A stretch of DNA of 64,000 nucleotides from Diprion similis. Its lineage: Eukaryota; Arthropoda; Insecta; Hymenoptera; Diprionidae. Position 1 is the stretch's first letter; each line of letters starts with the position of its first letter. The notes beneath the pieces were generated by a model, which was not told the origin of the DNA, ran no database searches, and saw only the letters and a list, made by a program, of their open reading frames with translations. Positions 1 to 64,000 of the stretch are shown here, one piece after another. The stretch covers positions 4,650,001 to 4,714,000 of the forward strand of contig NC_060118.1 in assembly GCF_021155765.1 (NCBI RefSeq), given 5' to 3'. A program made the position numbers and the translations under genes.

Positions 1-1
1 G

Positions 2-43
2 ATGGGCGAAAAGAAATTCCAGCGTCCAAAGTTTCCTTTTCAG
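2..43 (+). CDS. Possible short coding exon at window edge (partial)
   Basis: An ATG at base 2 opens 14 codons (MGEKKFQRPKFPFQ) that end exactly at a good donor, CAG followed by GTAATT. This could be a first coding exon or the tail of an exon whose beginning lies outside the window. It is too short to identify, and no partner exon was found downstream. The call rests only on the donor and the open frame, so chance is a real alternative. Confidence 0.2.
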
Positions 44-3000
44 GTAATTATTATACAAACCTCTTTCGTGGAACTACATTTGCGTTGAAATTCTTCTTAC
101 TCCTATTCGATAATTCCGGACCCAGGAACAGTGATCGAAGTTCTTATCTCAATATTAAAGTAAACTTCATTTCAACAGAATTTTCCACAGGATTTGTCCT
201 ACATGTAATCATGACACGTAGATATTATTATGCTGGTTGCAGTTCCTGAAAATAGTCAATGTTATTTCAGAGCTATTACCAACAATAAATATTCATTTCA
301 ATCTTTATATCCTATTTCTAGGATACAGTTCATAAGTATCCTAAAATACGAAGTATCTAATTATACAAGGTGTAATATGCTCGATGATATGGCGAGGATC
401 TTAACTCCGGTAACCTAGCTTTATGAAGTCGAATAAAACTCATACAGCTAGATAACCAAAGAAAATGTCCGAGCCAAAATCTCTGATAATCTGCACTGCT
501 ACAGCCGTTACAGCGCTTGACGAAACTCACAGGCGGCTTGTTTCTCGAGCAATTACAGCTGAGTCATCCATAGTATAGAAGTTCTTTCCAATTGTCCATT
601 GCACTGGTTATTGTAATAAATAATCTGTGGAAACAATTAAAACCATCTACTAATAAAATTGCTTGATATATTGGCTGATATATTCACACATTCGCATATT
701 ATACATTATTACACGTGTACTGCACGTATATATACCGATATATGATATCGTTGAAATCTGTAACGGTTTATAAGAAATTACAGCAAGCTGCAAATCGATT
801 GACCTGATCATTTTGTTCAATAGTAATACGGTACCATCCTTCGAATCAAAGGATTGCTTTCAGTATGAAATCCAACATAAAATAACATAATTTTTTTAGT
901 GAACAGGCTGATCTAAATGCACACGAGAAACGTGCAAGCACCTTAAAAGTAGTGAACCGGCCAACCGTTGACATTTCAGAGTGAAAGTAGCTCAAACTAC
1001 TTGGTAATACTGTGTATAGTAATAACGACGATAATGATAATGGTCATGCAAGTTAAAAGTTGGTAGAATTTGTTTGAGGCGATCGTCAAACCTTTGATAA
1101 AATTTAATGTATAAATTAAACAGGAGTTCGTGTATGTATACGATATTCGTATATTGAATAATTCTAGTTAGTATCACAGAATATTGTTATAAGCGTTTAA
1201 CGTGTAATTTCTCTGCACAACATCTACTATAAATTCATAAAATATATTCGAGTTTGATATTTTTCGTAAAATATTCGTTCTAGCTACTCATTGAAGACGA
1301 GAATTATTGTAATATCTTTTCACAAACAATAAATTACTAAGCTGATTAGTTAATAACCGATTCATAACACAGCCAAACACCAAAAATTGCGCTTAGTCAA
1401 TGGGCATTAATATACAAATAGTGAAACCATCGTGAATAATCGTAGAATCACATTTCAATAGTATATCAAGAAGGCTTGAGGCGTAAGGCTTCAAGCCACG
1501 AGTCACTTCAATACGGACAGGCTCTTTTGCAACGGCGCGCGGCGTCAATTTCCATTTGGAGAAAGTTACGATCCTGGTGTATCTACTTTATACGTTATAC
1601 ACGCGCGTATTCGTATATTCGTTTGAATTTTGAAATCACTTAATTTTCTCTTCATATGCTTCCAAACTCTTGATATGATTGCAAAACAATATACCTATAA
1701 GTTAAAACGAATGATGAATGTAAGGTTCAAGTTAGTGACGTTAACGTAAGAAAATGTTCGATAGTGTAACTGTTGAATGTTTAGAGTATTAGTGTAACAA
1801 AATTGTGTATTGTGCACCATGGAAGTAAAATAGATCTTTTTGAGCCGAGTGTCAGTTTGCAATATGAGTCGCAGGCAAATATGCAAGATGAAAAAGCACT
1901 GCCTCCACGGTGTACGCGATACTTTATGTAAGAAAAATGTGTTTTAAAAAAGTGTATTTTTATAGCGAAGTACAAAAAGGAGCACTTTTCAGTACAAGGA
2001 TATAAAAGTGCACTTTTATGTACTCCAATGCTCGTTTTTCTGTACTGTCGCACAAACGATTGCTTTACGTACGGCACGTGAGCAAAAACAGACGCGTAAA
2101 CCTTACTAATGTTACATAAATACAAATTTTTAGCTAATTATTTTAGTGACCCTATTGATCCTCAATAGATGTAGTAACAAAATGTTTTTTCTATTTATTT
2201 GACTTACAATGTTAGAATCTTGGACTGTATTGTTAGACAGTCTTTGATCTGTTCAACTTCTACCTCATTTCATGGTTGGAACTAATCATGCAATACTTGA
2301 GTTACAGCAATTTTGAAATTTATACTGGATTTCGAACTGTAGTCGCACTAGTTACCGATCGTAGGTAAAGTAAGTGTATCAGTTATTGACACTCTTAGAC
2401 CCAATTATTGAACCATTTTTTTCCAAAATTATATATTGAAAGTAAAAATTGTAAATTTCTCGATGACTAAAACCATTTTTTGCTAATTATAGAAGGATCA
2501 AACAGATACAACCAAAAAAGGTCAACAATTGGGACAGGATCAATAACTAAGACACTCACCTTAATTAACCAATCTAACGATTCATCGATTTACCAAATGT
2601 TGAGTTAGCATCCGAACTTTTGGGGTTTTTTTAATGAGTCAAACTAACACTATCATTTGCATCGATAAGGGTGAAAATAAGTAACAGGAAGAACATGACG
2701 AGGAAAGGCACAATATATTTTGGTTCAGTTTTTCTAACCGTGCTCAAGATTGCACTTGCGGTGCACTTCTTCTTTTTTTTTACTTCCTATGTCTATTTTT
2801 TTATTCAGTCGAGACCACGTTGAATGATAATTACATCCTTAGACAGCTTGTTTTACGGTTCGACGAAAGTTTCTCTTTGCAACCGCGGTAAACAAAATCG
2901 TCTTAGTAAAATAATATTATTAGTCGGAGCACGCCGAGTTTGGCATTTTACGTTGCGGAGCAAGCTTAGGCATAACTAATCGTGCCGACATTTACCCTTT

Positions 3001-6000
3001 TGATTCATGTTTCCTTTATCTGATGACTGGTCTACCACTGGCTGGTTTCATGTGTTCACTTTACTCATGTAGATAGATCGAAGTTCAAATGCTTAACCGT
3101 TGACAATAACTTGACCAGTAGAGGAACGCGCTTTTAGGGATAAATTTAAAAATCTGTAAAGTGAGGAACCCTGAAAACGTTTTCCTCGAGCAGGTGAATC
3201 TGATCAATTGGTAGTTACACTAATAAGGATAAATTCCGAGGACCAACTATAACCTGCAAATTTATCATAACTGGAACAGATTATCGATACGTCCAAACCG
3301 CAATTATTCAGTTTTCTCGACCTGTGCATGGAGACCGTTAAAATCTCATTTCGATACTTTACATCACAAGAAAACCCAATGCATACGTAGCATTCTCTTC
3401 CTTCAGGTGCAAATAAATTGTGTGATACTGCTATTATAAGGATTCAGTGGAATTTTGCGCATTCGCGTTTCAGAGCTCAGTGGGTTATCGACCTAGCCAC
3501 AGGAGAAAATTTAATGATTCTACGATGGCATATCAACAAATTTATCATTAGAGCTGCGTAAGACAAAAATTTTGACGCATTTTGCTAGAATTAAAAAATA
3601 ATGTCACGCCCTTTTACAGACAACACGTAGCTATCAGATTTTTTGTCAAAGAGTAGCTTATTTCATAAGTTACACTTCAAATATTTCAAGTTATTAAAAA
3701 AATTTCGAGGCTGAAGGTCATATCGTTAATGTGACTGTACGCATTTATACACACGTGTATAACTAATATGGATGACAAAGAATGAAAAATGAAATTCTCA
3801 AAGTAATGTTAGTTTGCAGGGATTGCGGTTGTAAAATTGGTAGAATTATGTTTTCAATCAATCTGTAATATACGGTTGACTGTACTTTGCACACATCCTA
3901 AATTTGCAAAAACATATTTTTGTGATAATGTTATCAGAGTGAAGGAACGCAGAAAAGACTAACTCTGCCTGAACGGCATCATTTGCAAGATTTTGGTAAA
4001 CGGTATCACTGTCTTTTGATAGAATGCTTTTGAATTTTTCGTTTTATGGAGGTTCATTTTGAAGTACATATAACTGATACGCCTGCATGCCAGCAATGTT
4101 AACAGAAATTTGAAGACACTGGTTATATTATTCTGGTCTCTTATGGACGTAGATCAGGGAACTAAACATGTCCTTACTTTACAATTAGATATAGTTAAAG
4201 TGTACAATAACAAAAATGTACATTTTTTTAGGTAAATAGTTCACATCAGCGCTAACAGATGGTGCTGTGCCGTATACGGCCATCGACTAAAAATTGCTAA
4301 AGACGGTCAGCCATAGGTATTCCTTTGAAGTAAACGGAAGGGAGTGATGGCAATGGCAGTACCTTACGTATATTTACTGACTCGCTCGTAGGATTACAAT
4401 GCTAATGAATTTGGTAATGGTAGGGAATTTCTATACCGATGCTCCCCGCATCGGTCCTCAGAGGCCTGCACTGAACTTTTCAACCAATCGTTAGTCAATG
4501 TTCCAATATATCCAACACTCCTTGCTCGCTAATATTAGTCCTCGTAAGGACTAAATCTCCGTCACGCAATTAATCGCGGATCTATGAAAAATATCAACTA
4601 ATCGCTGTAGCATTAATATACGAGAATAATGAATGAGTACGGTTGTGATTTTAGGAAAAGTATTTGATTGTATTGTCTCGGATGTGTCACATTTCTATTC
4701 ACGTGAATCTAATCGTATAATACCTACATTTTCCACTGTTTGTATGTATGTATGTGCATTAGTGTAGACGCATATTAAATGCATTATGAGTGGAATGTTT
4801 ATCGCTATCTACTAAAACGGAGTTGTATATCGTATACTCTGTGAAATAAATTTTCTCACGATATCGGGTACCTGAGCTGTAAAAAGGGATTCACTCTCAT
4901 TACCATATTTTCATATTTTGTCTTTCAAATCGTGCTCCAATTCTACTGATGAGATTTTATTATTAATAAATTATATTACCCACACTACGTTAGTAGTACC
5001 GACCCAGTATTACAATATCGAGTATACTTTACATGTGATTTTGGTATTTTCTTTCTCTTGTCAGCAGAGAAGCTGGGTGAAAACATTTTTGAAAATCAAT
5101 CGGTGTGTGAAATGCGTCACGAAATTCAGAAAATTCACGTTTCTCCTGCAGCCTGGTGTACCAATCTATAATATTCGTAAATCATAATCTCTAAAAATAT
5201 AGCGCATAGATAACCTTAACAGCAAAGTGCCCTGGTGTGAAGTTTATGTGGACTGCTCAAATGTTCAAGATATATAGAGATTTACAATTAGCAGAGTAAA
5301 AGAGATTAACGGTTTCCATATTGCAAGGCTATGCCTGAGGTACTCGGTACGCACGCATACAAGTACATACCCGTGACTACGCAGATACTTTCAACTTTTA
5401 TATAACACTTACCAAAAATACCGAATTAAAGAGGCTCCTCAGCTCTCCGAACTAAGAAAGTGAGGGGGAGAATTCTTGAGCGCTCGCGTCTTTTCCTAGA
5501 AGCTTCACTACGTCCCACAGAATTTATAAACTGACGCTTTCGCCTGTAGTTTGGTTTATCGTTTGAAAATCTTACAGCCATTGTATTTTAAAATTTTTCA
5601 GATAATTTATTAATTATGTGTTTCGCGTATTAAATACTTTTCTGTTCACTTTTTAAACGTTCAATCATATTGATTTCCACGTTACGAGTTCAATTTTATG
5701 TTTAAAATGTTGAAATCTGAATTTAAAATAGTTAGGCTAAGGTCGGATGGACAAGTTAGGCAGACATGTGTGTATGAGACTGCACTCTGAATAACCAATG
5801 TTCTATGGCCGACGATGACCGGCGTCAGTTCGTAAAAAGACGCGTAATGTGAAGCTACGTAAAAGCTTGATATTTAATAATAAATATTACTTGTTCTAAA
5901 CAGGCGATTAACCTTTTAAACATACACCAAAAAGCTCAACTTTGAAAATCAATTTATGAAAAACAATAGGGTTAAATATACTGTGAAATTTTTTAAATAA

Positions 6001-7180
6001 ACGGGGTTTTCATTTAAAAAAAAATTGATAATATTTCCCAGCAAACTTCAATTCTTCGTATCAATTGAATGAAATCTCCGCCGAAAACGCGCTCGCATTA
6101 TACTTATCCGCATAGTCTGAAATCGCTTCTTTAGTTCTAATGTTGGACTCGACGGCGCTGTAGGTACCTTACACGCAGACTTCTCACTTTACCCGGATCT
6201 TTTCCGTAGAGTTACAGTGAAGGTAGATACATGTATGCATATATGTACATAAAGCTAACGGATAGGTATGATTATATCACCTTTCACAATCTAGCGCGAC
6301 GTCATTCTCTTCTTCTTCTTCTCCGTTTTTTCTTTTCCTTCTTCGTCACATATTCGACAAATTTCGCCATCAAAGCAGCTACATCGACGCGCGGCAATAA
6401 TGCGTTAGGCCATATTCTCTATCTAGATTACAAGTATACTACCTGCAACGGTACAGCAACACATAATTTCAAATTATTAAAAATTTTCACAGGGTCTTAT
6501 TGTTAGACTCATAATCAATAATGAGATAGGTACGCATACATATGTATAACTATTGCACAGGGATACCTATGAAAGTTGTAATGATCTACTTTGTGATGGT
6601 CTACATATTTCTTTTCTACGCGGTTCTCTGTGTATATCTGTATTACAATTAATGAGGCTGAAGTTAGTAACGGTGACGTAACGAACCGTTGAAAGAAAAC
6701 TTCTCATCGTCAAGTTTGAAACTTTAAAATAACTTTAGACTTGAATTTGAGAAATATGTGTTTGCTGATGTTTGTATTTATGCTTTACTAACTTTCTAAA
6801 AATTCTGTGATTGCGACCGAACGAGTTTTTCTGAAAAACACATAGTTAAAGTAGCTTACAAACCTATTAACTTCATTGCAAATAAACCTCGATTACTCTG
6901 AATGCAGTTGAAGAGGATAACGAAAACGTGTCTAGTGGATATGCATTCAACGTACATTGTATGTAGATGATTCGCAGACAAAGAATAATATCTACCTGCG
7001 AGAAGATCGTCGCGGACGGATAGAGGCCTTGGAATTTGATGATGCAGTGGCAGGTTCTCTGCGCAAAGAATTACATACCTATTCCCGGATTTCGTCAAAC
7101 GTTGCCAGAGACCATGATCAACTTTCGGCAATGTTTCTAATACGATAATAAAACTACCCTTAGCCATTCTGAAGGTGTAA
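44..7180. other. AT-rich non-coding block, no gene seen
   Basis: No open frame here shows family similarity or a convincing exon boundary. The block contains one copy of a dispersed repeat (about 1,796-1,880) and an imperfect hairpin at about 1,968-2,027 built from an AGTAC...CACTTTT arm and its complement. It is probably intergenic or intronic DNA. Confidence 0.6.
1796..1880 (-). repeat. Dispersed repeat copy (partner at 14,095-14,190)
   Basis: Read on the minus strand, this stretch resembles the plus strand at 14,095-14,190. Both contain a run like CGACTCRTATTGCAAACT, followed by a diverged segment and then a CACAATAYACRATT block. By eye about three quarters of positions match. This is an unclassified interspersed repeat with no coding content. 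Confidence 0.55.
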
Positions 7181-7246
7181 CATCTAAATAAATAAAGAAG
7201 CAAAAGAAAGAAATAACACCGATTCAAGGTGAGTATATAATAATAT

Positions 7247-7440
7247 ATATGGAGGAGACGAGAACACGAAAAGTAGCAGAAAGAGGAAAAGAGCGACAAG
7301 GTAGAGAGAGATAGAGAAAGAGAGAGAGAGAGAGAATCTGTAAAGAGGGGGAGGAACAGAGAGAGAGAGGGAGAAAGAGAGAGAATCAGAGAGAGTAGGA
7401 CAGAGACAGTAGTCGAAAGGGAGAGAGAAACAGGTAGGTG
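7247..7440. repeat. (GA)n-rich low-complexity tract
   Basis: A nearly uninterrupted purine run of GAGA-type units. In insects such tracts can bind GAGA factor and mark promoters. Here only the composition is seen, and binding is inference. Confidence 0.85.
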
Positions 7441-7697
7441 CAGAAAGTGGAAAGAACACGAACAAGAAACAGAGATCGGAGAAGCACACCTTGGGAACAG
7501 TCCGCCCGCGACAAGTTCACTCCCGCACTCACTGAGGCACTGGCCCCGCGCCGTGCTTCTTGGGCCACACACACCTTTCGTATTCCTCCTGCCCCTGACC
7601 CCCGACGCGACCGACAGTCATTCTGCTTTCCGATTGGTCCGTTCAAATCCTTGCCGTGTGACGTCATCGGTTCGAACGTACGTACCTACCGTCGTCG

Positions 7698-7713
7698 CCC
7701 CCCCCCCCCCCCC
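7698..7713 (+). repeat. Poly-C homopolymer, 16 bases
   Basis: An uninterrupted run of C between CGTCGT and TTATACC. It lies between the CRE/CCAAT motifs and a second GA-rich tract. Homopolymers of this length are prone to assembly error. Confidence 0.9.
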
Positions 7714-8420
7714 TTATACCTTTGCACCGTACCAACTTCCCCCTTCTTTATATCTTAGGCGGTACGTATTGCACCGCTCTACCTCTCGTTGCGGAGGAAG
7801 TAGAGAGAGAAAGAGGGAAAAAGACGCAGAGTGCAAGGGGGGGAGAGAGAGAGTTGTCTTACCTGCTTCGATGTATTCTCTGCACACATACTTCATATAT
7901 ACACATGCATACCGATTACTAGTTATACTTTTTATTGTACACCATATATACGAATATCACTTTGAGTTGATTGGGAGAGAAGTGAGCTAGTCTACCTAGG
8001 GGTGAGTGTTCGTGCAGAGTGTAGATTGTAGAGAGTGTAGAAGGAGAAACCCGGGCCGGACTACCTGGGTGGGTACCTTATGTCTACTATACCTGGTAGT
8101 AAGCACGGCCGGCTGAGAAGACGCGGGACTCGAGTTAAGCCGGGTGTAACAACGATGCGACCGAGGACTGAGGACTGAAGAGGCTGAGCGGCGAGGCCCC
8201 GGCAGGTAAAGAGACGAGAGCATGAGGAGCAGAAAAGGAAGAGAAAAAAAAGTGGATGAAAAAAAGAAAATCGAAAACCGGCCACGAGAGCAACGAGCAA
8301 GAGAGAAAGAATCGAGGGGAGAAGGAGGAAAGGAAAAAACACATTCCAACGGTTGCTGCTGGCTGCATGGAGTCGCCCTGAGCCTATAACGATTCCCATG
8401 CCTTTCGAGCGAATCTTTAT

Positions 8421-8460
8421 TCTCTTCTCTCCTCTTCTCTTCTCTTCTCTTTCTTCTCTT
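8421..8460 (+). repeat. TCTTC/TCTCT pyrimidine microsatellite
   Basis: Tandem CTCTT and TCTTC units over about 40 bases, all pyrimidine, about 60 bases upstream of the candidate donor at 8,523. Confidence 0.85.
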
Positions 8461-8522
8461 GTCTTTACTGTACCCCCCTTTTTTCTCTTCTCTTACGACC
8501 CTGCAGTCAGGCTGTGGGCAGT

Positions 8523-9485
8523 GTAAGTAGTCTGCACATACCTGGATACTCATACGTGTATCCAGCTTTGGGACACCACTGGCATAACGATGTGTCGGCA
8601 GACTTGAGCAGGGGAAGTATAATTATTTTGAATAACCCTAACTGCAGGGCATGGACACCTGTATCGATAGATATTCACAAGAGACTCAATCGAGTGTACG
8701 CATTCATCATGAAGAATATTTTGATTTTTCAACACAGAGTGAAGAACCTAAAGAGAATGAAGCTATGCATTAACGTTTAGGATGGTTTAAATCCTATTCT
8801 TCAATCTGGATTTTAGGTTGTACTCCCTTAGCTCAAGTTAGCACAAAAGGCATAACAATAATGAAAGAAACTTTCATTACAATGAACTCAAGAATATTTC
8901 TTATGAAATCAAATAAACAATTTCTTCGTGAAATGTATTTAACATTCCGCGTTCATTCTCTTTGCTCACTATATGAAACCTTCTCTTCTTCTATTGGTAC
9001 TTCTCCGAACACGCTTCCGCTTTCCATTTTCTGTTTTACTGTTTGTATTTATTCTTGAGTCTCACTCTAATACATAGTAAATTGAAGTAAGAAATCACTT
9101 TTGCATAGGATTTTCAGAATCAAGAATAAATTACCAGATTTCGAGTTAAACGAGAGTTTCACTCTAAATGAAACTTGAAACACGAGTTCAAGGAAAAACC
9201 CGACGTGATGGAATTTTTGGAGAATTTTTTCCGGTTTCAGGGACTAAAAAGCTATTTAAAAAAATAGTACAAAAAACCTGCGCAATTTTTTTCTTGCAGA
9301 CCTGCACAGTCATTCATCTGTTTGTAATGTAATGAAACTGCAGAAATCAACTTGTTTCATGCACAGAGCTCTTTAGCATATCGCAAATGAACTCTGGCAT
9401 GAGTGATCTATACACCAGGAGTCATGACTGTTGGCAGAAAATTCAAGGTGACTGCCATATTCAGTTTTGCTGCTGTTTGTGACAG
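8523..9485. other. Non-coding stretch between CpG island and orphan exon
   Basis: If the donor at 8,523 and the acceptor at 9,485 belong to one transcript, this is an intron of 963 bases. Otherwise nothing recognisable is present. The open frame near 8,514-8,780 has no family resemblance. Confidence 0.4.
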
Positions 9486-9708
9486 ATGACGAAACAGGTC
9501 TCTGTATCAAGGCCTTTGCACGAAATGATGTGGTATACCTGTACAAGATCTTTCACCTCACCATACAGCATACTGTAATGGAAATTTCCTCTGAATCTTA
9601 TGAAAATATACTGCAATTTTTGCTGAAATACAGGAATTTTTTTTGTGATTTGGATGTAACGTCATATAGACAGGTCGAGAAACTTCGCTGGGTGCTGCAA
9701 GAATTGGT
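9486..9708 (+). CDS. Candidate internal coding exon of an unidentified gene
   Basis: A pyrimidine-rich acceptor (TTTTGCTGCTGTTTGTGACAG) ends at 9,485. A perfect donor, GTGAGT, starts at 9,709. Between them one frame stays open for about 74 codons, entered with two bases of a split codon and left with two bases. The translation has ordinary protein composition, for example DETGLCIKAFARND near the start and RQVEKLRWVLQELV at the end, unlike the Leu/Tyr/Phe-rich noise frames around it. I do not recognise the family, and no phase-compatible neighbouring exon was found. The candidate 5' exon ending at 8,522 would enter in the wrong phase if translated from its own ATG at 8,398, so it would have to be untranslated or unrelated. 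A chance open frame between cryptic sites remains possible. Confidence 0.35.
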
Positions 9709-12075
9709 GTGAGTAAATCTTTGTATCGGGCTCGTTCTTAGTTGAGCCGGTACCTTAAACGTGGTGCTACTATTGAAAAGATGAAACAGAAAGAAGTTGA
9801 GAGTGATTTACCAAAGAAAGAACGTTTTACACGTACTCTCCATCTCTTTCTTTCTCGTATGTCTACCTGATAGCAACGTAGTATGACTTTGATGACACGA
9901 ACTGCTTGAATCGCCACTAAGCACCCCCTCACCCCAACCAAGGTGGCTCTCGGACTTATCTATACGACTATAATCGGATCATTTCAGAGTTAACATTCCT
10001 AAGGAATCGGTGAATCGCGAAATTCGAACACATAATGTCAGCGCTCAAAATTGTTTTGCAGACAAAAATATATATTTTTTTAAAATAAGAAACAACAGCT
10101 TAAGTAGAATACAAGAAATACTATTGAACATTAATCATGATACACTTATTCATATACTAGCTAATTTAACTAGAAATTAGTTTAGATATCTCTAGACTAA
10201 TGTCCAGTAAAAAATGCTGCTCGTTCTATGATCACAAAAAGTGGTCTTAGAGACATACACCAAATAAATAACGTTTTTAATTCAGGTCTCAATTATGAAC
10301 ATTAACGAAATTTCGGAAAAGGTAATTGATTGAACCTGTGAATTTTTGGGACCAGACGTTAGTTTATATTAAAAGAGAGCATCACAGAAGAAACAAATAC
10401 CAAAATTCGATTGAAAAGATGATAATTTTAATGCAATCTAATGTCAATTGTCAAGCGCTAAAACGGAGTTGATAAAGCAGGAGACGTACGTCGTTGGTGA
10501 AAGTTTTTAAACGTAATAGCATAAGATATATGCGTACGTATATACATAGGTTGGGAGCAAAAGTATAGTGAGTTATAAAATTTTAAAAAGCAAGAGTGAT
10601 TAAAGAACGAAGTACTGAAAAAATTATGTGGCTACGTTCCTCTTGGCATATCCTTCGATGCAATACTTTTATTGAGATGAAGTAAAAGCTTTGCATCATA
10701 ATCATCTATTTTCCTCATGTGACATGAGAATATTGAGCCCGACGATATACGCATAAGTATGACTTTTTTAAAGGTATTTATAATTCACTCAGATCTATAC
10801 AAAATCTTGAACAAGCTCGACGTCTGTTCCAGAACTTTTGCAGGATAAGAATGAGGAAAGGTACGATTCGCTTTACAGAATATGCGAGCTTTACCAAGAC
10901 AATTGGAATTTTTGAAATTTATAATAAATGTTGGAGATGGATTACGAATGATATTACTGACGATTTATAATTTCTAAAACGTTGTAAGTCTGCAATACGT
11001 TATGGAAGAATTTTTCATATGAATAATAATACTGTCAAAAATCATGTACGCACAAAGAATTATGTATACGCAAAATGAAATCCCATCGAACGTAATATAA
11101 AATAACATGATAAAAATTTTAAGTTACAAATTCAAAATGCGGTACAAATAAAAAAAATTATGGCACTAAATTTTTGAAGAGTGTTTGAACTTTTAAACGT
11201 AGAATCTAAGGATTATTTTGCTGTCAAAGATTATTAGAATTTAAGGGCTAATGTTTTACAAATCATCACCTATGCAGGGCTGGTGGTTAGTCACTTATTT
11301 CAAGAAATGGCGATAAGTAAGTCACTTTTTCAGTCGTAATTTATTTCCGTGCATTAAAAATCTGATTTACAGATTGAGCACATTGTGATAGCCTTTTGCG
11401 TTTAATTGCAATAATTAATTTTGGTCAGTCACTTTAAGTCAATTTTTTCACTATTTTGCAGCAGAGTGTCTCAAATACGAGACACCTTTTTTGAATCGGT
11501 TATTCAAGATTTACATTCAACTTTTGAGTTATCGCTGTCATTTTTTTTTTTTTTTTTGCAGAATTGGATTTTTAAGATGTCAATATTGATGTTTTAAGAG
11601 GGATTATGATGATCCCGCGAATATCGTGAGCGCTATAAACAAACAAAATGTTGAAAATGCCTGTTTTACAGATTAATGTAATTGTAGAATGGTTATGAGG
11701 ACTAAAAAATATAATGGGTTGAAAATATAAGAATTGGTCTGATTCGTTTGAAATTTGTTGCTGGGGGTTTTCGGGGTTGCTAAAAACGAATCCACTGTCA
11801 GAATTTAAAAATGACGGACTAAAAACATAAAAATTTATCCTATTCGCTCATATTGGATCAGTCATTTTGAATATTGAAAATTTCTCAGATCTATCCGTAT
11901 TTTTTAAATCAGCGACTTCGAGAACTCTTATATATCCAGTTTTAAGAAAATTGACTGCAAGGAAAAATGTAAGCTTTAAACGGTTATATTTGGGTACATC
12001 TGAAAGAAGTATTTCCAATTTTTTAGCGATTATTGATAATAAACATGATTAATAATCGATAAGTATTTGGTAGTC
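9709..12075. other. AT-rich non-coding block
   Basis: No exon with convincing boundaries was found. Around 11,700-11,870 there are fragments resembling the repeat family seen at 18.4 kb and 31.2 kb (a block like GGGGTTTTCGGGGTTGCTAAAAACGAAT). Confidence 0.5.
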
Positions 12076-12139
12076 TCAATCCCTAGTAATTGAAAAAGGG
12101 ACCTTTCCGCAATTGGTATAACGATGTAGAGAAAAGCGA

Positions 12140-12235
12140 TGCGTCAGAGGGGATCCGAACTCACGCCCTTGGACTTCCGGCGGATGTTGGGCGTCCTTGC
12201 TTTGATACGTCTGCGGTCTTTCCCGTTCGCAATAC
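12140..12235 (-). repeat. Possible tRNA-derived SINE fragment
   Basis: On the minus strand the segment GGCGTGAGTTCGGATCCCC contains GTTCGGATCC, one base away from the pol III B box core GTTCGAATCC, in a GC-richer island flanked by AT-rich DNA. No clear A box and no foldable cloverleaf were seen, so this is not called a tRNA. A SINE head is the likeliest reading, but the evidence is thin. Confidence 0.25.
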
Positions 12236-12329
12236 CTCGAGGTATTCGCGACTATAAGTATTCGACACTGTGTGCAGGCGATTCTAGTAATTGACATCAA
12301 GGTGTTCATATGCGTGTGCAAATAAATTG

Positions 12330-13890
12330 TGCCTGTGTGCGATTTTGTACTCCATTCACGTTGTTAGGAAATTGCAGAGCTTACCGTTTGTTCGTGCAAA
12401 CGTATGAAGTTGCCTCAGCCAATAGAAAGATACTCGGTAGTGGATAATTGATCAGTCTTGCGGATCATCAAGCTGTGTAACGTTTTGTACCACCGATCGT
12501 TATTATATTTCATTGTTTGCCTAAAGCATCGGTGTCTGAAGCCTATGGCATGCATACTGTATTCACAGTTTTATCACATCAAGTTATTTTGCAACTTAGG
12601 TAATTTTGATTTTATAAGAAAATCTGAAGAGATTCTGTTAAACCAAATATGTCAACGACGTTTCGTTAGTTAAACATGTACAAAAAATATTTCAGACTTC
12701 AGGGATCCGCTTTAGACAGAATTTCTCGTGAGTATGTTCACTGCATAGTCGATCAAATCATGTTTTGTAAAGTACGAAATTATATATAGTACGAAACGTT
12801 TACCAGAAAATTAGGTATAAAGTATCAGTTCCGCAAAATATTTTAGTAATTAAAAAAATCTATACACCAATTGAAGAAAAAGTGTCTTATTTATGTGCAA
12901 ATCGTAGAATTGGTTCATGAGACTACAGTCGGACCTCTTTATAAGTCCGTCCAGGCCCCCAAGAGGAAGAGTTTTTCTAGGAAATGAAGCACCCCCACTT
13001 CGCCAACCGCAGCATTTGTTGTTCGTCTTTTTCTTCGCGTCGCTACCTCTCAATAAGACCTGCCACTCGAGCCTAGTGATGGAACGAGCTTATTGAGAGG
13101 TCGGATGGTATTTGTAATTTACTCATGGATAAATCATTCACAATCGATTACTCAAAAGCAAAAGTTTCCTGATACGATTCAATTCGAACAACTTTGAAAT
13201 AAATACTAAATTTTGTATTTGAATCACTGCATGATTTCTCGATCACAACCAATATGCAACAGATTTTTTATTGAGCCGTAGGACAGTGAACTGACTATAC
13301 ATTTGTATATAATGGTAAATATGTAATTTTCATAATCCTTGCCGCTGTGCATTATTCAAGAATAAGGACGACATTCCGAGATAGGTAACCACCCACCTTA
13401 ATATCGTAGAGTCTAGTGACCTCAAACTTAGATATTCATTGCTGCAGGATACGTGTATCTTTCCCTTCGGCGTTCTATGCCGGATCCATGCATATACAAA
13501 CGCACACTCTCTCATTTTGTTTCTCCATCTCTCTTTCTCTCTCTTTCTCTAGCTGTCCCACTCTCCGGACACTTGCTGGAGAGGTTGGAGTAATCTTGTT
13601 TGGTTCTGTAGCGAACGAGTCACACCGAGGAGAGGTCAGAGCAGGACTCGATTGGCTCTTGGAAAAGCAAGAATTGTACGTGTGTACCCGACTAGCCATC
13701 AAACTAAATCTAGCTCCAAACTTAGTTCGAAGATAACAATAACATGGGTATTATGTGTGATTACGCTGTAGCGATGTGAATGAAGTTGAGAAAACTCTCT
13801 TGTATAATGCGAGCATGTTTTACGCGTTTTTTCATCGTGTTTTCCGTGTACAAAGTACGCGTTTCTATGACGGTGGAGTGATTCTGCGAA
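12330..13890. other. Non-coding block with CT-rich low-complexity tract
   Basis: The block contains a TCTCTTTCTCTC tract near 13,528-13,552 followed by a GC-richer segment to about 13,710. Open frames on both strands overlap the tract and are treated as noise. Nothing else is supported. Confidence 0.45.
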
Positions 13891-13891
13891 T

Positions 13892-13971
13892 GCGCGTGCG
13901 CGGAGTATTGAAACGACCACTTTTAAGTCCTGGGAGTAGAAAGTGGTCTTTTCAATACTGCGCGCACGCGC
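13892..13971. repeat. Near-perfect 30-bp hairpin with short loop
   Basis: The left arm begins GCGCGTGCGCGGAGTATT and ends ACGACCACTTT. The right arm begins AAAGTGGTCT and ends ACTGCGCGCACGCGC. The arms pair over about 30 bases with two mismatches and leave a loop of about 16 bases. The structure could be a tiny inverted-repeat element, a precursor-like hairpin RNA or an assembly-stable palindrome. It is embedded in an otherwise unremarkable non-coding region next to the repeat copy at 14.1 kb. Confidence 0.8.
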
Positions 13972-14094
13972 TGTCGAGAACAAATCTGACGTTGCGCGAC
14001 CCTAACCTCAAATTCGTGCTTCGTGAAAAACGCGAAATATACTCTTGTTATATGAAGAATCGTGTGCAACAGGAAGGCAACGGTCTTTTCACCT

Positions 14095-14190
14095 CGCCTA
14101 TTTGCAATATTCGTCTTCGGCTCACCTACGACTCGTATTGCAAACTTACGCTCAGCTAGAAAAGACCGAGTTTACCTCCTTGTTACACAA
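14095..14190 (+). repeat. Dispersed repeat copy (partner at 1,796-1,880, inverted)
   Basis: The plus strand shares the CGACTCGTATTGCAAACT block and the distal CACAATATACGATT block with the minus strand of 1,796-1,880. The open frame running over it is a by-product of the repeat. Confidence 0.55.
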
Positions 14191-14299
14191 TATACGATTT
14201 CTGCCCCCCTCTATCAGACAGATCGTAGACTCCTCAAATAAACCATGCCCAACAGTTTACACCGTCTTACATCAGAGCTTGTTTCCATCTGTATAGACC

Positions 14300-15857
14300 G
14301 TGATCGATGCTTATCACCGATTTCTACAATCATTTTTATTTAGATCAGTGAACGCGCTGCATAACAGGCGAAAGTCTATTTTTAGCAAAGTTTCTCGACT
14401 TCAAAAAGCAAGGATATAGATTAGTATTACGTATTTTCTTCGTTTTTTTCCTTTACGTTCTAGAAGTAGCGAGGTTGTACGTTGAAAATCAATGCTTTTG
14501 GTCAATTATTACAAGATCACATGTGAAGTGTTTATCAAATTATTGTTATACATTTGTTAAACTATACATTTGAAAGCTACGAAGTTTCGTAAAAAATGTA
14601 ACAAAAAGAGACTGAGATTATAAACAAGAGTTCGGATATCGATTTTGTGTGGAAAACTGTTTTGAACAACACCGAAACAGATTTTTTTTTGCTCTCGGTA
14701 GTCAATTCAGTACTGCCATTTGTCTATCAAAGTCAATATCAGTACAATGCTGGAAAATCAAATGGTCAATGATACTAATGTGGTAAAAACATAACTCAGG
14801 ATTATGGAGGATTATCTCCCGAATAAAATGACTCATCGCAGAGCGAAATAGAACGATTTTTCTCTTTAAGGATGAATCAGCCGCATAGTCGGAGTCAAAA
14901 GTTGAGAAAAGAAAAAAAACTGTTTAAAAAACCTCCGGTAGCGTTATTTGGCCGAAGGATAGTTAATACGAATGCAACGACATCTATAGTACGTGACAGA
15001 GTTGTTTCTGAGCACATTAAAAAAACGCAAGCTGATATACCAACAATTTGAAAATAAGTTTTATTAGTAGAACGATCGAAGGGCCTAAAGTCGAGTGTTT
15101 TTGATCCGATTTAAATATTTCCGCGCTTATTTTGTTCGCCATACAAATCGCCTGAAAAATTTGGAGCAAATGCAATCTCCAGAGTGGATAAAAATAAATT
15201 TCTGTGCCAGCTCGACGTTCGAAAGAAATTTCCACAGTTAATAATCTTTGATGCCGTTTGAGTTCCGAGGGAATTGTACTCTCAAAAATAAGTTCATAAA
15301 AAGCAGTTTTTTCAGTCAACAACGCAGAAGTGTACGACGAATTTCTTATGAGCGTTTTTTTGTTGCATGGACAAGTCCTTTCTCAGCTGTTTGAGGAGGC
15401 TATTCGATTATTTTAATTTCTAGAGAACATCGTGTTTATTATTATTAAACATAAAGCGTGAGCAAATTTTATACATTCTATAGGTATTTCTCTTTTTTTT
15501 TGTATTTGTCGTTAAGAATTTCGCAATGATCGAAATGAATTGATAGACTTTGTTTAAAATTCGCTGCTATATCTGTTCTGATAAGTTATACGAAAATGTA
15601 TATGTATCTGTCTTCGCCCACAAAATTATTGTGTACTTTGGGTGCGTTAAATACATATTCAACATTATTTCAAAATTTATTTTGAATTTGGCATCAATGA
15701 AAGCAGCATCTAAAAATATGTATTTCAATTAAAGCTCTCAAAGTTACATCTAGTTAGAGATAAAAAATCTAATAAATGAAGTAGACTACACTTTTTTGCA
15801 ATGTCTTATGAGTCATTAACGAAATCGTTGAGAGAGTACCTTTTCATCTAATTTCAG
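14300..15857. other. AT-rich non-coding block
   Basis: No gene, RNA or repeat could be supported in this stretch. Confidence 0.5.
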
Positions 15858-16193
15858 TTCACCTCAGACCACTTTATACAGAAACCTGTTGCACGCGATC
15901 TTATTCTACACGGGCTTCATTTGACGCAGACGTATTCTACATGACTATTTCTGAAAACCAAATACTATATTTTACATGACATTATTCGATACGAACGTAT
16001 TCTACACGGATATTAATCGACACGGACAAATTTTACGCGGGTACTATTCGACACGGCAATATGCTACTAGGCGTCCTTGTAGAATAGCGCCGTGTCGACT
16101 CATACCCGCGTAGAATAAGTCTGTGTCGAATAATATCCAAAGCGAATAATTTCGTGCCGAAAAGCTTCTTGTCTAAAGTGGTCTGGGCGAATC
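15858..16193. mobile_element. Foldback element with tandem-repeat arms
   Basis: The left end reads TTCACCTCAGACCACTTTATAC. The right end, read in reverse complement, reads ATTCGCCCAGACCACTTTAGAC, so the ends are imperfect inverted repeats. The left arm is built from repeating units of roughly 31-33 bases of the type TATTCTACACGG followed by ATTCGACACGGAC. The right arm holds the complementary units (TAGAATA, then CGTGTCGA). The switch between arms lies near 16,070-16,085. No coding capacity is present. A longer relative lies at 49,291-49,838. Confidence 0.7.
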
Positions 16194-16224
16194 AGGCCTT
16201 TCCCAAATCATGTCGAACTTTGAG

Positions 16225-16345
16225 AAGTAATAGTATCTGCAATTGTGCATGTGTGTTGGTTTAAAAAAGTTCTAAAAATTGACTAAAACACTGAATAATA
16301 CTTACAACAGATTTTCACTCACTTTGAGGTTATACCATGAATTCT
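16225..16345. repeat. Dispersed repeat copy (partner at 31,670-31,785)
   Basis: Shares AATTGTGCATGTGTGTTGGTT, ACAACA..TTC and CACTTTGAGGTTAT blocks, in order and spacing, with the plus strand near 31.7 kb. By eye about 70-75 percent is identical. Unclassified. Confidence 0.6.
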
Positions 16346-16349
16346 TGGT

Positions 16350-18405
16350 GAACAGGAAAGGTCGAATGCGCATGCGTCAACACAGCACAGATTTTCCATG
16401 AAGCAATGCAGCACGGCGCGCGCTACGAAGTGCTGCCAACCTATTTGATGAAACGAGTACTAGCGACTTGCATGACGTCGTATTAAAAAATATACTAATA
16501 TCAATTTTATTAACCCCCCATGACTAATAAAAAATATAATATGTGAAAAAAATTAAAAATTTGAGTACACAATATCGGCAATTTTATACTTATGCATTAT
16601 TGAGCTTGTACTTTTCACTAATACCATATGTTATTTCCAAAGAAAAAGCTCACTGTTCACCTTAGAATATGTGAGTAGATAATAGAGTGAGTTAAAATGA
16701 GCCCATTTATAACGCTGATCTTTCATAATTTCATTTTTTTTTGAATTCCCATTTACCTCGATTCTTCGTGTCTAAATAAAGTCAAAGAAAAAAATGTTTA
16801 TCCCAGCTTATTGCCCAAAGTAATCTCAGATTTAGGTATAATTTGTTGAATTTTTATGTAATTAGATACAGGTATTTGATGTACGGTAACCCAAAGGCTT
16901 TATACCGTACCGTTGGAGAGAAGGCGTACTGTTGAAATTTCTACGAAATCCTCAAGCAGTTAGCAAGCACCGACCATAGATATCAGTTCGCACCTGCTCG
17001 ACCAGGTCAAAAAGAATGAAGAGATCTCGAATCCCCCAGAAACTAAGTTTATATAGGTGCCTCGCCCTTTTTGGCCTCCACATCGACCGCACCCGCTTTA
17101 CCAGCGTAAGCCTTGGCCAAATTTCCTACCTCAAGAGTAAACTATCTTTTATATAATTATATATTGTGAAAAAAAACTGAGATTTCTTTTCATCACAGTT
17201 TACTTCATATTTCAATACTTTTCCTGTCAGTCGTTTCCCGCCGTTTACATAGCTCTAATAAGTTCTAGCATGCAGTTATTCGAGTTCTCGTAATTTAACA
17301 ATCAATTAGGATCGGTTTGATAATCCATGTTTGCTCCAAACCATCTAACAATTAGTTAATCTTTCTGCCAAGGCTTACTACTGATCGGCTGAATTGTTGT
17401 TCAAACCGACTCAAGGTTAAAGCAGTATTCGCGGGACCGGATTTTAGATCCAATATTTCCGTTGAGAATTAACTTTGAACTCGGTTTAACTCTACAGTTC
17501 AACAAATTGGAAGAAAGGTTTGACAAACGTTAACGGAACTGAGATTCAGAGTGAAAAATTGGGCCTAATGGTAATTTTTCACATCATGTATGTTGCTTAA
17601 TTATTTGTCTCAATTTAATCGTAACTTAAATAAATATTATCTACTATATGACGAATTTGACAAAAATTGACAGACTATAGAAACATTTGACGGAAATTGT
17701 TATACTTATTCGATTGAATCGTAGAACCGTATAAGACAAATGAGACAATTGTGAATAGTTCAACTTTGCAAAGAGCAATCAGCAAGATTTAAAAAAAGTT
17801 TACAAGCAATGCATAATTTAAAAAATAATAATAATTCATCTACATGATTGTTAAACATTGTTACATAGTCATGAAGTCCAATAATCAAAAATACATTCCA
17901 AATTCATAACGACACGCTAATTTCATAGCATAAAATAAAATTCTCTATTAGTTGGAAGTTTTTAACGACTTAGATATGATTTTATTGTGTAACCATTTTC
18001 GTAACAATATAAATACGTATATTATGTGTTGACAAGAAGATTCTCGATTATTTGAAACGAAATGAAATGCAGCAACTCAAATCTAATCCCCCTCGTTTCA
18101 GCCGATCAGAAATAAGGTTAGCACTGGCAGCCTCTAACCAATGCAGCACATCGAAACTTATACAAGGGGTATGTGTCTGAGGCCACAATATCATGTGGTA
18201 TATTTAACCCTTCGAGTCATTGTGGTCAGTATTCGTGCCACCTATTTTATATTCCTTTTTCGTACATTTAGAGAACTTTCCAGCATATTTCGTTACGGTT
18301 TTCTGCTATTTTTGTTAGCATTCATTTCCGAAAAAGTTACCCCTGTAAACGTATACGTTATATATTTTACATAAATTACATCCAATTTATTTTATTTTTT
18401 AGGGT
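16350..18405. other. Mostly non-coding; one small GC-rich coding-like patch on the minus strand
   Basis: Apart from the patch at 17,049-17,141 (see findings), the stretch is AT-rich with no supported gene. A GCGCATGCGT palindrome-like motif, close to the NRF1/ewg consensus, lies near 16,370. Confidence 0.4.
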
Positions 18406-18409
18406 TTAA

Positions 18410-18690
18410 TAATTACAAGATGGCGGATCTAAAATGGCGGACGAAAATTTCAAATTCGGTCGAATTCAGAGAAAAAAACTCTGTTTAGGGGCTTTCGGGT
18501 GGCTGATTACGAATCTGAAATCAAATTTCGAAAATTCAGTAGCCAATCAGCGATCCCAAAAACCCCTGCACAGAATTTTCAAATTTCAAATTTTCGTTCA
18601 CCATATTAAATTCGCCATCTCGAATTCTTGAAATCTGATTTCAGATTCGTAAGCAGCGACCCCAAAAACTACAGAATACTATCTTCTTAT
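18410..18690. repeat. Dispersed ATGGCGG/GATTACGAATCTGA repeat with internal inverted symmetry
   Basis: The block opens with AAGATGGCGGATCTAAAATGGCGG. It contains GGCTGATTACGAATCTGA and, later, the complementary arrangement TCAGATTCGTAAGCAGCGACCCC, as well as AATCAGCGATCCCAAAAACC. Similar words occur at 31,195-31,290 and, more weakly, near 11,700-11,870. The open frame across it is repeat sequence, not a gene. Confidence 0.6.
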
Positions 18691-18734
18691 AAAAGTTTAC
18701 TCAGCACAATAATGTGTGACTCAAAGGGTTAAGA

Positions 18735-18975
18735 CGTTGCTCGCTCGTCTGGTCTAAACAAAATGGCACAGGAGTTCATATTACACCGAATAATATTTAT
18801 TAATGAATGATAGGCTTTTACATTTCTTGACATACGCGTCTCATAACGAACTGACACCGGTAACCGGTTAGCGTCGACCATGGAAAATTTGTTATTTAGA
18901 GAGGACATCTCATACACGTATGTGTCTATTGTTCATCGGACCTTATCCTAACTATTTTGCATTCAGCTTACAAAA
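18735..18975. repeat. 240-bp dispersed repeat (partner at 23,925-24,160)
   Basis: Common ordered blocks include GAGTTCATATYACA, TTAATGAATRATAGGCTTTTACATTT, ACGCGTCTCAT, TTATTTAGAGAGGAC and ATCGGACCTTA. Both copies run the same way on the plus strand. No terminal inverted repeat or open frame is evident, so the class is unknown. Confidence 0.7.
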
Positions 18976-18979
18976 ATCA

Positions 18980-21900
18980 TATCATTGTAATTATTCAGTG
19001 CTAAGGTTCGCGGGACGACGCCCCCTCCCCCCCCTCGCTCCGCTGCCATTTGACGCTTCGCGGCACACTTTTTTGTCAGTGGGTGTCGTGGTCTAACTTC
19101 TTTCAGCTATTGAATACCTCGTACACTGCTTAGTGAAGTATTGAATAAAGAATACGATCATAACCTGAACAGAAACAGTTTCCATCAGGGATTATCTTAA
19201 TAATTATATTCATTTCATTAATATTCATTCTTGTAGTCAATCAGGCGTATCAATAAAAGTATTATATAAGTATATCCTCATGTAGGGGAGTGATGGGCAA
19301 AATGGCGTCCAATCAAATGTGATTTCAAAAAATGTCGATAATGCTTGAAATGTATTTTTAGGGAAAAGACAAAGAAATTGCACTAACGTTATTCTACCCA
19401 TACTGGTCTCAGTTTGCTCGCCTCTTCCCTATAACCCCGCCAGACCTATCAATACAGCCAAAACTGTTAAATAAATATCATAACATCAGCTTGTCATTTG
19501 AATAGCAATTTCGTGCGCATGATTTTTTCGATTCCTAAGATAACTTCGCATTGTACTATCGTTAGGTTTTATACTATCAGATTTATATTGTTAGACTTAA
19601 TTATTTTCTAAGATAGAGAGATAATTATTATTTTATGATAAGTACGCACATCCTAGCTACATGCATAAACCCAATGCATTCTCGCAATATGCATACATTA
19701 TGTATAGTGTGTAATATTTCACGTCGCATATAGACTATTTCAGTTAGGGACCATACTTAAATTACGTAACAAATTTAGGGGTGGGAGGAGCGAAACCAGT
19801 TTCTTACTATTTCTTGCGGTATGGGCGAGGCGTTTATAACTTTTATACGAATTTTACCAAAATCGAAATAAATAGAAATCAAACTTTACAGTGATTGCTG
19901 AAATTTTTTAAGATAAAATGCCGCATCAGAGTCCGCGTATAGCAAACCTGTCAACATCCTGAGAGTAGCACTATGCAGCGATTCTCGGCACAAGACTAGC
20001 CAACTTAATAATAGCAGTTAATGCTTAATGATGATCAGAAATTTTCAAGCGTTGGAAAATGTGATAGTAGGGGTAAAAAAGTAATCCTAAGTGCATTACG
20101 TAATTTAAGTATATAGCCCATTACCACGGCTGATAGTATGTTGCATTTTAATCTTGGGTAAGCTCAGACCATGTTAATCGTTAACTGGCAGTTATGTAAC
20201 AGTATTTAGTGAAGGCAATGTGACAAAGATCTTTCCTGAAGCAAATGCATATGTGTGTCATGTACGTATACATGTACCGGAGAAGTGGTACAACGGTTTG
20301 AACGGCTGTACGTTACAGCCCAACATCAGTTGACCGTACATCGAACTGAATGAGGCATGTATAGTGGATACAGATGACCATGTCTTACGTATACGTAAAT
20401 CAATTTAAGAAAATCCGAATGATAAAAATGATGAATTCGGGTGAGGAAATACAATGACAACAATATTGATGGTAGATAATAAATGAACAAATATCACTAG
20501 GCGTCCATTTTACGATTATGCGTTTCGATAAAATTGACGGTAAACATTTCGTATGTATAAGTTTAAGCGAAGCCTTCTGAATCCACGGTATAAAGTTTTC
20601 ATATCAAAAAACATTGCGAATTTTGTAATGGAGCAAATCGGGTGAATTCAAAATTTCTCAAAGTCGTAAACATATTGAAGCAAAAACGTAGATTGGTGTA
20701 ATACTTTGTGAATGCAAATTAGTGTGATTTCGCAACCTTATTTTTTCTGTCTGGAACAGCTCACGTCGGAACGAGCTGAACAAATGGAAAAAAATGCAAA
20801 TTTCAAATTTCTTTTTCATAAAACAAAAACTACCAAAGCAATCATGATTATCCTAGTTTACGTGATAGGTATAACAAAGATTCTGTAAAAATTTGCACAG
20901 GAACGGTCTACAGTTTTTTGAGATATCATGTCTACACTTTTTTTTACGTTAGTTGCTATCCGGCAGTATACATTAGGTTATATTCAATATTTCGTCTCCG
21001 AAAAATTTACAAAGTTTGTTTAAATGTCAATAAATAGAATGTAAAAATTATGAGAAATTGTATTTCAATGGTTTTTCGTAAAAAAAAGACGACCCCCTGA
21101 ATGGTCTGTATCAAAAAAGTAAGTCAATCGTTATATAACGACAAAATAAACGTGTTTTTGGGATTTCAACGTGACGTAAATTGGCATGATTTTCTTCAAT
21201 ATTACTTTCTCAGTATAACTTATTCTCAATAGTGCCCGAAGTAAATACCGCCAGTTATGTTGTTGCTAAAAGTTAAACAAACACGTCGCAACGGTTATAT
21301 TATGCACATTATACATGCTTGAATACGTCTTAGGTATATAATCACCATGTGCCTATACATAGCAATAATCCACGTAACCTAAATATTTCACTTTTAGAGT
21401 GCAGTTGTGAACGTTTTGTTTATCACTAAATCGTCAACTTTTTCGGCTGTTAGATTTTTTTCTTTTCACTCCGGCGCATTAAATAAATTAATAAACGGAT
21501 AAACATTACAAGGTTAAACCTAGCGAGTAGTTGAGCGCACGAGTTACGTATTAAATACGCTATAGGTATACCTAATAAAACCACAAGAGCATAAAGAGTT
21601 ACATCTTTGAAGTACAAATAGCTTATTACATCAATTTCTGTACTCAGTTGTAAACGCTATAAATTCTCATCATATACTATTTATGTATTAGCATATTGTG
21701 TAAATACCAATAGATGAGTTTACGTACTCTCCTTCTGATTTATGGGGTTAATGATTTTATGTGTCTATTTTCTTTAACATCAAAAAACTCAACTTAAAAT
21801 TTTTTCATTCCAGTTTTTATCACATTGAAGCTGCATGTATCATGCTGTAAATAGTTTCTCGGAAATTATTAGTCGGTTAGATATTTTACAATTATAATAA

Positions 21901-23920
21901 ACTATTTTACGTATGCGATGTTGCGATGCTCGGTTCACATCATTTTGATTAGAACTTTTCAGTGAAACCTATGTGAGTTGAAATATATGAAACAGAAGCA
22001 TTTTAAGGACGAAAAACAAATACGAAATTTATAATTCTTGTATAACGTGATATGTAGACTGATTTCTACGACGCCGAGTTTTCTCTTGGATATTTTTCAC
22101 CACATTTGGGATTCTAACCACAATATTTTGAGAATCGAAATGGTTGATTCAATATGTCCTTCAGCTTTCTTACAGGTCAGTGATTTTGAATGTGACACAA
22201 ATATTGCAATTTCAAAGATTGTCAGACACAATATTTTGGAATAAAATTCTTATATTAACATAGTTAATAAAATTTACAAAAGAATAGGAATATTCAATAT
22301 CTACAAGAGTCAATTTGCTAAAGTTTTTAAGACATTAAATAGGTCTCAAGATTGCGATACTCACTCTGTTCAGCTCTGTAAATTCCCAGGCAGTTTCGCG
22401 TTTGCCCGTCCATATTTTGCAATTCATCGTCAGAGAAGGTGCACGTAATCGGCAACTACAAATATCTTCTGAGTCATATTTTTACGAAAAACCAGCATTT
22501 TTCTCCATTGACCTCACCATTTCGTATTCGTTTTTTTTTTTTTTAAGTTTTACAATTTTATAGCTAAGCTTGTATACTCAGCGATTTCAAAAACTTGTAA
22601 ATCAATCATTTTCCCAAATACAAATTAGACTACTTTTCAGGTTTATCTACCATCCATCTTTGAACCACTATCAAATAATTACAATAGGTGATTCAAAGAT
22701 TATACGAAAGCCAATTTTCAACCAGTCTGGGAAACTTTCAGTTCTTGTTTGTTTCATTGATCTGCTGAACTCAATTATAATTACAAACAACTTTAAGATG
22801 TTTCAGAATCAAAATTCAAATACATTCCAGAAATTCATTTCAAGAAAATTTGGTCAGTTTTTGGATCCCCATACGCTTCTAGCACTATAATATCTAAATT
22901 TGGTTTTAGATTCTGCAGACACGTCAAAAACCAGGGCAAACTGATTTTCGCATGAAACGGGCAAATTTGGATTTTCACAAGTCTTTACAGCATGGATGTA
23001 CCATTTTCATTGGCTCCAAGGTTTATTAAACCTTGTTCGTTAAGATTATTATGATCTGAATTCAATTGTGCATTTTGTACATAGTGAAACGTAATGACGT
23101 ATACGGCAATAATCAAAAAACGTTTCTGCGCTACCTTCATCAACAATTCGAGTACTGTGCAGTTTTTAAGAGCACGAGTGTTTAAAAGTCGAACTGCTTA
23201 TAAAAACTACTCAACATTCTCGTTTTTAACAGGCGGTAACACAGAAAATAGGGTTTGTAGCATGTCCGTAATTAAGGACTTCTTGACTCGTGTGCGGTAC
23301 TTTACACCCGTCAAGAAATCCCTATTTTATGCGCACTTGCCTCGAAAATAACTATTTCATACACTATATTACTTCCTCTCTGTAAGAAATAGTATCTTAA
23401 TTAATATTATAAGATCATGAAATCCGACCGAGACAAAATGTGAATAAAAATTCTGGAATTTCAGAACCCGGCCTTATTACGATTTTATGATGAGTGCAGA
23501 ACTAATTAGCTTATTGTTAGTTCAATACTTTTCACAAGATGTCGGCGTGCGCACATTTTCTCTAGCGGTATAAAATCAACGCGGGTACGATGTACCATAG
23601 CGGATGCAGGAAACTCAGCATTGAAGTCACCCGGCGACTAGATAGACAACCAGAACCTCCCAGCACCAAGTGATGATGGATTTGGGCAGCGCTCAAGCTC
23701 GAGCAAACCTTGAGTCCAATTCACCATTCAATACCATCATACTTTCTGTCTTATAATCCATTAAGTTGCATAGTACGAGAGCTGTAATTCCTTTCTTAGT
23801 GACGATAGTTTTATAGGCTTAATTTAGCCGCACCTACAGTTGGAAAAAAAATGTAAAAAAAAAAAAAAATGATCTTAACTCCCGATTATGTCATGAAAGT
23901 GTGGTATCTTTGAGATGTTA
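18980..23920. other. AT-rich non-coding block
   Basis: Nothing supportable in about 4.9 kb beyond scattered short open frames of biased composition. A short C-rich patch lies near 19,020-19,040. Confidence 0.5.
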
Positions 23921-23924
23921 CTCA

Positions 23925-24160
23925 GCCGTCTGTCCCAAATAACATTCCACATGAGTTCATATCACAAGGAAAAATATTTAATAATGAATAATTAGGCTTT
24001 TACATTTTTTCACATTACGCGTCTCATCAAGAACTGACGCCGGTTGACGTCGGCCATAGAAGGTTGGTTATTTAGAGAGGACGTTTCACGCATAAATATA
24101 TATATATCTAACTTGTCGATCGGACCTTAGCCCAACAATTTTCCATTCAAGTTAAAACAA
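23925..24160. repeat. 240-bp dispersed repeat (partner at 18,735-18,975)
   Basis: The second copy of the family, same orientation, about 75 percent identical by eye. It carries a small TATATA expansion before the final ATCGGACCTTAG block. Confidence 0.7.
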
Positions 24161-24930
24161 AAGGTTATGATTCTGCATGAAAGCCGATGCCTAGATCGTA
24201 GATCGAACGATGTGTATCGCTGCTCGTTTTGATCCGGCGCTACTTTCGATTCGACTAAATATAATATGTAAGTGACTCCAGACAGGCCTCGCGTGACGTC
24301 ATCAGCGTACCTCGCGCCTACGCTATTTTTATGTACCAGTTTTGGAGCTCGGTAGTTTCTTTCGTGAAGCTTGGCCGGCGCGGCGGTCTGCCGAGCTGCC
24401 GCACCGGTTTATAGGTAGGTATAACCTAACTACACGATGGAGCCGAGAGGCGAGGCCGCCGCGTTCAAGAGCGCGGGATCCTTCGACCCACCGCATCTCC
24501 GCAGCCTCTAGAATTATATTCTCGCGAGCAGCTTGTGCCGGTCTTTATACCATGCGTACATACCTACGTAGATATATACATGCATACTGTATGGCCGAGC
24601 TGTAGTAATAATATACAACTGGTAACAATATGGTACCGAGGACACGATGGTATAAACGAAACCCTTGAAAGACTGGAAGACTGTAAGCCCGCGCACAGCA
24701 CGCAAGTACATACGTGTATGCCTGACCGGTTATGCAGATCGTGGAGTCTGGCTGGACCAAAGACCGACTCCACTCTCGGCGCCATCTTGGAGATGGACTT
24801 TATCACCTTATATATACACAAATGTGCCCCGGTGTTTGATTATATATGTTTGTATGTATGCCGATACACATACTCACAAATACCGCCTGTAGCAACGACC
24901 ATGAAGCGTTTCAGATTCTAACCACAACTT
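24160..24930. promoter_or_regulatory. CpG-rich island with CRE and YY1/Pho-like motif; candidate promoter
   Basis: GC and CpG content rise sharply. A perfect TGACGTCA lies at 24,294-24,301. A GCCATCTTGG word, the YY1/Pleiohomeotic-type motif, lies near 24,781. Seven overlapping open frames on both strands arise from the high GC. None has family resemblance, so they are not called. A promoter or first-exon region is the best reading. Confidence 0.35.
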
Positions 24931-27180
24931 TAGTCCTGCACCAGTACCGGAATACATTCAATTCTTTCTTTTTTTCTTTCTTTTTTATTTATTATTATTT
25001 CTCCATTTAGCACTGTCCGTGCACTGCGCTTAAAAGTACAATTTATATTACATAATGTAATATCTCTTTTTCCTCCAATAATTCATTGTGGTTATACTGT
25101 GTTACATTGTCATTATCACATTGCACATTTTTAGCAACGCTTATAGCAGTACATTAATTCCATAACTCGTGAACGTTGGGGCGGTATCTGAATCAACTTT
25201 CGTGACGTATTTTGGACTTCTTAGTATTTCTTACGTCACTGCAATGAACTTTTTTACATCGAAAATCAAAACTTGCCGTGAACCGCAAACCGTGAAATAC
25301 GAAAATTATTGAAACTCCAGGAAAATTATACGGTTTTGTACATTTTTATTTTTGTAGTTTGATTTTTCAACTTCGGCTTACAAATTTTTCCACATGTATA
25401 CAATCCAAGTATCTCCTCAAAGCCAGAAAAATTTTACAGCTGCGCTGCTTGCACCTCTGCGTACTTGAAACATTACATCGCTTGAGTATAATTTCTACAG
25501 TATAAAAAATACATCTTTAATAAATAAAAAAATCTTCAAGAAATATAAGAATGAGAGGTATCTATAGCGTGACTATAATGTCTTTCCGAAACTTTCGCAA
25601 ATATCTCATATATCATTGCATCTGATTGACTTTCATGTCTGTAAAAATTTGTAGTAATGGTACCATTACACATGATTATTTTTCTCCTGCCTCAAAATAT
25701 ACGGTGATTTTACTGTCTTCCGTTCTCATAATGAAGGACTGTTTAATACTTCAAAAATGTATTCCTCATAACATAAAAATACTACAAATTATTTTAGAAG
25801 CATGGTGCTCGTGTTTTATGTGCTAATAATAAAATATATATGTGCTATAATAATAATAATGTCTTATCAGAGTACTGAGAATTAGTTAAATTTTATGGTT
25901 CACTCAAACTCTCAACATAACACAGCGCTTCTATACTATGCTTTATTAAAAATTGGGCAAAAAACTCGAATAGTCATTCTGATTTAGCAAGATGATTCGA
26001 AGGAGCGAGTAAGATAGAATTTACTCTCATATAATATATTTTTATAGACAATATTTAATGATCATTGTGACAAATATAATATTCTGAATTGTTTTTTATG
26101 TAAATAAAAAAAAATGAATATTTCTGTCTTGTCTACAATTTTTGAAAAAATGATCGTATGTGAAAAACTAGTCACACTTTTTAGATATGCTCTCCTAAAT
26201 TTTTAAACGATTAATAAGATGACGATGAACTCGCGATTGAATGTGTGAAATTATTCAACGGATCGCGAATTTTATACAGTTAATGGCATGAAGATTTGTC
26301 AGTGGAGAATTCGATTCCCTACGACCTTGTCAACATGCATAGCTTTGAAAATCATTATTTTCATTACCGATGTCATTTAAGTTAACTAATCATGACAAAA
26401 AAATCATTAAATTAAACGAATAACGGTTTATTAAATCAAATTTCAACTTCGCCAATGCAGGACAAAAATATTGGAGAAATGAAACATACAGATTTTCTAA
26501 TATGTATTCCGATGAAAATACTTTTCCCGGAAACTTCAAATTCTTTTATGCGTAAAATATGTGTGACCAAAATTTGTAATACCTACTACGTTCATACAGG
26601 TAAGTAGAAACTCAAAATTGAAATGTAACGTTGATTTGAAAATTTAACAGCTCCGTTCTGAAGCACCTCGATACTACCTAGAGGTTTGAAACCGCAAGTG
26701 TATATCTTCAATCTGACACACCCTACGAAATACTAAAATTGCAGACACATCAAAATTTTGACCCTGAAAAGCTGCCTGATATTTGGCGAAATGACCCATG
26801 TATTAGGTTACATTTACGTATAACGTGATTCTCTAAACTCGGAGTTGACGGCATCGAGCACATTACATACCTACACTTACGTATAATTCGCAAATACATC
26901 CATGACTCCCACTTTGAGGCCACGTCGAGCGCACATCACGTGGCGCAAAGCATGTGTAGATATAACGCGGTAAAAAATTTCTTACTGTCAACCGTATTAT
27001 CATTCGAAAATTTAACCGAACACAGTATCGAAATCACCTTTCGGTATCGCTGCACCCATACATTCACCTACGTTATATAATTATCTTTATACAGACAGAC
27101 ACATACCTGCACATCTTCTGCATGTATTCGTACACAGACACACGATGAGTAAAAGAAAGGAGGAGAAAAACGACAGCTCG
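24930..27180. other. AT-rich non-coding block
   Basis: A pyrimidine-rich tract occurs near 24,960-25,000. No gene is supported. Confidence 0.5.
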
Positions 27181-27440
27181 CAGCCTACAGGCTCGTAGCA
27201 TACTTACGCATATACATAGACATGTACATACGTACATATATGCATACATGAAAGGCTACGGAGAGTCGGTTGGCCGGCGGAATGTGGCTTGACCAGCCGC
27301 CCTCCTCTTCCCAACGTAGAGAGACTGGCCCAACCGCCGTTGGGCCTATAATGGTCCGCATTGGGGTGCCCTCGAATGTTCCTTCACTATCATGGGCATC
27401 TCGGCTGTGAGATGAATCCCTAGCTAGCCGATGCTTCAAG
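27180..27440. other. Short GC-rich island, unassigned
   Basis: A patch of balanced composition following a run of CATACGTACATATATGCATACATG-like words. A minus-strand frame of 84 codons crosses it but has no recognisable domain. It may be a regulatory element or an untranslated exon. Confidence 0.25.
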
Positions 27441-27698
27441 GAATTATTCTCTATAATGCATAGTCTTTTGTCTCAGTTGTTATAATTTATTGTCTACGTT
27501 TATGTTGGTATTATTGTTTAATGCTCAAGCTTCAAATCGCGACATTTTTCTGCCTTCAAGACTTAATACTACTCAATTAAGAAGGATCGGTCGTAACGTC
27601 GAAATCGAAAGTTAGGAAAGGTGAAAAAACCGTTTAATGCCAACGATAGTAAAAACGAATGAAAGAAATTAATCTGAGGAAATCCGAACAGCTCAACT

Positions 27699-28056
27699 TG
27701 AGATATGAACGATTCGAGAAAAGGTTTTATAATTGGACCGTTCAAATGATTGAACTCTGGGATTATTGATCCGATCCTAATGTTTTTGGGCTCATTCAGT
27801 TCAAACATTCATGTCCAAAGTGGTGAAAACAGATATTTGTAAATACGATACAACAGATTTTCGTTAAAAATTACATCGCGTGTTATAACTATAGTGTAAT
27901 GTGAAATTACTTCAATATTTTCCAGACAATTTGAGGGAATTGGTCAGTAATCAATATGAATGTAGAAACACTAGAATCTGATTAAATACCCGAATTTAAT
28001 CATTTTGAACGTGCTAGTACCATAAAACCTTTTCTCAAATTGTTAATATCTCATAT
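27699..28056. mobile_element. Foldback (long inverted-repeat) element
   Basis: The left arm (about 27,699-27,775) contains GAGATATGAAC, then GAGAAAAGGTTTTATAATTGG, then CGTTCAAATGATT. The right arm (about 27,978-28,056) is its reverse complement with differences, containing AATCATTTTGAACG, CCATAAAACCTTTTCTC and TAATATCTCATA. The arms are about 75-80 bp, roughly 80 percent complementary by eye. No open frame spans the loop. Target duplication is not clear. Confidence 0.65.
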
Positions 28057-28059
28057 TGC

Positions 28060-29041
28060 GTAATTCGATTTTTCTTTGAATTCTTTCTATTGCATAGTGA
28101 CAATGTTGTTTCATTCGTGTTCATCATTATTAGCACCAATAACGCTGCTGCAGATTTTTCAATTATTTTTTGTCTGCTCCTAATTTTTTTTATTCAGACG
28201 GTACTATCCATTCCTCCTTAAAATGATTCTATGTTGTCAGTCCTTACCGACCACGTGAAATTTTACTTATTTTGGCTATTATGAGAGTATTCAGTATATG
28301 TATACATCATTGAACCGAAAAAATCTCACAATCAGCTAGCGCAATTTTAGATGCAATGTCGAGCACAGATTTTCCAAACAATTTTCGTTTTACGCTACCA
28401 TAATGCAAGAGAATGCATTTCTATAAGGGTGTTACCATCAATTACAAGCATTCACTTTTTAGCATTATTTCTACACGAAACAAAAAAGTTTTCGGGTGTT
28501 TTTCTACGGCATTGCACGTATAATTGTGTTACTACGGTAAAATTTAGATAAGTGACATTTTACTCGGTCGGTAAAGACTGGTTGTAGTACCCTCTTAACT
28601 GTAAAACTACAACAAATCATCAAGGAATAATACAGTTTCATCTTAGTAAAAATGTAAGAAAAGACTTTGAAATGATAAGAATGATTTTTTAAATAGTCCA
28701 ACCCTCCAGTACATTGAAATATTATTTTATATGATATTTGCCTGATCGAATTACCGTATAGGCACCGAGACGAAATACAAACAAATTATCGATGTGGTGG
28801 TAAATTATGCCTATATGATTGTCAGCGCTGCCAAACTTGGAACACAGAACTATTTTCAGGTATGTATACCACAATACAAGCTCAATACGTGCGCTTGTAT
28901 TTAAATCTCGGAGATTATACCAACGTTGAGAACATAGTGATAGACCGTAATAATTCTTTGGAGACATTATTGTGGCTTGACCGCGACGTGACTCTCACTT
29001 ATGCCGCGTGCCTGAAATGAGTTTTCAGAATCTATGGTCTG
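28060..29041. other. AT-rich non-coding block
   Basis: No supportable feature. Confidence 0.5.
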
Positions 29042-29727
29042 TTAAGGAGGGTCACGCAAATCTGATGGTAAGCAAAAATTCGAACTTTGAGGGTTGAAAT
29101 TTTACAATTTTATAGAAAAATATATCATACATTTATTTTCGAAATTATTTATAAATCCAGTGTCTAGTACTGAGAGCAAAATGACCAAAAATCAATTTTT
29201 TTTAAATCCGTATACATAGGTTCTTATGCCCGAAACACTCCAGTGGCGACGATTCGAATTTTTTTAACATCGATCTTTCCAAATTTGAATAAATAAAAAT
29301 GAACATAAGAAAACAGAATATGTATAGAGTACAACGGTATATTTATTAACCCTTGTGAACGTTAGAAGTAACTCGAAAAGAGAAGTAAAAAATTTCTTCA
29401 TCGAGGTTGATAAGTAATGACAGCATAGACGATCGGAGGTTTGGCAACGCTGCATGAACATATTGCAGAAATGTCAGCGACTATTGTCGCTCCATCCGCA
29501 CAGACACATATAGATGGAAGAGCGCTGTTGCCACATTTTATTTTGCAATTCTACTACGGAAGTATTTTAAATACTTTCAATGTTTTAAACATCAGTTGAT
29601 CTGAGGAAATAAGTTACACATAATTTTAATAATTAAAATTAATAATTTTCATCATTTTTCTGACGGTCGAAAGAACAAAAAGTTCACTCGCTTTTCTCAG
29701 TTATAAATTACGCGTGAACCTCCTTAA
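29042..29727. mobile_element. TTAA-flanked MITE (piggyBac-like ends), copy A
   Basis: The left end is TTAAGGAGGGTCACGC. The reverse complement of the right end is TTAAGGAGGTTCACGC, giving 16 bases with one mismatch and TTAA at both borders. TTAA target duplication is the hallmark of piggyBac-type insertion. The interior (about 680 bp) has no transposase, so this is a non-autonomous element. Confidence 0.7.
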
Positions 29728-29729
29728 AT

Positions 29730-30290
29730 TTGAATCACGTCATCAGAATCAGGGCAAAAGATTGAAATACCATAACTGGACTCAACTAGCAAATATTTAA
29801 CCGTTGTTTTTATATTCATGTACCTTCAGTAGAGTAAAAGTAGCGTTTTTGCGACCTTCGTCATAATTTGGGCCATAATTTTAACAATTAGAATAATTTC
29901 AACTTTTTTTCTCTCTGTTTTTTTGCTTACACAAGTGAGATTCTATTTCCAGAGTCCGCGAGTACTATCGTATAAGGGTACAGGGTATTGAAAAAGTGGT
30001 ATCAGTGATCAAACACGATGCCTCTGCCCCACTGAAAATGTCTAAGCAACATCATGATCCTGTAAATTCTTATACGGTGCGCAGGAGAGGCTGGAAAGAC
30101 TTTGAAATTCACCAGACAAATTACTGTCAAATAATATTTTTGGAAAAGTTTCGTATGCATAGCCTATTATAAGCATCTGACTTTCATACTCAGAATAAAT
30201 TTTGGTAAAAATTTTACTCACGAAGCTAATGGAACACAGTATAATAAACCATAAAGAGAATCGGTTCTCGCGAAGTTTCCGGACGCTTGG
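29730..30290. other. Non-coding stretch
   Basis: The 89-codon minus-strand frame at 30,042-30,311 has no family resemblance and was not accepted. Confidence 0.45.
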
Positions 30291-30770
30291 GGGCAAGCTT
30301 CTCGATGTCAATTTTTTATAGGTGGGGATGTACGCTTGTATGTGCCGTGAAAATTTCGTGAACTGGTCCCCTGACAGTCACGGTGGGGATCAGCCCACAG
30401 CGGTTCGTGCAAGTAGGAGTCACATCGACTGGCTCGGCCCAACCTGCTTCACTGAAACCTCAGGGTCTGCATGCGTGTACGACAAGCATATATTTTCATA
30501 GGTGTGCGTATATACTGTTCGCCCACACCACTCCGATGAAGCCGGGTTGAAATTCCCGCGACGGAATGATCGTTAGCTGTATAACCTCTCCTCGTTCTCC
30601 GCCGCCATGCAACGTGGTTCAACCTCATTTTTATCTTCATCTTCACCTTCATCTCTATTTCCATCTCGAGACTCCGCGTACAATTCTCTTCTGACCTCTT
30701 CCTTACGGCCTCCTTCTTTTGCTGCGTCCAACGCTCTCCCCCTCGATCATGCATGAACAATTAATTCAAT
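30290..30770. other. GC-rich island, unassigned
   Basis: Balanced composition with CpG. It includes a TTCATCTTCACCTTCATCTC pyrimidine repeat near 30,640-30,660 that creates a Glu/Met/Lys-rich minus frame. It may be an untranslated exon or regulatory DNA. Confidence 0.25.
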
Positions 30771-31194
30771 CAGGTGAATGTATAGCAAGCCACAGAAATA
30801 GTGGAATATCACTTCGGAGAGGCCTTAACCTCGGAGTACTAGGACTTATAACAATGACAGAACGAATCTTAACCTTTTAATTCACGCTGGAATGCCCAGC
30901 GTCTCATCTTTTTTCTGCAGATTTTTATTTATTAAACTATTTTTTCGGTAACAACTGCAGAGTCTTTTGGTTCCACATGGTTCCTGAGACATACATGAGT
31001 CTTAAATAAATATAAATTTTTTTTATTTATTTATTGCGAAAATAGCACATGTCAACAAATGGTCGAAATCCGTACTTTTCGACGAAACAAAGCATTTGCT
31101 GTTAATCTACCATGAAAATCCGAATGCCAATTTTTACACAAACTTAAAACACAGCAAAAAAATTTATAGAATTTTTTCAAAATTTTTCTCCTGT

Positions 31195-31290
31195 TGTTTT
31201 AGCTTGTCCGCCATATTGGATTCGCCATTTTGAATTTTAGAATTTCGAATTCAGATTCGTAATCAGCGATCCCAAAAGCTCATGAATGCA
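31195..31290. repeat. Dispersed repeat fragment related to 18.4 kb
   Basis: Contains GCCATATTGGATTCGCCATTTTGAATT followed by CAGATTCGTAATCAGCGATCCCAAAA, the same ordered words as the 18,410-18,690 element. Confidence 0.6.
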
Positions 31291-31669
31291 AAATTTCAAG
31301 TGAAACGCATGTAAGGAAAAATGTATGCATGAAAGGCTTAAGTGTACAACAGTGATATTGTATAATGATATTTTATTAGAATCGTAAGATGATAGTGACA
31401 ATAAATTCTTAATTTCTAGGTTTGTAAAGTTATATTGCAGGCACCCTAGATACCATTTTACTGTGCGTGAAATACTGCTTCGTAGCTGTCAGTATCCAGC
31501 TATCGAGCGCAAAGTTTCGACTATTATCGTTGCGCCAAAATGAATGTAGTACAAGTATTTCAACAGCGGCCATGTTGATTTTGCGCACTGAAGAAGTGAG
31601 CAAATTATATTTTAAAGTTTTCGTCTCTCCACAGCTTCGAAAACGTTTCATTTCAAAATTCGAGATATG

Positions 31670-31785
31670 ATAGTGCTTGAAATTGTGCTTGTGTGTTGGT
31701 TCAGGGAAGTTCGCAAAATTCGCGAAATACTGAGGTGACATACATACAACAAATTCGCATTCACTTCGAGGTTATGGTGCGCTAC
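31670..31785. repeat. Dispersed repeat copy (partner at 16,225-16,345)
   Basis: Ordered blocks AATTGTGCTTGTGTGTTGGTT, ACAACAAATTC and CACTTCGAGGTTAT match the 16.2-kb copy. Confidence 0.6.
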
Positions 31786-31789
31786 TGAT

Positions 31790-34700
31790 ATCTGAATCTC
31801 ATGTTTGTCGTATATTTCATTAATTTTCCGAACTTTCTTCGAGTACCATACAAGTATACAATTCCAAACACTATCATTTGCAAATGTTTGTATCGATTTC
31901 AACACTTTGTAAAGAAAAAAAAAGTGTACAATACAATTTTCTCACTCCGTCAACATTATTTAAATCCAGGTGCACTAAATATCTCTAATTTTCTTCTTGT
32001 CTTAAAAATCGCAAGAAGGCTCTCATACGTATGTATATGCTCAGGAAAAGCCAATTTCATGTGAATTATACAGGGCTTCATCCCTGCCCGTTTCATTCGC
32101 CAGCTTCCTCTCACGAATACTAATCGCAAGGTGAAGGGACCGGCGCTTCACATTGTATTTATTGGCGCTGTCTTCGAACACTTCAATCGCGGTGCTGTGC
32201 CACACACTCTGTTATCGTTTATGCAATCATGCTTAGAGCTGTAGTTTGAAAGTGGAATTTTCAATTTTTTAAGTATGACAATTCTTCGTTTCTAGCCAGT
32301 AGATGGCGTGTCCTATAGAGAATCTCTGGTCCGTTCATCTCTGTTTCGATTAGAAAACGTGCAGGTTAAAATAATGTGGCTATAGGAACAATTATTCCAA
32401 TAACACAGGTCTACAACCAAAAACTGCATAGATCTTTCGTACTGTGTCTTATAGATTTTTACTCACTGAGACCGGAAAAAATACTCAAAAAATTTCATAA
32501 CGTCAGGTTTTTTTTGAATGAGCCATTTTTTCAATGCTCGATGTATCTAAAGGATCATATTCAGGGCTTACATCATCTTCGTTGATAGTATGAATAATAT
32601 TGGATGCATTAGGACAAGAATTTTCATTAAAATTTATACAAGTAAGCGAGCAGTATAAACTAGCTTTTCTGCACCCACAAGTTTTTGCACAATTTTTTTT
32701 TTCACATCTACAAGAAATAGCGGAGGATACTCGTGTAGATGGATCTTATCCATTCACCTAATGGGATTAATTTTAAATAAAAATCGTCTTATTTTCAATT
32801 TTAATTATTAATTACCTTCCTTTTCTGATACTTAATTAGATTATTATTTAGTTGAATACCATCAAAAATGCCAAAATCGGAAAAATATAATATTTAAACG
32901 ATTGTGAAGCAAAAATAGATGTCTGAGATCGAGTTATCCAATCGATTTACCTTTTTTACGGGTCAGTTGACTAATAAATAATCGTCTTTTAGTACTTCAA
33001 TATTTTTTTTGAGTTGATGGCGCGGAGTTTAATCGATAAACCATGCACTAATTACAAAAGTATTATTAGTAGAGGAAGAAGTTTTAGGCAAAAAATATAA
33101 ATAATTGAATGATCTATAAGTTTGATAAGTAAAATTAAAAAAAAGTGAACCGTTAGGGATATAAAGGGGATAAAAGATGAAAATAGCGAAGTTTGTGACT
33201 GCATTTCGAGTGAAATAATTCGGAAAATTTTAATACTAGAAAAAAAGTTTCGAATATAAAAGTTAGGAAATTTGATTTATACGAGAAAACCTCTCTGTAG
33301 TTTTTTGTGCAGAATGAACCGTTCGCAAGATATCCAATAACTAGTTACTCGCGGCAGTGGCGCCACTCAGACTCGGGGAATCCCACAAATCCGGCATTAT
33401 GCTCAGAACACACTCCTTTAACAAATTATAGTATCGCACAAATTACGTTATCGTATGTAAATTTCACTTTTCTGAGCGACATATTCACTGGATTATAGGA
33501 AAAGAAAGAAGATGTTGTGAAATTGTCTTCCCTGGATAATTTTGAGACATGGATTTCAATATGTCGAAAAGATGTCTTGAAAACATCTGAAAGCCGGTTT
33601 CTATACCCTTTTTCACCGTCAGACGATCTGCATCTCGAATAAAACAGAAGCATAGGAGCCCAACGAAGCCATCTTTGGCCGTGGATTCAGAGCCGATGAG
33701 ATGAAATTTTCTAAGTATTGTCTCTTTATTTGTTATTAAAGAATTAGCCGCCCTCGGACTATTTTTATTTATAAAATCGTTCACAAGTGGATCCATGTTC
33801 TATCAAGGTCGGTCCTATGATAGTGATTAATTTTTTAGTAGCTCCACAGTAATCAAATCTCGAGATCTGACGAATTGTTCTGGGTTGTTTTAGTGACGCT
33901 ATGAATTGTTTATCTATTCATTTTCTACGTCATTTGGAACAGTTTCGTAGTTTGGCGTGGAAAATTCTAGCCACTGCAGCCTCTGTAATATCACATTTTT
34001 CAACATTCACTCAAAATCACATGACATTCGAAACACTTTCTGTTACAAATGATTTCTACCATTAGATTCCGGTAATCTATATGTGCATCCTTGTTTTGGA
34101 AGTATTACTATCCACCTAAGATAACACTTGACGTGTCAATCTGTGAACGAAATAAATGTGATCGATGATTTCCTGTCTGTAGTCAACAGTTTCACAAATG
34201 ACTTCCTCAGAAAATCGACGGTGTAAATCATTTTGGCATTTCATGAAAGTAGGAACCGCTGAGAAATATAATATTTATGCAAGACAGAAGTTTTTAACAC
34301 TGGAATATATAAAGGCTACTCGTATTATATTAAACCCAAGTACTTTAGTGAAAGTTTTGGTACAGTTATTACATATGGCTATAAGAGAAGTTAAATTCGA
34401 AATATAGGCTTATAAAAGAACATGGACCATAGTTTTTCGAGCAGTTCACCATGAAATTAATGAACTGTTCCATTAGTTTCTGCAAAATGTTCTGTGCTAT
34501 TTAGATTTGTATCCTACGTTTAGGGCTATTTGAGCATTTAAGTACTTTCATAAATATGCGTACGAGTTTAGGGCTTCCGAGAGCCTCAGAAACCAGTTTT
34601 ATGCTTTAGCATTCTTTGGGTCGAGAAGCAGTTAGATCCAGGTTTATTCACGTGCGTGATCATTTCCTGCAACGTGGTAATGCGTGCAGGAAGAACTCAC

Positions 34701-35060
34701 GTTCGTATGCGTCTTATCGAATTACTTTTTATACGTCATGTCCAGTGGGGTGGCAAAACCTATTGCAAAACATTACCACTTGAATCAAGCTGTGTGATAA
34801 AGTAACTAAAGATTAGCAGAACTTTTAAGTTTTTCCCTACGTTTGTTGGTAACACAGCTTTCTCGCAGCGTACTCTCGAGATGGAAAAGCAAACTAATCT
34901 CCATTGTTTGTTATCATTATAATCAATGCTACCACTCTTACTAGTCAATTTGTTTTGAACCAATTGAATTTGATTCTTCAATTTTGACAATCTCCTTGAC
35001 GTAGAAGACCACTTTTAGACCACGCTTAAGGAAAAGATACATCGCAGAAGAAATCGTCGT
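31790..35060. other. AT-rich non-coding block with a CTCF-like word
   Basis: No gene is supported. A single CTCF-type core is listed separately. Open frames at 33.4-33.8 kb have no domain resemblance. Confidence 0.45.
32296..32308 (+). promoter_or_regulatory. CTCF-consensus-like site
   Basis: The word CCAGTAGATGGCG fits the conserved animal CTCF core CCASYAGRKGGCR at every position. CTCF is present in most insects and bounds chromatin domains. A 13-base degenerate match can arise by chance in 64 kb, so occupancy is inference. Confidence 0.4.
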
Positions 35061-35449
35061 TTCGTCGAATTTGGGATTCCATTGGATCCTCGGCTGATAT
35101 TTTGTGCATGATTATAACGCGATATTCAGTTCTTCCATGGAAAAAAGAGAGTTTATTGTTTCGCCATTGTTGTATGTATCCGAACTGTCATCCAAAACAT
35201 TTTTTTATATTTTCCATGACAGCGTCTTCTATCTCGTTTTTCGGCTGTACAAATTTAGAGTTACAGTTCGTATGGTTCCAGTTTTCTGCGAATGTCTCAG
35301 CTAGTAAATTTGCCATATCCTTTACGGTAATTTTGGCATTCCCCTCAGGGTGTAATAGGAACAGTGGAAAACTAGTGTGTTTTAGCATTGGATGTTCTCT
35401 ATCATCTTTCACAGTTCGTCGGTTTGTTCTTTATATTTATATCGGTTAG
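35060..35449 (-). mobile_element. Degenerate LINE (jockey/RTE-like) ORF2 fragment
   Basis: On the minus strand a frame at 35,412-35,188 contains KITVKDMANLLAETFAENW. Its downstream continuation contains YNNGETINSLFSMEELNIAL. This is the linker between endonuclease and reverse transcriptase in arthropod non-LTR retrotransposons, where a sequence like ANxLAxxFA is followed by FxxEELxxAL. The frame is broken on both sides and neither catalytic domain was seen, so it is a dead remnant. Confidence 0.5.
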
Positions 35450-36000
35450 CTGATCATAGTTTCGACGCGATGGCTAACTGCTTTTTGGATTGTATTATGT
35501 AGTTGCATGTGAAATGAGAAGTAGTTGCATGTGAAATGAGACGTAGTCACTGTCGTTAAGTACCTCGTCTATATACCATTCGACTGTGTCTGAAATACAC
35601 AATGCTGAAACAGATACTTTTTAACCTAATATTTTATGACCAATCCAACTGGAAAAGTTTTCTCATAACGAAAAATGTAATCATTGTCATGCCTTACTTT
35701 GCAGGGTGATTTCAACCCCTTAAAGTGTTTAATGGCACTTAAAACAAAATGCGTGTCGCTTAGTTTTTAGTCTACTGTAACATAGTGGAAAAGAAATAAA
35801 ATCGGAGAGATCGACCTGGAATACCTTCCTTGTTAGTGACGCTACTAATTCCTTCTTACTTTATTCACACTGACAATGAAAGAAAAGTGTGGTTCGTATA
35901 AAAAACTAAATGATAGCTGCCTGCAGGTCACTTATTGCAGCTATGTGCAATAGCAATAGCAATACCGTATAGTTGTGGAACTACTACGGATAAATACGAA
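35450..36000. other. AT-rich non-coding stretch
   Basis: A short direct repeat, GTAGTTGCATGTGAAATGAGA, occurs twice in tandem at about 35,501-35,542. Nothing else is supported. Confidence 0.5.
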
Positions 36001-38710
36001 AAGAGAATGATATTCTATAATTTTCTAACAATAAGTAAAATGACGTATAACTACTAAAAAAATCCAGTATCTTACGAAATAGCTAAGAATTTTCACGCTG
36101 TCTGTGTTATGCAATGGAATTTCATAAAAATTTGTGAAAACCTTTACATATTCTAAAATAAAATAGCCTTTTTTTAACACGACCTGAAATGGTTTAAAAA
36201 TTTTCTACGAAGAATGACTACCAGTCGCTACTTCTACAAAACATAATGTTCATAGAATTTTGAGAATACTTATCCTTAACTATGGATTTATACGACTCGC
36301 TTTAAAAGAACTAAAATATCTATGACAGTTCAAAAAGTTAAAAAATGATGGTATACAAACTCTTCCTAAGAAGAATTACTATCAGTCGCGCTAGTCAAAC
36401 TAACTGGAATCTCCGATCGTAAAAATTTGTGCAATTTGATAAATTTATACGGATCACTATAAAAATTGTAATATTTTCTACGAATTTGCAAGAGTTCTCT
36501 GTGAACATTATACAATCATGGAATAGAATTGCACAAAGTTTAGGTAGACGAGAAGTTTTACGCAAAAAGTATGATGCTTTAGAATTTTGTAGTAAAAATG
36601 ATATGGCGCTACTCATGCAAATAATCCGCGGATTTTTTTGGATTCATAGAATATATGTCCCTGGTAGAAATTACTGCACCTACAAATTTTTGTGCGAATT
36701 AATATATTTAATTAAATATAAGTATTTGCATCATACTCTATTCCATAATCGTACCATGTGTACTTGAATATTTATTGAGATAACCTGGTGAAAATAATAT
36801 CTACGCTAAACTACAAAACATTGCTGGTCGTTGAAAATTGTGAGAAATAGTTGTTTTTGTGCGGATTACTTGTAGATAACCGTGAAATATTACAAATTAA
36901 AAAATCAAATTAAAAAAATTTAAATAAAACTCCATGTATTCTCATAACAGAGTACGAATTTCTACGAAAACTTAAGGTAATCTACAATTTTCTTCAACAA
37001 AAATAAAAAACGTTCACCAGCCATAACATAAAATAATAATAAAATTCCGTAAACTTGTAGGATTGTACAAATTTTTATGGAAATCTATATCTTCGAATAA
37101 AAATTGGGAATTTTTGCAAATATCGAGATCTACAATTCGTAAACGAAAATATTGTTTTACATAGAATTTCGAAGAAAAATATGAATGTCTAAAAATTATT
37201 GTTGATAAGATTACAAATATGTACAAGAAAATCTAATGGGGTATTTTTTAACCACCACTAGACGTCGTATCTCTCGAACCAGGAAAACTAATTTCAGACA
37301 AGTTAAATACCGAGCAAAATTTGGTTCTACATTCGTAAGCTCTTCTCGTCTTTTAAGTATGATCTAGACGGATTTCGAGAATCTATCGAATATTTTCAAC
37401 TCATCTTGTCTCAATAGATGAGTCTTAGAAGAAACTTACATTTGTTATCAATTTAAGTTAGGAATTCAACGATATTCTACAACAAATCGCAAAATTCTGC
37501 AATCATTTGTAAAAAAAAAACTACGAACAGCTACGTAAAAGTTCAATAATTCACGGCAAAGTACGATGATCTCCGATAAAACTCTGTGTCAAAACTTCGC
37601 ACGTGTCCTTTGAAATGAAATTTGTAGATAGGTCTAGAAATTATTTCCACCTGTTAAATTACGTAGAATTATGAAAAACTACCATGACCTAAGAAAAAAA
37701 CTATGATATTCTATGAACAAAAATTAAGGCCTTAGGCCACCCTAGAGGCCGAAAAAAATAGGCTTTTTGGGAATTTTTTTCATAAATATTACGAAATAAA
37801 TCGAGATTATAGAAATGGTACTTTATTATACACATCATTAACTGCATACAATATTTTTTTTTGAGGCAATTTATTTCAAAATGGCGACGGTACAGCGTTT
37901 TTGCGACGACGTCTTTTTTTTCTATGCTCCACGGCTGGAATAACAGCTCCTGTAATTTAATGAATCATGATTAGGGCTTGAATTTTTTCGATTATATATA
38001 GTATAAGCTAGAGAAGTGCGTAGGATTATTTCGATATATTGATTTTTGACAAAATGGCGCACTTCTAAAGTGGAAAGTGAGAAATTTGCCTAAAATATTG
38101 TCAGATAATTGTTAATAACAAATGAACTATGCGATATAAAAAAAAAATCCTACGCACTTCTATAGACAATGTATTTTCGAAGATATATTCCAAATTTCAA
38201 GTCAATCGGTTGAAAATTGTCTGACTTATGTTTCCGGCCAACTACAAAAATGTAGTTTTGAGATAAACGCGTTTGAAGTTTTGAGTAGTAATTTTGCAAT
38301 ACCTTTGAAGTCGTCTGGTGCTTCTAACTCATGGCGATTCAATGGTCTTCGAAATATTTTTGGTCTCTTGTTGTTGCAAAACGACCTTTTTGTTCCTTTC
38401 TTCTCACTGTACACCACTTTATCACTCATTGTAAAAACAAATCAATAATTACACAGAAAAAAAAATGAAAGTTCACAGAAGTATCGAGAAAAACGAGTGT
38501 TCAAAGGTTTTTCCCGACCATAATCTTTTGGGACATCATTTTTGAGGTCCTAGGGGACCATTTAGAATTAGAAAAAAAAATCGATTTTTCAAAAATTCTA
38601 GGGTGGCCTAAGGCCTTAAGAAAAGTTCTACGTCGTTTGAATTCGCCTAATAAATCGTGCAAATTTTCGTAGAATATCGTAATAATTATTTACACCAAGG
38701 ACTTTAGATC
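36000..38710. repeat. Degenerate CTACGA/TAGAATTTT repeat region, interrupted by a MITE
   Basis: Words such as TTCTACGAA, GTAGAATT, CTACAAATTTT and CTACGTA recur on both strands throughout, without a clean period. Two pieces near 36,210-36,245 and 36,365-36,400 share AAGAATKACTAYCAGTCGC. The MITE at 37,724-38,619 sits inside it and the same vocabulary resumes afterwards. The stretch is probably an old, decayed satellite or nested repeat. The short frames here are repeat-derived. Confidence 0.45.
37724..38619. mobile_element. TTAA-flanked MITE (piggyBac-like ends), copy B
   Basis: TTAA is followed by GGCCTTAGGCCACCCTAG. The right end is its exact complement, CTAGGGTGGCCTAAGGCC followed by TTAA, so the inverted repeat is 18 perfect bases with TTAA at both borders. 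The element spans 896 bp. A shorter internal inverted repeat (AGAAGTGCGTAGGATT near 38,012 against AATCCTACGCACTTCT near 38,147) also folds. A 67-codon minus frame (38,429-38,226, start MSDKVVYSEKKGTKRSF) lies inside but lacks any transposase signature. Confidence 0.8.
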
Positions 38711-39453
38711 TAATCACAGAGTTTATGTTCGTCTGCTCGATGTGGTCTTGTATCAATTTTTCTCATATTGGAAAATGCTCGTGACGTCAGAGCCTGGTTG
38801 CCGGCGCCATTTTACTACATAACCTAAGTTTTTGATATTAATGGAGACAAATCGTAATTTTTGAGGTTCCAAATTACTCGTGTCACATAAATTAATGAAA
38901 CCTAATCAATAATATACCTCTTCTACCAATCACAAACGCAAAAACACAGTCAACGATCAGCTGTCATGTCAGCCTGATTGCATTAGTTTGATTTTTTTCC
39001 ACCAGATGACGCATTGCAATGTGACGATCCCAATACTGGGATTTATCGTACTTCTCACCCACTCTCATTTTATACGCACTGTTACGGATTGTAAACACTA
39101 TGCGGTCGCGCATGAGGGAACACATTCTTTTATTACGAGTGTTACAAGAAGACTTGTTTCTTACTCCTATTAACACGCACAAACTTTACTAAAAAAAATT
39201 CAAAGCCTTTACCCACGATAAAAATACTATTTATGTTTTTTACAAATACATCTATATGTTTTCAATTAGTGTTGTATATATATTCCGAATTGTTTCTATT
39301 TTAGTGTTTAATTTTTTTTTTTTTTTTTTTCTAAAGAGAATTAGAAACTAACAATTGGCAAATATAATTCAAATAAAAAAAATATTAGTATATTTTCACA
39401 CTTGTTTCCGCTCTAAATTTTCTATTATTCTTTTTGGGAATTTGTTATCTATA
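38620..39453. other. Non-coding region downstream of CIB2
   Basis: Contains a TGACGTCA word at 38,782-38,789 close to a GCGCCATTTTACTAC motif, and a poly-T run at about 39,311-39,331. On the minus strand this would hold the CIB2 3' untranslated region and polyadenylation site; no close AATAAA was seen. Confidence 0.4.
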
Positions 39454-42400
39454 TTAAATTCGAATGTGAAACGTAGCCAAAAAATCTGGGGCCCTTGTGA
39501 TGACGTGTTCGAATTCTAGATAAGATAGAGACCCGTCTCCATCGATGTCACTTTCCTCCAATACCTTGCGACAGATTGTGGCTACTTCCTCAGCACTGAG
39601 AGCTCCTCTGACTAATTGTCGACAAGTGCGTTCTAAGTCACCGAGTCCCAGCATTCCGTCTTCGTCAAAATCTGTAATTACGTGTACGCCTAACAGTGTA
39701 CTGTAATGAATGGATTACTATTTTATTTTACAGTAGTTTTTACGAATTGGCAACACGACGCAACGACTAACGTGTATTTAATTTTAAAAAAATAATTCTT
39801 AAAATCAATGTCAATTATATATCAATTTTGTAATATTTTTTACTCAAACATTCTTACCACTTACCATAAATTTTAAACGCGTAGAACACTTTCAAATCAC
39901 GTGACGCGTGTTCTGAAAATACGGACATCATCTCCAAGAATTCCTCGAAGCATATACCTTCGTCCAAACTCCATCCAGGATCTCGACACTTTGTGAAAAC
40001 TTCGGCAATCCGTTCCATAAAGGGATTTTCCTGAAATATTTGAGAAAAAAAATACGAAATAGTATACTGGATACGATCATATGAGGAAGCAGTAAGTATC
40101 ATAAAAAATTACATTTGTGGAAATCTTTGCTGTCTAGTATAATGCTTTCCCTGTTGATAGCTATACTAAAAAGCTTCGTGAAAACATATGCTGAGTGTGA
40201 AATAAAGTCAAGTCCATAAAATTTTGCCACTATAGAACAAGAAAAATTGAGCCGCCAGTAAAAAAAATATGTCCTCTGCATTTTCCATGTAGCTGGACGC
40301 AATGTTGGAAGTACCAAGTCATACTAGAGGAAAGGTACTCATTTGGTTGGAACGCACACTCGGGTTAAACAAATCTTTTCGACATTTTTTTTCTCGACAG
40401 TCACCGATACAACAAATCCCAAAATGTCATAAAATCTATACCAATTTTACAGCCTGAATCACGATTTTTTTTATGCAAAACTAGTAAAATAAATAAGTAA
40501 ATAAAACTCCTGAGATCAATTTTATCTCTCACACCAAATGAAGTCATCTATAAATTTGAAGCACCGTTCGTGACTTCTTTTTGGAGATTTTCTCATGTGC
40601 GATACGAAACTTATACAATAACAATAGGGGGTACAATAAACTAAAGAGCTGAATCATAGTGATATTATTTTTCGTAACAATGACAGAAAAATGCAATGAT
40701 AATACTGCTGTAAAAAATTTTTAAATATCGACAAAGGAAGAAACAATAACGATAAAAATTGTAACAATAGTCATAAAAACTATAGTAATCATGAAAGTAA
40801 TAAATAAATAGTAGTTTTATTCAACAATAAATCCACACAAGGCCGGAAAATTGTACGGCCGTCCTAGAAAAATTATTTTTTGTAACACATGTATCAAAAG
40901 TCCCTATTTCGGTGCGTGTAAAGTGTGTTCGAAGTAGAGCCTTTTATAAGGGTATGTACTGCGCATGCGTAGATTGACTAGTTACTTTTTGCGCGCAATT
41001 TTAACACTCTAGTTACTTTTGCGCACGCTTTTTTAACACTGTACTTACTTTTGCATACGCTTTTTTAACACTCTACCTACTTTTTTTGCACGCTTATCAG
41101 GCACCACATGAATTTTCCATTCACTCTTTACAAAAAACAGTATGCGACACTCGTGCAGAGCAAAGAGTATGGGACTTGACGATGGTTATGAAGTCAGTAG
41201 CACTCAGCCTAATTTGACTCGTGCAGCCAACTTCGTAACCTTCGTAAAAAGCCCTGCTCCTTACACTAGTATAAAAAATTACTATTTCGTTAAAGAAGCC
41301 TTAAGGTACACCATTATGGTCGCGTTTTTCAGCTGTAAAGTTGAACTTGAGCTCAATTGAACACCAGTTTCACCAAGATAGATATAATTCATTATGTTAC
41401 AATGATGCCAAAATATATCTCTTAAATGAAAAATAATATGTGAATGGGATCCTCAAATTTGAAAATATCAGTTAATCTATCTCACCTTCAGTTCCGGGAG
41501 ACGCGTAACGCACGATAAGGGCAGACGTAAGTTTGCTGCGTCTTGGGCTGACATCACTCGTGGTACAGTTCCTGGGTCACCCATGTCACGAAACCTTTTA
41601 TGAATCCTAGAAATGAGCAGAAATATTATAGTTATAATATGCGTTACGATATGTATACGCTAAGCATTCCAGATGATTTCAAGGAGCCACTGCAGACGCA
41701 TGCTTCCCTAACTTACGAATTAAGGGGCCTTACCAGTGTGACACTTTCAAAAAATCGACTTTTTTTTGGCTTATTCGATAGTTTATATCTTCAAAAATAT
41801 CCTGTGAAAGCGGCAAGGTCGTATCTTGAATAGTTTTTAAATGACAGCGTTCTAAAGAGCGACCGCTCGCAGGTATCAGCCGCTCCACTTGCCTATTTTA
41901 AACGCGTTTTTCTCGAAACGACATTTTTCAAAATTGCTGACATCATAACTCAAAGAGAATTTGACCGATCGACTTCAAAATGAAACTGAGTATTTTTGAG
42001 TATATTTACTATACAATGACGTACGATCTTTATAATTGGTTGAAAATTGTCAATTTGGCATCAAAAAAACGACCATTTTCTTACTCTAAAACACGACACT
42101 TTTTTCAGAACTACGCCATTTTGTTAATTTTTGATATTTTTCAAAAATCTTAGGTCATTGTATAGGAAATACCTTCAACTTCAATGAACTTTTTGAATTT
42201 TTTTGTTTGAGCTACTCATTCGGCCGGAATCATGTCAGCAGTTGGGGAAATTTTTTTTTGGCACCTCCGAAAACAGCACATAACTCTGTTATTTTTCAAT
42301 ATTTTTGTAAAAAAAAAAACTTAAAATATACCTGAAAATATACTTTATTATTTCCAAAAAAATTCAAAACATGCTATCGAGTACTTTCTTTTAAAAAAAT

Positions 42401-42959
42401 TCCCGAACATCGCCTAATTTTTCATGGGCTACACTGGTAAGGCCCCTTAAATGTCTTTTCATTTAATCACTGGTTACGTGAAAGTACATATTTCTAAAAG
42501 ACAAATGAATAAAAGCGATGTTAAAAATTTGAGCGTCCCATTTTTCGTAATATCAATGAAAACTTCTGAATTTTTACTAGCACTCTCAGAGCCGAAAAAT
42601 TTAATATCCCGAACAAATAAAATTCTTCAATATAATTAGGAAATACGAAAAAACCTTGCTGAAAAATAGCCGTCAAAAAGGAAGGCGACTTTTTTTGAAG
42701 TATTATAGTTCGTACAAGAAAACTTGATTTTTTTCAATTATGTTGCCAATATCTAGTATCACAATCATTATTAAAATTTTACACGCAAGTTTATTTGGTA
42801 AAGAGCACAGATATTATATTTTCAATGATAATGTAAAAAGCACATGACAATGTTTAATATCAAGTTGACAAACCTCAATATTTCTTTGCGGGTAAAAAAA
42901 GTACAATCTTGATAATCCTCGAGTTGTTCTTCGGTAAAAGTAGCTACTTTATTCCCCAT
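39454..42959 (-). CDS. Cib2: Calcium and integrin-binding family member 2 (CIB2) orthologue, EF-hand protein
   Basis: CIB2 is a small EF-hand calcium/magnesium sensor that acts at membranes; in vertebrates and flies it is needed for mechanosensory and photoreceptor function. The coding exons, read on the minus strand, are 42,959-42,874, 41,606-41,486, 40,030-39,865 and 39,671-39,454. They join in phase with GT-AG borders to give 196 residues (the family has about 187). The N terminus MGNK with Gly2 fits the N-myristoylation signal, followed by [15 protein letters not shown], typical of CIB2. The last exon holds two EF-hand loops: [12 protein letters not shown], with Asp instead of Glu at position 12 (seen in magnesium-preferring CIB loops), and the canonical [12 protein letters not shown]. 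The C terminus [11 protein letters not shown] is characteristic of CIB2. Intron 1 contains a TTAA MITE (41,720-42,450) and intron 2 a minisatellite. The start is the first ATG of exon 1. Confidence 0.93.
40980..41100. repeat. Minisatellite, about 31-32 bp unit, nearly 4 copies
   Basis: Units of the form AGTTACTTTTGCGCACGCTTTTTTAACACTCT follow one another with small differences (TACTTTTTGCGCGCAATTT, TACTTTTGCATACGCTT, TACTTTTTTTGCACGCTT). The array sits in CIB2 intron 2 and is preceded by a GCGCATGCGT word resembling an NRF1 site. Confidence 0.85.
41720..42450. mobile_element. TTAA-flanked MITE (piggyBac-like ends), copy C, in CIB2 intron 1
   Basis: The left end is TTAAGGGGCCTTACCAGTGT. The right end, reverse-complemented, has the same first 20 bases, and TTAA forms both borders. 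The length is 731 bp with no transposase. It lies wholly within intron 1 of CIB2, so it should be spliced out. Confidence 0.8.
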
Positions 42960-44837
42960 ACTTAACAAAATCTGGCGCTGCAGCGAACTGGGTATTTGAA
43001 TAAGTATGTAAGTATTTTCGATTATACTCGTAGTAAAACTTATCGAAATAATATCAATTAAATTAAAATTATTTAAGGTATATGACGTAAATTCAATAAA
43101 TAAATCAGAGTATCGCAACGATCTGTGACTGTGTCAAATTCCGAATACCGTCTGATTGTGATTCCGAAGGTGAGTCGAACGGCGCTCCCATTTTTGGCGG
43201 ATGCTCTGCCTCTCCCCTTAAGCTAATGATAACATCGATATTTAACCACACCCAAACCCTTCGTTTTTTTTCTCCATCGCATATTATTCTTTAGCTGCAT
43301 GCGATCCTTGCCTCAATCAACACAGAAATATTTATTACGGTTTGATTCAATATTATTACATATTTTCAGTCACAATCGTATTTTGATGATGAATTATGCA
43401 AATGCACAATAATTTACGGTGTCTGATAAAAATGTTTTGCATGATAATTACTCAAGCTTCAACTGCTTTTATAGTCTATTTGTAGGTTTTTATAACACCA
43501 GGGTTCACAGCGGTCTACTTGCTCAACAAAACTAACGAAAGCGACGCAAGAGTTATCAGAATCCCTTTAAAAGTGACTAATTGGTAGTAAAAATTACTCC
43601 AAAATTTAAATACTTCTGCGAATTGAGACACATTATTTTAAATTATGAAATCTAATGTTTAATGGTTATTCAGCTCTAAGCGTGTATAATATGTTATTCT
43701 TAGATCTTGCATTAATGATATTATCAAAAAAATATTAGCTAAAATTTTTAATTAAAAAAAAATCATGGACTCCTCAGTTGCATCGGTTCAGCTTGTTCTA
43801 TTCAGGCCATTAAATTCCAATATAATAAAGCATATAGAGCACCACTTTATAGACAGGGGCTGAAGCCCAAAAGCTTGGTAAAAAGTGGAAGATCAGGTTT
43901 CAGATATGCTGAAAAATTTTATATGTAAAAGCATGTGTCGAAAACAACTCATTTTCTGAAGTCGGAAAAAATTCAGTAAAATCTTGTGAAATGTAGCAAA
44001 ATTTTTTAACCCTGGCGCAATACCAAGTTTTTACAGCAGCAGAGGTTACGTTTAGAAACAGCACACATGTATTAAAAAAAAAATAACATAAATAATCCAC
44101 CTTTTACTAGCACTTTGATGAATGACACAAAATCTTTGATCACTATTGGGAGATGGATGATTTTTGTTATATTTGAAAAATATGTTGTTTCAAAATGTAA
44201 CCTCTGCTATTACGAAATCTTCATCTTCTACTGCGGCACAAAAATTTTGTTACCTTTTTCTGAATTACTTTCGATTTTAGTAAATGGCGCATTTGAAATA
44301 GTATATTGATTCATATATGAGACGGAATTGGTTGGAAAACTTGTTAAGAAATTATGTATTTGTTTTTCAATAAGTGCATTCAAGAAACAAGTTTGGGAGA
44401 TCTAAAACACGAAATTTCAATCTTGATCGAGACCTCGTGGAATACATCACATATAATCAGTATTCTTATATTTGAAAGAAGAGAAAGCATGAAAAATTGC
44501 GCGTTTTTGGCACAGAGATGGATTACAATCGATACCGTGAGTCTGGGCTTTGCAAAAGTTCGACGTTTTAGATGGGATACTAAATTTTCATCATAGAGGG
44601 TTTTCGGAAAAATTGATTAATATAATCAAAAAATAGTTTGAACAGGTGACTTTTTGTTGGAAAAGTGATAGAAAAGCGAGTTTGAAAAATTACTTGAATG
44701 TAATCATAAAAAGTTGAAAAGAATAATTTGATGTACAACTACAAGCAAAACATTAAAAGTTCGCCTAGCCTTCATCAATTTTTTTAGATGCATATTTAGG
44801 TAGCCTAAAACAAGTTTTATCACCCACACAACCTTCA
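42960..44837. other. CIB2 upstream region and intergenic DNA
   Basis: The 5' flank and untranslated leader of CIB2 probably lie within about 42,960-43,260, where composition is more balanced. The remainder is AT-rich. No gene is supported in the small frames at 43.9-44.6 kb. Confidence 0.4.
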
Positions 44838-45629
44838 TCAGGGTGGCGACTCGATTCCAATTTGAAAAATCCCTGACTTTTCCCTGTTTCCCTGACCAGT
44901 TTTCTCGCCAAATATACTAGAAATTTCGATTTTCATTAATTTTTTGGCATTAACCTAACTTCGCACTATTTTTCAAAAATGTTCGTACAACTACAAAATC
45001 AGACCAAGCATAAATGACAATTATCCATTCGAATTTCAAGAATTGAGTTCTCTACGTAGAGTTTTGATAATTGAAATTAGGGTAACGGTGGCGTTTTGAG
45101 GAATACATTTTTTCTCAACGTAAAATAACACTTTTTTCGATGTTAGTCGAGTATTTTTTCTTTAATCGTAGGCGTATGTGATTCCCTAAGACAAGTAAAG
45201 GGTGTCTCAAAATTCACGCAAGAAGTAATTTTGATAGAAAATCGAGCTTTATAATTAAAAACTTAAAATTTTTTATCGATTCATAAAGTATACATAGGGA
45301 AGCCACATTTATGCTGATTGTTGAAAGTTTCAACAAAGCAGTGCATATGTGCCAACAAAGCCTCCAGGAGACCATTCACCCGATATGCTATTCCATACAT
45401 GACCTTATACTGTGTACTTTATGAAGCAATAAAAAATGTACAGTTTTTAATTATAAACCTGTATTTTCTGTCAAAATTACTTTTTGCACGAATTTTGGAA
45501 CACCCTTTATTTTTATAATTTCCCTGAGCTGTACTGAATTCTCTGACAATTCCCTGACTTTTTCATGCCAAATGGAATTCTCTGACAATTCCAGCTTTTC
45601 TAGGTTTTCCAGAAGGGTGACCACCCTGG
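44838..45629. mobile_element. Interspersed repeat with CAGGGTGG ends, interrupted by a nested MITE
   Basis: The left end reads CAGGGTGGCGACTCGATTCC followed by CCCTGACTTTTCCCTG. The right end is the complement, with TTCCCTGACTTTTTCATGCC and finally GGGTGACCACCCTGG. The ends are inverted copies of CAGGGTGGYSAC. The frame on the minus strand containing LENLEKLELSENSIWHEK is translation of this repeat, a pattern often mis-annotated as protein in insects. A separate element lies inside. Confidence 0.65.
45198..45507. mobile_element. Tc1/mariner-type MITE nested in the 44.8-45.6 kb repeat
   Basis: TA then AAGGGTGTCTCAAAATTCACG on the left faces CGAATTTTGGAACACCCTT then TA on the right. The inverted repeats extend about 45 bases each (through AAGTAATTTTGA.AGAAAAT) with several mismatches. 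The TA target duplication and GGGTGT ends fit the Tc1/mariner superfamily. At 310 bp it cannot encode a transposase. Confidence 0.75.
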
Positions 45630-45841
45630 GACAATTCATGAGCCGTACTTGACAGCATAAAGATGACCAGAACATTATCAAAAGAAAATAAAGGTATAAA
45701 ACTGTTAAATAGAATGGTTAAAAAGACAATAATGCAATCGTTTTTATAAAAAGCACGTTTTATTATCGGTAAGCGTCTAGCAGCGAGTAAAAAATGTAAT
45801 ATAAAGTAAAAATATAATTATTTAATAAATACTAACGACGG

Positions 45842-45847
45842 TTTATT
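45842..45847 (-). terminator. Polyadenylation signal for misato
   Basis: The plus-strand TTTATT reads AATAAA on the minus strand, about 90 bases beyond the misato stop codon at 45,939-45,941. Confidence 0.45.
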
Positions 45848-45938
45848 GAACAACATTTAGGCGACAATTAATAGCCTCAAATTTTCAAATTTTTGCATAA
45901 CTCCAAAGCAGTGGGTTAATGAAAATACAGAGTACAAC

Positions 45939-48900
45939 TCATTCGTAATGATCTTCGTAGGCTTCTTTGTACGTAAGCAGTTGATCAAGACATTCGACAA
46001 GTTCATCTTGTTCAAATCCCGAATCTTTGAAACCCCGAAGTTTACTTATACTTTTTATGCTACTCGCTTGAGAGTGAAGCGAATCGAACATATGTGAAAG
46101 ACCGGATCCGCTGTGTAGTCCAGCCAATATAGGAACGGATTTAACTTCTGCAAAGAAATAAAATCCTTATTTATTTAATATTATATTTTTTTCCTTTCAT
46201 AACATCAAATGCGAAATAAACATTTGCCAAAATTCTAAAACAATTGAATCACTTGCCTTCTCCAACTGGCCAAGGTGAAATGTCCCCGTTCTGGTGAATA
46301 TTGTTGTTGAAAATATTAGGATATGGTTCTTTGATGGTCAAAGGTGCTTTGAGATTGGTTAAATGAGTAGCAGTAGCGTGACATGAACAAGCCAGATAAA
46401 GTGTCATCATTTCGTGTACGCTTGAACAACTGTAAGCAGCTTTCCTCTGCTGTAGTTTTGCTTCGTGTGGCAGTCTCTTTAATCTTTCCTCGCTTATCCC
46501 TCTGAGTACAAGACTTTGCATACTCTTATCCATTGATATGTCACAACTAGGAGTTAAACTAGTCCACAAAGGGCCTTCATGATCATCCAAAACGTCGATT
46601 AGATCTTTACCAGCAGTCATGGGAAATGGAAGGCTTAAACTGGTAGCTGCTGCTCTTCTACCAAGTTTGTTCAGATCCGCACATAGGTCTGACAGTGCTG
46701 AAGTAGAAAATTCTTTCTGCCTATATCTCAGACTTATTGTATCTAATGCAGTTGCAAGTAGCGAGCTGCTGTGATAATCCAAGTCTGAATTGTACGTTAG
46801 ATGATTAAATTGACGGCAAGCACCGGCCTGAGGCCAAGCATTTTGTCCCACACAAAGTGGGCTGAATAAAGAGGAATGTTCTCCTATACTTTGGTAGCAC
46901 AAAGCTGTGTTCAATACTTTGAATAGGTCGTTAAGCGACCTCTTAGAATTCTTTCCATCGATAACGGGAAAGGCTATTATACTTTTCCCATATTCATCCT
47001 GTAAGTGCTGGATGCAGGATGAACCAAGGCCAGAGAATCCGTTTGTAGAATCTAGAATAATCTGCACAGAATAAAAGATCAAATGAATCATGCAATAAAT
47101 AGAGATTCTGATCCCATATAACAATTACGTGTAGTAACAAGAATGTAGCTATAAGAAAATAAAGGTGAAATATCGATGAAGTTGGATGTTTAATTGTCAC
47201 GATAGTAACAAAATTGGAAAAAACCGAATTAATATTTGATTGACAACATTCAATATGATACCTATCAGAATCTGTGAATATATCAGAATTATTTGCTACA
47301 GGTTCACATCAAGTCATTAGTTCCAAGGTTTTACTTTCTCCTTGTTTATATATTTACTGATTAATTTTTCGGGAATAATCACCTGAAAGCCTTGCATGAA
47401 ATCGCATTCTTCAGCATAGGCTCTTATTTTGTTTGAAAATTCCTCTTGGAACTGGTCAGTTTTCCACAGAAGACAACCATAATGAAATACGTTGAAAGGC
47501 TGATCCAAGGATTGATGTTCGTAGTCGCGAACAATGTTCACAGTCCTTGGATGGAAACGTGGGACCAGATAATCAGCCCATACTGTAACGTCGTTTTCGA
47601 AATTAAACACTGCATCTCCTCCTTCTGTAGGCCCTTTCTCCAAACTCTGAATGAATGGAGCTTTATTCACTACTGGCTCAGTTGTAACTTGAATATTTTC
47701 AAAATCCCACAAGTCACTGTGCGAAGGTAAGGAATTTTCTACTGCTCCGTACAAATTTCCGTGTTCAGTCAAATGACCGACACTACCTTTTAGATCGACT
47801 AACAGAAGCCTGGGTGTAAACGTCGTCTCTTTCTGTAACAAAACTACACACGATTGTAATTACTCAACAAACAATAGAATGGAAAACTGTATGAAGTAGA
47901 ATTGTGAATATTTGCATTATCAAATTGTTAAACCGTTAAGGTTGGTTGAAATAAAAGTTAGATGCGAAAAAACCATTCAAAACGTCCCCGGCAGTTTCAT
48001 TTTTTTTTATGAAATAGAAATGATTCCAAACAACTTCGAATCACACAACTACAACGGAAGATATGAATAATGGAAAAAGCTTTTAAAATTAGAACCATTA
48101 AAATGTTTAAACTCTGGTGTTTGTCATTCAATTCTAGAGCTTTTTGGCTCGTTTTGTTTTCTTCATCAAACCTATGGGGATCTGCAGATACTGCCTGAAA
48201 AAATTACCCAAGTAGTGGTTTCCGAAATGGATGAAGATGAATTTGTGTAGTTGTAAGTACAGTGTAACCAATCCTTATCAACAATAACCTCTTTATGTTA
48301 AGACTATACTATCATAATCAGATTTTTTGAAAGGTTTTCAGTTAATCTGTACGGGCCTGGTCAGCGAGCAAAGTAAGCCTAAAACATTAGAATCGTATAA
48401 AAGCCACCAGATTTAAAACAATCGTTCTAATTATAAATCCTTCTCTCAAATTGATGATGTCTAAGCTCGTATAGCACAATCAAATCTTCTCAAATTCATT
48501 TTCGACAATATAAAATTATTTTCCATTGAAAAAAAAAGAAATTGCATTTACTTCTGAGAAGATAAATTTTCTCATTCTTTCGTAAGATTTGCTGTCACTG
48601 ATTTTTATTATTATTCATGCTTATGCATCATTGATGTCAAATGCCACAGTCTATGTAATTCTGCATGAAATACACAAACAAAAATATCTAAAAACTTTTC
48701 TGTTTCATGCAACAATAATGCCAGGTGATGTATTTCTGTAATAAGTAGTAATTCAATTACAGGAGCTTCATGGCATTGTTGTTGCGTAAAAGAAACTTAT
48801 TTTGAAAATTTATATTCAGCATTTCGTATAGAATTGGGTTGATAATAGTGAAAATAAGTGATATTTAACGTTATCGGTAAAGTCTGACTATAGCATCCTC

Positions 48901-50674
48901 TTATCAGTATGAAATTTAACCTCCCACCTTTGAAGTGGGAAAATTAATGTATGTACGTACTTTAATCAACCCTTATATGCATTTTGTAATTGGGAAAGTA
49001 CTGATTCAAATTACTACTTTATTTAGGAATTGAAAAAATATGTCGGCACTGACGTATGAAAAATATTACTACAGATCTAAACTGAACAAAAAAAACATTA
49101 AATGTGTATTGAGTCGTTGCAATCCACTAGCTCCCTTTTGCAGTTACTACAATGAATTTGAATTATCGTAGCTCCATATTATTAAAGTTTTACTGGACAT
49201 TATGCAACATTTTGAATTAAAATACAATGAACCGTAGTATTGCTAATCTATTGTCGAAGAAAATGAATGTATATGTGAGGAAAATGCCCGATTCACCTCA
49301 TTTCAATCAGGCTCAGACCAGTTTACACACAAACGTATTGCACACATCCTTATTCAACATGGCATTATTTACCACAATATTACTGGCCTCAGATATTATT
49401 TGACATAGACGTATTTTAGACAGGTTTAATTCGACACGAACTTGTTCTATACGGTTGTCATTTAACTTGCTATTCTTCTACGACAAAGTTTTAGTGGCAT
49501 GATTGTACATAAATATTTTTATTTTCAATTTTCCACAAGAAAATTATTTCGGTCTTTATAATATTTTTAATTGACTCGCTCAAATACTATAGTAATCCAA
49601 TGCAAGAACTAAGACACATGTCCTGCGGATTATTGGAAATAAAAACATATGTACAATTACGTTTTCTTAGCTGAACTAATAAAAGAACATCGTATCAAAA
49701 AAAATCTGTTTAGAATAAGTACTTGTCCAAAAATAATAGACATAAATAATGTTCTATCGAATAGTCCTATGTTGTATAAGGTCGTGTACAATCTGTTTAA
49801 ATGTAAAGTGGTCTAAGAAAAATTGAAATGAGGTGAATGGATATCCACTCTGTACTTCAGATAGCATCTTTTCCAGTTCCAATTTGGAATGAGGTGTTTA
49901 CTATTACATTTTCAGATAGCATGTTAATCCTCTGATACATCGAAATGATAAAAAAAAATAGCCTTTTCTACTTACTATGTAACATGAAAGTAAAAATCAA
50001 GAAAAGGCGAGTTGTCCTATGATTATTATCGAAAAAACGTATTACGTCTGGCAGTAATTTTGTTTATTCGAGCCAATAACTAGTTAGTCTACCCATTGAG
50101 GTCTTAAACTGTTTGTCAGGTACTTGTTAGGTACCATGTTTCACGAGAACCAATTCAACTCTTCTGTAAAAAATATTATGCACAAAATAGCCTTAAGTCA
50201 AGAATTTTGTTTCCACAATAATTGTAAAAGTTGGTTAGATATCAGCTGGATGAGAAAAACAAATGTCATACAATGCAGTAATCAAATGACTCACCCTTGA
50301 TGTTTCACCTTCTCTATACAAAACATCATGATTTATTTCCGAATGCTGATTGGGTGCGTAGGAAAAAGACGATTCCTGTGGAAATGATGAAAATAATGGT
50401 TGATTACAGTTTTGACTGACGATAAAGCCTTTTTCTCAATAGTGTATATCTGTTATTGTATATTGTTCAAGACATGGATGAAAAAAGATCAATCTTGTAG
50501 TTAGTATATTGCTCGTTTTGTCAAGAGACAACAATATTCAAAAGACTATTATATTATCAATAAACTATACCAAACAGTAAAATATTAAAACCTAACCTGT
50601 ATGTTCCACCAGTGCGTTCCAATGAAATTCGAGTAATGTCCGAACTGGAGAGTCAACACTTCTCTAGTCGGCAT
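45939..50674 (-). CDS. mst: Protein misato (MSTO1/DML1 family)
   Basis: Misato is a tubulin/FtsZ-related protein of the cytosol and mitochondrial outer surface, needed for mitochondrial morphology and spindle microtubule growth. The five minus-strand exons are 50,674-50,597, 50,375-50,295, 47,832-47,383, 47,061-46,257 and 46,147-45,939. They join in phase to 540 residues (the family has about 550-570). Exon 1 begins MPTREVLTLQFGHYSNF and ends THWWNIQ, the family's N-terminal signature. Exon 2 has EINHDVLYREG and exon 3 TPRLLLVDLKGSVGHL. Exon 4 carries GFSGLG and LQDEYGKSIIAFP, the tubulin-like part. Intron 4 is of GC-AG type: GAAG, then GCAAGT; only that donor keeps the frame into EVKSVPILAGLHS. 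The two longer open frames that read past the exon 3 and exon 4 donors are unspliced artefacts. The gene shares a promoter with IMPACT. Confidence 0.95.
49291..49838. mobile_element. Foldback/MITE element in misato intron 2
   Basis: Perfect 17-base inverted ends, ATTCACCTCATTTCAAT and ATTGAAATGAGGTGAAT, bound 548 bp. Inside the ends are CAGACCAGTTTA on the left and TAAAGTGGTCTA on the right, followed by CGTATT/ACACG words. These are the same vocabulary as the 15,858-16,193 element, so the two belong to one family. No open frame is present. Confidence 0.8.
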
Positions 50675-51311
50675 ATCTGCTATGATATGTTATACTACTT
50701 TACTAAATCTAGTATAATAATAATAATTCAACGTTGTGACTCGAAATTGTGTGCTTTTCATAGAAAAACACAGGCAAAAATGATGCAAAACGCCGGTACT
50801 GACAAATCCAAATCAGAATAATCAGATACGACCAATTTTCATACAAGGTCGCGCATCTCAGTAGGTCGCGCATTCCGCCAGTGACGTCATACAATGATCT
50901 CTTGACTGCGATCAGTGACGTCACGGCAAGCATAGTGAGCTTACAGCGCAGGCGCTCAACTACACGTGATAAGCCATGGACACGGTCTTGTGAATACTAT
51001 AAAACAAACGTCGTTGACTGAGGATATTTTAATTGTTCGGTCAAGGGCTATAAGAATCGTGGCTTGACCTGCAGAGGTAAAAATATAAGCATTTCCAGTA
51101 TGAGTGAATTAAAGAATTTAATCAACATTTTATGTGTGACGTTCTCATCTACCTCGGAATGTTTTTTCATAGTTTTGAATTGACCGCTTGTTGTGACGTC
51201 ACTGGCGAAACTTTTCTATTGGTTGGTCTATGAGGCCACGAGGCTGCATTGTAGCACAGCTAACTCCGTTTTACCAATCTTGTCAACCTGTTGTCAACGA
51301 TAAATGCAAAA
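50675..51311. promoter_or_regulatory. Bidirectional promoter of misato and IMPACT with three CRE palindromes
   Basis: The two start codons point away from each other across 637 bp. Perfect TGACGTCA palindromes, the site for CREB/ATF-family bZIP proteins, occur at 50,882-50,889, 50,916-50,923 and 51,194-51,201. The first two lie in near-duplicate contexts (CCAGTGACGTCATAC and TCAGTGACGTCACGG). A duplicated GGTCGCGCATYYC word lies near 50,849-50,876. No TATA box is evident. Both transcripts probably start inside this interval. Confidence 0.75.
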
Positions 51312-53983
51312 ATGGACGATTTATCTCTACAGGTGTGTACACAAAATTAATTCGATGATAATACTGAATCTCTCGAAATAATGGAGACCCGTATCACACT
51401 TATTATGTTGTTACTGAACTGGTCCATAAATCGTGATCACTAAATTGGATACCGAATTCAAACCATTTCAAAGCCAATTGTAGGTTATGTTGGTTAAGCC
51501 CATCGTTTTTTTTCTACAATTTAAACATATGAAAATAAATTTAAAAATTTACTTTCATATGCCGCAATGAGTTGCTCAAAAATTAGTATATATTGATTAC
51601 TTAAATATTTATATAATATGCATTATTATCACAACGAATTATTTCACCTTCTCCTAGGGGGTTGAGGCGGGACTATTCAACAGTCTAAAATACCAAAATT
51701 ATTATGTATTCAATTTTTTAAATTTTATCACGTAAAATAAATTTTTATCACAGGTTGATGAAATTGAAGCACTCGTCGCCATATACGACAAAGAATGGCA
51801 GACAACCGACGAAGAGAACAGAGCATATGGTATTGACATTAGAAATGAAAATAGTGTGGTGAGGCTCCATATAAAGTTACCTAATAATTACCCATCCACC
51901 GTTTCACCAACTTACGAAATCTCTGCTCCACACCTTAGTGAGTCTCAAAAGAACCACATTCATCGCCTCTTGGACGAGGTATGCTTGTAGGTTTCTGCAT
52001 ATTTATGAAAATATAAGGGAAGGTTCATGTACCAGACATCCAACGGCCTTGGGAATTCCAAAAGTCCTGGAATCATGATTGAATTAATTTATCAATTCTT
52101 TAAACAGTCCTATGAATACAAATGTGTCCTGAAGTTTTTATACTTAAAATCTTTTTCCAATGATAATGATTGAATCCTCATTAAACATTGCCCATTAAGA
52201 ATTATCTTATTATATATTTCCTGGTATTATACTTGCATGAAAAAAATTTTTTTGTTGATATTTTCGTTCCATATTGCATGTAGAGTTGGCTGGGATGTTT
52301 TGACATCAGTTTATTAATAGTCATAATAAGTAAAATTTTATTTAGTGAGTAAAATCTGCCTATAGAATCCTTTTAATCTAAGAATTCAACGACATAAGTT
52401 GTTTGCATCAGGATCTGTAAATGTGAAATCGCATCAAATATGAAAATATGTGAAATCTGGAATTCCGGAAATTTAGAACTATACCCGAATCACGTAGTGA
52501 TTTAACTTATTTGTAATTTAATTCTATGTTCCAGGGCAAATCTTGGGCAGAATGTGATATTTCAACTGGTTGAAAAAGTCCGAGAAGTTTTGCAGTTTAA
52601 TTTTCAAAGCTCTGCTTGGTCGGAGCTTGAAAGCTCGCCAGAATCTGAAGAAATTACCACAGTTCAACCAGTAAAATTGGACCCCAATAATGCGGAATAT
52701 GAATGTCCAGATATTCTACACGGAAGTGTTATTATGGACAGAAAAAGTTCATTTCAAGGACATGCAGCAATTGTTCACTCAGTAAAACAAGTCGAGTACG
52801 TTACTATAGATTATTTTTAACTGTACTTTTTACAAATTATGCATGATTCTTGTCATTGCTTCTAGTTAAAATCATGGTGATGAAATTTGTACAAAAGTTG
52901 TAACTTTCTGATCTGTGAAATCAATTCCATTGCATTACTGAATGTTCATTTCGAGTGAACGTGTAAAGTTACACATTCCATTATAGTCAGTTAATTCAGT
53001 AAAAACAGATTGTTAGAAAAAAAATGTCAAAACAAAGATTGAATACTTTTCTCCCAATATCATTTGTCTAATATATGTTACATTTGATTTCAATAACGTC
53101 GTGTAGTTAATTCATTGTCCAGCTGAGATACAATAGTCCTAAACTGACCGAAAACATCAATCTAATAAGCATAGTTCCATTCGTACTTCTCAAGTATTGT
53201 TTTTCTCATTTATAGACAGGTGATGCACAAACTACTTGAAAATAAGAAAATACATCAAGCGACGCATAACATGTATGCGTACAGAATTTATCGACCGGAT
53301 GTGAATTGTTTTCTTCAGGACTGCGAGGATGACGGGGAAACACAAGCTGGAAGTAGACTACTGCATTTGCTACAGGTAATGTGTGCTTGTTTTAAAAATT
53401 CATTAATTATTTAACAATCAACGATTCGCTTAACTTTACCATTAATGTATTTTCCACAAAATCCGATAACAGTATCCAGTGACGACGATATTCCAGTGAA
53501 GTGTTTCATAAATCTGCCAACTTTTTGCTCAGTTGCATCAACAGAGATTGCAGTTTCAGCTTGCACAAATCCGACAGTGAAAAGCTTAAAATATGAATTG
53601 CTTATACGTGACATTCCTGTAAAACCTGCAGTAGTGAAAACTTAGCAAATGTTACGTTATTTCTCAATGCCAATACCTGTAAAATTGAATGTATTAAAGT
53701 TGTCCTGTAACATTTTGTCTCGAGCTTCAAACGCTTCAGTTTGATGTCTTGAAATTTACGTAAAATATTTAAAAAACTCAAGACCTAGTAATTTTGATCT
53801 AGTTTATTTTTCTGAAAAACATATTTCTAGATCATGGGTGTAAAAGACGCGGTGGTTATCGTGTCACGGTGGTACGGTGGTATACAGCTTGGCCCGGATC
53901 GCTTTCGCCACATCAATAATGCTGCCAGGCAAGTTCTTGCGACTGGCAATTTAATACCGGACAAAGCTAGAAAGAAAGTGTAG
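51312..53983 (+). CDS. impact: IMPACT homologue (RWD + Impact/UPF0029 domains), GCN2 regulator
   Basis: IMPACT (yeast Yih1) competes with GCN2 for GCN1 on ribosomes and so restrains eIF2-alpha phosphorylation during amino-acid shortage. The plus-strand exons are 51,312-51,332, 51,754-51,986, 52,535-52,795, 53,216-53,375 and 53,831-53,983, joining in phase to 275 residues. Residues 8-100 form the RWD domain, starting VDEIEALVAIYDKEW. The donor of exon 2 is GTAGGT at 51,987, because only that gives the family-like join EVCLANLGQNVIF. The nearer GTATGC at 51,979 breaks the frame. Residues about 145-260 are the Impact domain, with ATHNMYAYRIY, LQDCEDDGETQAG and VVIVSRWYGGIQLGPDRF, all highly conserved. 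The C-terminal tail is shorter than the vertebrate one. The 66-codon frame inside intron 4 shows no domain and was left out. Confidence 0.95.
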
Positions 53984-55352
53984 TAGGCATATGTTTTTTT
54001 TTTATAAAGTATTACATTAACGCTGTACATATTATAAGAGGAATACTTACAGTCGATGGTCTTGATACTATTTCTTTCGAATATGTATATACATGTAGAT
54101 ACAAATAATATACGTCTTGAACTTATGCAGCATTTTTATATTTTTTTTTATTGATTAATCGGCCTACTGATATTCAACGACAATTTTAATCATATTTCAA
54201 CGACTCGTGAAATAATGATCATCATTGCAACTGTATCAGTTTGAAATATCTTTCTGGACTTTTAAGGGTCAAGGTTTTAATCAATCACTTTACCCTTTTT
54301 GTACTAAAAAAAATGAATTACAGAACATTTGAAAATGATAATGCTGAATTATAGTAGCCTGTGATACCCTGACTACTACATGATTGCTTGAATTAAAAAA
54401 AATTGATAACTTATGTGACATTTTCAAGGTTTAATTATTTATAACAGTACACAACCTTGTAGTGAAAAAATCCTATTATACATCGTGGATTCCACGGTAT
54501 GGTTTGAAATTTTTACGGAAGAGTACATCAAAGATGGTCACTTTTGGATAAATTTCTGTGACGCTGTAGTGACAGCCCATATTAAATTCCTTTATTCTAT
54601 CTTACATATCATAGACAAGCCTCTAAGGTCTAATTTTGGGTGTAATTTTTCCGTCAATGACACATGAACAATGAAATTAATTTCCCTTATTCGGATTTAA
54701 CATATTTTTTATTCCTACTCTATTCGTCATTGTAATTACTCAATTCCAATCCTTTTCAATATAGGTCATCTAATTATGTGCAACAATTTGAGAGAAAATT
54801 CTAGTTACTGCGGCCCATATACATTGAACGATGTTACATCAATCAAACAAGTACATTAAATTTCATTTTCCTAGTCGTTACTGAGTGTCCAACACTCAAA
54901 GAAAATCTGAAAACAGAAAATGCAATGCATGAAAATTCCCAAATTTCAAAATATTTTCCGAGATATTTTCTCTGTTTGATATAATGACTTACCATCTGTT
55001 ATTTTATGAATACTATGCAATAGATATGTTTCCTTCAATGGAAGAATTCTTTCATCCCATAGCTGCCACAGATCTGCTTTTCTAACTCAGTCTAGTTTTC
55101 TATGACACAGGTTCTATTTTAACTGAACAGTAGATAAGGTATTTCACTTGGTGCAATAGCAATTGGTCATCAGAGAATTTCATATTTCTTTTGATCAATT
55201 TAATTCTTATGTACAAAATCTTAATTATAACTTTAGAAATTTGATCGAATTTTAAAATACTTTAAATTAGTATGTAACTGTTTAATTATGTGTAATCTGT
55301 GATGAAATAATTTTAGTTTGCCCAGGACTATGCAAATGAAATTCGTTTATAT
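53984..55352. other. Intergenic DNA between IMPACT and the galactokinase-like gene
   Basis: AT-rich with no conserved frame. A possible acceptor (TTTTAG) at 55,316 precedes 12 more in-frame codons upstream of the chosen ATG of the next gene, so a 5' exon could lie in this interval. Confidence 0.4.
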
Positions 55353-58300
55353 ATGGATGATTTTGATTATACAAAAGAGATTCATCAGAGTCCGTCGCTA
55401 AAAATGTTAATCTCATTTGCCGAGAGGGAGTTTCATAGAGAATTCTTCAAGCCACCAACATACGCTGTTTATGCGCCGGGCTGTGTTAATTTATGTGGTG
55501 AAAACGAAGATTTTAACGATGGAAAAATTCTGTCTATGGTACGAAGTGCTATGTTTGTAAAGTAACATTTATATAGAATTATCTTATCCCACACAATCAG
55601 AATTTAAATTGTTGAATAATTCAATAAAAATATACACTTTCGAATACAGGCCACTCAGCTTGTAACTGTGATAGTTGGGACTCGAAGAGCTACGAGCAGG
55701 GTGTGCAAGATAAAGACATTGTTGCAAGAAAAGGGTGAAGATAATTATGCCAAATTTTCTTTAAACACAAGCGGTCTTAATACGAGTAGTCAATTTACAT
55801 GGGCGAATTACGTAAAAGCTGTTATACGCAATTTCAGAGTTTCCAAAGGTTCGAAAATATCAGAAGCCCATTAAGCGATACATTCTTTACTAAATCTCAG
55901 ATCTTGTTTCAAGCACCATCATGAAAAAAAAGTGAAATTCGTTTTTACAAGTTATCATTACCCTTTCCTTATGTGCACTGTTTTGAAGCACGAGTAATGA
56001 TGACTGTTTCAATAATTTTGTACAATGATTGTTTATTGGTAATTTCTGGACTACTGCTATTATCATAAAAAGTCACGTGCACATGATTAATAACTTTTTC
56101 AGAATATATTCCTGGATTTAAAGCGCTGATAATATCCAGCATACCAATAAAACGTGGGCTAGGAAGCAGCTCAGCTTTAACAGTTGCTATGTACACGTTG
56201 CTAGAAGCAATTACCAAAGTGTATACGACGAACACATTAGAGAAATCAATTGCATGCCAACTAGCAGAAAAAATCGCTACATCGGTTTCTTGCGGTATTT
56301 GGAAAACTCTGCTTCCTATTGTCGGTATCGAAGGGAAAATAATGGAATTTGACTCAAGATTGCTTCAAATCCAAGAGCACAATTGGAGCCCATTGGATAT
56401 CGATTTGATTTTAATAAATTCGACTGAGGATGGTATCGACACTTTGATGTATCAGAAGCATTTGAATCAGTGCAGAGAAGTTGCCTTTGCACTAAATCTA
56501 ATAAGCCTAAGGGACGCTACTATCCCTAAGCTTGCAACGATTGGACAACTATTCTCATCCGCAGCACTGAAAGGCGCACATCACGTTATTAATGAAAATA
56601 ATAGAGTGACCAGAGCAGGGAGGCTAATAGACCAATGCCATTGGAAAAAACTAGGTTCCGTAATCAGCACATGACATAGCATGTTAATTATATTTGTAAT
56701 AATTCCGTTAAATTCTAATGGCTGAGCATTAATGGTCAATGTTGAAGATTCACAAAGAACATGTCTTGGTGGAGTGAATTCGTATGATTTGCCACAAGAA
56801 TCGTGATTTTTTTAAGGAAGTTGGAACCTAATAGTCATTTTTGATTATGATCTTTCGTAAGTGTCATGGTTTTTCGTACAGAGTTATAGAACGGCTGACC
56901 TTGTTGTGATCGTTTTTCGTGCATCAACCGTTGAAGCACATATAACTTGTGAACTACCGTAGAATTCTTAGTCGTGAGAAACATTTAAATGCTTGTGTTA
57001 TTTTTAAATCTGTCTTATGTCAAAAATGTCCAACAGATTCTCTAATCCGCCTTAATTGCAGACATACTATATGGTAGATACATATTTTGAGTAAGTTTTC
57101 AAATTTAAATCGCAATTGTGAATTTGTAGAATCCATGCCATTTCTTCATTTCTGCGTCAAATGAAAATATGTTGGAGTGTTTTTGTTCAGAATTGTGTAT
57201 AGAATGGGGCTGGTAAACCCTTTTTCATGGTAATTGAGATACGTGGATTTTGATATGTGGAGGTGTATAAGTCACCGGGGAAATCGAACAGGGCACCTCC
57301 CTAAACATTCGTAATCTTACAGAGCAGCATTACTAGAAATTGATATATTTCTGCGAAATTTTATGAAAAACTATTCGTCGAGTTTCAGTTCAATTTACTG
57401 CAGAAGTTGATTTTTTATTCTTTGTAGGTGGTTGTAATTTTTCCTAATATTTCGTTGTTGAACAATTTCTACGAAAACTCTATAAAGAACAACGATTTCT
57501 TACGAAAAACAACGGTTATCAACAATTTTTTGTTTGTGCACGTTTTCATAGAATACCTTAAAAAATATTTTCACCGGGACGATCTCGATCTAATACGGCT
57601 GATATCTTCACGAGCACTAATCATCTGAGAATTTTCCACAAGCAATGTGAAGAGATCGTACTGAGAAATCCTGCATGGAGAAAAATTATCCAGATTTTAG
57701 ATACAGAATTTTTATGGGGAATGTTAATGTTTCCAGAGAATCTTACCTTAATTTTCACTGTGGTACCTATAATGACTAATTTTTTTTCTGGCTCTTAGGA
57801 AGTCTAATGAGGAAGAGTCACCGTTCAATGAGAGATAACTTTGGATCATCATCGTCTCAAATTGAACGCATAATGGGTATGATACATAATATTCACGGCG
57901 TTTACGGAGCTAGAATTGTCGGCCGAGATTTTGGCACTATTATTCTTGTCATGGTGAGTCTTGTCCGAAAAGGCCAAAATGTGAAAAACGAGCATTTTGA
58001 CCATTCCTCTCGGCATCAGAGTAATAACAATGATAGGAATAATAATAATAATAATTTCGAACTTTACAATCCAATATCGGATTATCATTGCCCTATAAGG
58101 TACACAGGCAGGCTATAAGAACGATGGTGAATGCTTTGCGCAATGGTGCCCCATGTCAAGAGTACCAAGTTGTAAAACCGTCGTCCGGTTCCAGAATTTT
58201 ATACGTAGACACAAACGAGCAGCTTTTGCCAATTGTAAGCAGGAAGAGAAGATTTGAGAAAAGCTTTACACCTGTGAATGAAACTTATACAAAAAATTGA
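55353..58300 (+). CDS. Galactokinase-like (GHMP-fold) protein lacking catalytic residues: probable pseudokinase
   Basis: Galactokinase phosphorylates galactose at C1 in the Leloir pathway. The exons are 55,353-55,538, 55,650-55,848, 56,103-56,654, 57,799-57,953 and 58,100-58,300, joining in phase to 430 residues (human GALK1 has 392). Overall similarity is clear: AEREFHREF, WANYVKAVI, IPGFKALIISSIPI, LMRKSHRSMRDNF and GVYGARI all sit where galactokinase has its counterparts. Each signature is altered, however. The GALK motif APGRVNLIGEHTDYN reads APGCVNLCGENEDFN (residues 41-55), so the catalytic Arg (R37 in human) is Cys44. GGGLSSS reads KRGLGSSS (145-152). GIMDQF reads GIWKTL (193-198), so the catalytic Asp (D186) is Lys196. 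GGGFGG reads GRDFGT (354-359). Exon 5 could instead begin at 58,112. Reading through the intron-4 donor (GTGAGT) would give an Asn-rich tail and an early stop. AATAAA follows the stop at 58,317. An inactive sensor-like protein or a recent pseudogene are both possible. Confidence 0.85.
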
Positions 58301-58316
58301 TATTAAATATGGTTGA

Positions 58317-58322
58317 AATAAA
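58317..58322 (+). terminator. Polyadenylation signal for the galactokinase-like gene
   Basis: AATAAA lies 17 bases after the stop codon. Its presence suggests that the gene retains a working 3' end. Confidence 0.5.
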
Positions 58323-59077
58323 ATTTTCTTCACATGGCATATTTGTGCCAAAATTACTTGTCTCAAGAAATACGGGTATCATAACAGGTGAAAACAGAAC
58401 GCGAAGTAATCTGTATACATGGTAATTTATTTGTTTTCGATTACCTATAAAAGTATACATTTTATAGGCATACTATTCAATAAAAATAATGTCAATAATG
58501 ATATTTGACTAGAAAATGTAAAAAAAATTTTTTAATTAAATAACAATGGTTAAAACACCAGTAAGATACTTAAAATATATACATCTCATACAGTATCAAT
58601 TGAGTAGATATAAAAAATCAAATCGTATGTGAACAATGGTATATGGATAATGTTTGTGATTTTTGAATATGAGTAATTTAAGTACTGATTGTGGAATACT
58701 TTTATAGCGCTTTCCCCATCACATAATATAGAATCATTCTTGGTAAAGCGATACTAATAGAATTACCATAATCTATCTATCCGTGACCCTTATATCATAT
58801 CGTATAGGAAATAAAATTACAAATAATTATAAATAACTAAATAGAAGTATTTAAAATTCGCATGGTGCTCACTTAGATAATTAAAAACCTAAAAAACGAC
58901 ACATAAAATGATTGTTATTCACCATTATCCTGTGACAAATACTACAGCGCCCATCAATCATACACGTGAAAAACATTTTCTTCCAAGTAGTCTTCCATTC
59001 AGAGCTATTCTTCTTTTCTTATTAATCTTCTTTTTATATCACTACTTGTTATAAATGAATATTGGAATTAGCGTTAG
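58323..59077. other. Convergent intergenic region
   Basis: AT-rich DNA between two genes that converge tail-to-tail; it should contain the 3' untranslated region of the minus-strand gene. No further feature was seen. Confidence 0.45.
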
Positions 59078-62059
59078 CTAAACTAGGACCCAATCCTCTT
59101 CCTCTATGCTCGACGGTGTAATAAATTCTTTTGAGAGAGCTGAAAACATTGATTATACAATATATTGTAATAATATAATGCTAAATATTAGATGAAGTTA
59201 TGCACGAAAAATATTTTTATTGGATATTCATAATTTTTTACATACTATCACAATGGGATGAAACACACGAATGTAAAATTCCGTCTGATCTAAGTATTAA
59301 ATATCATAATAATGCAGGTATCTCGAGAACAATAGAATTTACAGATTTGAAAGACTGCAGATTTTCATATCTCGTTGCACACTATAACAGGTAAAAATTA
59401 CACGCAAATCAAACTTGTACTAATGGATCCCATGTTGGAAATTCAAAAGTAATTCACATATATATATATTTCATAACATTCATGTACTCACCATTAAATT
59501 GAGTTTCCAACTCGTGATTTTTTTCTTTATGCGCAGATGACCCAGAGTTGAAGTCAACTTCGTCTATTCCATGTGTTTTATGAGTTTGGTTAGATTTTTG
59601 TTGCAATAATTGTTTGGTACATTCTCCTAGGTCTTGCAACTTTTTCAATTCTGTGGTATAACTTTCATCTTCCTCGTCAATTGATTCAGTATCTGGATTA
59701 TCGTTGTAGTCTGTTATTATATGGTTCAATGATTCATTTGAACTGACAGTACAATCAATTTCTACTCGTATGCCATTGAAGTTTTCTGAGTCAGTGACGT
59801 TTTCTGAAGGACTTGTGCGCTCGTCATCGCAATGGAAAACTGCTGGAGGTTGTTCTCTACCTGAGACAGCTATAGTATCGAAAAGCAAATTCTTGGTTCC
59901 TAGTTCCAAGTTGATGTCATGGCATACAGCAAAGGGAGACGACTTAATTGGCTCTACTTGATTGCTCTTCAGCAACATTTTATCAAGAACTGTTGGTTCA
60001 GAGGAAGAATTCATGCAATCAATAGATGCTATTCCGTTCTCATTTCCATTCAAGCAGCTGCGTAGAAATTTTTTGTTTTTCCGTTCAGGAGTGAATACAA
60101 TATCTTCAAATTCCTGTTCTCCAATTTTTTGTAATATTCGCCAGCGTTCGTCTTGTGTTTTCTTCTGAATAATATCGTTCCGATTCCATGATTCGAAATC
60201 CGTGGTAACGGGCTCTTCAGTCACTTCAGTTACCAAATTCGTTTCAACGCCTAACGGAGGAATAAGCGGAATTTCTGTAGCTTCTTCCCCTTTTGTTACT
60301 GTTGTACTATCTGTGCCAACTGTAATTGTAGGCATGATGCTGCAAAATGATACAAACGTTATTTATTGCAGTATGCAAGTTAAATGAAGAAATCCACTAC
60401 TACCTCATGACGCGAATTCTTAGTTTGCTAAGAAAAATTTCTCGTATTCTCAGTGGAACCTAATTGTAAAACAACCGATTCAAAACTTGTAAAGTATTCA
60501 GAGTAGCAAGTTTTTGATGAGCAAGAAGAGCTCATAAGCATGACACAAATTGCATTGTTTTGCAAGTGTTAACTTCATTTACATTATGAACCCATTAAAA
60601 GAGTTAGCAAGTGCAAGGAAGTCGAATTATCTTCAGGACACTCAAGGTCACCAGATCAGTTTTGCAAACTTGCCAAGGGTTAAGATATATGAGTGCGTAT
60701 GAGCAGCTTCACCAATTATCTGTAAACACTCTGCGGCCAAAATTTGATTTTTCTGCAATCTTCATATCCTGCAAAAATTCGGAAAGTTTCAGACCTCCAG
60801 CACTTCTGGTTATGAAGGGAATCGATCAGTTTTTCAACTTTCACTTGTAACAGCTTCATTATTACATTCGAATTTGTATCACAGCCTTATTACGGAAAGA
60901 GAATATGATCTGAGGTGTTTACTAGGAATGGAACCCCAGGAATCGGTTTTGGGCTGGACCTTCAGGAACTGTCCAAAAACACATTTTCATTAAAAAAGCT
61001 GCTCTTTTCCCAGCTCTAATTCAACACTTTTATCTGAAATCTTGCAATTTTTTCAAATTAAAAACTCACTTAAGGTGCCAAATATGAGTACATCATGAGA
61101 GTTGCCATGGATTCTATAAAGTACATCTGCTCTTTGTTTCAGTAAAATATTTTTAGTATGTTTACATTTTTGGCAGAATATTTTTTTGTTCTTCACATTT
61201 TTAGAATTAAACTTTGCGACAGATATAAATAAAATGAAAATATTTTACTGAGCCAAAAAAAAATTTTATACTATATAAAATCAATTGTAGCCCTTGCCAT
61301 GATTCCATTTACCGCACCTTTTCAAAAAACTCTGACCTCTTCACATATAAAAACTGCCAGATTTTACACAGAAATATCAAATTTGCGATAAACGTTAGGG
61401 AACACAAAAAAATGATTTTTTGCGAAAAAATACTTATTTGTACGGCCCCTGAGGATCCAGCCTAAAACAGATACCGTGATCTGAAAGATCAGATGTTACT
61501 ACAACGGAACCATCTTGGATTATATTTGCTTCCATGATAAGGATAGAATAAGAATTCAAATGTAAAAATGATTCTCCCTAAAGCGGAAAAAATTGATCAA
61601 TGAGTTTCTCCTGAACCACAGAAGTCTAAGACTTGCAGGATTTTGGTAGCTTAGTACGCACTACAAAATATCAAAGTGGCAGAAGAATCTAAATTTTGGC
61701 CTGTATCGTTCACAGGTAATTGGTGGACCAGTTGCCCATATTTTTAGTCAATGGCAGGGTTGTAAGGGGGTTATTAAAGAATCTATAAAGTTTGGACAAA
61801 AAATCGTAGAAGCTAAACAGGACTGTGTGTTCAAATCCCCAATTTAGTTGATCAGAATTTAATGTGCTTGGACGGACTTGATAATACTTAAATTTTTACC
61901 TTATGGACTGGATAAGGTTGCTTGGGTTCATTTTGAGAAGTGGAATAGCTGGTACAATAGAACTTTCTTTAAATTTAGATGTCAATTCCATAATTCCAGC
62001 AGCTATTGGCTTACTGATTTCTGCCAGCGACGGTAGTGGGTCTGTAGTAGTTTCCACCT
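59078..62059 (-). CDS. Unrecognised acidic protein with possible C-terminal LC3-interacting motif (5' end uncertain)
   Basis: Three minus-strand exons join in phase: 62,059-61,900 (donor AAG then GTAAAA), 60,339-59,492 (acceptor TTTTGCAG, donor GTGAGT) and 59,139-59,078 (acceptor GTTTTCAG). Together they encode at least 355 residues. The first exon is invisible as an ATG-started frame but reads PSLAEISKPIAAGIMEL and PAIPLLKMNPSNLIQSI with protein-like composition. The phase-2 split codon joins it to IMPTITVG in the next exon. The start is unknown: either the in-frame ATG at 61,991, the ATG at 60,335 or an unseen upstream exon. The protein is rich in Glu, Asp, Ser, Thr and Asn and looks mostly disordered, with one more regular stretch around QDERWRILQKIGEQEFEDI. 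The last exon gives EFITPSSIEEEDWVLV and stops. EEEDWVLV matches the LIR/AIM consensus, an acidic run followed by W-x-x-L/I/V. I do not recognise the family. Confidence 0.7.
60936..61476. mobile_element. MITE with about 32-bp imperfect inverted repeats
   Basis: The left end contains CGGTTTTGGGCTGGACC then TTCAGGAACTGTCC. The right end, read in reverse complement, contains CTGTTTTAGGCTGGATC then CTCAGGGGCCGTAC. The interior of about 470 bp is AT-rich with no long frame. It lies within the intron between exons 62,059-61,900 and 60,339-59,492 of the acidic-protein gene. The target duplication is unclear. Confidence 0.6.
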
Positions 62060-62397
62060 CTGGAACTTTAAACGTAATATACTTTAATGCGATAATGTAT
62101 CAAATTGACTAATGTATCGTTTGCAAATTGCATCTCATATCACGAGTTCAGTACTCAGTTATTTGTAGTGGATTAAATATGAGTAAAGCGTATTTGAGGT
62201 CAAAGAGTACGTGAAACACAAAATATAGCATCTTCTTGAGGTCTGTTTGACGAATTCCGGAGTTACCGTCAACGAATTTCACCCAATACTCTCAGCTCCA
62301 TATACATTATCAATCTCGACTAAAATTTATTCGAGGATACTTGTGATGGGAATAATGACTAGTATAAAGAGAGGATCATTGATGAAAAAGAAAGACT

Positions 62398-62403
62398 TTT
62401 ATT
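62398..62403 (-). terminator. Polyadenylation signal for the Myb/SANT-like gene
   Basis: The plus-strand TTTATT reads AATAAA on the minus strand, about 80 bases past the stop at 62,484. It separates this gene from the next exon at 62,059, supporting two genes rather than one. Confidence 0.45.
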
Positions 62404-62483
62404 TTTAACTTTTTTAGGTACACGAAAATTAGATTTTGAGTGGATGCAGAGGAAGTTTCAAGAGTGAAAATTTCCTACTCAAT

Positions 62484-63113
62484 TCATGTACATTGTTTGG
62501 ATATTAAAAGATTAGCAACAAGGTCCCAGTTTAAAGTTTTTTGTTCGAATAACGCCTCAAGCTCTTCCATTTTTTTTTCTCTCCGCTCATATCTAGCATC
62601 ATTAAATTCTATTTGACCTTGTTCATCCATTAAGAGATTTTTAACAAATAAAACTGGTTCCAGTCCGAAAATATTTTGATGTTTTGATTCTATCAACAAA
62701 GGACCTTCAGTATCTTCAGTATCATCTTTCGCACTACTATCTAACAGATTTAAATTATGATCGGCAGATTCCATAAATCGTGCTAGACGATCGAGATGTT
62801 TCTTTTGAGGTATTTGAAAAGTTTTTTTTCCATGCGAGTCTCGCTGTTCCGAATTTTTTAAAGCTTTACAAAGATATTGCCACTTCAACCGAGCTTTTTC
62901 AGTAGCGTTTTCACCAAAATCAAGACCTTTTTGACTACAGTGCCAAACAACATCCGACCAAATGTGTTTCTTAGTCAATTTTGACGATTTAAGAGATGCC
63001 TGAATTCCTGATGAGGTCATTACGTCGATAAAAATGTCAGTTGGATTTTGTTTTGTTACATCTGATATAACATGCTCTGAAACAGATGATATTTGCTTGA
63101 TAATACACGACAT
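62484..63113 (-). CDS. Myb/SANT-like (trihelix, MSANTD-type) DNA-binding-domain protein
   Basis: A single-exon frame of 209 residues from the ATG at 63,113. The upstream part of the open frame (to 63,224) is Ile/Tyr-rich and looks untranslated. Residues about 44-112 form a Myb/SANT-like three-helix domain: KHIWSDVVWHCSQKG, then EKARLKWQYLCKAL, with the spaced tryptophans and the KWxxL pattern of the MADF/trihelix-type domains common in insects. An acidic linker follows (KDDTEDTEGP, 129-138). A charged, probably coiled-coil C terminus follows (RYERREKKMEELEALFEQK, 174-192), suited to dimerisation. Proteins of this kind are usually transcription factors or domesticated Harbinger-transposon partners. 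No nearby transposase was seen. The domain call is from pattern only. Confidence 0.6.
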   Translation of the reverse strand: MSCIIKQISSVSEHVISDVTKQNPTDIFIDVMTSSGIQASLKSSKLTKKHIWSDVVWHCSQKGLDFGENATEKARLKWQYLCKALKNSEQRDSHGKKTFQIPQKKHLDRLARFMESADHNLNLLDSSAKDDTEDTEGPLLIESKHQNIFGLEPVLFVKNLLMDEQGQIEFNDARYERREKKMEELEALFEQKTLNWDLVANLLISKQCT

Positions 63114-64000
63114 GATTATGGAAGTACCGTTTATACTTTTAATGATATAATAATTGAAATGGAGAATAATCATTGTTAAAAATGAACAAACGACGCCATA
63201 AGCATGATGAACAAACATTTTCATTTACGTTTCAACGTTACGTAATCAAATTACGTTTTTGTTATATAGATCAGTAATTCGCAATTTCAATGAAAAATTA
63301 AAAATTGAGTGAACATAATAAAGTGTACATGGTGAGAGACAGACAATTGATTATTGATGTTTTGGTAAGACGTTTTTAGAAAATTTGAATATATATGTCA
63401 ACTCAAACAAAATTGAAGCAACACTTTTCCGACTTAAAGTGACAAACGCAAATTAATTGAAAAACTAAATACTGAATAACTTATAACACGATAAGATTTT
63501 TTGCTAGCAAAAATGGAAGCACTAAGGTATAATCAATCGACCGTACCAAATTCTATTCAGTCCTGATGAATTCCATTTAGTTCAGTGCAAGACGCAAGCT
63601 TGGTTGACTTATTGTTCTGATTACAAATCGACTCCTAATTCTATCTTTATTTTTGGAATTCATTATCAGAGTATAAAGAAAAGTACGTTCCCACATATAA
63701 TTTAAGGGCGATTTGTTTTAATCATTGGCGATGCCAAAAATCTTGTTGACTCACATTCAGAACAACATGATAATCAGTTTCAATGCAAATGAAATTTTCA
63801 GTAATACTGCTAGATTATAATTAAAGAAGTGACCAAAATATGAATTCCGAAAGGAAAAATTAATATAACTGGGAATAGGAACTTGGTAACGTGACTAAAG
63901 ACTTTTTTTTTTAACCAAATACAAAAATTTGTAAAAACGTATAAAACAATCAAGTTCAATACTATATACTTCGAGTTTCCTGAAAACCACACAAACTGCG
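63114..64000. other. AT-rich DNA at window end, no gene seen
   Basis: Probably the promoter of the Myb/SANT-like gene followed by intergenic DNA. No exon boundaries or repeats were recognised. Confidence 0.5.

Follow-up and report, generated by a model that had tools for sequence, protein, structure and literature searches.

The galactokinase-like gene at 55353-58300 (+) of this 64,000-nucleotide stretch of Diprion similis DNA (the window) encodes what we lean towards reading as a GALK1-derived, non-catalytic GHMP-fold protein, a pseudoenzyme. Because the catalytic aspartate, Arg37 and glycines of the phosphate loop are lost, the predicted protein very likely no longer phosphorylates galactose, as judged from the family. 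If it works at all, it is now probably a binding protein and not an enzyme.

The five exons join in frame to give 430 amino acids followed by TGA, and all four introns are of the GT..AG type (Table 1). The five exons spliced in phase, the 430 residues and the poly(A) signal described in the first-pass annotation were thereby recovered. The splicing as drawn is predicted from homology and splice signals. It is hardly credible that the transcript does not join these exons: exon 3 does stay open for six codons beyond its donor, up to a TGA at 56672-56674, but galactokinase homology spans all five exons, junctions 1 and 2 match those of GALK1, and every junction is GT-AG and in phase. The C-terminal tail at 58229-58297 (+), past the aligned end of D. 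similis GALK1, carries a basic patch, RKRR; at a guess, this extension of ~22 residues could hold a nuclear signal.

Table 1. Parts of the galactokinase-like gene of the window, with the motifs that they carry.
Feature	Position	Strand	Description
Exon 1	55353..55538	+	Start codon; galactose-binding motif now GCVNLCGENEDF: R37C, I41C, H44N, Y47F; E43 and D46 kept
Intron 1	55539..55649	+	111 bp, phase 0; aligned place and phase as in D. similis GALK1 intron 1
Exon 2	55650..55848	+	Galactokinase-like gene
Intron 2	55849..56102	+	254 bp, phase 1; aligned place and phase as in D. similis GALK1 intron 2
Exon 3	56103..56654	+	Phosphate loop now PIKRGLGSSSA (G136K, G137R, S140G); catalytic MDQ changed to WKT (D186K)
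Intron 3	56655..57798	+	1144 bp, phase 1; absent from D. similis GALK1
Exon 4	57799..57953	+	Third motif now GRDFGT (G346R, G347D, G350T)
Intron 4	57954..58099	+	146 bp, phase 0; absent from D. similis GALK1
Exon 5 and stop	58100..58300	+	Remainder of the C-terminal GHMP half, followed by ~22 residues past the aligned end of D. similis GALK1
Candidate polyadenylation signal	58317..58322	+	AATAAA, from sequence

The family of the window protein was assigned by profile and sequence searches. The Pfam scores were above the cut-offs of GHMP_kinases_N (PF00288, 43.1 bits, cut-off 22.3) and GalKase_gal_bdg (PF10509, 38.7 bits, cut-off 23.1) and below that of GHMP_kinases_C (PF08544, 13.7 bits, cut-off 21). 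The blastp alignment with D. similis GALK1 covered residues 23-401, the GHMP C-terminal part included, and identity was 33% to both D. similis and human GALK1 (34% by blastp to the former). A phmmer search against the PDB gave human galactokinase as the best match (E 9.3e-54), far ahead of human GALK2 (E 1e-11), and the protein is therefore considered GALK1-derived. GALK2, or N-acetylgalactosamine kinase, is a kinase of the same GHMP superfamily, which the window protein matches far less well than GALK1, and the GALK2-like gene of D. similis is a separate one. With the galactokinase equivalog model TIGR00131, the window protein scored 162.4 bits and D. similis GALK1 335.2 bits against a cut-off of 226.65. 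This is the only discriminating model, as D. similis GALK1 also misses the cut-offs of the other four NCBIfam galactokinase models. The galactose signature GRVNLIGEHxDY reads GCVNLCGENEDF in the window protein and the catalytic MDQ, which includes Asp186, reads WKT. The window protein thus aligns with human and D. similis GALK1 over most of its length, and differs from them in the catalytic aspartate, Arg37, the glycines of the phosphate loop and third motif, and its position below the TIGR00131 cut-off. Similarity would name the gene a galactokinase despite that score, which is a warning for annotation.

The genome does hold a separate intact galactokinase. The galactose-binding signature was matched three times in its contigs, and a complete GALK1 was found at C3:3558035-3560311, with 401 residues in six exons, all motifs intact, a score above the TIGR00131 cut-off and 51% identity to human GALK1. 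The exons that were read of the GALK2-like gene have RVNLIGEHIDY, GLSSSSA and GGGMDQ intact, with the third motif seen in part, and match human GALK2 best among the PDB sequences. A GALT-type domain is present in three pieces at C14:6995965-6996621 (-), on the contig that also contains the window; the match of one piece passes through a TAG, which an intron or a damaged exon could explain. With these three present elsewhere in the genome, galactose metabolism need not rest on the window gene. Among the best candidates from a protein search of the genome (E up to 1), five matches lay in the window gene and four in GALK1, nine in all, and a recent local duplicate is unsupported, since these matches fall only in the two genes.

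The window gene and D. similis GALK1 have two intron positions in common, one in phase 0 and one in phase 1. Five positions are unshared, namely three of GALK1, two of them within the stretch matching exon 3 of the window gene, and two of the window gene, which also has the C-terminal extension of its own. As two parental introns (introns 1 and 2) are kept, a processed pseudogene or retrocopy is ruled out, and because the further introns differ the duplication looks old. By its structure the window gene is thus taken to be an old, DNA-level duplicate of GALK1. In trees that used 27 of 79 prokaryote rows (L078, a fragment, was left out), the window protein grouped with both animal GALK1 proteins, with support of 71/95 under a mixture model and 98/95 under LG+G4. 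The trees did not separate an origin before the divergence of D. similis and human GALK1 from one after it: the groupings compared were 0.06-0.16 log units from the best tree (p-AU 0.39-0.41). The branch of the window protein was 4.83 long compared to 0.86 for D. similis GALK1 under the mixture model (ratio 5.6), and 1.97 compared to 0.56 under LG+G4 (ratio 3.5); such long branches make its placement unsure.

The residues were compared in an alignment of the window protein with the GALK1 proteins of D. similis and human and with galactokinases from 80 prokaryote loci, which are assumed to be active; numbers follow the human protein (chain number minus 7). The prokaryote rows, retrieved with the patterns CGIMDQF and RVNLIGEH, are the top 80 among 590 confirmed ones, and because these patterns come from two of the motifs under comparison, invariance among the rows is overstated. 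Of 18 galactokinase site residues considered, nine were kept and nine changed in the window protein. The substitutions are R37C, H44N, G136K, G137R, S140G, M185W-D186K-Q187T, G346R, G347D and G350T, and the residues kept are E43, D46, G138, S141, S142, E174, G183, Y236 and G349. We take Asp186 to be the catalytic base of galactokinase and Arg37 to stabilise the transferred phosphate; the kept serines and glutamate presumably hold Mg-ATP in family members. The replacement of R37 by Cys, of D186 by Lys and of GGGFGG by GRDFGT, as put forward in the first-pass annotation, is present in the alignment with both GALK1 proteins. The change it described as GGG to IKRG is a real alteration of the loop that is better written LGGG to IKRG, with G138 kept, and its statement that every catalytic motif is altered holds motif by motif but not residue by residue (E43, D46, S141, S142, E174, G183 and Y236 being kept).

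The changes extend well into the rest of the protein. Near-invariant columns, defined by one residue in at least 95% of the alignment, numbered 52; D. similis GALK1 keeps all 52, human GALK1 51 (its stretch ends early) and the window protein 32. The changed columns are R37C, I41C, H44N, Y47F, V52I, P54S, G112A, G136K, S140G, A143S, E146T, M185W, D186K, Q187T, L231I, R239H, R277G, D326E, G347D and G350T. Two further changes, G137R and G346R, fall at positions with Gly in human GALK1 and Ala in D. similis GALK1. Losses confined to the active site were not borne out, as near-invariant columns beyond the motifs, such as G112, R239 and R277, are altered too.

No stop, frameshift or broken splice site, by which an unprocessed pseudogene would be recognized, was found in the 430 codons and four introns. 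For comparison, neutral drift of the D. similis GALK1 codons was simulated at the 178 columns in which D. similis and human GALK1 are identical, until as many had changed as in the window protein (89); this took 0.34 substitutions per site (1.02 per codon). Over 500 runs, the 178 codons acquired 5.4 stops on average and at least one in every run, equivalent to ~13 in 430 codons. The proposal that a neutral pseudogene of this divergence would usually carry stops therefore stood up, with ~13 expected and none present. When stops were forbidden, the simulations kept means of 74-79% of the hydrophobic columns hydrophobic, compared to 88% in the window protein, a value matched in 0-4 of 300 frame-only runs in each of six settings. 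Of the 89 replacements, 30 (34%) had a positive BLOSUM62 score, where the 500 neutral runs averaged 23% and peaked at 35%, but those scoring at least 0 made up 48%, no clear excess over the neutral average of 44%. Identical hydrophobic, identical polar and Gly/Pro residues were not retained in excess, as the frame-only simulation reached the observed levels in 28-143 of 300 runs, and polar-to-hydrophobic changes were not depleted. Base composition was uninformative (GC3 of 0.367 in the window gene and 0.423 in D. similis GALK1; GC of 0.329 in the introns).

Retention in the window protein hardly follows the conservation of the family. From the most to the least conserved class it was 31/51, 15/35, 16/37 and 27/55, whereas the means of 79 prokaryote rows in the same classes were 0.99, 0.88, 0.65 and 0.25. 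The retention gradient was 0.12, against a minimum of 0.41 among the 79 rows (the L078 fragment left out). The enzyme's own constraints are gone from the window protein, and unconstrained decay gives the same flat pattern. The available part of a study of Andrena bees reports a background galK dN/dS of 0.161 (PMC10217997). Scaling the branch ratio on this value gave a crude dN/dS of ~0.6-0.9, close to neutral; this assumes that the mutation rate is uniform, that the gene duplicated near the node of animal GALK1 and that 0.161 holds for D. similis GALK1. Constraint is thus visible across the history of the window gene, yet three observations mark it as weak or of a new kind: retention does not track conservation in the family, the other residue classes are not retained in excess, and the branch is 3.5-5.6 times as long as that of GALK1.

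These observations bear on several other readings of the gene. It is possible, though we doubt it, that a long-kept gene lost its function recently and has been decaying without a stop so far. Such decay fits the flat retention, the very long branch, the several residue classes without excess and the loss of near-invariant residues beyond the active-site motifs (G112A, R239H, R277G). It fits less well with the intact reading frame and splice sites and the kept hydrophobic pattern, and it leaves little time: in 400 neutral runs started from the present sequence, 95% hit a stop within ~0.04 substitutions per site, so that a neutral phase could account for at most about one eighth of the 0.34 (at the 95th percentile). 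Continued enzymatic activity on another substrate or by another chemistry seems improbable to us. Some GHMP kinases work without the catalytic aspartate, S141, S142, E174, E43, D46 and Y236 are kept, among them the serines and the glutamate that hold Mg-ATP in family members, and GLGSSSA still resembles a loop. Against it, G136K, G137R, G346R and G347D place bulky charged residues where human and D. similis GALK1 have Gly or Ala, and PF08544 remains below its cut-off.

The first-pass annotation had pointed to yeast Gal3 as a precedent. According to the portions of the sources that were available, Gal3 is a Gal1 paralogue of yeast whose enzymatic activity has been lost (PMC7556753), and Gal3p is activated by binding of galactose and ATP (PMC5787706). 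The window protein is likewise predicted to be a galactokinase paralogue without enzymatic activity. Since Gal3 arose by paralogy from yeast Gal1 (PMC7556753, available part), the two are of separate origin. A sensor of the Gal3 type, which would bind both galactose and ATP and pass the signal on to a partner, is very unlikely here: apart from the precedent of Gal3p, E43, D46 and Y236 speak for it, but Gal3 keeps the sugar motif GRVNLIGEHIDY and GGMDQ where the window protein has GCVNLCGENEDF and GIWKT, and residues that hold the ligands in the family are among those lost. The analogy with Gal3 is therefore unsupported in its ligand-sensing form.

The non-catalytic GHMP-fold protein that we prefer would act in another manner. 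From the kept frame and hydrophobic pattern a folded protein is argued. The earlier view that retention of the frame reflects selection for a non-catalytic job is borne out insofar as the frame was constrained (no stops against ~13) and TIGR00131 was failed; it has to be tempered in that the constraint is weak or new. The phosphate loop now bears bulky cationic side chains, ATP is likely to be bound poorly given the substitutions, and the cleft for sugar and ATP may be closed or reused. Binding of a partner protein would be the simplest job for a folded non-catalytic protein; we infer that the protein is expressed and acts in this way, as an XOL-1-like regulator or scaffold, and the metabolic work would be carried by the intact GALK1. 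XOL-1 of Caenorhabditis, described in the accessible part of its source as a regulator of GHMP fold in which ATP binding was not detected (PMC11349215), is a closer precedent than Gal3 for the manner of working. The same text gives XOL-1 very little sequence homology to non-nematode genes (PMC11349215), whereas the window protein is plainly galactokinase-derived, and XOL-1 was absent among the 23 PDB sequences that the window protein matched at E up to 0.1.

That the window protein is a dedicated non-enzymatic regulator derived from GALK1, a third independent case after yeast Gal3 and nematode XOL-1 that has given up the sugar site and signals without sensing galactose, is a tentative proposal and rather unlikely as it stands. 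If true, a catalytically dead GALK1 duplicate beside a complete one would be the third GHMP regulator after these two, and parent and dead copy could be compared within the same cell. Among the matches listed for insect and Hymenoptera galactokinases, inactive GHMP proteins, pseudoenzymes, site residues and galactokinase-like proteins, the titles and abstract openings described no inactive animal galactokinase.

The window contains further features around the galactokinase-like gene. Two exons of a UPF0029 gene, which we take to be IMPACT, lie at 53175-53985 (+) and end ~1.4 kb upstream. A Misato-type tubulin-like gene is present at 46252-47859 (-), where two frames score above the cut-off for Tubulin_3 and one of these also matches Misat_Tub_SegII. 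An open frame of 302 codons at 59454-60362 (-), with its ATG at MPTITVG, gave no Pfam match at 0.01. A second one, of 246 codons at 62484-63224 (-), had Psb28 as its sole Pfam match, below the cut-off and unlikely; on inspection its product looks like a DNA-binding protein of the MADF type. The low-complexity frame at 7277-7990 (+), with Arg-Glu repeats and with Ser-Leu repeats in a frame of the opposite strand, is probably a simple repeat. Elsewhere in the genome, contig 1 starts with repeats of TTAGG, the arthropod telomere repeat.
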